A stretch of 64,000 nucleotides of DNA from an uncultured Lachnospira sp. (lineage in GTDB: Bacteria > Bacillota > Clostridia > Lachnospirales > Lachnospiraceae): positions 1 through 64,000 of the forward strand of contig CALWKC010000008.1 of assembly GCA_944381165.1 (NCBI GenBank). The letters are read 5' to 3'. Shown one piece after another: positions 1 to 64,000 of this stretch. Below the pieces are notes generated by a model. That model saw only the letters and a list, made by a program, of their open reading frames with translations, did not search any database and had not been told where the DNA came from. A program made the position numbers and the translations under genes. The first letter of the stretch is position 1; every line of letters starts with the position of its first letter.

Positions 1-44
1 ACAAGAGTTTATCTAACATACGTTCGGTAAACTCTTGTTTTCTT
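1..44 (+). terminator. Rho-independent terminator of a gene left of the window
   Basis: Perfect 11-bp inverted repeat (1-11 with 28-38) followed by a T-rich run (38-44). It would end a rightward transcript whose gene lies outside the window. Confidence 0.6.
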
Positions 45-75
45 TTGATTCTTTAAAACTCGGAATTTCCTATAA

Positions 76-110
76 AGCAAAAAAGAAGCTGGAAAATTAT
101 CCAGCTTCTT
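76..110 (-). terminator. Rho-independent terminator for the leftward prfA region
   Basis: Perfect 11-bp stem (83-93 with 100-110) and 6-nt loop. On the minus strand it is followed by a run of Ts. It sits downstream of the frameshifted small gene and prfA, both read leftward, so it is the probable end of that transcript. Confidence 0.7.
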
Positions 111-187
111 ACATTTTTATATTGCAAATTTTGTGTCACGACAGCTACCCTTTGTTGTTACTCACCCTATAAACTTCAATTCAATAA

Positions 188-458
188 TTATTGATAGTTT
201 GCAGATGGCTTCCAATCTAATTGTTCTTCTACATCTCTATAAAACTCTATCATTTGGATAACAGCATTTGTATATTTTTGATCGAATGAACCTTCCGGAC
301 ATATTCCCTTGTTATTTTTTGAATCCATTTTGAATGTTAAACTCCCGTTCTTAAGCAAATCATAAACGGTATCTATATTTTCATCTGTATAAGTATTATC
401 TACTCTGTTAAAGATAAAATATCAAAAATAACACTACCGGTAAAATAAATTTTTTCAT
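188..458 (-). pseudogene. Frameshifted small secreted protein (hypothetical)
   Basis: From the ATG at 458 the minus strand encodes a short signal-peptide-like start (MKKFILPVVLFLIF) and then hits a TAA. The next frame continues without a stop for about 70 codons (RVDNTYTDENIDTVYDLL onward) to a TAA at 188-190. Removing one base from the A4 run at 416-419 (T4 on the coding strand) joins the two parts into an exported protein of about 88 residues with no family I recognise. It lies 35 bp downstream of prfA and just before a terminator. It could be a genuine pseudogene or a sequencing error. No strong ribosome binding site precedes the ATG. Confidence 0.5.
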
Positions 459-493
459 AGCTGTTCTACTTAGTATTTTTCAATCATTGCTTC

Positions 494-1576
494 CTATCCC
501 GCTTCATTCATGCGGCTCAGCTTCGCCGCCTGGTCTGCGGCTATGCACGCGTCAATAATCTCCTGAATATCTCCATCCATAATCTTGTCGAGCTTGTAAA
601 GCGTAAGCCCGATACGGTGGTCGGTAACGCGCCCCTGAGGGAAGTTATAAGTTCTTATTTTCTCGGAACGGTCGCCTGTTCCAATCTGGCTTCTTCTCGC
701 GTCCGCCTCGGCGTCATGGGCACGCTGGCACTCCATGTCATACAGCTTTGCACGGAGCAGGGCAAACGCCTTCTCCTTATTCTGTATCTGAGATTTCTCC
801 GTCTGCGAATAAATTACAATTCCGGTAGGATAGTGTGTCAGACGCACCGCAGAATCGGTTGTATTTACACACTGCCCGCCGTTTCCCGAAGCGCGCATGA
901 CATCAATTCGAATATCCTTCTCGTCTATCTGGATGTCAACCTCCTCGGCCTCCGGCATAACAGCCACAGATGCGGTAGATGTGTGAATACGTCCGCCCGA
1001 CTCCGTCTCAGGCACTCGCTGTACACGGTGTACACCGCTCTCATATTTCATGACAGAGTATGCCCCCTGTCCCTTTACCATAAATTCGACTTCCTTCATT
1101 CCGCCGATTCCTGTCTCGTCGGCGTTCACAACCTCAATTTTCCAGCCTCTCGACTCTACATAATGCGTATACATTCTGAAAAGCTCCGCAGCGAACAAAG
1201 CCGCCTCATCACCGCCGGCACCGGCGCGGATTTCCACAATAATATCCTTCTCATCATTAGGGTCTTTGGGAAGAAGGAGAATTTTAAGCTCATTTTCAAG
1301 CTCCTCCACACGCTTTTTTGACTCGTTAAGCTCCTCCTTAACAAGCTCAAGAAGCTCCTCATCGGTCTCCTCGTCAAGCATCTGGAGACTGTCGTCAATA
1401 TTCTGCCTGCATTCCTTATACTCGGTAAACGCAGTTACAATAGGCAGAATATTATTCTGTTCCTTCATCAGTCTTCTGAAACGCTCCTGGTCGTTTACGA
1501 CATCAGGATTACTGAGCTCCGCTGTTATATCCTCATATCTGTTCACAATATCTTCCAGCTTGTCAAATATCTCCAT
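494..1576 (-). CDS. prfA: Peptide chain release factor 1
   Basis: RF1 recognises UAA and UAG stop codons in the ribosomal A site and triggers peptide release. The 360-residue length is typical. The GGQ catalytic tripeptide is present in [13 protein letters not shown]; Cys follows GGQ where many homologs carry His. The RF1/RF2 core around it ([21 protein letters not shown]) is intact. A GTG lies 18 bp further upstream, but the ATG at 1576 has an AAGGGA ribosome binding site and gives the usual family start [10 protein letters not shown]. prmC, whose product methylates the GGQ glutamine, lies directly upstream in the same direction, so enzyme and substrate are probably co-expressed. Confidence 0.95.
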
Positions 1577-1694
1577 TTTATCCAGTCCCTTCACTAAAAA
1601 TTAATAAGCTGTTTTTACGTAAATAATTCTCATGTCTTTGCACACGCATGACCTGCACGCCGTTCATCTCAGGTGTCTGCAATTTGCAAGCGGC

Positions 1695-2549
1695 TTATTT
1701 CAGTCTGCCGCGAACAACACGGTCAAGCCCTGCCAAATCCTTCACAACTTTTATATCGCCAAATCCTGTCTCACTCATTATTCCGCTCACGGCCTCAGCC
1801 TGACTGCATCCTATTTCATACATAAGCCAGCCTCCCTTTTTTAAAAATGCAGGAGCGGCGGCAGTAATCTCCCTGTAAAACTTAAGTCCGTCACCGTCAC
1901 CGTCAAGAGCTTCATAAGGGTCAAACAGGCGCACCTCCTCAGAGAGCGTCTCAATCATCGCCGTCTCGATATAAGGCGGATTAGACACTATCATATCAAA
2001 TGATATACCGCTTGGAATATTTTTAAACAAATCACTCCGCACAAATGAGATATTTTCCACACCGTTCTTCTCTGCATTTATCTTCGCGGTCCGGAGAGCT
2101 TTATCAGAAAAATCGGCTCCCATGCCGTTCCCCATGTTTATCTCTGATGCAAGGCTTATGATAATACAGCCCGAGCCCGTACACATATCCAGCACGTCCG
2201 GACGCTCCTTTTTTTTCAGCTCGCTGAGCGCCTGCTCAACAAGCAGCTCAGTGTCCGGTCTTGGCACCAAAACATCTCTGTTTACAATAAATTCATGTCC
2301 GAAAAACCATGTTTTTCCCAAAATATGCTGCAGCGGCTCATGCTGTCCTCTTCTGGCTATAAAGCCCTCAAACTTTTCATAAACCGCTTTGTCAACACAC
2401 TTTGAAGCGTCAAGCAAATACCTTGTCATATTCATGCCTGACGCCTCCATAAACAATTCCCTGCTGTCATGTTCGGCATTTTCGATGCCGAATTGCTCAA
2501 GAAACCTTGCCCCGTGCTTTACAGCCTCCCTGTTAGTCATATCCGCCAT
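1695..2549 (-). CDS. prmC: Release factor N5-glutamine methyltransferase
   Basis: PrmC (HemK) uses S-adenosylmethionine to methylate the GGQ glutamine of class I release factors. The protein has 284 residues, the usual size: an N-terminal helical substrate-binding domain and a Rossmann methyltransferase domain with the SAM loop near DMCTGSGCI and the diagnostic NPPY motif (IVSNPPYIE). The reading frame is open further upstream, but those residues overlap the DUF1385 gene end and do not look like PrmC. The ATG at 2549 gives MADMTNREAV and starts 13 bp after the upstream stop, preceded by a weak GCGGGAA site. The gene is upstream of prfA, the classic arrangement. Confidence 0.93.
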   Translation of the reverse strand: MADMTNREAVKHGARFLEQFGIENAEHDSRELFMEASGMNMTRYLLDASKCVDKAVYEKFEGFIARRGQHEPLQHILGKTWFFGHEFIVNRDVLVPRPDTELLVEQALSELKKKERPDVLDMCTGSGCIIISLASEINMGNGMGADFSDKALRTAKINAEKNGVENISFVRSDLFKNIPSGISFDMIVSNPPYIETAMIETLSEEVRLFDPYEALDGDGDGLKFYREITAAAPAFLKKGGWLMYEIGCSQAEAVSGIMSETGFGDIKVVKDLAGLDRVVRGRLK

Positions 2550-2562
2550 AAATAAATTCCCG

Positions 2563-4119
2563 CTAATCTGTATCTCTCTGTTTGAAAATAGGCACATCGT
2601 CCGCAAATACCTGCTGAGAGCCGTCGTCCTCCTCAAACTCAAAGCCTAACGTATCGGAAGACGCTTTGTTATCATCCTCCCAATTACTGTCGTCAGCATG
2701 CTCCGCAGCCTCCTCCGGCGACGGATTTCCGAACTCTTCCTCCGGCTCATCTTCAAACTCAAAACCTGACAGGACATCATCCTCGTCGTCGTTTTCATCA
2801 GACATATCAAAGCCGTTTTCATTCTCAGCGAGAATATCAATATCCTCATTTGATAAATGTTCACTGTCTGAAAATCCCTCAGACTCAATTCCTGCCGTTT
2901 CATCCGCACGGGAACTCCCTGCCCCCGATACCTCATCAGCCGAAGTCTCGCCTTCCTGAGACAGACTTTGCTCGCCGCCGGTATTATCAGCAGCTTCTCC
3001 CTGATTGACGCTCATTTCACTGTCGGAGTTTGACTTAAATATCTCCGGCTCATCCGAATCCAAATCAGTGTGGGCAAATATCAGCTCCGGCTCTTTGCTG
3101 TCACGATTATACTCTCCTGCTTCCCTGCTCTCGGCAAGCGCTTTCTCAGCGTCCGCAATCGCAGCAGCCTTAGCCTCTTCCCCGTCTATATCCGCATAAT
3201 ATTCATCAAGGAACGCTCTCCAGTCAAACACAGCCTCTACAGCCGTTATCGCAACCTCAACCATGTCGCGCTCAGGCTCTTTTGTGGTAAGCTTCTGCAT
3301 CCACATACCCGGCTTACTGATTGCATTTACAAATTTATTGTCATTTCTGCCGGCCCACCTGAGGACCTCATATGATACCCCGGCGATAACAGGAATAAGC
3401 AGAATTCTTATCACAAGCTGAAGAGCCGTATTATCCACCCTGATAAAAATAAAAAACACAATACTTATAAACATTACAAGAAACATAAAGCTTGTTCCGC
3501 AGCGCTTATGCATCCTTGAACTGTTCATTACATTGTCGGCAGTAAGAGGAGCGCCGTGTTCAATACAGTTGATACACTTGTGCTCCGCGCCGTGGTACAT
3601 AAACGTCCGCTTAATATCATTCATGCGCGATATTGCAAAAAGATACAGAATAAAAATTATCAGGCGCACAATTCCCTCGATAAAATTAAGAAGGAACTGT
3701 GATGTCACATAATTTGCCAGTGTTCTTGAAATAAGATAAGGAAGCACCATGAAAAGCCCGACAGCCAGAGCCACCGATATAATAACCGTCACCGCCATAA
3801 GCACCGATTCAAGCTTATCCTTGAAAACAGCCCTGCCAATCTCGTCAACCTTTGTCTTTTTCTGCTCTGCCGGGTCATCATAAAATGACGCGGAATATGT
3901 AATAGTAGAAACTCCTGTTACAAGTGAATCGACAAAATTAAATATGCCCCTGATAACCGGAAAATTGAGCCATTTATATTTTTCTGTCAACATTCTGCTG
4001 TCCTTTACGGAAAGCGCTATCTCATTGTCAGGCTTTCTTACAGCTATGGCGTACTTATCGCCGCTGCGCATCATAATGCCTTCAATAACAGCCTGACCTC
4101 CAATACCTGATGTTTTCAT
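2563..4119 (-). CDS. DUF1385 membrane protein with long acidic tail
   Basis: A DUF1385-family integral membrane protein, 518 residues from the ATG at 4119 (GAGGAA ribosome binding site). The family N-terminus (GIGGQAVIEGIMMRSGDKYA) and several hydrophobic segments between about residues 95 and 255 are clear. The conserved Cys/His-rich stretch FMYHGAEHKCINCIEHG is present. The biochemical role is unknown; the family commonly sits next to prmC/prfA in Clostridia, as here. The oddity is the C-terminal part: roughly the last 200 residues are low-complexity and very acidic (Asp/Glu/Ser), well beyond the usual length of about 300, and probably form a disordered cytoplasmic tail. Confidence 0.85.
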   Translation of the reverse strand: MKTSGIGGQAVIEGIMMRSGDKYAIAVRKPDNEIALSVKDSRMLTEKYKWLNFPVIRGIFNFVDSLVTGVSTITYSASFYDDPAEQKKTKVDEIGRAVFKDKLESVLMAVTVIISVALAVGLFMVLPYLISRTLANYVTSQFLLNFIEGIVRLIIFILYLFAISRMNDIKRTFMYHGAEHKCINCIEHGAPLTADNVMNSSRMHKRCGTSFMFLVMFISIVFFIFIRVDNTALQLVIRILLIPVIAGVSYEVLRWAGRNDNKFVNAISKPGMWMQKLTTKEPERDMVEVAITAVEAVFDWRAFLDEYYADIDGEEAKAAAIADAEKALAESREAGEYNRDSKEPELIFAHTDLDSDEPEIFKSNSDSEMSVNQGEAADNTGGEQSLSQEGETSADEVSGAGSSRADETAGIESEGFSDSEHLSNEDIDILAENENGFDMSDENDDEDDVLSGFEFEDEPEEEFGNPSPEEAAEHADDSNWEDDNKASSDTLGFEFEEDDGSQQVFADDVPIFKQRDTD

Positions 4120-4223
4120 ATTCAAATTCCTCATTCCGGAGCGTTTCACGCGACGGGACAGCGCATATATAAGATTTACGTCTGCCCTCAGAGTTTACTT
4201 GTGACGCCCGGCTCAATAATGAC

Positions 4224-4254
4224 AAAAAAGGTTGAGGCATACGACCTCAACCTT
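4224..4254 (-). terminator. Rho-independent terminator after rpmE
   Basis: Perfect 10-bp stem (4228-4237 with 4245-4254) with a short loop, followed on the minus strand by a run of six Ts. It lies 16 bp after the rpmE stop codon and separates rpmE from the DUF1385 gene. Confidence 0.85.
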
Positions 4255-4269
4255 GATGAATAGCTAAAA

Positions 4270-4476
4270 TTAATTGTTCTGTACGCCGTACTTTCTGTTA
4301 AACTTATCAATACGTCCGCGTGCGGTAGTAGCCTTCTGCTGTCCTGTATAGAAAGGATGACACTTTGAACAGATTTCAACATGAATCTCTTCCTTTGTTG
4401 AGCCTGTTACAAACTCATTACCACAGTTGCAGACAACCTTTGCCTGATAGTATGCTGGATGGATTCCTTCTCTCAT
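4270..4476 (-). CDS. rpmE: 50S ribosomal protein L31 (zinc-binding type)
   Basis: A 68-residue L31 of the large ribosomal subunit. It carries the four-cysteine zinc site of the primary form (VCNCGNEF and [11 protein letters not shown]) rather than the zinc-free paralog. The ATG at 4476 has an AGAGGTG ribosome binding site six bases upstream; the GTG nine bases earlier overlaps that site and is unlikely to be used. A strong promoter (4565-4593) and a structured leader lie upstream and a terminator follows, so it is probably a monocistronic, separately controlled transcript. Confidence 0.95.
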
Positions 4477-4494
4477 TCTTTTCACCTCTTTAAT

Positions 4495-4558
4495 ATAATC
4501 TTTATTATCATTGCAAGACTTAAACTTACAAAGTATTTCTTTGTCTTTGATAAGCAGC
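4495..4558 (-). promoter_or_regulatory. Structured rpmE leader, candidate L31 autoregulatory element
   Basis: Between the promoter and the ribosome binding site the leader can form a nested hairpin: 4548-4553 with 4505-4510, 4543-4547 with 4515-4519, and 4539-4542 with 4530-4533. On the right side the three pairing segments are contiguous. Structured leaders that bind L31 are known in Firmicutes. The fold is seen here; the assignment as an L31-responsive leader is inference. Confidence 0.45.
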
Positions 4559-4564
4559 TTTGAT

Positions 4565-4593
4565 ATTGTAACACATAGGTTATACTAATGCAA
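4565..4593 (-). promoter_or_regulatory. Sigma-A-type promoter of rpmE
   Basis: -35 TTGCAT (4593-4588) and -10 TACAAT (4570-4565) with 17 bp between them, about 90 bp upstream of the rpmE start. Confidence 0.75.
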
Positions 4594-4676
4594 GCTGTTT
4601 TTTTAAAACGCCGCCAAAATTTAACCAAAAGCCGCAAAAATCGCCAAAATTCCGCTGATTTGCCGATTTGCTGATT

Positions 4677-6029
4677 TTAAACGTATCTGTTTTTACATAT
4701 TGTATGAACAAGTTCCTGATTATTTTTTGTCTTGACAAACATTTCCAGAATTCTCTCTGCCGCCTCGTCCGTCTTCATTCCGTTCAGCGCCTTTCGCATA
4801 ATATCTACGGCATTCTGTTCATCCTCATTCAGAAGCAAATCCTCCCGCCTCGTACTTGACTTTGCAATATCAATGGCAGGAAAAACTCTTTTCTCGGAAA
4901 GCTTTCTGTCAAGCACAAGCTCCATATTTCCCGTACCTTTAAATTCCTCGAATACAACATCATCCATTTTGCTTCCCGTCTCCACGAGAGCTGTGGCAAG
5001 AATAGTCAGGCTTCCTCCCTCACGCATATTTCTTGCAGCCCCGAAAAAGCGCTTAGGCATATGCAGCGCCGCAGGGTCAAGACCGCCCGAGAGAGTTCTG
5101 CCGCTCGCCTGAACTGTGAGATTATAGGCGCGGGCAAGTCTTGTTATACTGTCAAGAAGAATTATAACATCCTTTTTATATTCGACAAGCCGCTTGGCGC
5201 GCTCAATAACCATTTCAGACACTCTCTTATGGCGCTCCGGAAGTTCGTCAAATGTAGAATAGATAACCTCTACGTTCTCACCCACAATAGACTCCTTAAT
5301 ATCCGTTACTTCCTCAGGTCTCTCGTCTATAAGAAGAATAATCAGATGCATCTCGGGATTGTTTTTAGTCACGGCGTTTGCAATCTGCTTCAGAAGAGTT
5401 GTCTTGCCCGCCTTAGGCTGTGAAACTATCATACCTCTCTGACCCTTGCCAATCGGCGAAATCAAATCCACAATTCTCATTGCAGTTGTATTTGTATTTT
5501 TCTCAAGGTGTATTCTCTCATTCGGAAATATAGGCGTGAGACTTTCAAACGCAGGTCTTTTGACAGCCCTTGAAGGCTCCTCACCGTTTACCGTCTCGAG
5601 ATACATCAGTGCGGAAAACTTCTCTCCCTGTGTTTTTGCCCGCTTCGGGCCTCTTACCATATCTCCGGTCTTTAAATTAAACCTTCTTATCTGGGAAGGC
5701 GATACATATACATCGTTCTCTCCCGGAAGGAAATTCTCACATCTTATAAATCCATAGCCCTCCTGAAGCACCTCCAGAATCCCGTCTGCAATCTCATGCT
5801 GCTGAGGCTGCGCCTGCTCATGTTCGTGTTCATGCTGTCCCTGACCATGTTCGCGCTGACTCTGATTTTGTACCTGTTCGCGCTTTTCCTGCTGTTCTTC
5901 CTCCTGTGCCGCAGCAAGAAGAGCCTCTATCAGCTCAGCCTTTCTCATGGTTGAAACATTCTTTATCTTTTTATCCTTTGCGAAATCTCTCAGCACAGCA
6001 AGAGACAATGTCTGTAATTTTTCTCTCAT
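4677..6029 (-). CDS. rho: Transcription termination factor Rho
   Basis: Hexameric RNA-dependent ATPase that terminates transcription. The 450-residue protein has the Rho N-terminal helical domain (residues 1-45), the cold-shock-like RNA-binding domain (about 83-155, with GYGFIR), and the RecA-type ATPase (Walker A PKAGKTTLL, Walker B VIILLDS, Q-loop and R-loop regions). Between the first two domains is a low-complexity insertion of about 40 residues rich in Gln, Glu and His, of a kind seen in some other Gram-positive Rho proteins. The start at 6029 has an AGGAGA ribosome binding site. It is transcribed alone from a promoter about 105 bp upstream, divergent from the malic enzyme gene. Confidence 0.95.
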   Translation of the reverse strand: MREKLQTLSLAVLRDFAKDKKIKNVSTMRKAELIEALLAAAQEEEQQEKREQVQNQSQREHGQGQHEHEHEQAQPQQHEIADGILEVLQEGYGFIRCENFLPGENDVYVSPSQIRRFNLKTGDMVRGPKRAKTQGEKFSALMYLETVNGEEPSRAVKRPAFESLTPIFPNERIHLEKNTNTTAMRIVDLISPIGKGQRGMIVSQPKAGKTTLLKQIANAVTKNNPEMHLIILLIDERPEEVTDIKESIVGENVEVIYSTFDELPERHKRVSEMVIERAKRLVEYKKDVIILLDSITRLARAYNLTVQASGRTLSGGLDPAALHMPKRFFGAARNMREGGSLTILATALVETGSKMDDVVFEEFKGTGNMELVLDRKLSEKRVFPAIDIAKSSTRREDLLLNEDEQNAVDIMRKALNGMKTDEAAERILEMFVKTKNNQELVHTICKNRYV

Positions 6030-6135
6030 AACAATAACTTTCTCCTGTTTAAAAATAAATGCGGGGATTGCGCTTCTGAATTAACCTGCCATTCACTTTT
6101 TTAAGCGCTCAAAGAAATTTGAAATATCTTTTTGT

Positions 6136-6163
6136 ATTATACACCTTTTTTTAAATTTTTCAA
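6136..6163 (-). promoter_or_regulatory. Promoter of rho
   Basis: -35 TTGAAA (6163-6158) and -10 TATAAT (6141-6136), 16-bp spacing. It gives a rho leader of about 100 nt and lies 13 bp from the -35 of the divergent malic enzyme promoter. Confidence 0.7.
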
Positions 6164-6176
6164 ATAATTTCAATCC

Positions 6177-6205
6177 TTGCCGACACACCACCGATGTGCT
6201 ATCAT
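6177..6205 (+). promoter_or_regulatory. Promoter of the malic enzyme gene
   Basis: -35 TTGCCG (6177-6182) and -10 TATCAT (6200-6205) with 17-bp spacing. The resulting leader (about 6212-6329) holds a short GC stem at 6249-6259 followed by five Ts, too weak to call a terminator. Nothing else is visible in the 6030-6329 gap. Confidence 0.6.
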
Positions 6206-6329
6206 TAGAACAATAGTTACAGTTCGGCCCGCGCCATTCGCAAAGTCGCGCCAAAGGCGTTTTTCCGGGGCTGTGCCGCAGATATACTTTTTAACCAATA
6301 CACAAACATTCAGGAGGATAAAAATCATC

Positions 6330-7481
6330 ATGACAAACGCAGAAAAAGCTCTGGCTTTACATGAAGAATGGAACGGAAAATTTGAGACTGTTCCTAAAAT
6401 GTCAATTACGACAAGAGAGGATTTAGCGCTCGCCTACACTCCGGGAGTTGCAGAGCCATGCAAGGTTATCGCAGAGAACAGGGAAGCAGCTTACAAATAT
6501 ACAATCAAGTCAAACACCATTGCGGTTGTTTCGGACGGAAGCGCCGTCCTCGGACTCGGCAATATCGGAGCACATGCCGCTATGCCTGTAATGGAGGGCA
6601 AAGCCGTATTATTTAAGGCTTTCGGAGGCGTCAACGCAGTTCCTATATGTCTCGACACGCAGGACACAGAAGAAATCATAAAGACAGTTGTAAACATTGC
6701 TCCCGCCTTCGGCGGAATTAATCTTGAGGATATTTCAGCCCCGAGATGCTTCGAGATTGAAGAGCGTTTAAAGGAGCTGCTTGATATTCCCGTATTCCAC
6801 GACGACCAGCACGGTACTGCCATTGTCGTTTTGGCAGGTATTATAAATGCCTTAAAGGTTACTGGAAAAGACAAAGAAAACTGCCGCGTAGTCGTAAACG
6901 GAGCAGGCTCGGCAGGTATCGCAATAACAAAGCTTCTCCTCACATACGGTTTTAAAAATGTAGCCATGTGCGACAAATCGGGTATTCTCGCCAAAGACAG
7001 TGAGGGCCTCAACTGGATGCAGGAATCCATGATGAATGTGACAAACCTTGAACAGCAGCACGGCTCGCTCGCAGACGCCTTAAAGGGTGCAGATATTTTT
7101 GTCGGCGTTTCGGCTCCTAATATTGTCTCTGCCGAGATGGTCGCATCTATGAATAAGGACGCTATTCTGTTCGCAATGGCAAACCCTGTCCCTGAAATAA
7201 TGCCTGATGTCGCTAAGGCTGCCGGAGCAAAGGTTGTCGGCACAGGTCGCTCGGATTTTCCAAATCAGGTAAACAACGTAATCGCGTTCCCGGGCATTTT
7301 CAAGGGCGCGCTTGAGGGCAGAGCCACTCAGATTACCGAGGAAATGAAGCTGGCTGCGGCGCTTGCAATAGCAAACCTTATTCCTGACAGTGATCTTTGC
7401 GACACAAATATTCTTCCCGAGGCCTTTGACCCTCGCGTTGCCGATGTCGTAAGCGAAGCGATAAAAAGTCTTATCAAATAA
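6330..7481 (+). CDS. NAD(P)-dependent malic enzyme
   Basis: Oxidative decarboxylation of malate to pyruvate and CO2 with reduction of NAD(P)+. The 383-residue length matches the short bacterial malic enzymes. Visible motifs: the N-terminal catalytic signature (LALAYTPGVAEPC), the metal-binding segment VFHDDQHGTAIV, the dinucleotide-binding loop NGAGSAGIA, and NPVPEIMPD near the C-terminus. The frame is open 153 bp further upstream, but the ATG at 6330 is preceded by AGGAGG (6312-6317) and begins the homologous region. It is followed after one base by the radical SAM gene, so the two are probably co-transcribed. Cofactor preference cannot be decided by eye. Confidence 0.92.
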   Translation: MTNAEKALALHEEWNGKFETVPKMSITTREDLALAYTPGVAEPCKVIAENREAAYKYTIKSNTIAVVSDGSAVLGLGNIGAHAAMPVMEGKAVLFKAFGGVNAVPICLDTQDTEEIIKTVVNIAPAFGGINLEDISAPRCFEIEERLKELLDIPVFHDDQHGTAIVVLAGIINALKVTGKDKENCRVVVNGAGSAGIAITKLLLTYGFKNVAMCDKSGILAKDSEGLNWMQESMMNVTNLEQQHGSLADALKGADIFVGVSAPNIVSAEMVASMNKDAILFAMANPVPEIMPDVAKAAGAKVVGTGRSDFPNQVNNVIAFPGIFKGALEGRATQITEEMKLAAALAIANLIPDSDLCDTNILPEAFDPRVADVVSEAIKSLIK

Positions 7482-7482
7482 T

Positions 7483-8400
7483 ATGAGACCTTCATTTTAC
7501 TCTGTAAACGAATACTTAAAAGAAACCTACGGTGTCAAAATGTACAAACTAGCCCTGAACGGTGGGATGACATGTCCCAACCGCGATGGGCTTATTGATA
7601 CAAGAGGCTGTATTTTTTGCAGCGCCGGCGGCTCCGGAGACTTCGCGGGCGGCATGTCCGGCTCGCCGTGTATCGAGGAACAGATTGAGGCAGCCAAACG
7701 CCTTATTTCAAAAAAATACAGCGGCAGCGATTTTATAGCCTATTTTCAGTCATTTACAAACACCTATGCGAAAGCTGATTTTCTGAGACAGCTTTTTATG
7801 CCCGTAATAAAAAGAGACGACATACGCATACTGTCAATCGCGACAAGACCCGACTGCCTCGACGCCGACATTATTTCACTTCTCGATGAGCTGAGCAGGA
7901 TTAAACCCGTCTGGATTGAACTCGGGCTTCAGACAATTCATGAAAAAACCGCAAAATATATAAGACGCGGCTATTCGCTTAATGTCTACGACGATGCGAT
8001 GCAGAAGCTTAATAATATCGGTGTTAAAACCATTGTACATATGATTATAGGTCTTCCCGGCGAAACTGACGGAATGATACTTGATACCGCACGCTATATC
8101 GCACACAGCGGAGCATGGGGAATTAAGCTCCAGCTTCTGCATGTTCTGAAAGGCACTGATTTGGCAAAAGACTATGAAAGCGGTATGTTTGAGACAATGA
8201 CACAGGACGCCTACATACAGCTTCTCGGCGAGATAATAGAAAATCTCCCGAAAGATATGGTAATACACCGTCTCACAGGAGACGGAGCAAAGAGACTGCT
8301 TACGGCTCCGCTCTGGAGCGCTGACAAAAAGCATGTTCACAACAGCATAATGCAGTATTTTAAAAACAACAATATTATTCAAGGACGGAAATACAAATGA
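7483..8400 (+). CDS. TIGR01212-family (YhcC-like) radical SAM protein
   Basis: A 305-residue radical SAM protein of the TIGR01212/YhcC family. The iron-sulfur cluster is bound by cysteines in MTCPNRDG and GCIFCSAGG, the altered spacing typical of this family rather than plain CxxxCxxC. Substrate and reaction are not established. The ATG is one base after the malic enzyme stop and shows no clear ribosome binding site, so translational coupling is likely. The stop overlaps the DUF4364 start by four bases (ATGA). Confidence 0.88.
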   Translation: MRPSFYSVNEYLKETYGVKMYKLALNGGMTCPNRDGLIDTRGCIFCSAGGSGDFAGGMSGSPCIEEQIEAAKRLISKKYSGSDFIAYFQSFTNTYAKADFLRQLFMPVIKRDDIRILSIATRPDCLDADIISLLDELSRIKPVWIELGLQTIHEKTAKYIRRGYSLNVYDDAMQKLNNIGVKTIVHMIIGLPGETDGMILDTARYIAHSGAWGIKLQLLHVLKGTDLAKDYESGMFETMTQDAYIQLLGEIIENLPKDMVIHRLTGDGAKRLLTAPLWSADKKHVHNSIMQYFKNNNIIQGRKYK

Positions 8401-8912
8401 GTACGGACGCAACTACCCTCTATAAACTGATGGTTTTATATATGTTAAATAAAGTAAATTTTCCGCTGTCCAACAGCCAGATTGCCGAATTTATGCTGGA
8501 CAGACAGTACACCAATTATTTTACGCTTCAGGAAGTTTTAAATTCTCTCGCAAACGACGGTTTTGTACAGATACTCACATACCGCAGCAGCACACAGTAT
8601 AAGCTGACAAGAGAGGGAATTGACACAATTTCTTTTTTTGACAGTAAAATTTCCCCTGCAATCCGGGAGGATATTGACAAATATCTGAAAGAAAATAAAT
8701 ACGACCTGAAATGTGAGGTCGGAACTACCTCTGACTATTATAAATCTACCGGCGGCGACTATATAGTCCACTGTCAGGTAAAAGAAGGCAATACTAATCT
8801 TATTGAACTCAACATAGCCGTTCCGCTTGAACAGCAGGCGGATGCAATGTGCGCAAAATGGAAGGACGCAAGCCAGGATATTTATGATTTTGTGATACAT
8901 AAGCTTATGTAG
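8397..8912 (+). CDS. DUF4364 family protein
   Basis: A 171-residue cytosolic protein matching DUF4364, common in Lachnospiraceae and other Clostridia. The N-terminal 75 residues look like a winged-helix domain (LSNSQIAEFML, TREGIDTISFF), suggesting a DNA-binding or regulatory role; the C-terminal half is a predicted beta-rich domain. No function is established. It overlaps the preceding radical SAM gene by four bases and is probably translated from the same transcript as the malic enzyme gene. Confidence 0.8.
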   Translation: MSTDATTLYKLMVLYMLNKVNFPLSNSQIAEFMLDRQYTNYFTLQEVLNSLANDGFVQILTYRSSTQYKLTREGIDTISFFDSKISPAIREDIDKYLKENKYDLKCEVGTTSDYYKSTGGDYIVHCQVKEGNTNLIELNIAVPLEQQADAMCAKWKDASQDIYDFVIHKLM

Positions 8913-9037
8913 GCTTTATAAATCATTTAACAAAAAATAAAAATTTTTTATAAATTATGAATGGATTTTTCATTTTCAATCGTATTATATGTGAAACCAA
9001 AAATAAAACAAACCAATAATGAAAGAGAGGATTGATT

Positions 9038-9373
9038 ATGAAAAAACCATTAATTGGACTTTTAACTGCCTTGACCATATTGTCAGCAGGAACTACATGC
9101 GCGTTTGCTGCCGGCAGCAAAGCCGGTAAGAATTTTATCGATACATACAAAAACGGGATATTCGGCAATTACGAAAGAAGGCCTAATTTCACTGACAGCG
9201 ACAACGACGGCGTATGCGACAATTACGAAAGCAGGCCTAATTTCACTGACAGCGACAATGACGGCGTATGTGACAATTATGGCTCAGGACAAGGAGCAAA
9301 CAGTACAAACGGCCTGCGAGGCGGTCACGGCAGACATCAGAGGAATTTTCAATGCGGAGCGAACAAGAGGTAA
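9038..9373 (+). CDS. Small secreted protein with Asp-rich calcium-type repeats
   Basis: A 111-residue exported protein: signal peptide with cleavage expected after CAFA (about residue 25), then two near-identical repeats containing DSDNDGVCD and NYESRPNF, then a Gly/His/Arg-rich tail. DSDNDGVCD resembles thrombospondin type 3 and EF-hand-like calcium loops, each with one Cys. The ATG at 9038 has GAGAGG seven bases upstream; the in-frame TTG at 9032 is less likely. Its end overlaps the ECF sigma gene start by 22 bases, so it is the first gene of a three-gene cassette. I do not recognise it as a named family; ligand or target of the sigma system is inference. Confidence 0.75.
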   Translation: MKKPLIGLLTALTILSAGTTCAFAAGSKAGKNFIDTYKNGIFGNYERRPNFTDSDNDGVCDNYESRPNFTDSDNDGVCDNYGSGQGANSTNGLRGGHGRHQRNFQCGANKR

Positions 9374-9837
9374 ACAGGGCTATAGAACGCTATTCCGATA
9401 CTGTTCGGAGGCTTTGTATGATACATTTAAAAAATTATGCAGATACAGAGGACATATTTCAAACCGTGTTTTTGAAGTATGTCCTCAGCTCTGTCTGCTT
9501 TGAAAGCGAAGAACATGAGAAAGCATGGTTTATCCGTGTCACAATAAACGCATGTAAGGATTTGCTTAAAAGCTTCTTCCGCAGCCGCACAACATCATTA
9601 GAAGAAATTATGGAGCTGCCCTCCGCCCTGCCTGCGGAAAATAAAGAAGTCTTAGAGGCAGTGCTCTCTCTGCCTAAAAAATACAGGGATGTGGTATATC
9701 TGCATTATTTTGAAGATTACACCGCCCCGCAAATCGGCAATATTTTAGGCAAAAATGTAAATACAGTCTATACGCTCCTGACACGTTCCAGACAAATGCT
9801 CAGGGAAAAGCTGGGAGGTGATGAGTATGAAGGATAA
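9352..9837 (+). CDS. ECF-type RNA polymerase sigma factor
   Basis: A 161-residue extracytoplasmic-function sigma factor. Region 2 is visible in the first 70 residues (ERYSDTVRRL, YADTEDIFQTVFLKY), and region 4 near the C-terminus (LPKKYRDVVYLHYFEDYTAPQIGNILG, with a helix-turn-helix ending in TVYTLLTRSRQMLREKL). The start is supported by AGAGGA about eight bases upstream. It overlaps the secreted-protein gene upstream and the membrane anti-sigma gene downstream, so expression is presumably coupled and activity held by the anti-sigma partner. I could not identify its target promoter by eye. Confidence 0.9.
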   Translation: MRSEQEVNRAIERYSDTVRRLCMIHLKNYADTEDIFQTVFLKYVLSSVCFESEEHEKAWFIRVTINACKDLLKSFFRSRTTSLEEIMELPSALPAENKEVLEAVLSLPKKYRDVVYLHYFEDYTAPQIGNILGKNVNTVYTLLTRSRQMLREKLGGDEYEG

Positions 9838-10624
9838 GATAAAAGAAACTTTCAATCAGGTTCATGCCGAAAAAGATTTAAAGGAAGCTACAAGAGCTTT
9901 TCTCGCACAAAAAACAAACGGCTATACAAAATCCAAAAAATCAAACTATAAACTCATTGCCGCCGCTGCCGCATGTCTGCTTTTATTATTATTCGGCGGA
10001 CACCGATTTTACTTTACGCCGACTGTCGCTGTAAGTATTGATATTAATCCGTCGATTGAACTCGGCATAAACAGATTTAACAGGGTAATTTCAGTAAAAA
10101 GCTATAATGATGACGGGCAGGAACTGATAAACCTGCTCAATATAAAATATATGGATTACTCCGAAGCGATAGATCAGATACTTAACAATGAAAATATTTC
10201 TGCTCTGCTATCTGAAAATGAATTTATGACTATCGCTGTGACTGACTCGAACGGAACGCAATCATCAGATATTTTTTCAAATATTGAGTCATATACATCT
10301 GAAAATAGAAATATCTGCTGTTATCTCGCCCTCCCTGATGAGGTAGAAAACGCTCACGAACTGGGGCTTTCATACGGGAAATACAGAGCATTTTTAGAAC
10401 TTCAGGCTGTTAAACCCGATATAACGCCGGAAGATATACAAAACATGACTATGAGGGAAATCAGAGATTTAACAGCCTCCCTCTCATCTGACGGTGAAGC
10501 TGACACAGAAGAAGACATTAACGGGGAATACAATAATAACAGCAACGGCAGCGGAAGTGGAAACGGATACGGTCACGGTAACGGAAATGGCAGCGGAAAT
10601 GGATACAGGCACGGACAGGAATAG
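9827..10624 (+). CDS. RsgI-like membrane anti-sigma factor
   Basis: A 265-residue type II membrane protein. A short cytoplasmic N-terminus (residues 1-43) presumably holds the sigma factor; one membrane helix follows (about 45-62, LIAAAAACLLLLLFGG). The extracytoplasmic part starts with VAVSIDINPSIELGINRFNRVISV, the hallmark of the RsgI anti-sigma family. The C-terminal tail is Gly/Asn/Ser/His-rich with repeated GNG units. RsgI proteins usually end in a carbohydrate-binding or other sensor domain; here no folded sensor is obvious. The ATG at 9827 is favoured by GGAGG eight bases upstream over the GTG and ATG at 9818/9821. It overlaps the sigma gene by 11 bases. Confidence 0.82.
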   Translation: MKDKIKETFNQVHAEKDLKEATRAFLAQKTNGYTKSKKSNYKLIAAAAACLLLLLFGGHRFYFTPTVAVSIDINPSIELGINRFNRVISVKSYNDDGQELINLLNIKYMDYSEAIDQILNNENISALLSENEFMTIAVTDSNGTQSSDIFSNIESYTSENRNICCYLALPDEVENAHELGLSYGKYRAFLELQAVKPDITPEDIQNMTMREIRDLTASLSSDGEADTEEDINGEYNNNSNGSGSGNGYGHGNGNGSGNGYRHGQE

Positions 10625-10683
10625 TCCGCGCCTGTAAGAATGCAAAATTATACCATAATTTCGGATATCTTTTTGCCCATCAA

Positions 10684-10724
10684 CAAGTTTGCTTTGCAAA
10701 CTTGCATGCGTCAGCAAAGCTGAC
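10684..10724. repeat. Two adjacent perfect hairpins in a convergent gap
   Basis: A 9-bp stem with TTT loop (10684-10692 with 10696-10704) and a 6-bp stem with AAA loop (10710-10715 with 10719-10724). They lie between the anti-sigma gene and engB, which converge. Neither is followed by a long T run, so a terminator role is only possible. Confidence 0.5.
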
Positions 10725-10735
10725 ACTATTATACC

Positions 10736-11356
10736 TTAAATTTCACTGTCAGGAACAGTCTCTTCGTGCTCGTCTGAGATAAAACTTTCTATTGTCTCCC
10801 AGAGCTTATCCACGCCCTGTTTTGTCTCTGACGATACAGGAATAAGTATATCGTCCTTTCCCAGTCCCAGACCGTTTCTGACCGCCTTTATCTGCTTATC
10901 CTGCTGGCTTCTCTTGATTTTATCAAGCTTAGTCGCCACTATGACTGGCTGAAAACCATTTGAAACTATCCAGTCATACATCATCTTATCGTTTGCAGAA
11001 GGGTCATGGCGTATATCAATGAGAAGAAACACCTGCCTTAACTGACGCGAACGCTTAAGATAACGCTCCACCATTTTCCCCCATTTTTCCTTTACAGACT
11101 GGCTTACACTGGCATACCCGTAGCCGGGCAAATCGACCAGAAACATACTGTCATTGATATTATAATAATTTATTGTCTGTGTTTTTCCCGGCTGAGAAGA
11201 AGTTCTTGCATAAGACTTTCTGTTCATCAGCGCGTTTATCAATGAAGACTTTCCCACATTTGATTTTCCGGCAAACGCAACCTCAGGAAACTGCGTTGCC
11301 GGTACTTCGCTTGACACTCCTATTACAATATCAAGATTTACTTTTTTTATAACCAT
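10736..11356 (-). CDS. engB: Ribosome biogenesis GTPase EngB (YsxC/YihA)
   Basis: A 206-residue GTPase needed for assembly of the 50S ribosomal subunit. G motifs are visible: G1 GKSNVGKSS, G3 DLPGYG, G4 TKLD, and a G5-like VSSETKQG. The ATG at 11356 (MVIKKVNLDIV) has a GGGGAC ribosome binding site and is preferred over the upstream in-frame start, which lies within lon. It follows lon by 13 bp, in the common clostridial order tig-clpP-clpX-lon-engB. Confidence 0.95.
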   Translation of the reverse strand: MVIKKVNLDIVIGVSSEVPATQFPEVAFAGKSNVGKSSLINALMNRKSYARTSSQPGKTQTINYYNINDSMFLVDLPGYGYASVSQSVKEKWGKMVERYLKRSRQLRQVFLLIDIRHDPSANDKMMYDWIVSNGFQPVIVATKLDKIKRSQQDKQIKAVRNGLGLGKDDILIPVSSETKQGVDKLWETIESFISDEHEETVPDSEI

Positions 11357-11369
11357 ACAAGTCCCCTTT

Positions 11370-13679
11370 TCACTTTGCAAGCGCTTCACCGAGCACTTCT
11401 TTCATATCGCTGACATAAACAATATCAAGCCCCTCAACAATCTCACTGTCAAATTCCGCAATATCCGGCTCGTTTTTTTTCGGTACAAGCACCCTCTTAA
11501 CGCCGGCTGTTTTTGCCGCGAGCAGCTTTTCCTTAAGTCCTCCTACCGGAAGCACACGTCCGCGAAGAGTAAGCTCACCTGTCATGGCAACATCAGATTT
11601 AACCGCGGTTCCCGTTACAGCCGAATAAATTGCCGCAGCCATTGTGACGCCCGCAGACGGACCGTCTTTAGGCACCGCACCCTCAGGAATGTGTAAATGA
11701 AGCGCATTTTCATCAAAAAACGAAGTTCTTTTCATCAAAGAACGAACGTAAGACAGCGCAATCTGTGCGGATTCACGCATAACGTCTCCCATGCTGCCGG
11801 TAAGTATCAGGTCAGGCTTTCCGCTTATCACATTTACCTCAATTTCCAGCGTATCTCCTCCCGCCGCAGTCCATGCAAGACCTCTTACTATTCCCACCTC
11901 ATTTTTTCTTCCTATTTTTTCGCGTCGATATTTAATATTCCCAAGATATTCCGACAGATTTTTTTCTGTGACTATAATCTGTTTGGACGGCTTAAGCTCG
12001 CCGTTATCATAAAGCTTTCTTACAACCTTGCGGCACACGGACGCAATCATCCGCTCAAGTTCTCTGACGCCGGCTTCCATTGTATATCCGTCTATTATGG
12101 ACGCTATCGCTTTATCCGTAAATCTGAGCTGTTTTTTTGTAAGACCGTTTTTGGCAAGCTGCTTCCTTATGAGATGCTCCTTTGCAATGTGAAGCTTTTC
12201 ATTTTTTGTATAGCTGTTTACCTCGATAATTTCCATTCTGTCAAGCAGCGGTCTGCTGACCTGGGACAGATCGTTTGCCGTAGCTATAAATAAAACCTGC
12301 GATAAATCAGTTGGAAGCTCTATGTAATGGTCTACAAAATGCGAATTCTGCTCACCGTCAAGCACTTCAAGAAGCGCAGATGTAGTATCTGAGCGGTAAT
12401 CATTGCTGACTTTGTCAATCTCGTCAAGCAGCATAAGCGGATTTTTTACGCCTGCCTGCCTTAATCCGTCAATAATACGCCCCGGCATTGCTCCGACATA
12501 AGTCTTTCTGTGACCGCGTATTTCCGCCTCGTCGCGCACACCGCCGAGACATATCCTTACATACTTTCTCTTGAGAGCCTCCGCTACGGATTTTGCAATG
12601 CTCGTCTTTCCTGTTCCCGGAGGTCCGACAAGACATATTATAGATGCTTCAGAATTTTTAACTGTATTTCTGACAGCCAGCGCCTCAATAATTCTTTCCT
12701 TAACCTTTTTCATGCCGTAGTGGTCACGGTCCAAAATGCGCTGTGCGTCTTCTATGTCAAGATTATCCTCCGACTGAGCATCCCACGGAAGAGAAAGAAG
12801 CGTCTCTATATACCCTCTCTCGACATTTGCCTCGGCAGAGCCCTGCGAAACAGCTTTATACCGCTTTATCTCCTTACTGATTTTCGCTTTGATCTCCTCT
12901 GAGGCATTTAACTCTGCAAGCTTTTTTTCATACTCGTCAAATTCCGATTCGCTGTCGTCACCGTCAAGCTCACGGCTTAACACCTTTAACTGCTCACGCA
13001 GAATATACTCCTTCTGATGTTTGTCAACAGCCTCATGCAGACGCTCTGACAGCTCAGCCTTAATAACACTGACGTTTATAGCCTCAATAAACATTTTTGC
13101 CGTATTTTCATATATAACATTTATGTCGTCCATTTCAAGAAAGCGCTGTCGCTCGAGATACACCATTGGATAATCGATTAATATATGCCTGAGTTTTAAG
13201 TCTACCCGCTTTATATCAATCCACTGCTTTAAAATATCTCTGCTCATTTTGGGATTTGCCGACGCGTACTTGTAAATCATTTCGTCAAGCGCTTCAACCA
13301 TAGCCTTTTGGGTAAGCTCGTCTGCAGCTCCCGGCCATTTATCACAAATCTCCACCTCCGACATAAGCATCCCGTCAGAGACGGACAACCTGCTTAAAAC
13401 CGCCTTGTGAACTCCCTCAACCTGAACACGGACTATCCTGTCAGGCAATTTGATAAGCTGCTTAACCCTTGCAACCGTACCTGCCTTAAATAAGTCCTTC
13501 TCTTCCGGCTCTGATACCTCAGGCTGCCTCTGCGTCACAAGAAATATATTCTGTTCTTCTTCCATCGCCTTCTCAATGGCGCGTATTGATTTTTTCCTGC
13601 TTATATCAAAATGTATGACCATGTCCGGCAACACGGTCATACTTCTCAATGCGATTGTTGGCAATATTTTTTCTTTCAT
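11370..13679 (-). CDS. lon: ATP-dependent protease Lon
   Basis: Cytosolic AAA+ serine protease that degrades misfolded and regulatory proteins. The 769-residue protein has the N-terminal substrate domain (to about 200), a coiled central part, the AAA+ module with Walker A GPPGTGKT and Walker B LMLLDEID, and the C-terminal protease domain with catalytic Ser in PKDGPSAG and the later Lys in RGRVLPVGGLKEKLLAA. The ATG at 13679 gives the family start MKEKILPTIALR and has GGAG upstream. clpX ends 16 bp before it; the two are probably co-transcribed. Confidence 0.96.
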   Translation of the reverse strand: MKEKILPTIALRSMTVLPDMVIHFDISRKKSIRAIEKAMEEEQNIFLVTQRQPEVSEPEEKDLFKAGTVARVKQLIKLPDRIVRVQVEGVHKAVLSRLSVSDGMLMSEVEICDKWPGAADELTQKAMVEALDEMIYKYASANPKMSRDILKQWIDIKRVDLKLRHILIDYPMVYLERQRFLEMDDINVIYENTAKMFIEAINVSVIKAELSERLHEAVDKHQKEYILREQLKVLSRELDGDDSESEFDEYEKKLAELNASEEIKAKISKEIKRYKAVSQGSAEANVERGYIETLLSLPWDAQSEDNLDIEDAQRILDRDHYGMKKVKERIIEALAVRNTVKNSEASIICLVGPPGTGKTSIAKSVAEALKRKYVRICLGGVRDEAEIRGHRKTYVGAMPGRIIDGLRQAGVKNPLMLLDEIDKVSNDYRSDTTSALLEVLDGEQNSHFVDHYIELPTDLSQVLFIATANDLSQVSRPLLDRMEIIEVNSYTKNEKLHIAKEHLIRKQLAKNGLTKKQLRFTDKAIASIIDGYTMEAGVRELERMIASVCRKVVRKLYDNGELKPSKQIIVTEKNLSEYLGNIKYRREKIGRKNEVGIVRGLAWTAAGGDTLEIEVNVISGKPDLILTGSMGDVMRESAQIALSYVRSLMKRTSFFDENALHLHIPEGAVPKDGPSAGVTMAAAIYSAVTGTAVKSDVAMTGELTLRGRVLPVGGLKEKLLAAKTAGVKRVLVPKKNEPDIAEFDSEIVEGLDIVYVSDMKEVLGEALAK

Positions 13680-13695
13680 AATCCAACACTCCGTT

Positions 13696-14967
13696 TTATT
13701 GTGCTTTCTTAACCTGCTGTGTCCTGTATTCAATCAACGGGCTTCCCGTACCGTCAACAGCTTCCTTTGTTATTATACATTTCGCGATATTATCATCCGA
13801 AGGTATTGTATACATTACGTCATTCATAACCGATTCGAGAATTGAGCGCAGCCCTCTTGCTCCTGTCTTTCTCTCAAAACTCTTCTTTGCAACCTCACGA
13901 ACTGCATCGTCTGTGAACTCAAGCTCAACCTCGTCAAGCGAGAATAACGCCTGATACTGCTTTATAATAGCGTTCTTAGGCTCGCGAAGTATCTTCACCA
14001 GTGCCTCCTCGTCAAGTGAATCGAGCGCTACAACAACAGGCACTCGTCCCACAAATTCAGGGATAAGTCCAAACTTTATCAAATCCTGAGGAAGTACCTT
14101 ATGGAACATCTCTCCGACATCGGCGTCTGTTTTTTCCTTTATCTCCGCATTAAAGCCAATGGAGCTCTTATCCATTCTCGACTCAATTATCTTTTCAAGC
14201 CCGTCAAATGCACCTCCGCAGATAAAAAGAATATTTGTTGTATCGATAGGGATAAGCTCCTGCTGAGGGTGCTTTCTTCCTCCCTGAGGCGGAACAGAAG
14301 CAATCGTTCCCTCAAGAATTTTAAGAAGCGCCTGCTGAACTCCCTCACCTGAAACATCCCTTGTAATTGAGACATTTTCAGACTTCTTTGTAATCTTATC
14401 AATCTCGTCAATATAGATTATTCCGTACTGTGCCTTCTCAATATCGTAATCAGCAGCCTGTATAATCTTCAATAAAATATTCTCAACGTCCTCGCCGACA
14501 TATCCCGCCTCCGTGAGAGTTGTCGCGTCCGCGATAGCAAAAGGAACGTTAAGGAGCTTTGCTAGATTCTGCGCAAGAAATGTCTTTCCGGAGCCTGTCG
14601 GTCCAAGCATTAAAATATTGCTCTTTTGAAGCTCAACATCAAGATTTTTGCCGGACATTATGCGCTTATAATGATTGTATACAGCCACGGAAAGCACCTT
14701 CTTTGCCTCATCCTGACCTATTACATAATCGTCCAGAAATTCCTTGATTTCTTTCGGCTTTAAAAGATTAATCTCAAACTCAGGAGATGAACTGTTCTCG
14801 TTCTCCTCCTCCGTCATAAACTCCTCATCAAGAATTTCACTGCATATGCCGACACACTCGTCGCATATATATGCTCCGTTAGGTCCCGCAATAAGCTTTT
14901 TAACCTGGTTCTGAGTTTTATTGCAAAATGAGCATCTCAGTCTGTCGTCTATATTTTTGCCTGCCAT
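13696..14967 (-). CDS. clpX: ATP-dependent Clp protease ATP-binding subunit ClpX
   Basis: AAA+ unfoldase that feeds substrates to ClpP. The 423-residue protein has the N-terminal C4 zinc-binding domain (CSFCNK and CDECVGIC), Walker A GPTGSGKT, Walker B IIYIDEID, and the sensor 2 region RKTGARGLR. The IGF loop that docks on ClpP appears as SIGFNAE. The start at 14967 has GGAGGAATT. It lies 137 bp downstream of clpP; a terminator between them suggests that clpX also has its own promoter. Confidence 0.96.
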
Positions 14968-15060
14968 AATTCCTCCAAACTCTTTATTTCCGCGGACAGA
15001 CAGCTAAGCTGCAATATCCGCACGCCCCGCAGCTTGCTGCGGTTAATCTTCCTTACTGTT

Positions 15061-15097
15061 AGACAAAAAAGGACTGCCACCTAAGTAACAGCCCTTT
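15061..15097 (-). terminator. Terminator between clpP and clpX
   Basis: Nine-pair stem including one G-U pair (15089-15097 with 15068-15076), followed on the minus strand by a T run. It starts eight bases after the clpP stop, so much tig-clpP transcription probably ends here. Confidence 0.75.
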
Positions 15098-15104
15098 GCA
15101 CTTA

Positions 15105-15686
<582 letters not shown>

Positions 15687-15726
15687 AATTGCCTCCTGTT
15701 CTGCGCTTTGCGCCTGGTATGAAGTA

Positions 15727-17016
15727 TTACTTTTCAACTGCTGAGGAAACGATTAAATCTACAGCCTTCTGAACAGCAATGTCATCTCTCATCTGCTTTG
15801 CCTCAGCATCCTGCATAAACTCTTTAATCTTTTCAACTTCCATCTTGTACATATCTGCCATTTTCTTAAGTTCGTCCTCAAACTCCTCGTCAGATACTTC
15901 GATATTCTCAGCCTTAGCAATCGCCTCGAGAACAAGACTGTTCTTAATTCTCTTAACAGCCTCCGGCTTCATATCCTCCATAATCTTGTCAGGTGTAAGA
16001 CCTGTGTACTGGAAGTACTGCTCCACAGAAAGACCCTGCTGCTGAAGTCTCATAGCAAAATCCTCAACCATTCTGTTGACCTGTGTATCTATCATTGCCT
16101 GAGGAATATCCATGTTTGACGCCTCAACAACCTTCGCAAGAACCTCTGACTCCTTCTTAGACTTAGCGTCCGCTTCCTTGCGCTCAGCAATCTTCTTCTT
16201 TAAATCTTCCTTGTACTCTGCAAGTGTATCAAAATCAGATACATCCTGTGCGAAATCATCATCAAGCTCTGGAAGCTGCTTCTCCTTGATTTCCTTTACG
16301 GAAACCTTGAATGTTGCAGGCTTGCCCTTAAGATTTTCAGCGTGATAATCTTCCGGGAAGGTTACGTTAATATCTTTCTCATCCCCGATGTTCATGCCGA
16401 TAATCTGCTCCTCAAAATTATCTATAAATGAATGTGAGCCGATTGTAAGAGGATAGTTCTCGCCCTTGCCGCCGTCAAACGCAACTCCGTCAACAAAGCC
16501 CTCAAAATCGATAACTGTCATATCGCCGTCCTTAACAGCTCTGTCGTCAATACTTACAGTTCTTGAATTCTGGTCCTGAACTTTCTTTAATTCCTCTTCA
16601 ATGTCTGCATCTGTAACCTCAGTGTCAGCCTTTGAAACCTCTACGCCCTTATATGTTCCGAGCTCAACCTCCGGTCTGACAGCTACTTCAGCCTCAAAAA
16701 CAAACGGCTTGCCGCTCTCAAGCTGTACAACGCTTATCTTCGGCTGTGAGACAATATCAAGCTCGCTCTCCTTTGCCGCCTTAGAATACGCATCAGGAAT
16801 AATACTGTTAGCTGCCTCCTCAAAGAAAATCTCTGCTCCGTAAAGCTTCTCAATCATCTTGCGCGGAGCTTTTCCCTTTCTGAAACCAGGCACATTTATC
16901 TTGTTCTTATTCTTATTGTATGCTGTATTCAAACCCGCCTCAAATTCTTCGGCACCGGCCTCAATAACAAGCTTAACCATATTTTTCTCTTCTAACTGTT
17001 CAACCTTGAAACTCAT
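15727..17016 (-). CDS. tig: Trigger factor (peptidyl-prolyl isomerase chaperone)
   Basis: Ribosome-associated chaperone, 429 residues. The N-terminal ribosome-binding domain contains the signature loop [15 protein letters not shown] (normally G-F-R-x-G-K), the central FKBP-type isomerase domain spans about 150-245 ([14 protein letters not shown]), and the rest is the helical C-terminal arm. The start has AAGGAGG about ten bases upstream. It is the first gene of the tig-clpP-clpX-lon-engB series and has its own promoter in the divergent gap with the thioesterase gene. Confidence 0.96.
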
Positions 17017-17073
17017 CTTAAAAATTTCCTCCTTAAAATATACGTAAAGTATTTCAATCGTACATACTAACGC

Positions 17074-17082
17074 ATTATATCA
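17074..17082 (-). promoter_or_regulatory. Extended -10 promoter of tig
   Basis: TATAAT (17079-17074) preceded by TG one base upstream, an extended -10 element, about 60 bp before the tig start. No good -35 is visible at standard spacing. Confidence 0.5.
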
Positions 17083-17116
17083 TAGATGTTTTCGTATTGC
17101 CAGCAAAATTTTTCAC

Positions 17117-17145
17117 TTTACAAAACTTTATTAAATTGGGATAAT
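17117..17145 (+). promoter_or_regulatory. Promoter of the thioesterase gene
   Basis: -35 TTTACA (17117-17122) and -10 GATAAT (17140-17145), 17-bp spacing, 42 bp before the start codon at 17188. Confidence 0.5.
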
Positions 17146-17187
17146 AAAGTGTCACAGACAAAACGTAAATTTAATCCGGAGGAAGTT

Positions 17188-17667
17188 ATGAGTGAGTTAA
17201 AAACAAAAACCGTCGCAGACTCCAGAACAGAAGTCTCTCATTTACTTTTCAGCAAACATATGAACAGCGCCGGACGCCTTTTCGGCGGACAGCTTCTTAT
17301 GTGGATAGACGAGGTTGCGGGAATTGTCGCAAGACGCCACTGTGAGGGCAATCTAACGACCGCCTGCATCGACAACCTGCAGTTTAAAGAGCCGTGCTTT
17401 ATAAACGATGTAATTGTTATAATAGGCTATGTGACTCATGTCGGCAGAAGCTCTATGGAAATCAGAATTGACACGTATGTAGAGCGTCCTGACGGCTCAC
17501 GCCACCCTGTAAACAGGGCATTTTTCGTCATGGTGGCGCTTGACGGCAACAATAAACCAGTCGAAGTGCCGCGTCTTAAAATCACATCGGTCGATGAACA
17601 AGCCAAGTGGGATGCCGCCGAAAAACGCATAGAATTGAGAAAGCAGAGGCGCAACGAGGGTTTTTAA
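17188..17667 (+). CDS. Hotdog-fold acyl-CoA thioesterase
   Basis: A 159-residue hotdog-fold protein of the YciA/BACH-type acyl-CoA thioesterase group, hydrolysing acyl-CoA to free acid and CoA. The segment MNSAGRLFGGQLLMWIDEVA contains the N-terminal hotdog helix with the catalytic Asp; the following strands are regular. The ATG at 17188 is preceded by GGAGGAAG; residues further upstream in the open frame are unlike the family. Transcribed alone and closed by a bidirectional terminator. The chain-length preference is unknown. Confidence 0.87.
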   Translation: MSELKTKTVADSRTEVSHLLFSKHMNSAGRLFGGQLLMWIDEVAGIVARRHCEGNLTTACIDNLQFKEPCFINDVIVIIGYVTHVGRSSMEIRIDTYVERPDGSRHPVNRAFFVMVALDGNNKPVEVPRLKITSVDEQAKWDAAEKRIELRKQRRNEGF

Positions 17668-17670
17668 AAA

Positions 17671-17712
17671 CAAACCGGACAGGAAACATATTCGTTTCCT
17701 GCCCGGTTTTAA
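17671..17712. terminator. Bidirectional terminator between thioesterase and spore protein genes
   Basis: Stem of 15 positions with one mismatch (17672-17686 with 17695-17709), loop of eight, flanked by T runs on either strand. It can serve both convergent genes. Confidence 0.85.
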
Positions 17713-17779
17713 AATATACTTTTAACTTTTTCAGTTTCGATTAACTGTCGTTTTTAACATTTACGATTATCAAAGCTGA

Positions 17780-17989
17780 TTAGTTACCCTGAGCCATCTG
17801 CTCTTCCTGTCTCTTAATCATCTTCTTAACCATGTTACCGCCTACTGAGCCAGCCTCAGCAGATGTGAGGTCACCGTTGTAACCCTCTTTTAAGTTTACG
17901 CCGATTTCTGAAGCAACTTCCATTTTAAATCTGTCCAATGCGCCCTGCGCTTCCTTCTTTGTCTTGCTAGACCCTGTTGAATTGTTCAT
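17780..17989 (-). CDS. Alpha/beta-type small acid-soluble spore protein
   Basis: A 69-residue SASP that coats and protects DNA in dormant spores and is degraded by the Gpr protease at germination. The core ALDRFKMEVASEIGVNLKEG and the second motif LTSAEAGSVGGNMVKKMI are diagnostic. The start has GGAGG upstream. Such genes are normally transcribed by sigma G late in the forespore; I could not find a convincing sigma G promoter here. Its presence argues for endospore formation in the organism or its recent ancestor. Confidence 0.92.
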   Translation of the reverse strand: MNNSTGSSKTKKEAQGALDRFKMEVASEIGVNLKEGYNGDLTSAEAGSVGGNMVKKMIKRQEEQMAQGN

Positions 17990-18032
17990 AACAACACCTC
18001 CATAACAAATGTTTTGTAATCTGTTTGAATTC

Positions 18033-18056
18033 AGATAACAGCGCTCACTGTTATCT
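18033..18056 (-). repeat. Perfect hairpin between dacF-like gene and spore protein gene
   Basis: Nine-bp perfect stem (18033-18041 with 18048-18056), six-base loop, no T run on the minus strand. It could be an imperfect terminator of the carboxypeptidase gene or part of the spore protein leader. Confidence 0.5.
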
Positions 18057-18088
18057 TGATGTTATTATGTGCCGTATTCTATAAATTA

Positions 18089-19201
18089 TTATGGCAAATA
18101 ATTCCCGTAAATTTCAAAAGAATCAAAAACACAATGCCATTTATTTGACGCAAAAGCTGTCACACAGATATAATGTCTGTCACCATTTACGGCATAGCTT
18201 ACAAGGCAGTTTCTTGCCTCATCCGTATAGCCTGTCTTCCCTGCGGTTATAGTAACGCCTTCCACCTCCGTGCCGTACATTCTGCTGAACATCGTGCTTG
18301 TCAGCAGTATTCCGTCCGGATGCTGCGAAGTCTTTTCAGTAGTATATTGAAATGTTGACAGCACATTCGCGCAAACCGGGTCCTCCATTGCATATTTCAT
18401 AATCATTGCCATTTCTGAAGGCGTCGTGTACTGCTGCTCATCATACAGCCCTGTGGCATTCGTAAAATGCGTATGCGTAAGTCCGAGCTCTTCGCACTTT
18501 TCATTCATAAGCACCGCAAATTCTTCCTCTGAGCCGGCAACAAGCTGCGCTAACGCCACAGCCGCATCGGCGCCTGAAGGAAGCACCATTCCGTACAGCA
18601 AATCTTTTACTGTCACAATCTCATCCGCGCTGAAGCCTGCAACCGAAGCCTGCGCAAGATAAAGCGGATACAGCAGATCATTTGTAAAGCGATACATTCT
18701 TGACATGTCGTCAAGATTTTCAACCGCTACTATAAGTGTCATAATTTTAGTCATCGACGCAGGGTAAATAGTCTCATCACTACCGCGCCCTGCTATAATA
18801 CTGTTGTTGTCAACATCAAGCAGCGCAACGTACGGTGTTCTCACCGCCTCGTCGGTTATCTCAACATAATTGCCGCTCTTAGATGCATACTCAAACTTCG
18901 GAGCCGTATCCTCAATATTAACTGAAGCATTGTTCTCCTCTGCCGTCTTTTCCATAGAGACCTGAAGCGTCTCCTTTGCATTCATACTGCTGCCGGAAAC
19001 CGTATTTTTCCTGCGTACCGCTGAAGACATACTCACTGACGCGGCAAGCAATGCGGCAGCTCCGACAAACAACATAATTTTTCTTTTTAATATCTGACGT
19101 TTTCTCTTTTTCTTCATAGCAAGAGTGCGCCTTCTTCTGCGTTCAATCTCATAGCGTACAGTCTGAGAATCGTCAGAATCGTCATCATATTGATTACTCA
19201 T
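18089..19201 (-). CDS. D-alanyl-D-alanine carboxypeptidase (DacF/PBP5-like)
   Basis: Membrane-anchored or secreted serine D,D-carboxypeptidase that trims the terminal D-Ala of peptidoglycan stem peptides. The 370-residue protein has a basic cytoplasmic N-terminus, one membrane segment (about residues 44-60) and a peptidase S11 domain. The catalytic SxxK is SMTK and the third motif KTG is in AGKTGYTDEA. The second motif, normally SxN, reads SGAD. The PBP5 C-terminal beta domain seems absent. The ATG at 19201 follows GGGGA at good distance, while the ATG at 19213 has no ribosome binding site. The DJ-1 family gene ends upstream, 30 bp away. Confidence 0.88.
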   Translation of the reverse strand: MSNQYDDDSDDSQTVRYEIERRRRRTLAMKKKRKRQILKRKIMLFVGAAALLAASVSMSSAVRRKNTVSGSSMNAKETLQVSMEKTAEENNASVNIEDTAPKFEYASKSGNYVEITDEAVRTPYVALLDVDNNSIIAGRGSDETIYPASMTKIMTLIVAVENLDDMSRMYRFTNDLLYPLYLAQASVAGFSADEIVTVKDLLYGMVLPSGADAAVALAQLVAGSEEEFAVLMNEKCEELGLTHTHFTNATGLYDEQQYTTPSEMAMIMKYAMEDPVCANVLSTFQYTTEKTSQHPDGILLTSTMFSRMYGTEVEGVTITAGKTGYTDEARNCLVSYAVNGDRHYICVTAFASNKWHCVFDSFEIYGNYLP

Positions 19202-19230
19202 TACATTCCCCATTCGTTATTAACTTAATA

Positions 19231-19782
19231 TCAATCCTTATACTGAATTGAGCGCGCAAGCTCCTCACATTTGTCCTCACTCGAAAGAAGTCTCACCAGC
19301 TCAAGTCCCAAATCCAATGAAGTTCCCATTCCTCTCGATGTCGTAATATTTCCGTCCGTTACCACTCTTGCAGGCGCTTTTATAACCTCAGCTCCCAAGA
19401 GATATTCCTCAAAGCCCGGAAAGCAGGTTGCCTTCTTTCCTTCCAAAAGCCCTATTCGACCCAGTATACTCGGGGCTGCACAAATCGCAGCTATTCTTTT
19501 GCCGGCCGCATTGTGTTCTTTTAAAAGTTCAATAAGCCTTTCCGACTCCATATAAGACGTATGTCCCGGACCGCCCGGAAGAAAAAGCACATCGGAATCG
19601 GCTATATCCGTTTCACCCAAAATATAATCCGATGTTACGGTAATATTTTGCGCACTTATGACATTTTTATTACCAGTAATGGAAACTGTAACCGTCTCAA
19701 TGCCCGCACGCCTTAAAATATCAATAACCGCAAGAGCTTCGACCGTCTCAAAACCGTCTGTTAAAAAAGCTGTTACCTTCAT
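19231..19782 (-). CDS. DJ-1/PfpI family protein
   Basis: A 183-residue DJ-1/ThiJ/PfpI-superfamily protein with the nucleophile elbow cysteine in AAICAAPSILG and an early conserved Glu (FETVEALAVIDIL). Members are variously described as deglycases, chaperones or thiamine-related enzymes; the function here is not assignable. It precedes the D,D-carboxypeptidase gene by 30 bp in the same direction. The roughly 230 bp between its start and the upstream esterase stop are AT-rich, without a clear terminator. Confidence 0.87.
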   Translation of the reverse strand: MKVTAFLTDGFETVEALAVIDILRRAGIETVTVSITGNKNVISAQNITVTSDYILGETDIADSDVLFLPGGPGHTSYMESERLIELLKEHNAAGKRIAAICAAPSILGRIGLLEGKKATCFPGFEEYLLGAEVIKAPARVVTDGNITTSRGMGTSLDLGLELVRLLSSEDKCEELARSIQYKD

Positions 19783-20014
19783 ATCTTCTCCATTCAGCGC
19801 AGTTTAACTTATGCGCATTTTTTATCCGGCGCACTGCCCGCGCCTCATCAAAAAATAAAAATTTTTAATATATTGTAACTTTATTCCATTTTATAATACG
19901 CTATAAAATCAAACATTTCAATATATTTTACATTATATGTTACAAAAATATTTCTGAATTATTACAAAATGATGCTTCTGTCTCATATATTTTATTTATA
20001 TATTTAGCTGTTTT

Positions 20015-20962
20015 TCAGAAAATCCTCTTAAAAAAATTATACAGTCCCGATTTCCATACATCATCATCGTGTCCCGAGCCCTCAATAACCGTATAATCAT
20101 GTTTTATGCCCTTCTCCTCAAGCTTTTCGTGGTAAAATACGGTAGATTCAAAACACCACGGGTCTTTATCACCCGCCATAAGAGCAAGATATAAAGGCTC
20201 GCTCTCTTCACTCTCAATATTAAAATCTTCCATTATAGGCGTATTCCAGTACGTTCCCACATTGAAGTCAGTAGGTATAACTCCCGGACAGGGCGCAAGT
20301 GAACTGATATAACCTATTTTATCCTGCAGAAGAAAACCTATTGCAAGGCTCTCCGTCCCGCCCTGTGAAGTGCCTATAATTCCCGTATTTTCGCGTCCGG
20401 TCTTAACCGCGTAATTGCTTTCAATAAAAGGCATCAGGTCGTTTTCCAGATCATTTACAAGATTATCATATGCCTCTCTCATCTCTTCGCGAGTTGCCGT
20501 TTCCTTCGTCGCCTCCGGTGCCGTATACATATCCACCGTGACAATAATCATAGGCACTGCCGTACCTGCCGCAAGCATATTTCCATATATCGGAGCGAGA
20601 TAACTGTCATCCCGGCTCCAGTCAAAATGATCTCCTCCGAAGCCGTGAAGCACATATACCACAGGATAGCTTTTACTCTCGTCATAACCTGCCGGAAGCA
20701 AAACGCCGCACATTTTATTTTCACCTATGGTGGAGCTGTAATAACTGACTCTGTCATTCATCACTCCGTAATCCACGCCGTCATGAACCTCATCAAAGCC
20801 CTCCGGAACGCTGAAATCCGTGTCTGCATAGGGATTTTCATGTACAGGGCCGCTTTCAGCTTTCTTTTCCCGAAATAGAGAACAACCACTCATAAATATT
20901 GCAGCAGTTAAGACCAAAAACATAATTTTAAGAACAGACTTCTTTATTACATTTTTTCTCAT
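20015..20962 (-). CDS. Esterase lipoprotein (CE1/esterase D-like alpha/beta hydrolase)
   Basis: A 315-residue lipoprotein with a type II signal and lipobox cysteine in MSGCSLF (about residue 26). The mature part is an alpha/beta hydrolase of the feruloyl/acetyl-xylan esterase (CE1) and esterase D group: oxyanion region YVLHGFGGDHFDW, nucleophile GTSQGG, probable acid in AGDKDPW and catalytic His in GSGHDDDVW. Removal of ester groups from plant polysaccharides is plausible given the pectinase in this window, but the substrate is inference. The ATG at 20962 begins a proper signal peptide, unlike the upstream in-frame start. Confidence 0.82.
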   Translation of the reverse strand: MRKNVIKKSVLKIMFLVLTAAIFMSGCSLFREKKAESGPVHENPYADTDFSVPEGFDEVHDGVDYGVMNDRVSYYSSTIGENKMCGVLLPAGYDESKSYPVVYVLHGFGGDHFDWSRDDSYLAPIYGNMLAAGTAVPMIIVTVDMYTAPEATKETATREEMREAYDNLVNDLENDLMPFIESNYAVKTGRENTGIIGTSQGGTESLAIGFLLQDKIGYISSLAPCPGVIPTDFNVGTYWNTPIMEDFNIESEESEPLYLALMAGDKDPWCFESTVFYHEKLEEKGIKHDYTVIEGSGHDDDVWKSGLYNFFKRIF

Positions 20963-21075
20963 CTCACCATCCCTTTCCACAAAAAGCGGGCGTATAATCA
21001 CGCCCGCCCATAATATAACTCCACCGTCTTATAATCAGTTGACAACTCATCTGTCTGTTTACTTTTAATCTTTAT

Positions 21076-23256
21076 CTACCTGATGCCAAATATAAGATAA
21101 AGCAGATTATAATTGTAAAACAAAACTGCCGCAACCAATGAAACCGTTGACATTATTTTAATAAGAATATCAAGAGATGGGCCTACCGTATCCTTCAGCG
21201 GGTCTCCCACAGTATCGCCTACCACGGCTGCGTCATGTGCCGGAGAGCCTTTTCCCTGCCCCTCAAAAGCTCCGGATTCTATGTATTTCTTTCCGTTGTC
21301 CCAAGCTCCTCCTGCATTTCCAGTAAAAATTGCAAGCATAATAGCCGACAGTGTAGCTCCGATAAGAAGTCCTCCCACAAAATAAGGCCCAAACAAAAAT
21401 CCTGAAATTACCGGAAAAAGAATAGACAAAATTGCCGGCATTCTCATTTCCTTCAAAGCTCCCTGTGAAGAGATTTCAATACAAGTCTTATAGTCAGGCT
21501 TTGCCTTACCCTCCAAAATTCCCGGTATCTCTTTAAACTGTCTTCTTACCTCCGCAACCATTTTCCGTGCAGCATTAGCAACCGCCTCAATCAGCATTCC
21601 GGAAAAAAGATATGGCAACGCCCCTCCTATCAATGCTCCTGCAAGTATAAGAGGATTTGTAAAGTTCAATTCCAGTTCCGCCCCCTCAGGCTGAAAAGCA
21701 TACAGAAATGATACCATAAGCGAAAGCGCAGCAAATGATGCGGAGCCTATGGCAAACCCCTTTCCTATTGCAGCAGTAGTGTTTCCTACTGAGTCAAGCT
21801 TATCCGTAATTTCTCTTACCTCCGGCTCAAGCTCAGACATCTCAGCTATACCTCCCGCATTGTCAGATATAGGACCGTATGTATCTACTGAAACAGTTGC
21901 AGAAACAAATGAGAGCATTCCCACAGCAGCCATAGCAATGCCAAACATTCCAGAAACTGCATATGACACATACGTAGTAATTCCAAGCACAATAAGAGGA
22001 AGCATGCATGACTTCATTCCGACTGCCAGTCCCTGTGTTATTGTAAGTGCAGCTCCCTCCTTTGCACTCTCCGCAATTTTTTGTGTCGGCTTGTAATCAT
22101 AGCTTGTATAATACTCCGCTATCGCTCCTATTATTACGCCGCTCAAAACCCCAAGAGACGCAGCTATCCATGGCGCGGTAAAGCCCGTGTTAAAACCTGC
22201 AATTTTAAGAGCATCTGCATTTTCCGGCTTAAACATAAGCCATGCCGCCACAAAACCTCCAATAACAGTAATAGCTGCGGCGCTCCATGTTGATATGTTC
22301 AAATCTCTGTGCGGATTATCAGACCCTTTTTTGACAAGCACATATGCAATTCCGAGACAAGATGCTATAAGACCTATCGACGCTATAACAAGAGGAAAAT
22401 ACATCATCTTGATAAGAAGCTCGTCTGATACTGCAAGATTATTGGCTAAATTTGAAAGAAACAAGCTGACAGCAAGGATAATTGCAGATGATATAGCCCC
22501 TACAAACGACTCAAGCAAATCAGAGCCAAGCCCGGCCACATCTCCGACATTATCCCCCACATTATCCGCTATCGTAGCCGGATTACGAGGGTCATCCTCA
22601 GGAATATGAGCCTCAGTCTTGCCAACAAGGTCTGCTCCCATATCTGCCGCCTTTGTATATATTCCTCCTCCGACACGGTTAAACATTGCCACAATGGAAC
22701 ATCCCAAAGCGTAGCAGGAAAGACACTGTGTAAATACATGCTGTCCGTCTCTCAGCGCATCGACAGAAATCATATTCAATCCGTATCCGAAAATCAGATA
22801 CACGAGAAACAATCCCAACAGCGCAAAACCGCCAACACAAAGTCCCATTACAGAACCGCCTTTCAGCGCCACTTTAAGCGTTGAACCAATATTCTTCGTC
22901 ATTCTCGCTGTATTTGAAACCCTTACGTTGGCATATGTGGCAATTTTCATACCTACCCATCCGGCAGAAGCACTCATCACAACGCCTATCAGAAAGCATG
23001 CTGAAGGCTCCCAGCTAAATCCGCCATACTGAATACTGAAAATCACCCCAAAAATCACCGCGATAACAGCAACAACCACTGCTATAATCTTATACTCATA
23101 TGTTACAAACGCATTGGCTCCAACTCTGATAGCCTCCGCAATCTCCGACATGCGTTCAGTTCCCTCGTCAAGCTTTTTGACTCCGACATAATTGAACGCT
23201 GCATAGCCCAGCGCAAGAAGCGCCGATACTATGACCAGAACTAACAATACTGCCAT
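21076..23256 (-). CDS. hppA: Membrane-bound sodium/proton-pumping pyrophosphatase
   Basis: Integral membrane pump coupling pyrophosphate hydrolysis to cation export. The 726-residue protein has about 16 hydrophobic helices and the acidic substrate-binding motifs, including GADLVGKTEAHIPEDDPRNP and ADNVGDNVGDVAG. The segment GNTTAAIGKG has Ala at the position where K+-independent enzymes carry Lys, so this belongs to the K+-stimulated class, in which many members pump Na+. Pumped ion not determined here. Transcribed alone from a strong promoter (23318-23346). Such pumps recover energy from biosynthetic pyrophosphate in anaerobes. Confidence 0.95.
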   Translation of the reverse strand: MAVLLVLVIVSALLALGYAAFNYVGVKKLDEGTERMSEIAEAIRVGANAFVTYEYKIIAVVVAVIAVIFGVIFSIQYGGFSWEPSACFLIGVVMSASAGWVGMKIATYANVRVSNTARMTKNIGSTLKVALKGGSVMGLCVGGFALLGLFLVYLIFGYGLNMISVDALRDGQHVFTQCLSCYALGCSIVAMFNRVGGGIYTKAADMGADLVGKTEAHIPEDDPRNPATIADNVGDNVGDVAGLGSDLLESFVGAISSAIILAVSLFLSNLANNLAVSDELLIKMMYFPLVIASIGLIASCLGIAYVLVKKGSDNPHRDLNISTWSAAAITVIGGFVAAWLMFKPENADALKIAGFNTGFTAPWIAASLGVLSGVIIGAIAEYYTSYDYKPTQKIAESAKEGAALTITQGLAVGMKSCMLPLIVLGITTYVSYAVSGMFGIAMAAVGMLSFVSATVSVDTYGPISDNAGGIAEMSELEPEVREITDKLDSVGNTTAAIGKGFAIGSASFAALSLMVSFLYAFQPEGAELELNFTNPLILAGALIGGALPYLFSGMLIEAVANAARKMVAEVRRQFKEIPGILEGKAKPDYKTCIEISSQGALKEMRMPAILSILFPVISGFLFGPYFVGGLLIGATLSAIMLAIFTGNAGGAWDNGKKYIESGAFEGQGKGSPAHDAAVVGDTVGDPLKDTVGPSLDILIKIMSTVSLVAAVLFYNYNLLYLIFGIR

Positions 23257-23610
23257 AATTCTTTCTTCTCCTTTTATTTTTTGTGATCCCGCCTATAATC
23301 ACTTATCATTTAATAAAATTTTACCAATTAAAGCATCAAAGGTCAAATATTTTATGCAATTTCTCCAAATAATATTTCTTAAAAAAATACATTAATTTTA
23401 ATGTAATTTAAACGCTTGCTTATTGTAGTTCTAAATACTATATGATATATTAATACAAATATTTTGTTGCATTTATCCAAACCATGATAAATGTTTAAAA
23501 TGACCATTCAGCTTAAATACACTGCATAAAAATTAAAGCAAAACTAATGTATTGCAATATTTGATACACATAAATAAGCAAAAAGAAATATGAAATGGAG
23601 TTGAAAAGAT
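23257..23610. other. Divergent intergenic region hppA / degV
   Basis: AT-rich 354-bp gap. It holds the hppA promoter; on the degV side no strong sigma-A promoter stands out (weak candidates near 23414-23450). No open frame or repeat is visible. Confidence 0.6.
23318..23346 (-). promoter_or_regulatory. Promoter of hppA
   Basis: -35 TTGACC (23346-23341), -10 TAAAAT (23323-23318), 17-bp spacing. Confidence 0.7.
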
Positions 23611-24516
23611 ATGTTTAAAGTCATAACAGACACAGCCTGCGATTTTACAACGGACTATGCCGATTCTATCGGAGTCAAGCTCATTCCTTTGTATATTACA
23701 TTTGACGGAGAAAACTACTATAAAGACCAGTTTGAACTTTCCACAGAGGACTTCTATCAGCGCATCATGGCAGAAAAAGTATATCCGCGCACCTCTCTTC
23801 CAAGCATTCAGGATTATATTGACGCCTTTATGCCTTATGTAAAGCAGAACATACCTGTTATAACTATATGTCTCTCGGCAGCCATGAGCGGCGCATACAA
23901 TTCGGCTAAAACAGCCGCCGAACAGATTGCCGAAGAATATCCCGACGCAAAAATTACCGTATTAAATTCACAGGTAAATTCAGCAGCTCAGTCTCTTCTC
24001 GCGTATGAGGCAGCTCGTATGAGCAGAGACGACATACCATACGAAACCGCTGTTAAAATCCTGAAAAAAATGACTGAAACAGGTACGGTATATTTTACAA
24101 TAGGCTCGCTCGATTATATTAAAAAGGGAGGCCGCATAGGCAAGCTTGCTTCTGTCATCACGGAAGTGCTGAATATCCGTCCAAGCCTATATCTGAAAAA
24201 CGGTGAGGTCAACGTGAGCGGTCTGTGCCGTACACGAAAAAAATCCATATCATCCGTTCTTGAAAGCTGCAAAAAATATTTTACCTCAAATAAAATCGAC
24301 CCTGAAAGCTATGACTTTACTGTTTCGTCAGCCACAAACCTCGATGAGCGCAACGAATTCAGAAAAGCCGTCGAGGCGGCTTTCAGCACAAAATGCGTTG
24401 AGAGCAAAGAACGCTTTGATTTGCGCGTAAGCGCGGTAATAGGCTGCCATACGGGTCCCGCCACAATAGGCATTGGAATAATGCCGAAATACGAAACGCT
24501 CATCAACAGCATTTAA
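23611..24516 (+). CDS. DegV family fatty-acid-binding protein
   Basis: A 301-residue DegV-family protein with the N-terminal signature FKVITDTACDF and the lipid-contact segments TSLPSIQDY and LSAAMSGAYNSAK. DegV/FakB proteins bind fatty acids and in some Gram-positives present them to the kinase FakA. No FakA gene is in the window, so the exact role is inferred from family. The start ATG has a GGAG about ten bases upstream. Closed by a strong bidirectional hairpin. Confidence 0.88.
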   Translation: MFKVITDTACDFTTDYADSIGVKLIPLYITFDGENYYKDQFELSTEDFYQRIMAEKVYPRTSLPSIQDYIDAFMPYVKQNIPVITICLSAAMSGAYNSAKTAAEQIAEEYPDAKITVLNSQVNSAAQSLLAYEAARMSRDDIPYETAVKILKKMTETGTVYFTIGSLDYIKKGGRIGKLASVITEVLNIRPSLYLKNGEVNVSGLCRTRKKSISSVLESCKKYFTSNKIDPESYDFTVSSATNLDERNEFRKAVEAAFSTKCVESKERFDLRVSAVIGCHTGPATIGIGIMPKYETLINSI

Positions 24517-24536
24517 TACAAACACAGCGTACATTT

Positions 24537-24583
24537 AAAAAAGCGTCTGCCGCAAAAACAGATTTGCGGCAGACGCTTTTTTA
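24537..24583. terminator. Strong terminator after degV
   Basis: Long, nearly perfect hairpin with about 18 pairs (around 24537-24557 with 24563-24583) flanked by A and T runs; it terminates degV and could also act leftward. Confidence 0.85.
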
Positions 24584-24632
24584 TTCTTACAAATCCTCGT
24601 CTCGCGAAGGAGTTCGCAAGCGAACTCTTTTT
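24581..24632 (-). repeat. Dispersed palindromic repeat, copy 1
   Basis: Contains the palindrome GAGTTCGCTTGCGAACTC (minus-strand reading) plus about 25 flanking bases shared with 48327-48376. It abuts the stop codon of the lysophospholipase-like gene and may act as its terminator, since on the plus strand the palindrome ends in five Ts. Confidence 0.7.
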
Positions 24633-25638
24633 ACTCGGCTGCTTTTAATCTCTGACTGAGCCAGCCGTATATATCCCCGAATATTTCCTGTGCGTTTATC
24701 TCGCTGTGAAGCTCATGCCTGCACTCTTCATACAGCCGGAGCTCCACGTCATCCAAATATTTCTGATATTTTCGGTAAAGTCTCTCTACAGCCTTTCCGT
24801 AATCTCCGACAGGGTCTTCGGCGCCTGACGCGATAAGCAGCGGAAGTTCTTTAGGGGTTTTCCTGATATTCTTTTCCTGAATTACATACTTAATAACCTG
24901 GAGCAGTCCCTCATATGCATTGGCGGTAAAAATATAGCTGCACTTTTCGTCATCCACATACTCCTTCACAATATCCTCTCTGCGCGTAAGCCAGTCGGAA
25001 GCGGTATTTGGCGATGCAATCCTGCTGTTGAACTTGCCGAACATCATTTTGTTCAGGAGAGCGCTCCTGTAACGCTCTCCGCGCAGACGCTCTGTAAGGC
25101 GCGCCGCCGCAAGCCCTGCGTCAACCACAAGTCTTGACTGGTTTCCTGTCCCCAGGATAACCGCAGCATCAAGCTCGTCTCCATATGACATCATATATCT
25201 TCTTGCCATATATGAGCCCATGCTGTGGCCTATAAGCGCATAGGGCAAACCCGGATATTTCTTCTGCATTATTCTGGTAAGCCTGAACATGTCCTTTACA
25301 AGATACTGTGCTGAATTTCTGCCAGAAGCAAAATACCCCCAGTCGTCTTTACTGTTCACGGAATCGCCATGTCCAAGATGGTCGTTTCCGGCAACAACAA
25401 ATCCCCTATCCGCAAGATAGCATGCAAGCGCATCAAATCTCTCTATATGGTCAATCATGCCGTGTGCAATCTGCACAACACCGAGAGGTTTTTTATACTT
25501 TTGTGCGTCCGGATACCATACGGCAGCGTGTATACGACACATACCGCTCGAAGATGCAAAATAATAATCCTTCTTTTCAATTCCGTGCTTTCCGCTGCCG
25601 GACTTTTCTTCAGCAATATCATCAACCGTAAGTTTCAT
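24631..25638 (-). CDS. Serine aminopeptidase S33/lysophospholipase-type hydrolase
   Basis: A 335-residue cytosolic alpha/beta hydrolase of the monoglyceride lipase/lysophospholipase type (Hydrolase_4). The nucleophile is in IGHSMGS, the oxyanion region is VQIAHGMIDHIERF, the catalytic acid is probably in ASGAEDPVG, and the His is in CRHELHSE. It would hydrolyse monoacylglycerol or lysophospholipid esters; the substrate is not known. The ATG at 25638 has GGAGG seven bases upstream and starts two bases after the LRR lipoprotein stop, so both are in one operon with the NUDIX gene. Confidence 0.85.
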   Translation of the reverse strand: MKLTVDDIAEEKSGSGKHGIEKKDYYFASSSGMCRIHAAVWYPDAQKYKKPLGVVQIAHGMIDHIERFDALACYLADRGFVVAGNDHLGHGDSVNSKDDWGYFASGRNSAQYLVKDMFRLTRIMQKKYPGLPYALIGHSMGSYMARRYMMSYGDELDAAVILGTGNQSRLVVDAGLAAARLTERLRGERYRSALLNKMMFGKFNSRIASPNTASDWLTRREDIVKEYVDDEKCSYIFTANAYEGLLQVIKYVIQEKNIRKTPKELPLLIASGAEDPVGDYGKAVERLYRKYQKYLDDVELRLYEECRHELHSEINAQEIFGDIYGWLSQRLKAAE

Positions 25639-25640
25639 AA

Positions 25641-26438
25641 TCAGCCTCCGTTTCCGCTGAGCGCGCCCCAATATGCGCCCTCAAGCTCTCCATGATATTC
25701 TACCTCTTCCACCTCTAAAAACGCATCCTGCCCGACCGCTTCGACAGTGTCGGGGAGCCGGACTTTAAGCTTCCCGCAATGACTGAAAGCTCCGTATCCT
25801 ATCACTTTAAGAGACGACGGCAGCGCTATCTCTTCCAGATTAGTACAGCCGGCAAACGCGTATGTTCCTATCTCCTTTAGCTGCTCACCTGTATTGACTC
25901 TTGTAAGCTCTGTATTTCCGTAAAAAACACCCGAAGCTATCTTTACAACACCGTCGGGTACGGTATATTCACCGGACACATTCTGAACCGCTGCAAGAAT
26001 ATTGTTGATTATCACAGCGCCGCTCTGCTCAAACTCCTTCTTTTCCCATGCCGTATTTTTTACGACATTAGTTCCCACCGTTTCAACAGATGTGGGAAAT
26101 GTAATACTTTCGAGATTATAACAGCTCAGAAAAGCATTTTCGCCGATAGTCACAATCCCCTCAGGGAGAACAATTTCCTTCATATTGGCACAGTCACGAA
26201 ATGCCTCCCTCGCAACAGACGTCACGTTTTTTCCGTCTATCTGAGCCGGCACGGCAAATGATGACTGCTCCCTTGCGCCGTCGGTAAGTCCCGTAATTTC
26301 AAGAGTTCCGTCTTCCTTTTCGGTATACGTAAACATCTGCGAGCTCTTCTTAGAGCCGCAGCCTGCTGCCCCGGCAAAAAACAGCAGAACAGCGAATACT
26401 GCCAAATATTTAATTGTTATCTGCCTGACCCGCCGCAT
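25641..26438 (-). CDS. BspA-type leucine-rich-repeat lipoprotein
   Basis: A 265-residue lipoprotein: signal peptide with lipobox FAGAAGCGSKK, then about six copies of the BspA-type LRR_5 unit (for example IVLPEGIVTIGENAFLSCYN and IALPSSLKVIGYGAFSHCGK). Such repeats form solenoids used for adhesion or protein binding at the surface. The ATG at 26438 has GGAGGAACG; longer in-frame upstream sequence overlaps the NUDIX gene and lacks signal-peptide character. It overlaps the NUDIX gene by 29 bases. Confidence 0.85.
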   Translation of the reverse strand: MRRVRQITIKYLAVFAVLLFFAGAAGCGSKKSSQMFTYTEKEDGTLEITGLTDGAREQSSFAVPAQIDGKNVTSVAREAFRDCANMKEIVLPEGIVTIGENAFLSCYNLESITFPTSVETVGTNVVKNTAWEKKEFEQSGAVIINNILAAVQNVSGEYTVPDGVVKIASGVFYGNTELTRVNTGEQLKEIGTYAFAGCTNLEEIALPSSLKVIGYGAFSHCGKLKVRLPDTVEAVGQDAFLEVEEVEYHGELEGAYWGALSGNGG

Positions 26439-27015
26439 TACGTTCCTCCGTTTTCTTCTGTTTAGACCAAAGATAGCAGTACGCCTGGCTTCTTGCCGCA
26501 AACGGCTGATTTTTAAGAAGCTCTCTGACCTCCTGCCTTGTATACCAGTCAGCCTGTATTTCCTCAAGCGCAGAGCTGCTTGGAGCAAACTGTCCCTTCG
26601 CCTTTCCTATTACAACCGCGTTTGTCTCATTTGAAAATCCTATGGCGCTGTAGCTGTCAAGCAGCTTATCCTCAACACTCACCAGCTCAAGTCCCGTCTC
26701 CTCCCGAAGCTCTCTTGCCGCCGCCATTTCAGGCGTCTCTCCCTCATCGATAAGCCCTGCCGGAAAATTATATACATAATTGTCAACCGCCATTCTGAAT
26801 TCTCTGTTTAAAAGAATATGTTCATCATTCTCGTCGGTCATTATTATTACAACGCCGTCTGTCTTGGGATTTCTTATTTCTTCCTCACTTTTAATATCAC
26901 CGTTCCGGCTTATCATCTCATAAACCTTTTTTTGGTTGTCCTTAGTCGTATATGTGAGATTATACCTGTTGATAAACGCACCCTCGTGCACCTTTTCTAT
27001 TCCGTTAAACTCCAA
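26410..27015 (-). CDS. NUDIX hydrolase (ADP-ribose pyrophosphatase-like)
   Basis: A 201-residue NUDIX protein. The NUDIX box is complete: GLIDEGETPEMAAARELREE followed by TGLEL, supplying the metal-binding glutamates. The preceding PAG motif (NFPAGLI) and overall layout resemble ADP-ribose pyrophosphatases, which cleave ADP-ribose to AMP and ribose 5-phosphate; substrate assignment is by similarity. It starts 15 bp after the hydrogenase gene stop and overlaps the LRR gene at its end. Confidence 0.88.
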   Translation of the reverse strand: MEFNGIEKVHEGAFINRYNLTYTTKDNQKKVYEMISRNGDIKSEEEIRNPKTDGVVIIMTDENDEHILLNREFRMAVDNYVYNFPAGLIDEGETPEMAAARELREETGLELVSVEDKLLDSYSAIGFSNETNAVVIGKAKGQFAPSSSALEEIQADWYTRQEVRELLKNQPFAARSQAYCYLWSKQKKTEERNAAGQADNN

Positions 27016-27030
27016 TCTGAAAACCTTCCT

Positions 27031-28491
27031 TTACTTATGCATTCCAAATGAATCCAAATCATAATTTTTAAGATTCTCCCGAACTCCTCTGTCATCAGCC
27101 TCGTCTATAAGCTTATCGCGGTCCTTTTTAAACATATTCTCCGGCTTGTGACGGCTCGGACCTCCGACGCAGCCGCCCTCACACATCATTCCCTCGATGA
27201 AATCCGCGTCAAGTCTGCCTGCCTTTAACAGAAGCAGCGCTCTCTTGCACTCGTCAGCCCCTGCACATTTTTCAACCTTAAAGCCAGATGTATCCACACC
27301 TGATTCTTCCATGCTTTTAAGCACAGCCGCAGTAACTCCTCCGCCGTTGCCAAAACGCTTCCCGAATACACTCGCCTGCTGAGTGCTGTTTTGTTCAGGC
27401 TCAAACTTCACATCCTTCGCGCGCATCATAGCCCTGAACTCACCTATTGTCAGCGCATAATCCGCATTCCCCTCAAGCGACTTATCAGCCACCTCGTCCT
27501 TTTTGGCAATGCAAGGTCCGACAAATACAGTTACAGCATCAGGATATTTTGCTTTAATGAGACGTGAAACTCCGCACATAGGCGAAACCGTTGTAGATAT
27601 GCAGTCGGCAACCTCCGGATATATTTTTCTGATCATATTTACAAATGCCGGACAGCATGAGGTTGTTTTTTTCTTTCCCTCTTTGTATGCCTCAACCCAC
27701 TCGTCAGCCTCAGAGGCCGCAGTCAGGTCTCCGCCGAGCCCGACCTCATACATATCAGCAAAGCCCATTTTCCTGCAGGCTGTACGAATGCTTGACATTG
27801 TAATATCGTTTCCGAACTGTCCCTCCAGCGCCGGCGCAAACATTGCCACCACGCGCTTTCCCGAAACTATAGCCTTTATAACGTCTACTATTGAAGTCTT
27901 TGAGCCTATCGCTCCAAAAGGACAGCTATGTATACATTTTCCGCAGCGGATGCACTTGCTGTCGTCAATAACGCATATACCTGTTTCGTCCATTGTAATC
28001 GCTCCGACCGGACAGGCTTTCTTGCAAGGTCTTATTAAGTCCGCAATCGCATTGTACGGGCAGTTTTTTGCGCACATTCCGCATTCCTTGCACTTGTCAG
28101 GGTCTATATACGCCCTGTCCCTCCCCATCGAGATTGCTCCGAACTTACACGACTGCTGACAGGCTCTTGCCATACATTTACGGCAGTTATCCGTTACAAT
28201 ATAATGGGACAGCGGACAATCGGCGCATGCCGAATCAATTACCTGGATGATGTTATCCGACTCGTTCTGACCGTTGTCATTAGGACACAGCCCCTCAGCC
28301 AAACGCACGCGCTGTCTTATAATCTCTCTTTCCTTAAACACACAGCACCTGAATTTGGCTTTTAATCCGGGAATCATCTGATACGGCAGTTCTTCCTTCT
28401 TCTCGTCAAACTCTCCCGCATATGCCAATTTTGCTGCTTCATACAGCACTTCATGCTTAATTTTCAACACTGTTACATCGTTTGTCAACAT
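27031..28491 (-). CDS. [FeFe] hydrogenase, group B-like
   Basis: A 486-residue cytosolic iron-only hydrogenase-like protein. The N-terminal half has many cysteines: a CADCPLSHYIVTDNCRKCM region and two or more ferredoxin-type 4Fe-4S motifs (CKECGMCAKNCP, CIRCGKCIHSCP). The H-cluster motifs are L1 TSCCPAFV, L2 GPCIAKKDE and L3 MCEGGCVGGP. These differ from the classic group A forms (TSCCPxW, MPCxxK, MACPGGC) and match the group B type found in Clostridia. The electron partner and reaction direction are unknown; no maturases (HydEFG) are in the window. NUDIX gene follows by 15 bp. Confidence 0.88.
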   Translation of the reverse strand: MLTNDVTVLKIKHEVLYEAAKLAYAGEFDEKKEELPYQMIPGLKAKFRCCVFKEREIIRQRVRLAEGLCPNDNGQNESDNIIQVIDSACADCPLSHYIVTDNCRKCMARACQQSCKFGAISMGRDRAYIDPDKCKECGMCAKNCPYNAIADLIRPCKKACPVGAITMDETGICVIDDSKCIRCGKCIHSCPFGAIGSKTSIVDVIKAIVSGKRVVAMFAPALEGQFGNDITMSSIRTACRKMGFADMYEVGLGGDLTAASEADEWVEAYKEGKKKTTSCCPAFVNMIRKIYPEVADCISTTVSPMCGVSRLIKAKYPDAVTVFVGPCIAKKDEVADKSLEGNADYALTIGEFRAMMRAKDVKFEPEQNSTQQASVFGKRFGNGGGVTAAVLKSMEESGVDTSGFKVEKCAGADECKRALLLLKAGRLDADFIEGMMCEGGCVGGPSRHKPENMFKKDRDKLIDEADDRGVRENLKNYDLDSFGMHK

Positions 28492-28651
28492 TGCTCTTCA
28501 ACCGCCTTTCACTGACTAATGCTCCGGACACAGGACAGCCTGTATGTCTCTTTTTGTTTTATCTGCTTTTGATTAAAATATAACATTTATACATCACGCC
28601 TTCAACACTGTTTTTATTTTCATACCGTTAAAAAGTATTAAAAAACGGTAC

Positions 28652-29749
28652 TCAGCCTCTTTTTCCGGTGTCCGACAGTCTCTCGTCAACCTTCAGGTCG
28701 ACAAGAAGCTTTACTCCTAAAGCAAGAATGCCAAAACAGTGAAATCTCATAGCCGCAGCAAAGACACGTATCATAAATCTGTATGCAAAGGAGGGTACGC
28801 TTCTCACGCTGCTTCCAGACGACATTTTTTTAAAACATTCACGCGACAAATCATATGAAGCATATATTTTTAAAAGTTTTCTTACTGCCCTGACGCTCTT
28901 GTCCGTATATATATATTCCATTTTTGCATCGAAAAAAGCCGCAAAAAATATTGTATATGCAATCAAATCCGAATATAAATGAATTTTATTTTTTTCTGTG
29001 AGCGCAGTCTGCAAATCCTGCGCTATCCACATCCAATCCCGGTAGCCGTCCTCACGGTATGAATTTGAAACAGACTTCTCGTTTCTTCGGTAAATATAAA
29101 CATTACTGTCCTCAAATATATATCCCGCGCCGTTTATATAGCACATATAGTTATACATTTTATCCTCTGCATACCGGTAATCACCAAAGTTTATGCCGTT
29201 TTCTTCAAGGAAAGCTCTGCGGTACATTTTCGCCCAGACGTAAGAGAGCGTCCCCGCTGAAAAAAATCCCGCAAAGCGAAACGCGCAGGAATCTCTTTTT
29301 TCACCTGAAAATGCGCCGTGTCCGACCGTGTCAAGAAGCCTTCCTCTCCACAGCCTTTTATAATATCCCACCGCAATATCTGCCCTGCTGCCCGATACTT
29401 CCTGCTCTGAGAACAGCTCTACAAATCCCTGCACAACGCTTCTGTCGGGCAGATAATCATCCGAATCCACATACATTATATACTCTCCGTCCGAATGTTC
29501 GACGCCGTAGTTCCTCGCCGCACCCGGAGATGCGCAGTCAGCTTCATATACAAAAATATTTTTATATTCTTTAGCATACTCCGCACAGATTTCACCGCTG
29601 CCGTCGTCAGATGAATTCTCAACAAGAATAATTTCCGTATTTTCATAGCTCTGCATGACAAGGCTTTCAATGCATTCCCTGAGATATTCCCCTGCGTTGT
29701 GCACAGGCACTATAATTGAAACTTTTTCCACTTTGATATACAGCCTCAC
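28652..29749 (-). CDS. Family 2 glycosyltransferase
   Basis: A GT-A-fold glycosyltransferase of about 360 residues. Seen: the family start VSIIVPVHNAGEYLRECIES, the nucleotide-sugar region ASPGAARNYGV and the DxD-type motif YVDSDDYLPD. It transfers a sugar from a nucleotide donor to a glycan acceptor; neither is known. The start is uncertain: GTG at 29749 lacks a ribosome binding site, whereas GTG at 29731 (VEKVSIIVP) has GTGAGG 12 bases upstream. Transcribed divergently from the Stealth-type gene across a 76-bp gap, suggesting a small surface-glycan locus. Confidence 0.87.
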   Translation of the reverse strand: MRLYIKVEKVSIIVPVHNAGEYLRECIESLVMQSYENTEIILVENSSDDGSGEICAEYAKEYKNIFVYEADCASPGAARNYGVEHSDGEYIMYVDSDDYLPDRSVVQGFVELFSEQEVSGSRADIAVGYYKRLWRGRLLDTVGHGAFSGEKRDSCAFRFAGFFSAGTLSYVWAKMYRRAFLEENGINFGDYRYAEDKMYNYMCYINGAGYIFEDSNVYIYRRNEKSVSNSYREDGYRDWMWIAQDLQTALTEKNKIHLYSDLIAYTIFFAAFFDAKMEYIYTDKSVRAVRKLLKIYASYDLSRECFKKMSSGSSVRSVPSFAYRFMIRVFAAAMRFHCFGILALGVKLLVDLKVDERLSDTGKRG

Positions 29750-29825
29750 TTGTCTTTATTTTTTCATTATACTATAATCATTTTACGAACTCCATATATA
29801 AAAGTTTGAATAATGAGGTCAGACA

Positions 29826-30806
29826 ATGAATAAAGAAGCTTTGCTCGAAAACACGCCTATAGACTTGGTATATAAATACATTGACTTAAACGACCCTGCT
29901 CTTAAGCGTGAAAACGCTGTCCGCAAGGATTATGACAACGAAGAGCTTCGATATTCTCTGCGCTCCGCCTTTAAAAATATCCCCTGGGTGAGACAGATTT
30001 TTATAATCATGCCCAACGAACAGGTTCGTTTTCTCAAATCTCCTGATGAAATCTCCGAAAAAATCAAATATATTAAAGACAGCGATTTGCTCGGCTTTGA
30101 CAGCTCCTCCTCAACAACCTTTGAATTCAATCTCTGGAGGCTGTCAAAATTCGGATGCTCAGAAAATATTATATACGCAAACGACGACTGCTTTTTTGGC
30201 AGACCTCTTAAAAAATCGGATTTTTTCTATGAAGATATTACGGGAATAAAACCTTATACAATTTACAGGGATGCCGTCGGCAAAAACATGCGCGCTTTGA
30301 TTACAGCTCAGTATTCGTGCGCATCCAGACTTTTAAAAAACTGCAGTCCGAATTCCATGCCGGGTTTTTATTACCGTGTGCTTTGCGCCCACAACATAAC
30401 CTGCAGAGCGCTTCCAGGAATAAAGCTTACATTTCCCAAATATCCGCTTAACACGCTTCACAACGCAATACCTCTAAAATTATCCGAAATAAAAATATGC
30501 AGCAGACTTGTGTCAAAATATTACGATAAGCCTGAAATATGTCTATGGAGCCGCACAAACTCAATCCTCCAGCCTTCATTTCAGAACTTATACAGTTTTT
30601 ATTTTGTAAATTACGCCAACCGAAAAATCAACCGCAAGCTTACCTACACCGTCACAAGCATACAAAGATGTGCGTCCGCCGCTCTTGATTCTGACCTTTT
30701 CTGTCTCAATACCGGAGCTGACGGCGGCTCGGAAAAAGCCCGGCTTGCGGAACGCATTGTCATGAAAAGTCTTTTTCCCAAAGCAACAAAATACGAGCGC
30801 GTGTAA
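29826..30806 (+). CDS. Stealth-family sugar-phosphate transferase
   Basis: A 326-residue protein of the Stealth family (hexose-1-phosphate transferases of capsule and teichoic-acid-like polymers). Conserved regions: CR1 IDLVYKYIDLNDP, CR2 EELRYSLRSAFKNIPWVRQIF, and the acidic motif YANDDCFFGRP in the middle. Members transfer sugar-1-phosphate from a nucleotide sugar to make phosphodiester-linked glycans. CR1 is divergent (KYID for the usual TWVD). No polymer export genes are nearby. Its stop codon lies near the top of a small GC hairpin. Confidence 0.82.
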   Translation: MNKEALLENTPIDLVYKYIDLNDPALKRENAVRKDYDNEELRYSLRSAFKNIPWVRQIFIIMPNEQVRFLKSPDEISEKIKYIKDSDLLGFDSSSSTTFEFNLWRLSKFGCSENIIYANDDCFFGRPLKKSDFFYEDITGIKPYTIYRDAVGKNMRALITAQYSCASRLLKNCSPNSMPGFYYRVLCAHNITCRALPGIKLTFPKYPLNTLHNAIPLKLSEIKICSRLVSKYYDKPEICLWSRTNSILQPSFQNLYSFYFVNYANRKINRKLTYTVTSIQRCASAALDSDLFCLNTGADGGSEKARLAERIVMKSLFPKATKYERV

Positions 30807-30820
30807 ACGCGCCCGCATTT
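30797..30820 (+). terminator. Weak terminator at the end of the Stealth gene
   Basis: Six-bp GC-rich perfect stem (30797-30802 with 30807-30812) with a GTAA loop containing the gene's own TAA stop, followed by ATTTTATCTTT. Confidence 0.4.
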
Positions 30821-30856
30821 TATCTTTATCCTATAATGCCTTTATTATTCAGCTTT

Positions 30857-31651
30857 TTACCCCAGCACAACGTCCAAAGTCATCATAACCGTAAATCCGA
30901 GCGCAAACATCAGCGTTCCGATATTTGAATGTTTTCCCTCCGACATCTCCGGTATAAGCTCCTCAACTACGACATAAATCATCGCGCCCGCGGCAAAGCT
31001 TAAAAGATATGGCATTGCCGGCACGATAAACCGAGACATTAAAATCGTTATAACAGCGGCAGCCGGCTCCACAATTCCGGACAAAACACCGTACCCGAAG
31101 GCTTTGCCTTTGCTCTCTCCCTGAGCACAGAGCGGCATTGAGATAATTGCCCCCTCCGGAAAATTCTGTATGGCAATGCCTATCGACAGTGCAAGCGCCC
31201 CCATAAACGTAATCTGAGCACTTCCGGTAATCCACCCTGCATACACAGCTCCTACCGCCATTCCTTCGGGAATGTTGTGAATTGTCACTGCAAGCACAAG
31301 CATTGTAGTCTTTTTGAGACCGCTCTTCGGCCCCTCCGCCTTATCGCTGTTCATATGCATATGCGGAACAACGCTGTCCAATAGAAGTAAAAACAGAATG
31401 CCAAGCCAGAAGCCGATAAATGCCGGAAGAAATGACAGGCTTCCCATTCCCTCAGACTGTTCCATTGCCGGTATTAAAAGACTCCATATTGATGCGGCAA
31501 CCATTACTCCTGCCGCAAATCCCGTGAGCGCTCTGACCGCCATATTACGCATATTTTTTCTCATAAAAAACACACAGGCTGCACCCAGTGATGTACCTGC
31601 AAACGGAATAAGAACACCTGCTATACAATTTAAAAAATCAACATTATTCAT
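30857..31651 (-). CDS. ZIP family metal transporter (GufA-like)
   Basis: A 264-residue membrane protein with about eight hydrophobic segments. The metal-site helices carry TIHNIPEGMAVG and AIQNFPEGAIIS, and VVEELIPE closes the family signature. A His-containing variable loop (HMHMNSDK) lies between helices 3 and 4. ZIP proteins import zinc, iron or other divalent cations. The upstream glycosyltransferase gene ends 21 bp before its start, so they may share a transcript. Confidence 0.92.
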   Translation of the reverse strand: MNNVDFLNCIAGVLIPFAGTSLGAACVFFMRKNMRNMAVRALTGFAAGVMVAASIWSLLIPAMEQSEGMGSLSFLPAFIGFWLGILFLLLLDSVVPHMHMNSDKAEGPKSGLKKTTMLVLAVTIHNIPEGMAVGAVYAGWITGSAQITFMGALALSIGIAIQNFPEGAIISMPLCAQGESKGKAFGYGVLSGIVEPAAAVITILMSRFIVPAMPYLLSFAAGAMIYVVVEELIPEMSEGKHSNIGTLMFALGFTVMMTLDVVLG

Positions 31652-31672
31652 TTAAATATACTCCTTAAATTT

Positions 31673-32818
31673 TTATTTGTTCAGGCTTTTTATATTTATT
31701 TCCGTATTTGAACAGCAGCTGTTTTCGATAACAAAATTATAAATATCACGGGCGCTGTTTTTATTTATTACCTCTTTCTGACGCCTGACGATTTCACTGC
31801 ACCGTTCGGAATCTCTCAAAAGCTCCATTCCCTTTTTTACCATACCGTCAACCGTATGCGCCGTAATACACAGCCCGTTTTCTTTGAAAAATTTTCTGTT
31901 TTTTGTCTCACAGCCGGGTATCGGCGAAGTGTGTACTATCGGTATGCCCGAAACCGCCGCCTCCGTAGATGTAAGCCCTCCTGGCTTGGTGTATATTATA
32001 TCGCATGCTCTCAGATACAAGGGCATATTGTTTACATGCCCCTTGACCGTAACTCCCCTTAGAGAAGCCTTTTTAAAACGTGAATACAGCTTCCTGTTAT
32101 TGCCGCAAATCAAAATAATTTTCTCATTCTTATCAGCCGACGCAGAGAGCTTATTTACAAGACGCCAGATATTACCGGCGCCCATACTCCCGCCTGAAAC
32201 AAGAATATATTTCATTCCCTCATCAAGACCGAGCTGTGCTCTCGCTTCTGATTTTTTTATACCGCTGCCGCAGACAGACGAAACCGGAATGCCGAAAGGC
32301 TTCAACTTCTCCTCGGGAAGTCCCCTTTTTATTATTTCTTCATGCAGACTTTTATGCGGAGTAATATAATAATCGCAGTTGGTCTCCTCCCAGAACGGAA
32401 TGCAGGTGTAATCCGTCATGACCGCAACCGTAAGCGGCAGCTTCACGCCTCTGCGCTTCATATATGTTATGGTCTCGGCGGGATAAAGGTGCGGCATAAT
32501 AATAGCATCGGCGGGGTTTTCTTTAAGATAAGCCTTTATATACTTCGCCATAATTGCATTCACATAGTATACCGGGGACCTTTTGCAGATTCTGCTGACA
32601 AGCATTCCAAGCTGATATACAGCTCCAAAAACTCCCGGAGCTGTTTTTACCGTCTCAACATAAAAATTACCGACAGTTTTTGAAACCTTATCTCCGGCGA
32701 GACAAAGATAGTCCAGCATTTTTGCCTCATGTCCGTTGTCTTTAAACACCTCTTCCACCGCTCTGCCAGCAGCATTATGACCGCCTCCGGTATTGCAGGA
32801 TAGAATCAGTACCCGCAT
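31673..32818 (-). CDS. MGDG synthase-type diacylglycerol glycosyltransferase
   Basis: A 381-residue GT-B glycosyltransferase of the MGDG synthase/UgtP group (GT28). Seen: the N-terminal lipid-binding signature LILSCNTGGGHNAAGRAV and the donor-site region YTKPGGLTSTEAAVSGIP. Relatives add glucose or galactose to diacylglycerol to make membrane glycolipids, which can anchor lipoteichoic acid. It overlaps the plsY-like gene by 44 bases, tying it to phospholipid precursor synthesis. The sugar is unknown. The overlap makes translational coupling likely. Confidence 0.87.
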   Translation of the reverse strand: MRVLILSCNTGGGHNAAGRAVEEVFKDNGHEAKMLDYLCLAGDKVSKTVGNFYVETVKTAPGVFGAVYQLGMLVSRICKRSPVYYVNAIMAKYIKAYLKENPADAIIMPHLYPAETITYMKRRGVKLPLTVAVMTDYTCIPFWEETNCDYYITPHKSLHEEIIKRGLPEEKLKPFGIPVSSVCGSGIKKSEARAQLGLDEGMKYILVSGGSMGAGNIWRLVNKLSASADKNEKIILICGNNRKLYSRFKKASLRGVTVKGHVNNMPLYLRACDIIYTKPGGLTSTEAAVSGIPIVHTSPIPGCETKNRKFFKENGLCITAHTVDGMVKKGMELLRDSERCSEIVRRQKEVINKNSARDIYNFVIENSCCSNTEINIKSLNK

Positions 32819-33458
32819 TCATCTGCCTCCTCCTTTTTAAAGTATGCTTATAAATTACAATGCATGAAATTAAGATAATACCCGCTGTAATATAGCGCTG
32901 TTTTATAAATATTAAACTTGCAGCCAAAAAACACATATAGGCTGTAACAGTTCTTCTGCCATGGTCACGTATAGGCACAATAAGCGAAAAAAACAGATAG
33001 CTTATAACAAGAAAGAGCAAAGGACGTATATCCGGATACAGCCCCAGCATCACGCCGAATGAAACCGCTATCGCCTTTCCTCCCTTGAGTCCGTTTAAAT
33101 AGGGATTTTCCTCATCATTACGCATACCAAAATATTTACCTATAAAATAAAATGCCGAAAATGCATGCCCCAGAACAGGAGACGCCATAGCAAGCGAGAA
33201 CAAATACGAATCTGTTCCGAAGGCCTGTGCGCACAGCCATACAGGAACACACCCCTTTAGAATATCCGCTGCCAGCACTCCGACCCCGCACGCAAAACCG
33301 CCGTACCTGAAGGCGTTGTATGTACCGGGATTTCCGTCTTCTGAAAGCTCACACACATTTATTTTTTTTATAATTTTGGGTATCTCATACCCGAAAAGAA
33401 TACTTCCGGAAAAATACCCGGCAATTATTGACAGCCAATATAATATAATTCTTTTCAT
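32775..33458 (-). CDS. PlsY-like glycerol-3-phosphate acyltransferase
   Basis: A 227-residue membrane protein of the PlsY family, which acylates glycerol 3-phosphate with acyl-phosphate. All three motifs are recognisable but diverged: SGSILFGYEI for SGSxPxG, GNPGTYNAFRYGG for G(S)NxGATN, and GLKGGKAIAVSFG for the FKGGKGxAT motif. The divergence (Tyr for Ala-Thr in motif 2, Ala for Gly in motif 3) suggests a second, specialised paralog. The ATG at 33458 has GAGGGAAG. Overlaps the glycosyltransferase gene downstream. About seven hydrophobic segments. Confidence 0.82.
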   Translation of the reverse strand: MKRIILYWLSIIAGYFSGSILFGYEIPKIIKKINVCELSEDGNPGTYNAFRYGGFACGVGVLAADILKGCVPVWLCAQAFGTDSYLFSLAMASPVLGHAFSAFYFIGKYFGMRNDEENPYLNGLKGGKAIAVSFGVMLGLYPDIRPLLFLVISYLFFSLIVPIRDHGRRTVTAYMCFLAASLIFIKQRYITAGIILISCIVIYKHTLKRRRQMNAGTDSILQYRRRS

Positions 33459-33473
33459 ACTCTTCCCTCGTAA

Positions 33474-33525
33474 TAAAAAAGCGTTTCTGCTGATGATTAT
33501 TATAATCATAACAGAAAACGCTTTT
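33474..33525 (-). terminator. Terminator between cstA and the plsY-like gene
   Basis: Long hairpin with outer arms around 33476-33489 and 33511-33524 and an inner near-palindrome at 33492-33509, followed on the minus strand by a run of Ts. It lies about 100 bp after the cstA stop and 16 bp before the plsY-like start. Confidence 0.65.
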
Positions 33526-33629
33526 ATTTTAAATATTTTTTTAAAGAAATCACATTTCCTTATAATGTAAATTTTCAGCCCGTATTATTCGCTTACATCA
33601 TTACAGATAACTGAACTTTCACATTACAA

Positions 33630-35345
33630 TTATGCCCTCTCTGTATTTTTCTTTGTTGTGAAAAGCTTCTTTAAGCAGCTGTATGCAACGCACACGCCAA
33701 GCACCATAAGAGCAGCCGCAACTATTAACTGAAGACCGTCCACAAGGAAGGTTGCATTTCCGTTTGCGATATTAGTCACAAGCGCAATTACCTTCTGAAC
33801 AAGAGCGGTAAATGTTACCGCAAGCATGATAAACATAGGAGCATACAATGTCCAGCCCGTTCTTCCTGTCGTCTTCAGGAATACAGCTATAGCGATAAGC
33901 ACCATTGCTGCAAGCAGCTGGTTTGCTGAGCCAAACAGAGGCCATACATTATTATATCCGCCGAGTGTCAGAAGATAGCCGAAGAACAGTGTTATAACAG
34001 TAGCGAAATATTTGTTTGTGAGCACTCTCTGAACAGGCGTCATCGTAGCCGGGTCTGTGCTGTCACCATAGAATAACTCCTGGAAAGACATACGTCCGAT
34101 TCTTGCTACCGAGTCAAGCGATGTCAGGGCAAGAGCCGATACACACATTGTCATAAATACTGTTGCCACATGGACAGGAACACCGAGCTTTTCAAGGAAA
34201 CCTGCAACGCCTGATGAGAAAATGGCAAACGGAGTACCTGTAGGATTTGTACCGTTTACAGCAACTGCACCAACAACTACAAGAGCAATTATGCCGAGCA
34301 GTGACTCAACTACCATAGCGCCGTAGCCTACCATAGGCATATCCTTTTCATTGCTTATTGTCTTTGATGACGTGCCTGAAGACACAAGGCTGTGGAAACC
34401 TGATACGGCACCGCAGGCGATAGTTACAAACAGTGTAGGGAAAAGCATCTGCGCGCTTGCGCCGCTTCCCACTGTAAAGCCGTTAAACGCATTTAAGTTC
34501 ATGCTTGGATTGGCAACGACAACGCCGAGCACCGCGCCGATAATCATGCCGAGGAGCATGAATGTTGTCATATAATCTCTAGGCTGCATTAAAAGCCACA
34601 TAGGCATTACTGACGCAAGGAACAGATAAGCCATGATAATGTAAATCCATGCAGTCTTTGTTGCATATATAGGAAGAGCCATACCAACAGCGAACATAAC
34701 AACGAGAAGAACTATGGCAACGATTGCCTTTACCCACTCGTTCATCTTTTTTCCGGCCTTCTGAATTGACTTCTGAACAAGCCCGAAAATGATAGCCACA
34801 ACGATAAACAGCATTGAAATAGAAGCGGCAGATGCATCCGCGTTAGCAGTGGTTTCTGTCATACCCTCAACGCCCTTGGCTACAAATGTTCCGGCAACCA
34901 TATCCGTGAAGGCTGCTATAACAAGAAGAGTAAACAGCCAGCAGAAAAGCATAAAAAGCTTTCTTCCTGTTCTGCCTATGTACTTCTCAATAATCATACC
35001 CATTGACTTGCCCTCGTTTTTAACTGAGGCATACAGAGCGCCGAAATCCTGAACTGCTCCGAAGAAAAGGCCTCCGACAATCAGCCAGAGTAAAACAGGC
35101 ACCCAGCCGAACACAGATGCGAGGATAGGACCGGTTACAGGTCCTGCGCCTGCTATGGACGAAAACTGATGTGAAAATACCGTAAATTTAGACGACGGAA
35201 CATAGTCCTGACCGTCCTCATGTGTGTACGCAGGTGTCTTTGCCTTTGGGTCAATTCCCCATTTTTTGGCAAGCCAGCGGCCGTATAAAAGATAGCCTGC
35301 GCCTAAACAAATGATTCCGATTAAAATAATAACTAAACCATTCAT
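33630..35345 (-). CDS. cstA: CstA-family carbon starvation/peptide-pyruvate transporter
   Basis: A 571-residue membrane protein with about 15 hydrophobic helices, clearly CstA: KFTVFSHQFSSIAGAGPVTGP, WLIVGGLFFGAVQDFGAL and SGFHSLVSSGTSSKTIS. Characterised members import pyruvate or peptides (E. coli CstA and BtsT). The start at 35345 follows AAGGAG. It is preceded by a T-box leader and its own promoter, so expression should rise when a particular tRNA is uncharged. That fits a role in peptide or amino-acid supply more than general carbon starvation (inference). The hybrid kinase gene lies immediately upstream. Confidence 0.92.
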   Translation of the reverse strand: MNGLVIILIGIICLGAGYLLYGRWLAKKWGIDPKAKTPAYTHEDGQDYVPSSKFTVFSHQFSSIAGAGPVTGPILASVFGWVPVLLWLIVGGLFFGAVQDFGALYASVKNEGKSMGMIIEKYIGRTGRKLFMLFCWLFTLLVIAAFTDMVAGTFVAKGVEGMTETTANADASAASISMLFIVVAIIFGLVQKSIQKAGKKMNEWVKAIVAIVLLVVMFAVGMALPIYATKTAWIYIIMAYLFLASVMPMWLLMQPRDYMTTFMLLGMIIGAVLGVVVANPSMNLNAFNGFTVGSGASAQMLFPTLFVTIACGAVSGFHSLVSSGTSSKTISNEKDMPMVGYGAMVVESLLGIIALVVVGAVAVNGTNPTGTPFAIFSSGVAGFLEKLGVPVHVATVFMTMCVSALALTSLDSVARIGRMSFQELFYGDSTDPATMTPVQRVLTNKYFATVITLFFGYLLTLGGYNNVWPLFGSANQLLAAMVLIAIAVFLKTTGRTGWTLYAPMFIMLAVTFTALVQKVIALVTNIANGNATFLVDGLQLIVAAALMVLGVCVAYSCLKKLFTTKKNTERA

Positions 35346-35466
35346 TTTGTTTTTCTCCTTCCTTAACGGTTTTTTGTTGTACCGTTTTACCGTATTATTT
35401 ATTATTCAGAAAGTCCAACGCTTTATGCCTCAACATAGCCTCCGTTTCTGCAAAAGTCTTTACACC

Positions 35467-35840
35467 AAAAAACTTTCGCCCTTAAATATGCCGGAAACAT
35501 GTAAATCCATGTTTAAAGCACACTCAAAGACGAAAGTTCTGACTTCCGCGATACCACTTTGATTGCCGTCATGCGACGACCACTCTGTCCTATCTCCCGC
35601 CCCGACAGCAATATGTACGCATGCATAAGCATGTTCAAAAAGCGTCCGAGCCGGAACAATAAGCTTCCATGTAACGGTAGAAACCCGGTGACACTTAATC
35701 TTCACCTCCGGCAAATTTCAGTGTACTGCTCGCAGAGGATGTTACCCGGAATTACATACCGCCTCACACCTGCCGACGGCTCTCTGAAATGAAACATTTC
35801 CGGATAAACTGTTCTGTTCATAGCATTTAACTTTCTGTTA
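35467..35840 (-). promoter_or_regulatory. T-box leader of cstA
   Basis: Read on the minus strand: Stem I with a GA-type kink near its base, a CCGGAA/TTCCGG helix, the AGAGA bulge and a GGTGTGA apical loop (about 35825-35725). The T-box core AGTGGTATCGCGG lies at about 35558-35546. An intrinsic terminator follows, AACTTTCG (35538-35531) with CGAAAGTT (35478-35471) and a run of Ts, enclosing an inner hairpin. Aligning the specifier loop with known T-boxes by distance to the kink suggests codon ATC (Ile) at 35740-35738; this codon call is tentative. Uncharged tRNA would favour antitermination. Confidence 0.85.
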
Positions 35841-35846
35841 TGTGTA

Positions 35847-35875
35847 TTTATAGCACTACGGTAAAAAGATGTCAA
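35847..35875 (-). promoter_or_regulatory. Promoter of the T-box/cstA transcript
   Basis: -35 TTGACA (35875-35870), 17-bp spacer, -10 TATAAA (35852-35847), an excellent sigma-A promoter. Its upstream half lies inside the last codons of the hybrid kinase gene. Confidence 0.85.
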
Positions 35876-38084
35876 CACTTTTTTTAACCTCGCAAAGAAC
35901 TTTAACCAACTGTTTTATATCAATAGGCTTTGCGACATGTCCCTGCATTCCCGCATCCATGCACAGCCTTATATCATCTGACAGGGTGCTTGCAGTCATT
36001 GCAATAACAGGAATATCTGCGGCATCTTCACGATCAAGCTTTCTTATCTCGCTTGCCGCCCTCAGCCCATCCATAACAGGCATACGCAAATCCATAAAAA
36101 TTACATCGAAGCCCCGCACATCGCTCTCAGAAAATTTTCTGACGCATTCCGCTCCGTTGCATGCACGCTCTGCATTTATTCCGTAGCTTTTTAACTGCTC
36201 GCTTATTACCTCCCAGTTCAGGTCATTATCCTCGGCAATAAGAACACTCATGCCCTCTATGCTTTCGTCATCTGAGACTTCGCCGCTCCCCTGAATAATT
36301 AAATCTGTACCTGAATTTTCCTGCTGTTCTTCACTATCGTCGGTCTCCGGCGGCTCAGCAGTATCCGTCTCAATCATAACCGTAAATGTAGAGCCCTCTC
36401 CCTCCGTACTCTTTATATCTATTTTTCCGTCCATCTCATCTACAATCTGTTTGGCAATAGCCATTCCAAGTCCTGTTCCCTCTTCCTCCCTGCTCTTAAC
36501 GTCCATAGCGCGCGTAAACTGACAGAAAATAATTTTAACAAAATCCTCGGACATTCCTATTCCGTCATCTTTTACCGAATATACAAGTACCACCTTTCCG
36601 GGATTATCTGATTTAAGCTCATCGAACTGCACCTCTATATTTCCGCCTTTAGGCGTATATTTAACTGCGTTTGACAGAATATTTATATACACCTGATTAA
36701 GCCTTCGCACATCAATATACACATATTCACTGATAATATTTCTCATATTTACGGTTATTTTCTGTTCTTTTGCTTCAGCCTGAGGGGCCAGAAATGTCAA
36801 AAGATTTTCCGCAATATCATTTACGCTTGCCGCCTCCGGACAAAGCTTCATTTTTCCGTTTTCCATAGCTGAAATATCAAGAATATCGTTTATCAGCGTG
36901 TATAAATGTTCTCCCGCATACCTGATTTTCAAAAGACAATTCTTTATTTTTGTCGTATTATCCATATTTTCAAGCGCTATATTTGTCATTCCTATTATCG
37001 CATTCATAGGCGTTCTTATATCGTGAGACACCGCCGACAGGAAATCGCTCTTTTCCTTGTTCGCCTTGCGCTCCGCTTCAAGACGAATCTTATTCTTTAT
37101 TCTGTCTGTTCTTGCCGCTATCCCGCACATCAAAGCTATACCGAAGGAAACAGCCACAAATATATACATTATTCCGAAAGAACGTGTAACCATATGCTTA
37201 TAATCCGACATCGGAAGCTGTGCCACACGCTTTGAGACTTCACACGCAATAACATATCCCGTATTTGCAACCGGCTCATACTCAAAATAATGCAGTTCCT
37301 CTTTTTTTATATCTACGCTGCCCTTATTTGCCTCCCTGATACTATCAAGAGAATTGGTAAGCTCTCTTTCGGATATAAATCCGCGTGAATAATACTCTTT
37401 CAGTATATTAAATTCCAGATCTTCAAAAATATCATTACTGTTTCTGCTGGTCACAGCCATATCGCCGTTCTTATCCATCACATACAATGCCGCTGTACCG
37501 TTGTATGCCTCCATATCGAGAATGTGCTGAATATATTCAAGCGTATACACAATTCCAAGCGCATTGTAGCATATTCCGTCAATAGTGTATGTCTGTACGG
37601 GCACAGCAAAAATAAAAATTTCTTTTCCGAAATCCCCCTGGCAATATTGCGCTATTCTGTTTTTTTCATTAAAAAGCGTTATTCTTCCTACGCCAAGTTC
37701 TAAATTCCCGTCCTTACCGTCAGATGAGATGTAATTTCCGCTGCTGTCAATAAATACGACAGCCTCGGCGCCAAGCTCAATCTGCCTGTTCTTTACATAT
37801 TCTCTTTCAGCCGAAAAATAAAAGTTTTCATCAATACTTTTTTCTGCAAAGTGTTCATCAATAGCTTTAAGCATATTAAAATTTGTAATAACCTTATCGG
37901 CATAGGCCTTTTGTATCTGGCTCAAAAGCTCGCTTACATTGTTGCTGCCAAACGAATCTATCCTCTTTGCGGACGAACCGTAATATGTTACAAACTGAAA
38001 CACTGCCGCGATTAATGTAACTACCGCAAGTAAAATCACAAATACACGAATAACACCGCTTAAATTATTATCCTTCACCGGCAT
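35856..38084 (-). CDS. Hybrid sensor histidine kinase/response regulator
   Basis: A 742-residue membrane kinase: N-terminal membrane helix, a large extracytoplasmic sensor of about 270 residues (Cache-like by length and position), second membrane helix near 305-325, HisKA domain with phosphoacceptor SHDIRTPMN, ATPase domain (N box NILSNAVKYTP, G boxes DDGIGM and GTGLGMAI) and a C-terminal receiver with phosphorylatable Asp in FMDLRMPVMDG and Lys in AKPID. No output domain is fused, so a partner regulator is elsewhere. Adjacent to cstA, whose promoter overlaps its 3' end; nutrient sensing is a guess. Confidence 0.9.
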   Translation of the reverse strand: MPVKDNNLSGVIRVFVILLAVVTLIAAVFQFVTYYGSSAKRIDSFGSNNVSELLSQIQKAYADKVITNFNMLKAIDEHFAEKSIDENFYFSAEREYVKNRQIELGAEAVVFIDSSGNYISSDGKDGNLELGVGRITLFNEKNRIAQYCQGDFGKEIFIFAVPVQTYTIDGICYNALGIVYTLEYIQHILDMEAYNGTAALYVMDKNGDMAVTSRNSNDIFEDLEFNILKEYYSRGFISERELTNSLDSIREANKGSVDIKKEELHYFEYEPVANTGYVIACEVSKRVAQLPMSDYKHMVTRSFGIMYIFVAVSFGIALMCGIAARTDRIKNKIRLEAERKANKEKSDFLSAVSHDIRTPMNAIIGMTNIALENMDNTTKIKNCLLKIRYAGEHLYTLINDILDISAMENGKMKLCPEAASVNDIAENLLTFLAPQAEAKEQKITVNMRNIISEYVYIDVRRLNQVYINILSNAVKYTPKGGNIEVQFDELKSDNPGKVVLVYSVKDDGIGMSEDFVKIIFCQFTRAMDVKSREEEGTGLGMAIAKQIVDEMDGKIDIKSTEGEGSTFTVMIETDTAEPPETDDSEEQQENSGTDLIIQGSGEVSDDESIEGMSVLIAEDNDLNWEVISEQLKSYGINAERACNGAECVRKFSESDVRGFDVIFMDLRMPVMDGLRAASEIRKLDREDAADIPVIAMTASTLSDDIRLCMDAGMQGHVAKPIDIKQLVKVLCEVKKSVDIFLP

Positions 38085-38232
38085 TTATACCACCTTCCTG
38101 TTTATCTGCATTTCCGATATTACGCAATTATCTTCCATGTTTGATTTCACTTAGTTTTTCACCAAACATTATTGCATAATTATCCTGTACAGTAAAATGA
38201 ACTTTAGGTATAAATGCAATTCATACGTCTTT

Positions 38233-38901
38233 TCAGTTAAAGGACATATAATTCTGACTCACTTTATCCCAGTTAATCACAGAAAACCAGTCATCTATAT
38301 AATCGGCTCTGAGATTATAGTGTTTAAGATAATACGCATGCTCCCAGACATCAATCACGAGCAGCGGCTTCAAGCCGTCCACCATCGGATTATCCTGATT
38401 AGCCGTATTTACTATCTTTAAATTTTTGCACTGTGATACCAGCCATGTATAGCCCGAGCCGAACACTGACATTGCCGCCTTTTTAAACTCGCTCTTAAAT
38501 GAAGCGTAATCACCGAAATCTCTGTTAATGGCTTGCAAAAGCCTTCCGGAAGGCTTCCTCTCACAGCCGCCTATCTTTATTATACTCCCGTCAACCACCC
38601 CGGCATCATCTGCCGGCATAAGCAATTCAAAATAAAATCTGTGATTATACACTCCGCCTGCATTATTTCTTATCTGTCTGCCGAGGCTTCCCGACAGACA
38701 AGGAGCCATGCATATCAGCTGCTTAAGCGTGAGCTTCTGTAAATCGGGATAATATTCCAGAATATCATTCAGCTGCTGTATATACGCCTGCAAATGTTTA
38801 TTATGATGCAGCATCATTGTCTTTTTATCGATAAACGGCTCCAGTGCATCAAATTCATACGGCAAGGGCAAATTAATATAAGGGTAATATTGATTTTCCA
38901 C
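38233..38901 (-). CDS. Iron/manganese superoxide dismutase family protein
   Basis: A 222-residue member of the Fe/Mn SOD family, converting superoxide to oxygen and hydrogen peroxide. The four metal ligands are placed as expected: His in MMLHHNKHLQAY, His in GGVYNHRFYFE, and Asp and His in DVWEHAYYL. The family segment FGSGYTWLV has Tyr for the usual Trp. The sequence is somewhat diverged, including a Cys-containing insertion (SIIKIGGCERKPSG). Metal preference cannot be told by eye. Transcribed with or after the PhoH-like gene, 58 bp away. Confidence 0.87.
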   Translation of the reverse strand: MENQYYPYINLPLPYEFDALEPFIDKKTMMLHHNKHLQAYIQQLNDILEYYPDLQKLTLKQLICMAPCLSGSLGRQIRNNAGGVYNHRFYFELLMPADDAGVVDGSIIKIGGCERKPSGRLLQAINRDFGDYASFKSEFKKAAMSVFGSGYTWLVSQCKNLKIVNTANQDNPMVDGLKPLLVIDVWEHAYYLKHYNLRADYIDDWFSVINWDKVSQNYMSFN

Positions 38902-38959
38902 CTTGATTCCTCAAAGCATTTTTTTATATTATATGACCCTGAAATTAAAATGGTAACTT

Positions 38960-40339
38960 TCAGAGACGCTTTACCGCGTCCATAGCAAGTTCCGAGCGCT
39001 CGCACTCATCTGCCGACAGCGACACCTGCCAGCAGTAAGGACTTCCCTTCATATACTTGGCAGCATAAGAAAGCCCGTTTGTCCTCTCGTCCAAAAACGG
39101 CTTATCTATCTGATTAGGGTCGCCCAAAAGTATTATTTTCGTTCCCTTTCCGGCTCTGGTGATAATTCCCTTCACCTGATTCGGAGTCATATTCTGAGCC
39201 TCATCGATTATCAGATATGTTTTTGAGATAGAGCGTCCTCGTATAAAGTTGAGAGCCTCTGTCTGTATTATTCCCCTCTCAAATATCTCTGTTATCTTAT
39301 CGCCAAGCAGCTCCTCGTCCTCATACCTGCTATTTTCATCAGAATCAAGTATCTGCTCGAGGTTGTCAATTACAGGACGCATAAGCGGCGCAATCTTCTC
39401 CTGCTCGCTGCCCGGAAGAAAGCCTATGTCATCATCAAACTGCGCGTTAGGTCTGCACACGATAATTCTTCTGTACTCTCCGTTAGGATTGTTGTAAACC
39501 TTTTCCATTCCTACCGCCAGAGAGTAAAAGGTTTTTGCCGTACCCGCCATTCCCTTGATTATAACCAGCGGAGCGCTCTGTGCGTCAGTCATCAGCGCCT
39601 CCTGCATAAAATACTGCCCGGCGTTTCTAGGAGAAACTCCATATGGCTTGCTCTTCTTGAATTCCAGAGGCACAATCTTATTTTTCTTTACACGTCCCAA
39701 AAGTGTCTTTTTTGTTGACTGGTCGGCTTTGAGCACGACAAATTCATTTTCGTACAGCTCCGGCTCTATTCTGTTTCCGTACTCGTCGGTCTCATACACC
39801 AGATCTGATGAAATTCCCGACTTTTTAAATTCTTTTATATGCTCCTCGGGTATATAGACCTGCGTTCTTCCCGTGTAGCCTGCATCCTCCCTGCTTATCT
39901 GCTCCGTCGTAAAATCCTCTGCCCTAACGCCTATAATCTGAGCCTTGAGTCTCAGCACAAGGTCCTTTGTGACAAGAATTATCTGACCGTCTGAGCCGGC
40001 AGCTTCGCAAAGCCCCTTACAAACCATAAGAAGCCTGTTGTCAGCCTTATCCTCCGGCAAATCCGGCGGAAGCTCCACATTCACAAAATTTTTTTCAACC
40101 CTAAGCATACCGCCGCTCTCCAGCTTTACGCCCTCAAGCAGATTTCCCTTTGCTCGCAGACTCTCAAGCATTCTTACTGCTGCTCTCGCATTCGCGCCTC
40201 TGTCACCCTCGGCCTTCTTCAGACCGTCAAGCTCCTCTACCACCACAAGCGGTATAACAAGGTCATTGTCCTCAAAACAGCCGAGCGCATACGGTGCCTG
40301 AATTAAAACATTTGTGTCAATCACATAGGTCTTTTTCAT
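38960..40339 (-). CDS. PIN-PhoH family ATPase (YlaK-like)
   Basis: A 459-residue cytosolic protein: an N-terminal PIN ribonuclease-like domain (KKTYVIDTNVLIQAP, with later acidic residues DRGANARAA and VTKDLVLR) fused to a C-terminal PhoH ATPase. Such PIN-PhoH proteins are thought to act on RNA as helicase plus nuclease. Walker A reads GMAGTAKT, with Ala in place of the usual second Gly of GxxGxGKT; Walker B is YLIIDEAQN. The HD gene lies just upstream and ends 20 bp before it. Confidence 0.9.
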   Translation of the reverse strand: MKKTYVIDTNVLIQAPYALGCFEDNDLVIPLVVVEELDGLKKAEGDRGANARAAVRMLESLRAKGNLLEGVKLESGGMLRVEKNFVNVELPPDLPEDKADNRLLMVCKGLCEAAGSDGQIILVTKDLVLRLKAQIIGVRAEDFTTEQISREDAGYTGRTQVYIPEEHIKEFKKSGISSDLVYETDEYGNRIEPELYENEFVVLKADQSTKKTLLGRVKKNKIVPLEFKKSKPYGVSPRNAGQYFMQEALMTDAQSAPLVIIKGMAGTAKTFYSLAVGMEKVYNNPNGEYRRIIVCRPNAQFDDDIGFLPGSEQEKIAPLMRPVIDNLEQILDSDENSRYEDEELLGDKITEIFERGIIQTEALNFIRGRSISKTYLIIDEAQNMTPNQVKGIITRAGKGTKIILLGDPNQIDKPFLDERTNGLSYAAKYMKGSPYCWQVSLSADECERSELAMDAVKRL

Positions 40340-40358
40340 AAATCTCCTCCCTTTGAGC

Positions 40359-41018
40359 CTAAATCATTCTCTGTCCGTTGATGACAAGCCAAAAAGACAG
40401 TCCCAGCTTTTCTGCCGCCTTGCGGCACAAAATCATTCTGTCGAGAAAAATTTCAAAGTAATCCATTACAGAGCACATTTCCGTGTCAATTTTTAATTCA
40501 AGTTCAATATGCGAGCCTTTTACAATCTCCACTCTGCTCTCCTTCACCGAATAATTCACTCTGTCATGAATGTCAAACTTAGCAATATCGCGATTTCTTA
40601 CACGCGTATATCGCACATCCGTCTTATCTGCAAGTATAAGCGCCGCCGCAACAGAATTAACCGGATATGCTGTAGATTCGTCATGATTGCCTATCGCGGA
40701 GATTATAGTTGCAATGTCCTCCGAGTCGGCTCCCATTTTATCCAGAATTCTGAACGCCATCACCGCCCCGGACTGCGCATGGTCGATGCGGTTAATGACA
40801 TTTCCTATGTCATGAAGATACCCTGCTATTCTGGCAAGCTCCGCCTGCCTCGCATCAAAATCAAGCGTAACCAGAATTTCTCCGGCAAGGCCTGCCACTC
40901 TCATGACATGAGAAAAGCTGTGCTCCGTATATCCGAGTGCCGCAAGTGATTCGTCCGCCTTCTGTATATACGTCTGCACAGCTTTGTTATTTCTTATATC
41001 TTCAAAAGTTATTTTCAT
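40359..41018 (-). CDS. HD-domain phosphohydrolase
   Basis: A 219-residue HD-superfamily protein. Metal-binding residues appear in order: His in SFSHVMRVAG, His-Asp in AGYLHDIGNV, His in RIDHAQSG and the later Asp in LILADKTDV. The superfamily hydrolyses phosphate esters, often of nucleotides. Substrate unknown. It is upstream of the PIN-PhoH gene and downstream of a terminator that closes the pectate lyase transcript. Confidence 0.85.
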   Translation of the reverse strand: MKITFEDIRNNKAVQTYIQKADESLAALGYTEHSFSHVMRVAGLAGEILVTLDFDARQAELARIAGYLHDIGNVINRIDHAQSGAVMAFRILDKMGADSEDIATIISAIGNHDESTAYPVNSVAAALILADKTDVRYTRVRNRDIAKFDIHDRVNYSVKESRVEIVKGSHIELELKIDTEMCSVMDYFEIFLDRMILCRKAAEKLGLSFWLVINGQRMI

Positions 41019-41037
41019 AGCATCTTTCCTTTCGTCA

Positions 41038-41080
41038 GCAAAAGAGGGTATACTGTCCGCTTTATAAACAGTATACCCTC
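41038..41080 (-). terminator. Terminator of the pectate lyase gene
   Basis: Perfect 13-bp stem (41044-41056 with 41068-41080) and 11-base loop, followed on the minus strand by TTTT. It lies 113 bp after the pectate lyase stop and just upstream of the HD gene. Confidence 0.75.
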
Positions 41081-41193
41081 ACTCAGGTAAAATTCTCTAT
41101 CAATTTTACGTTAAAAACATGTAAAATTCATCTGATGTCTCACATACAGTACCGCCTAAACTGCTTTTTATTCAAGCCGGTACTATACTTTAA

Positions 41194-44100
41194 TTAATCC
41201 GCGAAGCTGCAGCCGATATAACCGCCGTTTTCTCCTGCAGTATAGAGACTGCTTGTCGTCTTAAGCTCATACAGACCTCCGAGATTAATACTTCCGTCAT
41301 CATTTCTGAAAATCTCATGATAGTCTGCTGTATAAGCCCCTGTTGATGCGTTGTAGCCAGGAATCTCCGTGCTCACGAAATCAGAATTGCTCACGGTATT
41401 TTCTCTTGCCTCAGAACCTGTATACTTGGTCTTTGCTCCGTCAGTGCATGTCCACTGATTTACCCAATAATATCCCTGTCCTTTATAGTTATACAGAACA
41501 TGGCTGAGCTCTCCTTTGAACTGGTCTGTCGCAGATGAAGATGATGCCGCTACAGACAATATGTTAGTGTACTTTGCGTCTGCTGACGTCCTGTAACACA
41601 TGTAATTTGCCTTATTTGTGTCATATTTTCCGTTATTTACAGCAGTACAGTTAGTCATTGTAACAGCTCCGCCGTTTCCGTTATCGGTAAATCCTGTAGC
41701 GCCGTTGTTAAACGCAAGGCAATTCTCAACCACATGAGGCGTAGGGCATTCGCCGTTGCTGCCTCCGAGCTTAAAGCCGTTCATGTCGCCGTTTGCCGAG
41801 CCCGTGCCGTCAGTAAGCTTGCCGTTGCCAAATGCAACGCAGTTCTTGATTGTCACAACACCGATAGGACCTGTCGCAGGCTTTGCGTATAAATCCCAGC
41901 CGTCATCGCTGTTGCAGTATGAAATACATCCGTCAAATACATTTCCCTCACCGCATGTAAGCTTTGCTGCAAAGCCGTCCGCATTCTCGCATGTAGCCAA
42001 ATCCTTATTGTTATATGCTGTACAGTTAAGAATTGTATTGTATGAAGGCCACTGTTCAATGCTGTCATAGCTTGTGTTGTATCTGCTGAGCTGCAGGCCT
42101 GTATCATGGTTGCCGTAGAATTTGCAGAGTTCGATTATATTATAATCGCCTGACAGAAGCATACCGTTATCGCCTGCATTGCAAATATCGATGTCATAGA
42201 AATGCCAGTATGAGCCGTCAAGAGTAATTCCTCTGTTAGAGCCCGCCTCAGCCATTCCTTCAAAGTCTATTGTAACTGTCTTTCCGTTAATACTGCTTAT
42301 CTTCTTATAGCCAAATGCGTTTCCGCTGTTGCTCTCATCAATTATGATAGGAGCGTTGTACATTTCATATGCATAATATGTACCTGAAAACATCCATATT
42401 GTATTTCCTGCATTTACGGTATTTATAGCAGTCACCAAATCCATAGGATCTTCAAATGTACCTGCCGCAGATGAAGTTCCGTTTACAGAGACATAAATAT
42501 CTCCAGCCTTGTAATCAGGCGCTTCCTCACGCACCTCATCATCGTCAGTATCTCCCGTATCTCCTCCCGGATTTGTCGGTTTTTCTTCCGGTGTTGTAGG
42601 CTGCTCACCAGAGCTTCCCTGTCCCGTAACAGAAATATAGTATAGATTAGCTGTGTCAGCCTTTGTTATTGTATGGCTTCCTGCCTCCAAATTAACTGTG
42701 AGAATTCCGTTTGATGCGGTCAGCTTCTCGCCGTCAACTTTTATACTATTTGAGAAATCCGAGTTAAATACAAGCGTAAGTGTTCCCTCAGACTCCATTG
42801 TAAATGAAATATTTGTAGAGCTTTCAATCTTTAAACATTTTGTAAGCGTAAGACCGTTATAATTAACAGTTCCTTTGCTTGAAGACATATTACCCTCAAT
42901 TACAAAGTAATCGCTTGTCTTATCCTGTTCTGTAAAATTGTGTGTATATGTTTCAGAAGTACTTGGAACAGTCGGCTCCTCTGTTGGTTCTTCAGTCGGC
43001 TGTTCTGTAGGCTCCTCTGTTGGCTCTTCAGTCGGCTCTTCTGTAGGTTCCTCTGTTGGTGTTTCCGTCGGTTCCTCTGTCGGTGTTTCCGTCGGCTCCT
43101 CGGAGCTGTCCTGTACAGTCACTGATATATAGTACAGATTAGCTGTATCAGCCTTTGTTATTGTGTGGCTTCCTGCCTCCAATTCAACCGTAAGAATTCC
43201 GTTTGAAGCCGTCATCTTTTCGCCGTCGATATTGATGCTCTTTGAGAAATCAGAGTTGAATACAAGCGTGAGTGTTCCCTCAGATTCCATTGTAAACGAA
43301 ATACTTGTAGAGCTCTCAATCTTTAAGCAATCTGTAAGTGTAAGACCGTTGTAATTAACAGTTCCCTTGCTTGAAGACATATTGCCCTCAATCGCAAAGT
43401 AATCGCTTGTCTTTCCCTGCTCTGTAAAGTTATGTGTAATTGTGCCTGTAACAGTTGGAGTAGTAGGTTTCTCCTCCGGTGTTGTCGGCTCTTCTGTTGG
43501 CTGTTCAGTAGACTCTTCCGGTATTGTCGGATTCTCGCCGGAGCCGCCTGGATTTTCACTTGAAGTGCCGTCCATTCCGCCTACTGACTTAAGCTGTGAA
43601 GTATATGACATAAGCTTTGACTTAAGCTCCTGATTTACTTCATACGACTCATCATCAACAGAATTATCAAATGTCCACTCAAAGTCTCCTCCGTTCATAC
43701 GTCCGGCAAAATTAACTACTGTGTTCTTTGCGTCCTCAGCAGACTGAACAGTATAACTGTAAAAGTTTGATGCGGTATCAAAATTGCTGTATTTAGAACC
43801 TCCCTTTGTAGCTGTGCAGTCTATAACCTCATCTCTTGATGATGCGAGATAAAAGTCAAACTGGTCAGAACTCTCATTCTGTGTCACAGCAGCCTTAGCT
43901 CCCTCGATATGATTTCCGTATGCCTTGATAACGCCGCCGTTCTCGCCGCTGAATGTACCGCTTGAGGTGTCTGAATAAAGAATATCAGAGCCCTGGCCTG
44001 CCATTAACATAGGATACTTGCAGTTTCTGAAATAGTTGTTCTCCACAAATACAGAGCTGCCCATTGTAGCGCCAACTCCGTATTTTGAATTACCATCATA

Positions 44101-45210
44101 GTAATTGTTATAAATATGAACTGTGCATGTCCTTATTCTAGGATGTCTTGAATCTGAATGGTCATACCAGTTATGATGATATGTGATATAATTTTCTGTA
44201 GATTCACTCTTCATGCCCTGAAGGTTACTCTTACCGGTATCATAAAAATGATTATATGAATGTGTTATATATGTAGATGTCTTTGTATCAAGAGCGCCGT
44301 CGCCCTTTACCTGGTCTGCATCAGAGCCGGCATGTCCGTAAAAGAAATCACAGTTGTGCACCCATACATGGTCATTTTTCTGCTGAAGTCCTACATTATC
44401 TCCCTCTGAACTGTCGCAGTTCATAAAAGCAAGATTTCTGAGCTCAACATTGCTTGAATTCTTTATTCTTATTCCAAAGCCGTTGATTGTCGAGTCCTCG
44501 CCAACACCCTCAAATGTAATTCCGTTGGTGCAGCCGTCTATAACAATATCGCCCTTGTCCATAACAGCCATATCTGTGATATTTCCGATAAATCTCACAC
44601 ACAAAGGTCTGCTGTCTTTGCCCTTCTTAAATCCGTTGATAATCGCCTGAATACCAACGCAAGGATTTGAGGTTGCCCCTGTAACCTCAAGTGAAACCTC
44701 GTCCTTATTTTCCTCTGTGATATATAAAACCACAGCGTTGCTCTTGAGCGTTCCGTCATCATTGTAAGCTCCTGATGATGTACCGTTCACAAAGCCGTAG
44801 CCGCTCCTGTCATGCGCATATACATTAATCGCTGATGTCTGCGCGTACACTGAGCCGCTCTCCAAAACAGCCTCAACCTTTAATGTGTAGCTGCCCGCCT
44901 TTAAGCCAAGCGCATCTACACGCCAGTAATCCGGATATTCTCTGATTAACTCGTTGTCGAGCTGTTTGTAAGCTGAGTCAGAAGCTGACGCTTCCTTTAC
45001 ATATGCCTTGTATCCTGTGGCTCCTTCCACAGCATACCACTCCGCATATGCACTCTCAAACCACCCGTCTGACTCTTTAATTGTCAGACTTGTCTGCACG
45101 CTTCTTGTAGCCGCAGTTACACCCATCTGCAGCATAGAAGCGAGCACCATTACGAAAGCCAGCATAAACGCTACGGCTTTCCTGCACTTTTGAAAATGCC
45201 TCTTCTTCAT
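41194..45210 (-). CDS. Secreted bifunctional pectate lyase (PL1 + CBM77-like x2 + PL9)
   Basis: A 1338-residue exported pectinase. After a signal peptide (to about residue 34) come a fibronectin-like N-terminal region, a PL1 beta-helix lyase (about 130-510; DGALDTKTSTYITHSYNHF, catalytic DSRHPRIR), two near-identical modules of about 105 residues (about 590-695 and 755-860) resembling pectin-binding CBM77, joined by a Thr/Pro/Glu repeat linker, and a PL9 domain (about 900-1338; CENADGFAAKL, NSDDGWDLYA, catalytic Lys in MNGFKLGG). Both lyases cleave polygalacturonate by calcium-dependent beta-elimination. The same order is known in Ruminococcus flavefaciens PL1/PL9. No wall anchor or dockerin is seen. 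The start ATG at 45210 has GGGAG. Confidence 0.9.
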   Translation of the reverse strand: MKKRHFQKCRKAVAFMLAFVMVLASMLQMGVTAATRSVQTSLTIKESDGWFESAYAEWYAVEGATGYKAYVKEASASDSAYKQLDNELIREYPDYWRVDALGLKAGSYTLKVEAVLESGSVYAQTSAINVYAHDRSGYGFVNGTSSGAYNDDGTLKSNAVVLYITEENKDEVSLEVTGATSNPCVGIQAIINGFKKGKDSRPLCVRFIGNITDMAVMDKGDIVIDGCTNGITFEGVGEDSTINGFGIRIKNSSNVELRNLAFMNCDSSEGDNVGLQQKNDHVWVHNCDFFYGHAGSDADQVKGDGALDTKTSTYITHSYNHFYDTGKSNLQGMKSESTENYITYHHNWYDHSDSRHPRIRTCTVHIYNNYYDGNSKYGVGATMGSSVFVENNYFRNCKYPMLMAGQGSDILYSDTSSGTFSGENGGVIKAYGNHIEGAKAAVTQNESSDQFDFYLASSRDEVIDCTATKGGSKYSNFDTASNFYSYTVQSAEDAKNTVVNFAGRMNGGDFEWTFDNSVDDESYEVNQELKSKLMSYTSQLKSVGGMDGTSSENPGGSGENPTIPEESTEQPTEEPTTPEEKPTTPTVTGTITHNFTEQGKTSDYFAIEGNMSSSKGTVNYNGLTLTDCLKIESSTSISFTMESEGTLTLVFNSDFSKSINIDGEKMTASNGILTVELEAGSHTITKADTANLYYISVTVQDSSEEPTETPTEEPTETPTEEPTEEPTEEPTEEPTEQPTEEPTEEPTVPSTSETYTHNFTEQDKTSDYFVIEGNMSSSKGTVNYNGLTLTKCLKIESSTNISFTMESEGTLTLVFNSDFSNSIKVDGEKLTASNGILTVNLEAGSHTITKADTANLYYISVTGQGSSGEQPTTPEEKPTNPGGDTGDTDDDEVREEAPDYKAGDIYVSVNGTSSAAGTFEDPMDLVTAINTVNAGNTIWMFSGTYYAYEMYNAPIIIDESNSGNAFGYKKISSINGKTVTIDFEGMAEAGSNRGITLDGSYWHFYDIDICNAGDNGMLLSGDYNIIELCKFYGNHDTGLQLSRYNTSYDSIEQWPSYNTILNCTAYNNKDLATCENADGFAAKLTCGEGNVFDGCISYCNSDDGWDLYAKPATGPIGVVTIKNCVAFGNGKLTDGTGSANGDMNGFKLGGSNGECPTPHVVENCLAFNNGATGFTDNGNGGAVTMTNCTAVNNGKYDTNKANYMCYRTSADAKYTNILSVAASSSSATDQFKGELSHVLYNYKGQGYYWVNQWTCTDGAKTKYTGSEARENTVSNSDFVSTEIPGYNASTGAYTADYHEIFRNDDGSINLGGLYELKTTSSLYTAGENGGYIGCSFAD
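42615..43440 (-). repeat. Duplicated CBM module and PT/PE linker repeat
   Basis: Two copies of an approximately 315-bp module (about 43440-43125 and 42945-42625) are nearly identical in DNA, for example over 43150-43400 versus 42655-42905. Between them lies a run of Glu-Glu-Pro-Thr codons (about 43105-42965). This indicates recent internal duplication. Confidence 0.85.
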
Positions 45211-45568
45211 GTTTAAACTCCCTTTTACATTATTTGGGAAATACATTCCCTGAGGCATATATTAGCACATTTGCCATAACAATCAACTGTCTTTTTGTTT
45301 ATATTTTCCATTTTATTGTATTTATTTAAGTACAATCTTACAAATTATTCTTAATATATTCACACTAGTGCAATCAGGCTATTTTAATCATATATAGCTT
45401 TACTGTTAAATTATCTCTTATATAACACACTCTTTACACTTTATATCAGATTATTTTTCTGTATTTTGTGGCTTAATCAAGACTTTTTCACTTGCAATCA
45501 CAGTAATTTTTACTTACACTTAACAGCGTGACTATAAATAAAATATAACCTAAGAAGGGAGCATTTTT
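45211..45568. other. Divergent intergenic region pectate lyase / MATE
   Basis: AT-rich 358-bp gap. It contains the pectate lyase promoter; on the MATE side only a weak TATAAA near 45533 is visible. No obvious operator palindrome. Confidence 0.55.
45259..45286 (-). promoter_or_regulatory. Promoter of the pectate lyase gene
   Basis: -35 TTGATT (45286-45281), -10 TAATAT (45264-45259), 16-bp spacing, about 50 bp before the start codon. Confidence 0.65.
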
Positions 45569-46993
45569 ATGGACAGCCAAAATACAGCAAGTTCAGAATT
45601 GACAGAAAAGGATAAAAAATTCAGAGACTTTGCGTTAAACGGAAATCTCTGGAAGGTTATTTTTTATGTATGTATACCGCTTTCAGCTTTTCAGCTTTTT
45701 AACCACCTGTTTAACATACTTGACACGATGATGGCATCACATGTCAGCGCCATTGCAGTGTCTGCGGTAGCCTACCTGTCACAGCTCCAAAACATGATAA
45801 GCGCTATAGGCGTCGGACTGGCAGTCGGAAGCTCGCTTAAAATCAGTGAGGCGTACGGTGCAGGCGACTATAAACTTGTCAAAAAACGATTAAGCACCTT
45901 GATTGCAATATGCGCTATATGTTCGGCGGCAGTCCTTTGTATGCTTCCATTTACACCTGCGCTGCTTAGAGCCTGCGGAACACCTGACGATTTTATCGCA
46001 GTAGGCACAAAATATTTTGTAATCACACTTTTTTCAACCGTTTTAAGCTTCTTCAACAATGTTTACATAGCAATAGAGCGTTCACGCGGAAATTCAAAAC
46101 GAATCCTGCGCCTGAACATGTTTGTAATTATTTTAAAGCTTTCAATAACAGCATTTTTTATTTACGGTCTGAATGCCGATATTACCATGATTGCAGTTGC
46201 AAGCGTTATATCACAGGCTTTTCTGTTTATAATGGCAATACACAATCTTTTAAAAGGAAACGATGCATTTACCTTCAGCTTCGGCAGTATTCGTTTCAGA
46301 AAAAACATTGTTAATCCCATGTTAAGTCTCTCTTTTCCTGTAATTGTGGAAAAGGTTGCCTTCGCGCTCGGCAAAACCGTAATAAATTCAATGAGCAAAA
46401 ACTACGGCTCTGTTACTGTAGGAGCACTCGGCATTTCCAACAACATAAACGGAATAACCACTCAGATGCAGAACGGCTTTCAGGACGGCGGAGCTTCGAT
46501 AATCAGCCAGAACCGCGGTGCAGGAAATATCAAACGCGCTCTCGGCACCTTCTGGCGTCTGCTTATAATTGAATCTGTTATCGGACTTATCATGTATATT
46601 GTTTTAAATGTATTTGCCGGCCCTATAACTTATCTGTTTGCGAACAGCACCGAGGGCTTTAATGAAGAATTCCAGAAAACAATTATCCGTGTATTCCGAT
46701 ACGATTCCTTCGGCGGATGCGTTCCGCTCGGCGTAAACTGTGCGGTTATGGCTCTGCTGTTCGGTTTCGGAAAAACAAAGCTCACGCTTCTGTGCAACTT
46801 CTGCCGCGTGTTTATCTTCAGAATACCTATTCTGTGGGCTCTTCAGAACTTTACCAATCTGGGAAGCGAGAGCGTCGGAATTGTAATGGGAGCAAGCAAC
46901 ATACTCACAGCTATGATGTCCAGCATAGTTGCATTCTTTGTAATCAGGAATATAAAAAAAGAAATGTCGGAAAAAAATAAGAACTCTCAATAA
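45569..46993 (+). CDS. MATE family efflux transporter
   Basis: A 474-residue membrane protein with 12 hydrophobic segments in two homologous halves. The first half shows FNILDTMMASHVSAIAVSAVAYLSQLQ and GVGLAVGSSLKISEAYGAGD, the second TQMQNGFQDGGASIISQNRGAG, both typical of MATE exporters, which expel drugs or metabolites using Na+ or H+ gradients. The ATG at 45569 follows AAGGGAGC. It is divergent from the pectate lyase gene; no functional link is evident. Confidence 0.92.
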   Translation: MDSQNTASSELTEKDKKFRDFALNGNLWKVIFYVCIPLSAFQLFNHLFNILDTMMASHVSAIAVSAVAYLSQLQNMISAIGVGLAVGSSLKISEAYGAGDYKLVKKRLSTLIAICAICSAAVLCMLPFTPALLRACGTPDDFIAVGTKYFVITLFSTVLSFFNNVYIAIERSRGNSKRILRLNMFVIILKLSITAFFIYGLNADITMIAVASVISQAFLFIMAIHNLLKGNDAFTFSFGSIRFRKNIVNPMLSLSFPVIVEKVAFALGKTVINSMSKNYGSVTVGALGISNNINGITTQMQNGFQDGGASIISQNRGAGNIKRALGTFWRLLIIESVIGLIMYIVLNVFAGPITYLFANSTEGFNEEFQKTIIRVFRYDSFGGCVPLGVNCAVMALLFGFGKTKLTLLCNFCRVFIFRIPILWALQNFTNLGSESVGIVMGASNILTAMMSSIVAFFVIRNIKKEMSEKNKNSQ

Positions 46994-47004
46994 TATAGCA
47001 TGAA

Positions 47005-48059
47005 ATAAAAATAAAAATCGAACGACCGTTGTATCTTTTTACGCTTTATGATTATGTAATCTATTGATTATATAACCATATGCTCATTTGATACAACGGT
47101 CGTTCTCAGACTCTTCTTCGTTATTCAATTTTTTTCTCCTTTTCGATAACTGATTGAACGGTTTCAACCTCATCGATAACTATTACATATTAGATGTAAC
47201 AGTTTGTTTTCTGCTTTCGCAGTTTTTCTTTTTCCCTGCTCGTAATGACTTTTTCTTATTGATTATTTTCTTTATAAGATTTCACATCTTTGATTCTATC
47301 CGTTCTTTGAAATCTATTACTTTTTATAAGCTATCTTTTATGACTTTTCATTTTCATTCATATTGCTTTATTGATTTTATCATCTTTAAAATTACTTGTT
47401 TTGCTTTAAATACCAGATTTATTATTCATACAAGATATTGAATATTAAATCTTTTATTCTCTGCTTTGCTTTCATTTTTATTATGAATAAATCCTTTAAG
47501 CTTCTGATTTTTAAATGAATAATCTTTTTGATTGCTCATCTACCGGAAATAAATTTCTTTCCCGGATATTATCTTTTCAATGTTCTGTCTTGTAAAAATC
47601 CTAATCTTTTAAGAATGTCTCTTACTTAGAAAGTTACTACATTTTAACTTTAATAATACGAAGTTTCAGTATATCAGGATTATTCACTATCCCAATATCT
47701 TCAAAATGTATGAAGTATATTCCCTTTCAATCTCTGCTCTTATGTCAGAAACTTTCAAGTTGTATAAATCATAGATTTTTCCAGCCTTTGTTTCTTTACA
47801 CAAATTCGGAATCTTCTGTATTACCTTTGTGGTATCTGTTCAATATGAAATGCCAGCTATTGTAACCTTTCACGTTTACATCATCTCTAAATCTTATGAC
47901 GTTATCTATCATTTCACATATTGGAAAGGTCTTTCTTGCGGGGAACTGCTATGCACTACCACCTTCATATTGAGGATTTGATTCTATTATCTCCAACGGA
48001 ATCAACCTCCTTTACAACTTGAACACTTTTTGTTTGTGTTTTTGTTGTTTCCTTTTTGT
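47005..48059 (-). ncRNA. Candidate large structured non-coding RNA (about 1.05 kb)
   Basis: No intact gene lies here; the longest open stretches are under 60 codons. A strong promoter (48094-48066) and a terminator hairpin followed by T-rich sequence (47105-47005) bound a complete minus-strand unit. Perfect helices in RNA order: TTGATTC/GAATCAA near 48000; 47930-47924 with 47871-47865 crossing 47923-47910 with 47852-47841 (pseudoknot-like); 47315-47308 with 47284-47277; a CTGC-GAAA-GCAG tetraloop hairpin (47222-47211); 47199-47194 with 47188-47183; 47169-47163 with 47158-47152; and the final 16-bp stem. A ribosome-binding-like AAAGGAGG occurs at 48013-48006. The alternative is a decayed gene, since two adjoining frames read somewhat like protein. 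Confidence 0.6.
47020..47105 (-). terminator. Long terminator hairpin of the 47-48 kb RNA unit
   Basis: Perfect 16-bp outer stem (47105-47090 with 47035-47020). The enclosed sequence folds further: an 8-pair stem (one G-U) and a 5-bp stem with AATA loop near 47081-47044. On the minus strand it is followed by GATTTTTATTTTTATTT; on the plus strand there is no T run after the second arm. Confidence 0.7.
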
Positions 48060-48065
48060 AATTGT

Positions 48066-48094
48066 ATATTAGCATGCAGTTGTATATTTGTCAA
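48066..48094 (-). promoter_or_regulatory. Strong promoter of the 47-48 kb RNA unit
   Basis: -35 TTGACA (48094-48089), 17-bp spacer, -10 TAATAT (48071-48066). The upstream flank is a long A/T tract (about 48101-48127) that could act as an UP element. Confidence 0.75.
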
Positions 48095-48251
48095 TACATT
48101 TTTTAAAATTTTTTTTGATTTTTTTTAACCTTTTTGCTTTAGCCTTTTCTTTTCTTTATAATTGTGTATATATTATAGAATATTCTGATAATTTATGTGG
48201 TTTATAGTGCATTACTCCTGCCCTAATCATCGATATAAAGCTTACGTTAAT

Positions 48252-48376
48252 CCGTCACACAAAAAGAGTTCGCTTGCGAACGAGTAGTTGAGGACATAAC
48301 GGTGCGCGGCATTAATACCGTCACACAAAAAGAGTTCGCTTGCGAACTCTTTCGCGAGGCGCGGATTCGTAAGAAT
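48252..48376 (+). repeat. Dispersed palindromic repeat, copies 2 and 3
   Basis: A 30-bp exact direct repeat (48252-48281 and 48318-48347), each ending in GAGTTCGCTTGCGAAC. The second copy continues to 48376 with the same flank seen, inverted, at 24581-24632 (only a few differences). The 36-bp segment between the two is unrelated. Confidence 0.75.
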
Positions 48377-48411
48377 AATTACCTTTCCGCGTCTCTGCGA
48401 TCCTGCGGAGC

Positions 48412-48460
48412 ATTTTTGTTCTATAGGAAAGTTCAAAGAACTTTCCTATAGAACAAAAAT
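48412..48460. repeat. Perfect 23-bp inverted repeat hairpin
   Basis: Arms 48412-48434 and 48438-48460 are perfect reverse complements with an AAA loop. It lies between the dispersed repeats and the terminator of the cohesin-like gene. Confidence 0.85.
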
Positions 48461-48496
48461 ACAGCCAAAGGCATTAAAAACACCCCGGCTGTATTT
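48450..48496 (-). terminator. Terminator of the cohesin-like gene
   Basis: Ten-bp stem (48487-48496 with 48457-48466), followed on the minus strand by TTTTTGTTC. It overlaps one arm of the 23-bp inverted repeat, so the two structures exclude each other. Confidence 0.65.
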
Positions 48497-48537
48497 CTTA
48501 TTATTTACCCATGCGGCAAATCAAACTTATATGCCAA

Positions 48538-50196
48538 TTAACGGGTATTATTATCTTTGTCTTCTGACAGTTCCGATATGTCAAGAAGCTCTACGGAGTC
48601 ATCGGACGTTTCCGGAGATGAAGCTTCATTTTCAATCTCTGTATTTTCATATTCATCGTTTTCTCCGTCCGCGAAATCCTCGTCATAATAATTTTCATCT
48701 TCAAGAGAATCCTCGTCGTCTTCAAATATATCTTCATCGTCGTCAAAGCTTCCGCCCACTAGCTCTCTTGCAATTTTTCCGTTCTTTGAAGCCTTAGCCG
48801 CGCATACACACGCTGTTATTATTGAAATTACCGCTACGGCGGCCGACGCAAGGCTTATAATTTTCCAGAACATGCTTCCCGAAAAGAAACCGGAATTATC
48901 TGCGTCAGCCGATACGCCCTGTGCTTCGCTCTGTGATTTTATCGTATCAGGAAAGGCAAAAAAGCGCTGTATTGTATTATATTTATAGTCATAGCTGTAC
49001 CAGCCTGATATTCCGTCACTGTTTATGCCGTAAAAAACGCAGTACTCATCGCTGCTTCCCTTAAGCACACTGACATTAACGCCGTTTATCTGCGCTTCCT
49101 CAATTCTGTAGCCTGACGGAAGCTCCATTGACGAGGTGATAGGAAGAATAATATAGCTTATTTGCGGCTGCTGTATTTCATTATATCTGACAAATGTCTC
49201 TGAAACGCTGTCATACACATAAAAACCTGATTGTTCCGACGATATAACGGCATCAAGATACATAATAACAACTTTTCCGGAATAACCGACTCCCGCCTTA
49301 ACAGACTGTCCGTTATACTCATACTCGGCCTCAGAAAAGCCCGACGGAAGCGGATGCATTGTAAAATCGTCAGATATTATAAAGTCAGTTCCGTTCACAC
49401 TGACCATTACAAGCTGTCCGCCGTCATCTGTACTTTCTTCCGGAGCCTGACTCTCCCCCTCCTGCTGTGTTTCATTTTCGCCTGCCGCCCTTGTTACCCG
49501 GAGTGTATATGTCCGCTGTTCGCCGTTTTCAGCAGTTACGGTCACATATATATAGTTAGTTCCCACGCTTAAATACGTTCCCGAAACTGATACCGACGCA
49601 TTATCATCATTTGCATATGCGCTCACGGTAAGTCGCTCACAGCTGTTTTCAACCGATACCGAATACGAAGTTTTATCAGACGAAAATGAAGGGTACAGGC
49701 TCCCAGGGCTAACCTGAAGTGAAGAGAGCGAATTGTCATTGGATGCCGCCTCAGGGTTATAACCTGAAACTGTAAGAGAAAACGGCATAACCTGCATCGG
49801 AAATGGTCCGGGGCGCGGGCTGCTATCATGTACCTGTGAGCCTGAAGATACTTTTATTGTAGATGATCCTGCTTTCAAGATTTTAAACCTAATTTTTACC
49901 GAAGTAACACCATCTCTGAAAACAATCCATTTTAAAGTTTCTGCATCTTCTCTTTCACCGGGACTAATACTAATATACTCAAGCATTTGCGGTTCATAAA
50001 CTATAAGTATCTCACCTGCTGAAATCGTTTGATTAGCTCTATATGTTATTGTCACTTCGACTTCTTCACCCACATTTCCAGAAACAGAATCACCGTAAAA
50101 CTCTACTTTACCTTCAGCAAAAGCAACATTGCTTTCTTTAAAAAATACTACTAAAAATAACAGTAAAAATATAATAAAAAATTTCGTTTTTTTCAT
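48538..50196 (-). CDS. Membrane-anchored cohesin-like/cadherin-like surface protein
   Basis: A 552-residue surface protein. Order: signal peptide (to about 28), a cohesin/CBM-fold domain (about 30-145; VGEEVEVTITYRANQ, VYEPQMLEYISIS), a cadherin-like beta-sandwich (about 155-240; LSSLQVSPGSLYPSFS, TVTAENGEQRTYTLRVTR), a long extracellular region, a membrane helix (about 440-465) and a very acidic cytoplasmic tail with many Asp/Glu. Cohesins bind dockerin modules; the gene 60 bp upstream encodes a dockerin-bearing hydrolase, so this may be its receptor. Cohesin assignment is by pattern and diverged. The ATG at 50196 has GGAG seven bases upstream. Confidence 0.75.
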   Translation of the reverse strand: MKKTKFFIIFLLLFLVVFFKESNVAFAEGKVEFYGDSVSGNVGEEVEVTITYRANQTISAGEILIVYEPQMLEYISISPGEREDAETLKWIVFRDGVTSVKIRFKILKAGSSTIKVSSGSQVHDSSPRPGPFPMQVMPFSLTVSGYNPEAASNDNSLSSLQVSPGSLYPSFSSDKTSYSVSVENSCERLTVSAYANDDNASVSVSGTYLSVGTNYIYVTVTAENGEQRTYTLRVTRAAGENETQQEGESQAPEESTDDGGQLVMVSVNGTDFIISDDFTMHPLPSGFSEAEYEYNGQSVKAGVGYSGKVVIMYLDAVISSEQSGFYVYDSVSETFVRYNEIQQPQISYIILPITSSMELPSGYRIEEAQINGVNVSVLKGSSDEYCVFYGINSDGISGWYSYDYKYNTIQRFFAFPDTIKSQSEAQGVSADADNSGFFSGSMFWKIISLASAAVAVISIITACVCAAKASKNGKIARELVGGSFDDDEDIFEDDEDSLEDENYYDEDFADGENDEYENTEIENEASSPETSDDSVELLDISELSEDKDNNTR

Positions 50197-50256
50197 TCTA
50201 TTCTCCATTCACCAATATATATTTACATTTACCGCAAACATATATTTTATGAGTAA

Positions 50257-52383
50257 CTATTTCTGACTAATATTCTCTACTCTATATAGATGATTTATTA
50301 AAACCGCAAGGTCTATTATTTTTATATTGCCATCGTGATTTACATCACCAGCCTCATAATATACATTTTCCAATCTTTCAATATTATACAAATAATTAAC
50401 CATTATGGCCGCATCTCTAATATCAATATCACCGTTCCCGTCTATATCCCCGTACACAACAAACGTATATCCAGCAATTTCCTTTCCTGTGGAATCGGTT
50501 ATAACAAGACGGTCACCTGTGGCAATTATATCTCCGTCGTTCTTTCTCCCGCCGTTTTTATCATAAACTGCGCTTGAGGCTCCGCCTGAAGTATTGATTG
50601 AACTTAAAACCGTTGATATATTGTCTCCGACTGTTATGCCTGAAATAAACCCGCGCTCTTTATCAAGCCTGTAGCCTGTACTGAACGAAGGAGTTTCAGG
50701 ATTCTCCGGTGTCTCAGGGTTTTCCGGGTCTTCCGGATTGTCAGGCTCCGATGGAAGCTCAGCTTCCTTTCTCACAACATTTATATAATACTTTCTCTGT
50801 GAACCATTCTGAGCCGTCACAGTAATTTCAATATTATTGTCTCCCGTCTCAAGACTGTGTATACCTGTTCCTTGAATATTTGCAGAATCCGATATTGCTG
50901 AAGCATTTATCGTTACACTGTCAACACTGTATTCAACAATAAGGCCGTACTCTGTTGTGTAACTGCCGAATGTAGGTGTAAGCTTAAAATTATCCACGCT
51001 TAAATCCGATAAAAGATTGTTCGGGTCACCGTCTCCGTCAGGCAACGGACACACCTCATCAGGCATATTGTCGTATACAGGTATAGTAAACACAAGCCCT
51101 GTATCCTGTTTTGACCGAGCAGAATACGCATTAGATGCTTTTGATGCCTCGCTTCTTGGAGCAAGGACATTTGTCATATACTGATGCCAGTAAGGCGAAT
51201 CAGAAACAACGTCAAACTTCTCATAATAAATCGTATTCTGTCCGCGGTCGATATAACCGCTGCCGATTAACCCTGCACCGCCGATGATAGACTTCATGCG
51301 CGTATTCCACGGGCGAAGCGTAGACGCGTCTTCTCTGCTCGCGTAAATCATTCCGTTCGTAACAGCACTGTTGCCTCCGCCAAGCGCCGCGCCCTGATTG
51401 TAATAATTATAAAATCCGTTGTAGCCCGGCACTGTTCCGGAAATACTTCCGCCGTATCCCGAAGAGCCCTGCTCCTGTATGATTCTTGTCGCAAGATGAT
51501 ACGGGCTTACGCCTGATTCTCTTCCAGCCAGCATCAGCGCTGATGAATATGTATAGTTTTGTCCGTTGTAGGATAAATCATGGTCTGAATTCTCCATGAA
51601 TGTTCCGGCAATGATCTGGTCAAGTCCATCTTCCGTCTGAAGAGCTGCGTTATAAGCAAGACTCTCAAACATAAATACATAGGGCTCTGTAAGGAAATTT
51701 CTCGGGTCAAGAGCATACTCCAGCAGTTCCTTAGACGCCTGCACCCAGCCGCCGCTGTCTAGCTCTGCCCAGCTCCCCGTATTCCAGTCGTAACAGCCCG
51801 GATCAATGGACTTCCATGAGCTTTTCGCACTTCCGTAGATAAGACTGCGCCCTAATACATTCTGATTTTCAACGACCTCATTCCAGTCCTTATTTACATA
51901 GTCAGCCACAAAAACCCACTTAGGGTACTGTGCGTGGAGCTGCCTTAAAGCGTCCTTATACGAATCAGGAAAGCCCTGCTCGTCAAGATACGCCTCAAAA
52001 TCAGAATCCTCTGAATATGAAACATCCTTCGTTGTAAACTCACCGCTTATATACCCATATGTATATGAGCCGTTAAGATAAAAACCTATTCTGTACCAAT
52101 AATATGTATCACTTGTATACACAGTATCATATATATCAAAAGTAAACGAATCATCTACAACTGTTATAATATTATCGCTTGTTGACGTGTCGGGCTCCGT
52201 TCGCACACGCAGTCCGCTCACCCCGGCATTGACATGCCCTGTCGCCACCGCATTCTCCGCCTTTACGGAAACAGGCGCAAGATAAGAGCCTATTCCGGCT
52301 GCAGTAAATCCAATCATTATTAAAAGCAAAAAGGCTGCTGTTATTCTTTTGAATGATAAAATATTTGTCTTACTTTTGTTCAT
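50257..52383 (-). CDS. Secreted glucosaminidase with SH3, cadherin-like and dockerin domains
   Basis: A 708-residue exported protein: signal peptide (to about 42), bacterial SH3 domain (about 45-120; GLRVRTEPDTSTSDNII), a beta-N-acetylglucosaminidase-type catalytic domain (about 150-440; ALMLAGRESGVSPYHLATRI followed by IQEQGSSG), a cadherin-like sandwich (about 470-550), a Pro/Glu linker and a C-terminal type I-like dockerin with two calcium repeats (DIDGNGDIDIRD at 646 and DVNHDGNIKIID at 680). It would cleave peptidoglycan glycan strands. It follows prfC by nine bases, and the cohesin-like gene follows it, suggesting an anchored hydrolase pair. Confidence 0.85.
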   Translation of the reverse strand: MNKSKTNILSFKRITAAFLLLIMIGFTAAGIGSYLAPVSVKAENAVATGHVNAGVSGLRVRTEPDTSTSDNIITVVDDSFTFDIYDTVYTSDTYYWYRIGFYLNGSYTYGYISGEFTTKDVSYSEDSDFEAYLDEQGFPDSYKDALRQLHAQYPKWVFVADYVNKDWNEVVENQNVLGRSLIYGSAKSSWKSIDPGCYDWNTGSWAELDSGGWVQASKELLEYALDPRNFLTEPYVFMFESLAYNAALQTEDGLDQIIAGTFMENSDHDLSYNGQNYTYSSALMLAGRESGVSPYHLATRIIQEQGSSGYGGSISGTVPGYNGFYNYYNQGAALGGGNSAVTNGMIYASREDASTLRPWNTRMKSIIGGAGLIGSGYIDRGQNTIYYEKFDVVSDSPYWHQYMTNVLAPRSEASKASNAYSARSKQDTGLVFTIPVYDNMPDEVCPLPDGDGDPNNLLSDLSVDNFKLTPTFGSYTTEYGLIVEYSVDSVTINASAISDSANIQGTGIHSLETGDNNIEITVTAQNGSQRKYYINVVRKEAELPSEPDNPEDPENPETPENPETPSFSTGYRLDKERGFISGITVGDNISTVLSSINTSGGASSAVYDKNGGRKNDGDIIATGDRLVITDSTGKEIAGYTFVVYGDIDGNGDIDIRDAAIMVNYLYNIERLENVYYEAGDVNHDGNIKIIDLAVLINHLYRVENISQK

Positions 52384-52392
52384 TAAATCACC

Positions 52393-53988
52393 CTAACTGT
52401 TCTTTCCAAATTCTGAGAGCTTAAGACCCTCATTTCTCTCCAACACCATATTAACACTCCAGCTGTTTATAAACAGCAGCAGTGGATTATCCTTTAAGTC
52501 TTTTATTTTCTTCATATCTGATGTACCGACAATTCTGTTTATATCAATTTCCGAAGGATTTTCTATCCAGCGGATATGTTCATAGGCAAGCGGTTCCAGC
52601 TTAATCTCAACATTGTACTCATTCTTAAGGCGGTACTCTAAGACCTCAAACTGCAGAACTCCGACAACCCCCACAATTATCTCTTCCATTCCCGTGTTAA
52701 ATTCCTGAAAAATCTGAATTGCACCCTCCTGCGCAATCTGGCTTATCCCCTTTACAAACTGCTTTCGCTTCATTGTGTCTATCTGGCGCACTCTCGCAAA
52801 ATGCTCAGGTGCGAATGTAGGTATTCCCTCAAATGCAAACTTCTCATTTGAAACACATATGGTATCTCCGATAGAAAAAATACCAGGATCAAACACACCG
52901 ATAATATCTCCCGCATATGCTTCCTCAACTATATGACGCTCCTGAGCCATCATCTGCTGAGGCTGAGACAGCCTTATTTTCTTTCCGCCCTGAACATGGT
53001 TTGCCTCCATGCCGGCAGTAAACTTTCCGGAACATATTCTCATAAAGGCAATCCTGTCTCTGTGAGCCTTATTCATATTTGCCTGAATTTTAAATACAAA
53101 TGCCGAAAAGTCCTCCTTTACAGGGTCTATAACTCCCATTGACGAATTTCTCGGAAGAGGCGGAGTTGTCATTTTCAGGAAATGAGAAAGAAACGTCTCA
53201 ACACCGAAGTTTGTCAGAGCCGAACCGAAAAATACCGGCGTCAAATCTCCTGCCTGTACTTTCTCCAAATCAAATTCAGCGCTGGCGCCGTCAAGCAGCT
53301 CCACATCCTCGTTTAATTTATCGAAAAAGCCCTGACCTATCTCGTTCATCAGCGAGCTGTCATCTATGCTTATATTTTTGGTATCAACCTCCTTCTGACC
53401 GTTCATCGCAGCCTTAAAGAGAGACACCTCCCTCTCGTTTCTGTCATACACGCCCTTAAATTCTTTTCCGCAGCCTATCGGCCAGTTTACGGGGCAGGTA
53501 CTTATGCCGAGAACACTTTCTATTTCATCAAGAAGCTCAAACGGATCGTTTGCCTCTCTGTCCATTTTATTGATAAATGTAAAAATAGGAATATGGCGCA
53601 TAACGCATACCTTGAAAAGCTTGATTGTCTGCTTCTCGACACCCTTTGACGCATCTATAACCATAACGGCGGAATCCGCCGCCATGAGCGTCCTGTATGT
53701 ATCCTCCGAAAAATCCTCATGTCCCGGAGTATCAAGAATATTTATACAATATCCGCCATAGTTAAACTGGAGAACGGAGGAAGTGACTGAAATTCCTCTT
53801 TCCTTTTCTATCTCCATCCAGTCTGATACCGCGTGTTTGGCGGTTTTTTTACCCTTTACAGACCCCGCGAGATTAATCGCGCCGCCGTACAGCAGAAACT
53901 TCTCGGTAAGAGTTGTCTTTCCTGCGTCAGGGTGAGAGATAATAGCAAATGTTCGTCTTTTTTCTATTTCACTTTTTATATCAGGCAT
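52393..53988 (-). CDS. prfC: Peptide chain release factor 3
   Basis: A 531-residue translational GTPase that recycles RF1/RF2 from the ribosome. Motifs: G1 SHPDAGKTT, switch region ERGISVTSSV, G3 DTPGHEDF, G4 NKMD. The size and C-terminal domains fit RF3 rather than EF-G. The start at 53988 has GGGAAAG upstream. The nine-base gap to the dockerin-bearing glucosaminidase gene suggests shared transcription although functions are unrelated. Confidence 0.95.
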   Translation of the reverse strand: MPDIKSEIEKRRTFAIISHPDAGKTTLTEKFLLYGGAINLAGSVKGKKTAKHAVSDWMEIEKERGISVTSSVLQFNYGGYCINILDTPGHEDFSEDTYRTLMAADSAVMVIDASKGVEKQTIKLFKVCVMRHIPIFTFINKMDREANDPFELLDEIESVLGISTCPVNWPIGCGKEFKGVYDRNEREVSLFKAAMNGQKEVDTKNISIDDSSLMNEIGQGFFDKLNEDVELLDGASAEFDLEKVQAGDLTPVFFGSALTNFGVETFLSHFLKMTTPPLPRNSSMGVIDPVKEDFSAFVFKIQANMNKAHRDRIAFMRICSGKFTAGMEANHVQGGKKIRLSQPQQMMAQERHIVEEAYAGDIIGVFDPGIFSIGDTICVSNEKFAFEGIPTFAPEHFARVRQIDTMKRKQFVKGISQIAQEGAIQIFQEFNTGMEEIIVGVVGVLQFEVLEYRLKNEYNVEIKLEPLAYEHIRWIENPSEIDINRIVGTSDMKKIKDLKDNPLLLFINSWSVNMVLERNEGLKLSEFGKNS

Positions 53989-54073
53989 CTTTCCCTTTTC
54001 CTCACTATCAGCTGCAAAATAATTCTATAAAAGCCCATGATGCCGCTGCACCACAGGCTCCCATATTCCCTGT

Positions 54074-54331
54074 CTACTGTCTGTTCAGGGCAAATTTATA
54101 TGAAACCTCTGACTTGTCATCAATCTTTCTGAATACATTGACAACCGTATTCATAACCTCAGGAAAATCATCCTCCTCGGCCTCTATGCTCACTATTTGA
54201 CCATCGTCCTTAATTTCAACCGACTTTGCGGCTGTCTCTTCCAGAATTGTCTTTTTTGTCTCCTCAATCCTCTGCTCATCTGTAAGCATTTTGCTCTTGC
54301 TCTTATACTTAACACTATAAGTTCTAACCAT
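54074..54331 (-). CDS. Hypothetical small protein, 85 residues
   Basis: I do not recognise a family. The 85-residue product is soluble, charged and has no signal peptide or cysteine: a basic start (MVRTYSVKYKSKSK), a helical Lys/Glu segment, and a beta-like end (NVFRKIDDKSEVSYKFAL). The start has a clear GGAGG about ten bases upstream. It sits between addA and prfC in the same direction but with 175 and 85 bp gaps. A real gene is likely because the frame and ribosome binding site agree. Confidence 0.65.
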   Translation of the reverse strand: MVRTYSVKYKSKSKMLTDEQRIEETKKTILEETAAKSVEIKDDGQIVSIEAEEDDFPEVMNTVVNVFRKIDDKSEVSYKFALNRQ

Positions 54332-54506
54332 GATATTAATTCCTCCGTATCAATATTTTATAAATTATATTCCCGTTGCCCCCGGCGTGGTATTTAATTT
54401 AATCACACACGAATACAAAGTGTATTATAGCGTAATATCGGCGCTGCGGCAACCGTTATTTGATTTTATGCATGGCAAATATTACAATATTTAAACTTTT
54501 TGTATT

Positions 54507-57500
54507 TTATTCACCGCTCAGGTAAATATCTTTTCCGAGTGTAAATGAATATATAACCTTTTCTTTTACCGCCAATCCCGTCAACTGGCTGAGAGCCTGC
54601 GCATAGTAATCAAGCTGCACGGCGTACCGCTTTTTAAGCTCCTCCTCCCCCGCTTTTCCTTTTGCAACCCTGTCCGTCTTATAATCGACTATCGACACGG
54701 CGCCGTCCTCCACCAGATATAGGTCAATTACACCCTGAATCAGCTGCCCCTCTGTATTTTTATCAGGCTGCTCCTGTATATAGACAAACGGCTGCTCTCT
54801 CCAAAGCGTTTTATTTTCCGAGGCTTTTCTGACACGCCTGCCTATACCTGACATGCAAAACGCTGCAATATCCGAAGCCCTTACGCATTCCGCCTGCTTA
54901 GCGCTTATTTTCTCGGCTCTCAGCATTTCCTTCAGCTGCCCCGAAATTTCCGCAGTCATTTTATCCCGATTGTCATACGCTTCATTTGACAGCTCACTGA
55001 AGACAAGACACTCCATAACACGGTGATAAGCCGTTCCCCTCTCGTTTCCGAAAAGTTTTGTCTCCTCACACTTTATAAATTTTGGAATTATCTCTTCTTC
55101 CTCCGGCTCGTCAGAAAACACTATCTCATTATCGCGCATAAGTTTTTCATCCATATCGGCATCGTGCTGCATCTGCTTTAACTCAGACACGGTAACTTTA
55201 GCTTTTCTCTCGGCTTCGGTCTCATAAGGATATTCCGGCAGAACAGGCTGCTCCTCGGTCTTTTGCTGCCCGCTTTCTGAAGGCTGTATATTCTGACACA
55301 TCTGTTCAGCTTCCGGCTCAAACACTTCTCCGTCCTCGTCAGCTTCCGGACTCTCTTTACTGCTTTCATACGGCACTGGTCTTCCTGCATTGACACAGAA
55401 GCAGCCCTTATTTTCATTAACAGGAAGGAGCGCCGCAGGCATTATCATATCAAAAAATGTAGTGCATGACGCCGCGTCCGCATAGCTGTACCTGCCTTTC
55501 TCACTCAGCGCCTCCGCCTTTTTTTTCCATTCCTCAAATGCTTTCTCCTCATCCGGAACAGTACCTGTTATGATAAGCTTCTCCCTGGCTCTTGTCATCG
55601 CCACATACAAAATGCGCATTTCCTCACTGACATTGTCGCGTATAATTTTTCGGCTTATTGCGCTTTTAATTAATGTAGAGTTTTTGGTCCTCTCTGAAAG
55701 CCTTATAACATTTGCGCCTATTCCAAGCTGCTGGTCAATTACGACTTCTCCCGAAGCGTCCTTCTGATTTATTTTTTTCCCCATGCCCGCAAGGATAACT
55801 ACCGGAAATTCAAGACCTTTACTTTTGTGTATACTCATTACGCGCACAAGGTTATCGTTCTCACCCAGAAGAGAAGCCTCGCCGATTTCCACATCAAATT
55901 TTTTCAGTTTTTCAATGTATCTTAAAAAATTAAAAAGTCCCTTGTAACTTGTCCTCTCATACGCGCGCGCCTTTTCAAGCAGCATGTCAAGATTTGCCTG
56001 ACGGCGCTCTCCTGCCGGCATAGTACCTGCATAATCATAATACCCCGTATCGTACAATACCTCCCACAGCAGGTCATAGACTGACATTATCTCGCTTTTC
56101 ATCCTGTATTTGACAAGCAGCTCCAAAAACTCAGACGCTTTCCGTATGACTTCGTCCTCAGCCTTATCTTCAGGAGCCCGCGCGGGCGATGTAACACCGT
56201 CCATATCTTTGTTTTGAAGTTTTGCCCCCTTAAATTCTCCCGCAAGCTGCCTGAGCTGAGTATATATCTTTTCTTTTTTATTTCCGGCTCTTAAAAGCGC
56301 AAGCTCCCTTGTGTCAAAGCGTCCGAAATAAGATAAAAGCACGGCTGACATAGGTATGTCCTGAAGCGGATTATCTATAATTGTCAAAAAGCTTATTACA
56401 AGCTGTATCTCCCGCACGTTAAAATATCCCTCTGATGTATCGGAAAAAGCCGGTATGCCTCTGCGCATCAATATATTTACAAACGAATCCGCCCAGCCGG
56501 AAACCGTCCTTGTAAGCACGACTATATCGCTGTATCTTATTCTCCTGTAATTTCCCGGCTCATTTTTATCGTATACTACGTGCACCTGTCCGCCGCGCTC
56601 ACCGACAAGAGAGCATATAATATCCGCTACCGCCTCGGCTTCCGTCTCGTGGCTTTCAGCGTCAAGCTTCTCATCATTTGCAAAGGCATAAATCTGCGTT
56701 GCCTTATCCTCGCCAAAATCAACCGTTTTATATATATTTTCACCCGCAATCAGCTCACCCGGGCTTTCAGGATAGCAAAGCCCCGCGTTAAGTCTCGACT
56801 CGTCATCATATGAAATGCCGCAGTACGCTTCATTCATAAGGCGCTTAAAGACGTCGTTTGCACACTCAAGAACATTTTCACGGCTTCTGAAATTTGTCCG
56901 CAGCTCAATCTTAACCGGGTCATGGCTGACGCAAGAGCTCCCCGAAAAAACACCCCCGGTATCCTGACCGTCACCAATAAGCCCATCCGGCGTATTCCCG
57001 CCGTCTGCATTTTTATCGTAAACGGCATATGAATTATATTTCTCGATAAACAGCTCCGGGCAGGCCATACGAAACTTATATATGCTTTGCTTTACGTCGC
57101 CTACCATGTAAATATTGCTTCCGTTTCTTGAAACCGCAGTGAGTATTACCTCCTGCAAAAGATTGCTGTCCTGATACTCGTCAATTAAAATCTCTTCATA
57201 AAACTGCGATAAAATCTCTGCCGCCTCAGTGTAACGGCTCTCCCTGTTCTCTCTTTTAACCAGCACATTTAAAGCCATATGCTCCATATCATTAAAATCA
57301 ATTATATTTCTTGAACGCTTCTGAGCCTGCATGCGCTCCGAAAATTCCTGCGCAAGCCTCGTCATAAGCTTAACAGAGGGCGCATTATATACAATATCGC
57401 CCAGCAGCTTTTTCATGTCGCCTGCAATCAGCCTGCCCCTGACATTTTTTGTGATAAAATCTTTAAATTCATCACGCACTGCTTTTACAAACGTCTTTTT

Positions 57501-58376
57501 TTGTTCATCGACAGACTTATCACACCGCCCTATATTTGAAAAAGATGCCAATCCGACACGCCTTGCAAATTCAGAAAAGCTGTCCGCCGCCAGAAGCATT
57601 CTTATAAGCTGGTGGTCCTCCTGCACCGTCTTAAAATATCCGAAAGGTCCGTCTATACCCTGACAAATATTTTCTATATCATCATATCTTGCGTCAAAAT
57701 CCAAAAGCCTGTTTCTCAAATCCTCCCACAATGCTTTTACACACACATGGCTTTCAAGATCATCCGTATTTTCAACCTCGTAGTTTCTGCGGCAGTCCTC
57801 ATACCACTCATTTTCCCACGGGCAGCTCCTGGCAGCTCTGTATATTTTCATTATCAGCTCTGATATTTTGCTGTCATCCCTTCCTGTTCCGTATGCGTCG
57901 ACAAAATCCTCAAATTCCTTCTGTCCCTTAGAGTACCAGTCCTCAAGAAGCTCGTCCATCACGTCATTCTCAAGAAGCTGAATTTCGCCCTCATCGGCAG
58001 TCCGAAAGCCCGGGTCAATGTCAATATCTGAAAAGTAGTTGCGCACGATGCTGAGACAAAAGCTGTCGATAGTAGTAATTTTCGCGTTGTGAATAAGCGC
58101 GAGCTGCCTTAATATTCTCTCATTTCCCGGCTGCTGCTCCAGCAAATCATCAAGCGCCACACGTATTCTCTGGCGCATCTCTGCGGCGGCAGCCTTTGTA
58201 AAGGTAACGACAACAAGTCTGTCTATATCTGCCGGATGCGCCTCATCGGTTATTTTGCGAAGTATTCGCTCAACAAGCACCGCGGTCTTGCCCGAGCCGG
58301 CAGCAGCCGCAACAAGAATACTCCGGTCTGACGCATAGATTGCCTCTCTCTGTTTACCTGTCCAGTTTGCTGCCAT
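54507..58376 (-). CDS. addA: ATP-dependent helicase/nuclease subunit A
   Basis: AddA is the UvrD-type 3'-5' helicase and nuclease subunit of AddAB, which processes double-strand breaks and loads RecA. The 1289-residue protein has Walker A AAAGSGKTAVLVE, helicase motif II LIDEYQDSN, motif VI VAMTRAREKLI and a C-terminal RecB-type nuclease with VDYKTDR. A low-complexity acidic segment (about residues 985-1060) interrupts the region before the nuclease. The start ATG overlaps the end of addB by 23 bases, so the two are translationally coupled. Confidence 0.95.
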   Translation of the reverse strand: MAANWTGKQREAIYASDRSILVAAAAGSGKTAVLVERILRKITDEAHPADIDRLVVVTFTKAAAAEMRQRIRVALDDLLEQQPGNERILRQLALIHNAKITTIDSFCLSIVRNYFSDIDIDPGFRTADEGEIQLLENDVMDELLEDWYSKGQKEFEDFVDAYGTGRDDSKISELIMKIYRAARSCPWENEWYEDCRRNYEVENTDDLESHVCVKALWEDLRNRLLDFDARYDDIENICQGIDGPFGYFKTVQEDHQLIRMLLAADSFSEFARRVGLASFSNIGRCDKSVDEQKKTFVKAVRDEFKDFITKNVRGRLIAGDMKKLLGDIVYNAPSVKLMTRLAQEFSERMQAQKRSRNIIDFNDMEHMALNVLVKRENRESRYTEAAEILSQFYEEILIDEYQDSNLLQEVILTAVSRNGSNIYMVGDVKQSIYKFRMACPELFIEKYNSYAVYDKNADGGNTPDGLIGDGQDTGGVFSGSSCVSHDPVKIELRTNFRSRENVLECANDVFKRLMNEAYCGISYDDESRLNAGLCYPESPGELIAGENIYKTVDFGEDKATQIYAFANDEKLDAESHETEAEAVADIICSLVGERGGQVHVVYDKNEPGNYRRIRYSDIVVLTRTVSGWADSFVNILMRRGIPAFSDTSEGYFNVREIQLVISFLTIIDNPLQDIPMSAVLLSYFGRFDTRELALLRAGNKKEKIYTQLRQLAGEFKGAKLQNKDMDGVTSPARAPEDKAEDEVIRKASEFLELLVKYRMKSEIMSVYDLLWEVLYDTGYYDYAGTMPAGERRQANLDMLLEKARAYERTSYKGLFNFLRYIEKLKKFDVEIGEASLLGENDNLVRVMSIHKSKGLEFPVVILAGMGKKINQKDASGEVVIDQQLGIGANVIRLSERTKNSTLIKSAISRKIIRDNVSEEMRILYVAMTRAREKLIITGTVPDEEKAFEEWKKKAEALSEKGRYSYADAASCTTFFDMIMPAALLPVNENKGCFCVNAGRPVPYESSKESPEADEDGEVFEPEAEQMCQNIQPSESGQQKTEEQPVLPEYPYETEAERKAKVTVSELKQMQHDADMDEKLMRDNEIVFSDEPEEEEIIPKFIKCEETKLFGNERGTAYHRVMECLVFSELSNEAYDNRDKMTAEISGQLKEMLRAEKISAKQAECVRASDIAAFCMSGIGRRVRKASENKTLWREQPFVYIQEQPDKNTEGQLIQGVIDLYLVEDGAVSIVDYKTDRVAKGKAGEEELKKRYAVQLDYYAQALSQLTGLAVKEKVIYSFTLGKDIYLSGE

Positions 58377-61300
58377 TTTCGTCTACTCCTTCCGCAATAT
58401 TTTTCCATATTTGCTCGTCGTCAAGCTTTTTAATCCGCCGAAATGAATGATTTCCCAAATCCTGTGAAAAGCCGCACACCTCGCTGTAAGGGCAGTAAGT
58501 GCATGAGCTGTAACTGCCGTCTTTATATGGATTTACCGCATTGGCGCCCGAAAATATCTCCTTTCCCATACGGAGCGATTTTCCGGAAATATACTCCTGC
58601 AGCTCTTCAAACTGCTCCGTTTTCAAAACATGACTTCTCGAATCCGGGGTTCCGTCTTTTTTAAAGCTCACCGGAATGACAAGCGACTTTTTTATATCTG
58701 TTCCGTCCATATCTTTTATAATATTTCCGTCACTGTTCACAACGCCCTGCATCCTAAGAGCCTCCAGAAGCCTGTCCTCTACGCTGACATCTGTTTCCTT
58801 GTCTTCAACCACAGGATTGTCAATATTGTAATACAAAAGCCCTGACGGTATAATCCGCTTGCCCGGATGCCTCTTTTTCTCTATCTGTACCGCTGCCCGC
58901 ATATACATCACAAGCTGCATTTTAATTCCGTAATAAGCCTTGAGCAGATCAAAATCCGACCTGCCGGATTTATAGTCTATAATCCTCACATAAAGATTTT
59001 CCTCGTCCTCGCAGATGTCGATTCTGTCTATCTTTCCGCGTATAACCATTCTGCCCGAAGCCTTCCCAAGCGGAATTTCCTGCTCATCCATTATAAACGG
59101 CATCTCAAACACATCCGGTGAAAATATACCGCTGTCAAGCTGCTTGCCTACTGCCCAGAGCGTTCTGTCGGCAAGATCCGCCATCCTCTTTATAAGAAAT
59201 TCATTTCTGCCTGAATCCTTAAGCACAGTATCGGCATACTCACTGCTTATGCTTTCAAGCGCGTCACTCACAAGCCTCCTGCGCTCTTCAGCCTCAAGGC
59301 TTCCGACAGACCTTCCGTCTCGTTTCAGGGAGCTGCACACACTTTCCAGAACGCGGTGAAGCACCGTTCCGAAATCAGCTACCTCAAAGGTATATCTCTC
59401 CCTCTCTTCAAGCCCCAGCCCGTACTTCAGAAAATACGCGAACTGACATGACGCAAACGTCTCAAAAGCCGAGACGCTGCCTGTAAGCTCGCTGCCAAAC
59501 AGCTTAAGAGCCATATTCTCGCCAAGCGCACGTATATAATTTTCCTCACTGTATTCAATGTCAGTCTTTGGAATACGTATAAAGGACATCTGCGCGCCAA
59601 ACTCCGATGCGCTCCTTAATGAAAGTTTCGGAAATATCTGGCGCAGATTTCTTATAAGATAAGACGGAAGCAGGCTCTTGCCGTCACTGCCTTTTGATGA
59701 GCAGGTCACATACAGGCGCTCAGACGCCTTCGTCAAAATCAAATACAGATAAAAGCGCTGAACAAATGATTTTCGGCGCGCTCCCGGCGAGAGCGTGACA
59801 TCAATCTGTTCAAGCGTTTCTCTGTCCGCCTCTGACAAAACGCTTGTATTTTCATTTTTCTTCGGGATTAGTCCGTCATTTACTCCGACGAAAAACATTA
59901 CTTTTATATCGTCAAGACGCGTTCTCTCAATATCACCGATAACGACACAGTCCGATGTCGGCGGAATAAGCCCTACTTTTATCTCAGCAAAACCGGAATC
60001 TACAATTCTGTTAAATTCCGATACCGACACCTTCTCACCGCCCAGCAGTTCCACCAGCTTATCCAAAAAATCAATTACCTTCCCGTAAAGCTGTTCATAC
60101 TCGCGTCCCGCCTCCGGCATTTCCGAAAATTTTTTTATTTTTGCCGCACAGTCTGTATCTTTGATAAACCTGTACAGCGCCCGCACATAATCCTCAACGC
60201 ATGCTCCGCTCATCTTTAATGAATTTTCAAGCAAAGAGAGCGGCTCCACTATGATTTCCCGCAGGCTGTTAAGATGCTCAAGCGGATACGCGTTTCTGCC
60301 CCTGCCTTTTTTCGTCCATTCTTCGTGCCACGCCCTGCTGCCCCTGATGCCTGCCGCAACGCAGTAATTATCCAAAAGGTCTATATCCTCCCGCTCCAAA
60401 CCGGTCATGCCTGAGCGCAGATACCTGAAAACACTCTCATAAGAATATCCCCTCTCGATAACCTCCAGAGCGCTCCTCACATACTCGACAAACGGATTGT
60501 CCGTAACAGGCTTTTTGCTGTCGACAAAACACGGAATGCCGTTCTGCCTGCACATATTTCCCGCAAGCAGTCCGTATGAGCTCATATCGGCAGAAACAAT
60601 GGCAATATCTCTGTATCTGTACCCCTCAAATCGCGTCAGCCTTAAAATCTCGCCTATGCAGTATTTCAATTCTTCTTTTGGAGTCTGCGCCGTGATAAGC
60701 TTTATATTTTCAGCCTCACCCTTATACCTTTTTCCGTTAAATCTGAAAATATTTTTTTCGAGAAAAGAAAGCTCCTCTGACTTAAATCTCGGATTGGACA
60801 CAGCGTCCAGCACCACCGGCTTCTGAATGTCAATATGTGACAAGTCACACAGACCGTACAGCTTCTGCACCATTTCCTTGCTCATAAAAAACAGGTGCTC
60901 CATACCCTCATTGACATTAAGCCTCTCCCTTGCGTCCATAGTAACGGAAACCGTAACTCCCTCAGAATAAATCAAAAGCAGATTCAACAGCTTATACTGT
61001 ATAGGCGTAAAGCCGGTGAAACCGTCAAGAACAATTTCACTCCGCTTTATATTTTCTGACGAGCCAACAACCTGGCATAAAACTGCTAAAATCTCCTCAG
61101 ATGTTATATAGTTGTCTGACAGATATTTTTTAAAGGCGCTGTAAATAAGTGAAATATCCTCCAGCTTTGCTTTAAGAAGCCTGTTTCCGCCTACTGAGCA
61201 GCTTATTTCGTCAAGTTTTTTTGTGTCAATATCATATTGCAGAAGTTCCGATATGACAGACTTAAGCTCAGACACGAAACCCACCTTGTTAATTGTGCTT

Positions 61301-61629
61301 CCGAAACAGCACAGTTTTCCCTTGTTATCCTCAAGAACTTTTCTCACAATGAGATTTTTCCCTGTGTCATCAAGCACAGGCTTATTCTGTCCGCCAATTT
61401 CCTCAAAAACCTTATACGCGAGACGGTCGAAACTTACAACATCTATATTTAAAATGCCTTTTCTCGGATGGCTCTCAACCAGCTTTTTCTGTGTAGCCAT
61501 TGTGTACTGCTCAGGCACAACTACAATAAAATTTTTTTCCGGGTATTTGATTGATTTTTGTATTATCTGTGAATATATATATTGGGATTTTCCTGATCCG
61601 GAACCTCCCACAACAAGCTGAATTGCCAT
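58354..61629 (-). CDS. addB: ATP-dependent helicase/deoxyribonuclease subunit B
   Basis: AddB pairs with AddA, recognises Chi and carries a second nuclease. The 1091-residue protein has Walker A GGSGSGKSQYI at its N-terminus, an inactivated helicase core, and a C-terminal nuclease (RIIDYKSGRSDF) with iron-sulfur cysteines: CTYCPYSEVCGF plus one earlier Cys (SCQFAYFLKYGLGL). The ATG at 61629 is preceded by GGAG at seven bases; the ATG at 61641 overlaps that site. It lies divergent from the small anchored protein gene. Confidence 0.95.
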   Translation of the reverse strand: MAIQLVVGGSGSGKSQYIYSQIIQKSIKYPEKNFIVVVPEQYTMATQKKLVESHPRKGILNIDVVSFDRLAYKVFEEIGGQNKPVLDDTGKNLIVRKVLEDNKGKLCCFGSTINKVGFVSELKSVISELLQYDIDTKKLDEISCSVGGNRLLKAKLEDISLIYSAFKKYLSDNYITSEEILAVLCQVVGSSENIKRSEIVLDGFTGFTPIQYKLLNLLLIYSEGVTVSVTMDARERLNVNEGMEHLFFMSKEMVQKLYGLCDLSHIDIQKPVVLDAVSNPRFKSEELSFLEKNIFRFNGKRYKGEAENIKLITAQTPKEELKYCIGEILRLTRFEGYRYRDIAIVSADMSSYGLLAGNMCRQNGIPCFVDSKKPVTDNPFVEYVRSALEVIERGYSYESVFRYLRSGMTGLEREDIDLLDNYCVAAGIRGSRAWHEEWTKKGRGRNAYPLEHLNSLREIIVEPLSLLENSLKMSGACVEDYVRALYRFIKDTDCAAKIKKFSEMPEAGREYEQLYGKVIDFLDKLVELLGGEKVSVSEFNRIVDSGFAEIKVGLIPPTSDCVVIGDIERTRLDDIKVMFFVGVNDGLIPKKNENTSVLSEADRETLEQIDVTLSPGARRKSFVQRFYLYLILTKASERLYVTCSSKGSDGKSLLPSYLIRNLRQIFPKLSLRSASEFGAQMSFIRIPKTDIEYSEENYIRALGENMALKLFGSELTGSVSAFETFASCQFAYFLKYGLGLEERERYTFEVADFGTVLHRVLESVCSSLKRDGRSVGSLEAEERRRLVSDALESISSEYADTVLKDSGRNEFLIKRMADLADRTLWAVGKQLDSGIFSPDVFEMPFIMDEQEIPLGKASGRMVIRGKIDRIDICEDEENLYVRIIDYKSGRSDFDLLKAYYGIKMQLVMYMRAAVQIEKKRHPGKRIIPSGLLYYNIDNPVVEDKETDVSVEDRLLEALRMQGVVNSDGNIIKDMDGTDIKKSLVIPVSFKKDGTPDSRSHVLKTEQFEELQEYISGKSLRMGKEIFSGANAVNPYKDGSYSSCTYCPYSEVCGFSQDLGNHSFRRIKKLDDEQIWKNIAEGVDENGSKLDR

Positions 61630-61745
61630 ATTTATCTCCATTTCCGAAGCGATTTGCCGCGAAGAAACGCGAAGCCGCTAAACGAATACATATTTTTATT
61701 TTGCCGTGCATATCTTTATAATAACAAAAAAGAAGGAATATGACC

Positions 61746-62258
61746 ATGAATTCTCAGACAAAAATCGTTGTTATCCGCATGAAATGGCTTATCGCCGGGG
61801 CTGCCGCCATCGCAGCAGTAATTATAGCGCTTATTTTATTTTTTATGTCCTCCGGCAATTCTTCCGAACAGTCAAATGCTAAGGTAACAGGTGCTAAAGC
61901 CACCTCTGCAAACGCTTCCTCAGTTTCAGACTCCTCATCGGACTCTGCGGCGGCTTCAAACAGTACAATTACATATGTTCCGGGTGTATACACTGCTTCT
62001 GTTATGCTTGACGGCAATCCGATAGATATAAAAGTAACCTTAGATAAAGAAAATATTAACAGCATCGAAATGATTTATCAGTCAGATGTTATAACAACCA
62101 TGTACCCTATGTTAAACGAAAGCTTCAACGAACTTGCCGAAGCGGTAAAATCAAACGGAAGCACACAGAATGTCGCCTACAGCTCCGACAGCAAATACAC
62201 CGCAAGCATGCTTCTGTCGGGAATCGAGGCTGCATTAAGCAAGGGCAGGGCTAAATAA
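61746..62258 (+). CDS. Membrane-anchored secreted protein, FMN-bind-like fold
   Basis: A 170-residue protein with a cytoplasmic start, one membrane helix (about residues 12-34), a Ser/Ala-rich linker (about 36-75) and an extracellular domain of about 90 residues beginning GVYTASVMLDGNPIDIKVTL. The domain resembles the FMN-bind family in order and secondary structure, but the SGAT(Y/S)TS flavinylation motif is replaced by SDSKYTAS, so covalent flavin is unlikely. The ATG at 61746 has AGAAGGA eight bases upstream; the ATG at 61740 is too close. Function unknown; monocistronic. Confidence 0.65.
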   Translation: MNSQTKIVVIRMKWLIAGAAAIAAVIIALILFFMSSGNSSEQSNAKVTGAKATSANASSVSDSSSDSAAASNSTITYVPGVYTASVMLDGNPIDIKVTLDKENINSIEMIYQSDVITTMYPMLNESFNELAEAVKSNGSTQNVAYSSDSKYTASMLLSGIEAALSKGRAK

Positions 62259-62285
62259 CAGGCAGCAGAGCATAACCGTATACTA

Positions 62286-62346
62286 AAACAAAGGTACAAC
62301 ATGGCTGTACTCTTATAAGTTCATCAGCCTTGTCGTACCTTTGTTT
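62286..62346. terminator. Convergent terminator hairpin
   Basis: Perfect 12-bp outer stem (62286-62297 with 62335-62346), with a shorter inner region. Both strands follow it with T-rich sequence. It separates the small anchored gene and hisS, which converge. Confidence 0.6.
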
Positions 62347-62401
62347 ATTATTGTGTTATTATTCCGTACTCAGAATATAAAATATTTTTTTCTCATTTGG
62401 A

Positions 62402-63667
62402 TTACTTAAGCGCCTGCTTTTCAAACATGCTGACTTCATCGCTCACACCTACGTTTAAGAAACCATCGTACTGTCTTTCTTCAAGCTTGTTAAGAAACTT
62501 GCCGAGCTTCTTAGGCTTAATATATAAAGCCGCTGTCATTCCACTGTTTCTCAGCTTTTCAGCTTCCGAAAACGCCTCCTTAAACTGTCCCTGCTCGTAA
62601 ACAACAGCTATTTTCTTCGGTTTTTCCGGTATCATTACGCCGTTATTCATAAGTATGCCGAAAATCCTCTCAAAGCCTATAGAAAATCCAACTGCCGGAA
62701 TATCCTCATTTAAAAACTTTCCTATAAGGTGGTCATAGCGTCCTCCTCCGGCGACGGCGCCTTTAAAGTCAATGCTCTCCACCTCAAAAACAGTTCCCGT
62801 GTAGTAGCCCTGACCTCTTACAAGCGATATATCAAACACAATTTCAAACTCGTTATTCTTAAGCTCGTTTACAGCGTCTATTATATGCTCAAGACTCTCG
62901 GCAGGCGTCTTGTCCTCAAGACGCTCCTTTATCGCCTCGAGCGTAAAATTCCCCTCAGAAATAAACTGCGAAAAATTATTTACCGCCGTCTCATCAAAGC
63001 CCTTCTCTCTAAGCTCTGAGACAACTCCCTCAAGACCAACCTTATCCATTTTGTCAAATGTTATGCACACACTGTCAAGCTCCTCCTCGGCAAATCCAAA
63101 GGATGAAAGAACAGCGCGCAGCAGTCTCCTGTCATTCAGCTTTACTTTATAGTTTTTAAAGCCGATTGCATCGAGGGCTTTTGTCGTTGTAAGAATGAGT
63201 TCAATCTCTGAATCTGTTGAATCAGAGCCGATAATATCAATATCACACTGTATAAATTCGCGAAGTCTGCCCTTCTGAGGTCTCTCAGCTCTGTATACAC
63301 GGTCAATCTGTATACACTTCATGGGAAGAGTGAGCTTATCCCTGTTATTCGCATAGTAACGGCTGAGCGGCAGCGTCAAATCATATCTGAGCCCCATATC
63401 CGCAAGCTCATTCTCATTTTCTGAAGTCACGCCTGACGCAAGCGCCTTGTCAAGCTTGTCGCCCCTCTTCATAATCTTAAAAATAAGGTTGAGATTCTCT
63501 CCGCCGTCGCTCTTGTCAAGATTTTCAATATCCTCAACCGCAGGAGTAATTATATGTTCAAATCCGTTTTCCTTATACACTCCCAAAATACGGTTCTGAA
63601 GATAATCGCGGATTTCCACCTCGTTAGGCAGATAATCGTTTGTTCCCTTAACTGATGTAATTTTCAT
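62402..63667 (-). CDS. hisS: Histidyl-tRNA synthetase
   Basis: Class II synthetase charging tRNA-His, 421 residues. Motifs: N-terminal GTNDYLP, motif 1/2 RYDLTLPLSRYYA and RAERPQKGRLREF, the histidine-A region VRGQGYYTGTVFE, and motif 3 AVGFSIGFERIFG. The C-terminal anticodon-binding domain is present but ends with GFLNVGVSDEVSMFEKQALK, shorter and diverged from the usual end. A HisZ-type regulatory paralog is less likely because the histidine-binding RGxxYY element is kept. purD ends 27 bp upstream in the same direction. No T-box lies between them. Confidence 0.85.
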   Translation of the reverse strand: MKITSVKGTNDYLPNEVEIRDYLQNRILGVYKENGFEHIITPAVEDIENLDKSDGGENLNLIFKIMKRGDKLDKALASGVTSENENELADMGLRYDLTLPLSRYYANNRDKLTLPMKCIQIDRVYRAERPQKGRLREFIQCDIDIIGSDSTDSEIELILTTTKALDAIGFKNYKVKLNDRRLLRAVLSSFGFAEEELDSVCITFDKMDKVGLEGVVSELREKGFDETAVNNFSQFISEGNFTLEAIKERLEDKTPAESLEHIIDAVNELKNNEFEIVFDISLVRGQGYYTGTVFEVESIDFKGAVAGGGRYDHLIGKFLNEDIPAVGFSIGFERIFGILMNNGVMIPEKPKKIAVVYEQGQFKEAFSEAEKLRNSGMTAALYIKPKKLGKFLNKLEERQYDGFLNVGVSDEVSMFEKQALK

Positions 63668-63694
63668 GTTCTATATTCAATCCTTTCGCACCAT

Positions 63695-64000
63695 TCAGGC
63701 TTCGTCTATAGCCTTTCCTATATCATGGCGCATATATTTATTTGCGAAATCAACCCATTCCGTCGCGCGGTACGCGTTTGCGCGGGCTTCCTTCAAATCT
63801 TTTCCGAGTGCAGTCACTCCAAGCACACGCCCGCCGTTTGTAACGACCTTTCCCGCCTCGTTAAACTTTGTTCCTGCATGGAACAGAAAATATCCCTCGT
63901 CATCATGGAACTTATCCATTCCCCTAATCTCAAAGCCCTTCTCATATGACAAAGGATAGCCGTCTGATGCAAGAACGACGCACACACAGGCATTATCCTC
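63695..64000 (-). CDS. purD: Phosphoribosylamine-glycine ligase, C-terminal part (window edge)
   Basis: The last 101 codons of PurD, which joins glycine to phosphoribosylamine in purine synthesis. Seen: VVLASDGYPLSYEKG, the conserved LFHAGT and TNGGRVLGVTA, ending near RHDIGKAIDEA. The frame stays open to the window edge, so the start is outside. It is upstream of hisS by 27 bp and likely co-transcribed. Confidence 0.93.
   Translation of the reverse strand, partial: EDNACVCVVLASDGYPLSYEKGFEIRGMDKFHDDEGYFLFHAGTKFNEAGKVVTNGGRVLGVTALGKDLKEARANAYRATEWVDFANKYMRHDIGKAIDEA

Follow-up and report, generated by a model that had tools for sequence, protein, structure and literature searches.

A large structured RNA of Lachnospiraceae-type gut bacteria with a pseudoknotted 5' domain and predicted ribosome start signals

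The 64-kb window (the whole stretch of 64,000 nucleotides that was analysed) carries on its minus strand, at 48059-47005, what comparative sequence analysis identifies as a real, free-standing chromosomal RNA gene with its own promoter and terminator. The reality of the RNA family is near certain, and family and anatomy taken jointly are, in our judgement, very probably right. The general marks of a large structured non-coding RNA were found, i.e., covarying structure, an own promoter and terminator, and no conserved protein. By kind, it falls among the large structured bacterial RNAs, from which a conserved ribosome start at the pseudoknot appears to distinguish it.

The limits of the predicted RNA (47005..48059, minus strand) derive from promoter and terminator: its start was set ~7 nt past the -10 box and its end at the T-rich tract behind the terminator. 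The promoter (48066..48094, minus strand) had already been recognised in an earlier note on this DNA and combines a -35 TTGACA (48094-48089) with a TG-extended -10 TAATAT (48071-48066) over a 17-nt spacer. Promoter-like sites within the window alone were not above chance (6 found vs 8.7 expected), and the case thus rests on comparison. Of the 94 loci tested (97 in all), 65 have a promoter of the same extended type (TTGACA...TG.TA..AT) ahead of the core; base-shuffled sequences averaged 0.02 and the reverse strand gave 0. Promoter and core are separated by under 100 to ~480 nt, depending on the locus. The terminator hairpin of the earlier note (47020..47105, minus strand) is likewise a real inverted repeat followed by a T-rich tract, and a covarying hairpin occupies its position in relatives, as seen in a column-pair scan of 45 full-length loci. 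Two further repeats were observed upstream. A long inverted repeat, GTTCTATAGGAAAGTT...AACTTTCCTATAGAAC, at 48408-48470 between the promoter of the RNA and the next gene, is perhaps a terminator or a repeat element, and CACACAAAAAGAGTTCGCTTGCGAAC occurs twice at 48258-48345, each copy by eye being capable of forming a hairpin.

Consistent with the reading that the interval holds no intact gene, the sense strand, which is indeed purine-rich (purine 62%, GC 29%), contains no frame that has a usual start codon and reaches 40 aa, and its longest stop-free run is 50 codons. Four antisense frames reach at least 40 aa (95, 51, 50, and 40 aa); the three that were searched (95, 51, and 40 aa) matched no Pfam family. 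In 6 of 33 loci, an antisense frame of 90 aa or more lies over the core. Proteins encoded in these frames, which the earlier note would have counted against an RNA, were observed in none of the relatives.

Judged by covariation, the 5' domain is a helix P1 crossed by a helix P2 in an H-type pseudoknot, followed by a hairpin P5 (all on the minus strand). P1 pairs 47964..47973 with 47840..47849, and P2, which crosses it, pairs 47957..47962 with 47829..47834. The strands follow in the order 5' P1a-P2a-...-P1b-P2b; in the window, 1 nt (47963) joins P1a to P2a and 5 nt (47839-47835) join P1b to P2b. P2 has 6 bp in the window and frequently a seventh pair in relatives, and its covariants include GUGAUA/UAUCAC, GUGGCA/UGCCAC, and GUGACA/UGUCAC. 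Inside P1/P2 lies P4 (47924..47930 with 47865..47871), which covaries in the full-length alignment of 45 loci and keeps all 7 pairs in 30/43 relatives. Between P2 and P4, a further helix (P3) was recognised by eye; it is included in R1, the covariance model of the core, its pairs standing outside all counts. P5 (47779..47812) has an inner stem at 47804-47800/47791-47787 and the loop GUAAAGAA at 47799-47792. Its inner pairs give the strongest covariation of all and its outer pairs are less regular; the P5 region is without letters in 7/66 aligned loci. In one locus (L048, 1501-1608) the core is reduced to a minimal 108 nt with the P4 insert almost gone, which suggests that P1/P2/P5 may be the essential part.

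Several measures support these helices. In a plain MAFFT alignment of 30 cores, 98.2% of the cells of P1, P2, and P5 were standard-paired, and double changes occurred in 12/20 pairs. Sliding the partner strand lowered the pairing to at most 48.4% (30 cores). The observed pairing was equalled by 0/500 shuffles on each of five measures, a test that leaves shared ancestry in. Changes on both sides were seen in 15/20 pairs when 66 model-aligned cores were compared. In a scan of all column pairs to which no structure was given, and which used 45 of the 97 loci (full-length), P5, the terminator, P1, P2, and P4 were among the highest scores; the other high pairs formed no discernible helix and look like alignment noise. 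An alignment of seven loci shows, in the 5' part, conserved blocks at the promoter, the GGAGG box, TCAATATGA...GTGGTA, TCATATTGA...TACCAC, and the GTAAAGAA hairpin, and, in the 3' part, TTGAATAA ahead of a hairpin in most.

These comparisons change the picture of two long helices crossing each other that the earlier note had drawn. A pseudoknot exists, formed by P1 and P2 and not by the pair originally proposed. The first of the proposed helices (47930-47924/47871-47865) is P4. The second (47923-47910/47852-47841) would be in competition with P1; one of its halves shows full pairing in 1 and the other in 2 of the 43 relatives, and uncompensated drift applies to this helix alone. The GNRA-capped stem CTGC-GAAA-GCAG is present at 47222-47211 and shared by 2/97 loci, namely the window and its near-identical twin L007. 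Both the second helix and the GNRA stem are thus present, but no more than chance can explain, and were rejected as conserved parts. Neither is the RNA ornate throughout: conservation is confined to the 5' domain, the 3' end (59/97 loci), and short boxes. Between the two ends, alignments inspected by eye reveal a variable middle (47232..47759, minus strand) whose length differs widely between loci and which contains the conserved boxes CUUGAAAGU (47759-47751), ACUUUCUAAGUAAG (47634-47621), and UUACGAGCAGGGAA (47245-47232), all on the minus strand.

When the window, 7 close relatives, and 20 wider loci were searched against Rfam 15, nothing within the RNA reached the gathering threshold. The models of OLE, GOLLD, ROOL, and raiA, the last of which also has an Rfam model, were absent from the sub-threshold matches (window 46500-48600; 8 loci). 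In the window, the best of these matches were microRNA models on a hairpin at ~48396-48476, outside the RNA, and two weak ones inside it, freshwater-2 (E 2.3) and sn2991 (E 2.4), lay far below the cut-offs; in the 8 loci, hairpins of L057 and L081 matched two microRNA models. Membership in an Rfam family was therefore rejected. Given that covariation indicates a structured RNA, the lack of an Rfam match supports a new family, absent from Rfam 15, and settles the choice of the earlier note between a member of OLE, GOLLD, or ROOL and a new class in favour of the latter. A literature search, conducted without most subscription papers and supplements, found no paper that we recognised as describing this RNA. 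Replacements for tmRNA or 6S RNA were also rejected, as neither model matched here and both RNAs were located elsewhere in the genome (G000:C21 and G000:C12, respectively). The only gathering-level Rfam match of the window is a T-box leader at 35523-35830 (minus strand, 104 bits).

Just upstream of the pseudoknot, 22-29 nt ahead of P1, the sequence supports a ribosome start consisting of a Shine-Dalgarno (SD) sequence, a start codon, and a short leader frame. The SD box AAAGGAGG (48006..48013, minus strand) has a median anti-SD pairing energy of -11.0 kcal/mol over 94 loci, compared with -0.2 at background positions inside 59 of the RNAs. It is followed by a leader frame of 15 codons, TTG...TAG (47949..47996, minus strand), which extends across the 5' strands of both P1 and P2. 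The leader could be parsed in 95/97 loci; in L024 the site lacks an NTG, and L129 had been read from the wrong strand. The first base of the NTG is A in 50, T in 39, G in 6, and C in 0 of the 95 loci, and a quick tree requires at least 18 changes of this base. Start and P1 are 23, 26, or 29 nt apart, i.e., one frame, in 82/95 loci; the spacing is different in 13/95. In 77/95 loci the start frame is open up to P1, compared with 56.5±4.7 in shuffled leaders (0/1000 as high) and 58 in each other frame; the remaining 18/95 leaders stop after 2-4 codons, before P1. The 23/26/29-nt distance is found in 73/77 of the frames that run through P1 vs 9/18 of the early-stop leaders. The encoded peptide is not conserved as a peptide, and its variants follow the RNA pairs. 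CC/GG flank the NTG, which might therefore be conserved in part as a tiny hairpin.

A second ribosome start apparently lies ahead of the terminator, less firmly established than the first; the earlier note had mentioned translation start signals at neither end. In the window, the 3' mini-frame beginning with TTGAATAA (47084..47128, minus strand) is preceded by AAAGGAG (47142-47136) and ends inside the terminator; in most relatives, the stop falls just before it. We collected 59 of the 97 loci by hand, based on the motif, and left out 38 in which it was missing, cut off, or located in a neighbouring gene, so that the evidence is weaker than at the 5' end. Among these 59 selected loci, the NTGAAYA behind the purine box has a median anti-SD energy of -5.0 (background -0.2), the start codons are TTG in 52, GTG in 3, ATG in 3, and CTG in 1, and the frame has 6 codons in 43. 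An in-frame stop occurs within 14 codons in 58/59 (TAG35/TAA12/TGA11) and within 9 codons in 56/59, vs 54% of other NTGs. The motif TTGAATAA by itself closes both other frames.

The best explanation for these features, to which we assign a probability of roughly 0.4, is a trans-acting RNA that is loaded with ribosomes and whose pseudoknot is gated by leader translation. In the window and in most relatives, part of the leader frame also forms the 5' strands of both helices, P1 and P2, so that by geometry a translating ribosome and the folded pseudoknot should be mutually exclusive. The RNA would act in trans with ribosomes loaded, and a ribosome at the 5' site would shield it from decay. During leader translation, the ribosome would run across both 5' strands, those of P1 and P2, and the pseudoknot would form only if translation were slow, blocked, or absent. 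Once folded, the domain (P1/P2/P4 and the GUAAAGAA hairpin) would bind a putative partner, and the RNA would thereby be a reporter of the translational state. In the 18/95 loci with early stops, the ribosome would end beside the unopened pseudoknot, and the role of the site would be limited to docking and protection. These loci, together with the 13/95 with other spacing, indicate that translation would not open the pseudoknot in every locus. Engagement of ribosomes as such is made plausible by the stabilisation through strong SD sequences described in PMC3997798 and the ribosome binding of GOLLD described in PMC12286853. Use as a switch, action in trans, and protection by ribosomes are all steps that we infer, and the gating mechanism by itself is tentative. 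The full combination of two-ended ribosome starts on a ~0.5-1 kb RNA, leader translation switching the domain, and the free RNA reporting in trans seems unlikely. To our knowledge, no RNA class that can be named works by two-ended ribosome starts and a leader-gated pseudoknot reporting in trans.

Alternatively, and in our view rather unlikely, the ribosome sites might only stabilise the RNA against 5' decay in the manner of STAB-SD leaders, with the RNA itself being a scaffold or an RNA-only assembly like OLE, GOLLD, or ROOL that works independently of the translational state. The very strong SD, the promoter-to-core distance of under 100 to ~480 nt, and the early stop of 18/95 leaders would fit such a role, as would the stabilisation of untranslated RNA by strong SD leaders, even without a start codon, that PMC3997798 describes. 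However, a bare SD would require no start codon, no kept frame, and no second start at the 3' end.

It is improbable that the RNA is a dual-function RNA or an mRNA for tiny peptides. While the leader frame is open beyond expectation and the 3' frame closes with switching stops in 58/59 loci, the lack of a conserved peptide argues against this reading, as do leaders of 2-4 codons in 18/95 loci. Moreover, in L040-L042 P1 has changed in ways that alter or disrupt the frame but retain the pairs.

The RNA is widespread within one bacterial family. A DNA search of 98 genomes found matches in 11, and seven loci with colinear blocks were taken further; short matches to the low-complexity middle in three genomes of other families (G068, G073, and G074; E 3e-4 to 6e-4) were taken as chance. 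With R1 (E≤0.01), 61/397 family genomes matched, and with the broader covariance model R2 (E≤0.001) 81/397, representing 68/334 genera. All 29 matching genomes in an order-wide sample of 392 belong to the same family. In a phylum-wide sample, the own genome alone among 398 matched; the sample holds at least 4 other family members, all without a match. Scanning named genomes with a pattern yielded 40 contigs, labelled mostly Blautia, Lachnospiraceae, Eubacterium/Eubacteriales, Scatomonas, and Ruminococcus, further Lactonifactor, Lachnospira, and Egerieimonas, and singly Thermoflexaceae, Eubacteriaceae, and Firmicutes. From these names, which include the isolates Blautia hansenii and Lactonifactor longoviformis, the carriers appear to be Lachnospiraceae-type gut bacteria. 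In the genus of the window, 5/22 genomes, own included, have strong matches; six further matches are weak (E 0.1-0.9), and five of these (all but G020:C15), inspected by eye, have no such domain. After merging loci with identical first 120 nt, 97 of 113 loci remained. One match was found in 78/81 positive genomes, 6 candidates per genome having been scored, so that further copies could be missed. G358 (L059) has two core copies, 1528-1755 and 4373-4601, ~2.8 kb apart, and two matches each were seen also in G140 and G308.

A convergent MATE gene flanks the RNA of the window on one side, and a gene with cadherin-like and cohesin domains on the other. G010 and G015, two genomes of the same genus, have no RNA at this site: there, ~40-50 nt separate the MATE gene from a homologue (36% identity) of the other neighbour. 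Further along, at 41194-45258 (minus strand), a frame of 1354 aa with EEPTE-like repeats reads, by eye, like an extracellular pectate lyase-type enzyme. Across 106 entries with 91 distinct cores, counted per distinct core, the neighbours recorded include an aconitase-like gene upstream (26 cores), an RluA-type pseudouridine synthase-like gene downstream (23), and a TPR-like gene downstream (18), each named from a reading of its sequence. Neighbours are shared within and differ between clades, which suggests that the RNA keeps its place within clades and moves or is lost between them.

Such patchiness, with strong matches in 5/22 genomes of the genus, the empty site in G010 and G015, and sites that differ between clades, could point to a mobile or selfish RNA element. 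We consider this quite improbable, given that 78/81 positive genomes had one match among the candidates scored, the site recurs in many genomes, and no transposase was noticed beside the RNA. In addition, the pattern scan gave 0 matches in viral contigs and blastn 0 in phage and plasmid records; cargo of phages or plasmids was rejected on these grounds. A cis-acting leader or attenuator of the downstream gene is very improbable. It would account for the mini-frame ahead of the terminator, as in attenuators, and for downstream genes that recur within clades, but the downstream gene differs by clade and the MATE gene of the window is convergent, for which reasons a cis role was rejected. The same two observations argue for trans rather than cis action in the preferred, ribosome-loaded RNA. 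Lastly, AT-rich, purine-rich sequence yields many chance helices, to which the second helix and GNRA stem of the earlier note may belong, but a decayed gene or chance helices can be dismissed, considering the covariation of P1/P2/P5 (0/500 shuffles), the structure-free column scan, the conserved promoter, and the frames tested without a Pfam match, the last of which also led us to reject a pseudogene.

Families of large structured RNAs are few. PMC12286853 describes GOLLD as large, often over 800 nt, with one conserved and one variable region, bound to ribosomes in pull-downs, and carried in phages or prophages, often near tRNAs; ROOL as large and pseudoknotted, with no protein partner identified; and OLE as a large bacterial RNA for which a link to a ribosomal protein was proposed. 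According to the same text, GOLLD, ROOL, and OLE have Rfam models, and the function of GOLLD and ROOL is unsettled. The RNA described here shares with GOLLD its size and the division into a conserved and a variable region, but its conserved domain is 5', whereas that of GOLLD is 3' (PMC12286853). Unlike GOLLD, it has no phage matches and no Rfam match, and a tRNA search found none in the 64-kb window; the phage or prophage and tRNA-island setting of GOLLD and ROOL was thus not encountered (0 viral or phage matches, 0 tRNA in the window). It resembles ROOL in being large and pseudoknotted (PMC12286853) and differs in having no Rfam match and none in phages or viral contigs; it also has translation start signals. 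OLE is similarly a large bacterial RNA, but no Rfam match links the two. With STAB-SD leaders of the cryIIIA type it has in common a strong SD in the leader; in Bacillus, strong SD leaders are able to make long untranslated RNA more stable (PMC3997798). STAB-SD leaders are mRNA leaders, whereas no coding sequence lies downstream here. As in uORF and attenuator leaders, SD and short frame lie over structure and are followed by a terminator (uORF motifs: PMC11109978); in contrast to them, and to riboswitches, there is no conserved sense-direction downstream gene, the neighbours being clade-specific and the MATE gene convergent. The breadth of the family (68/334 sampled genera of one bacterial family) and its presence in cultivable isolates (Blautia hansenii and Lactonifactor longoviformis) mean that the RNA could be knocked out and probed. 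In our judgement, the conserved ribosome start beside the pseudoknot offers a direct, testable handle on function. Together, the ribosome start signals at the pseudoknot and near the 3' end suggest that ribosomes take part in the working of this RNA.
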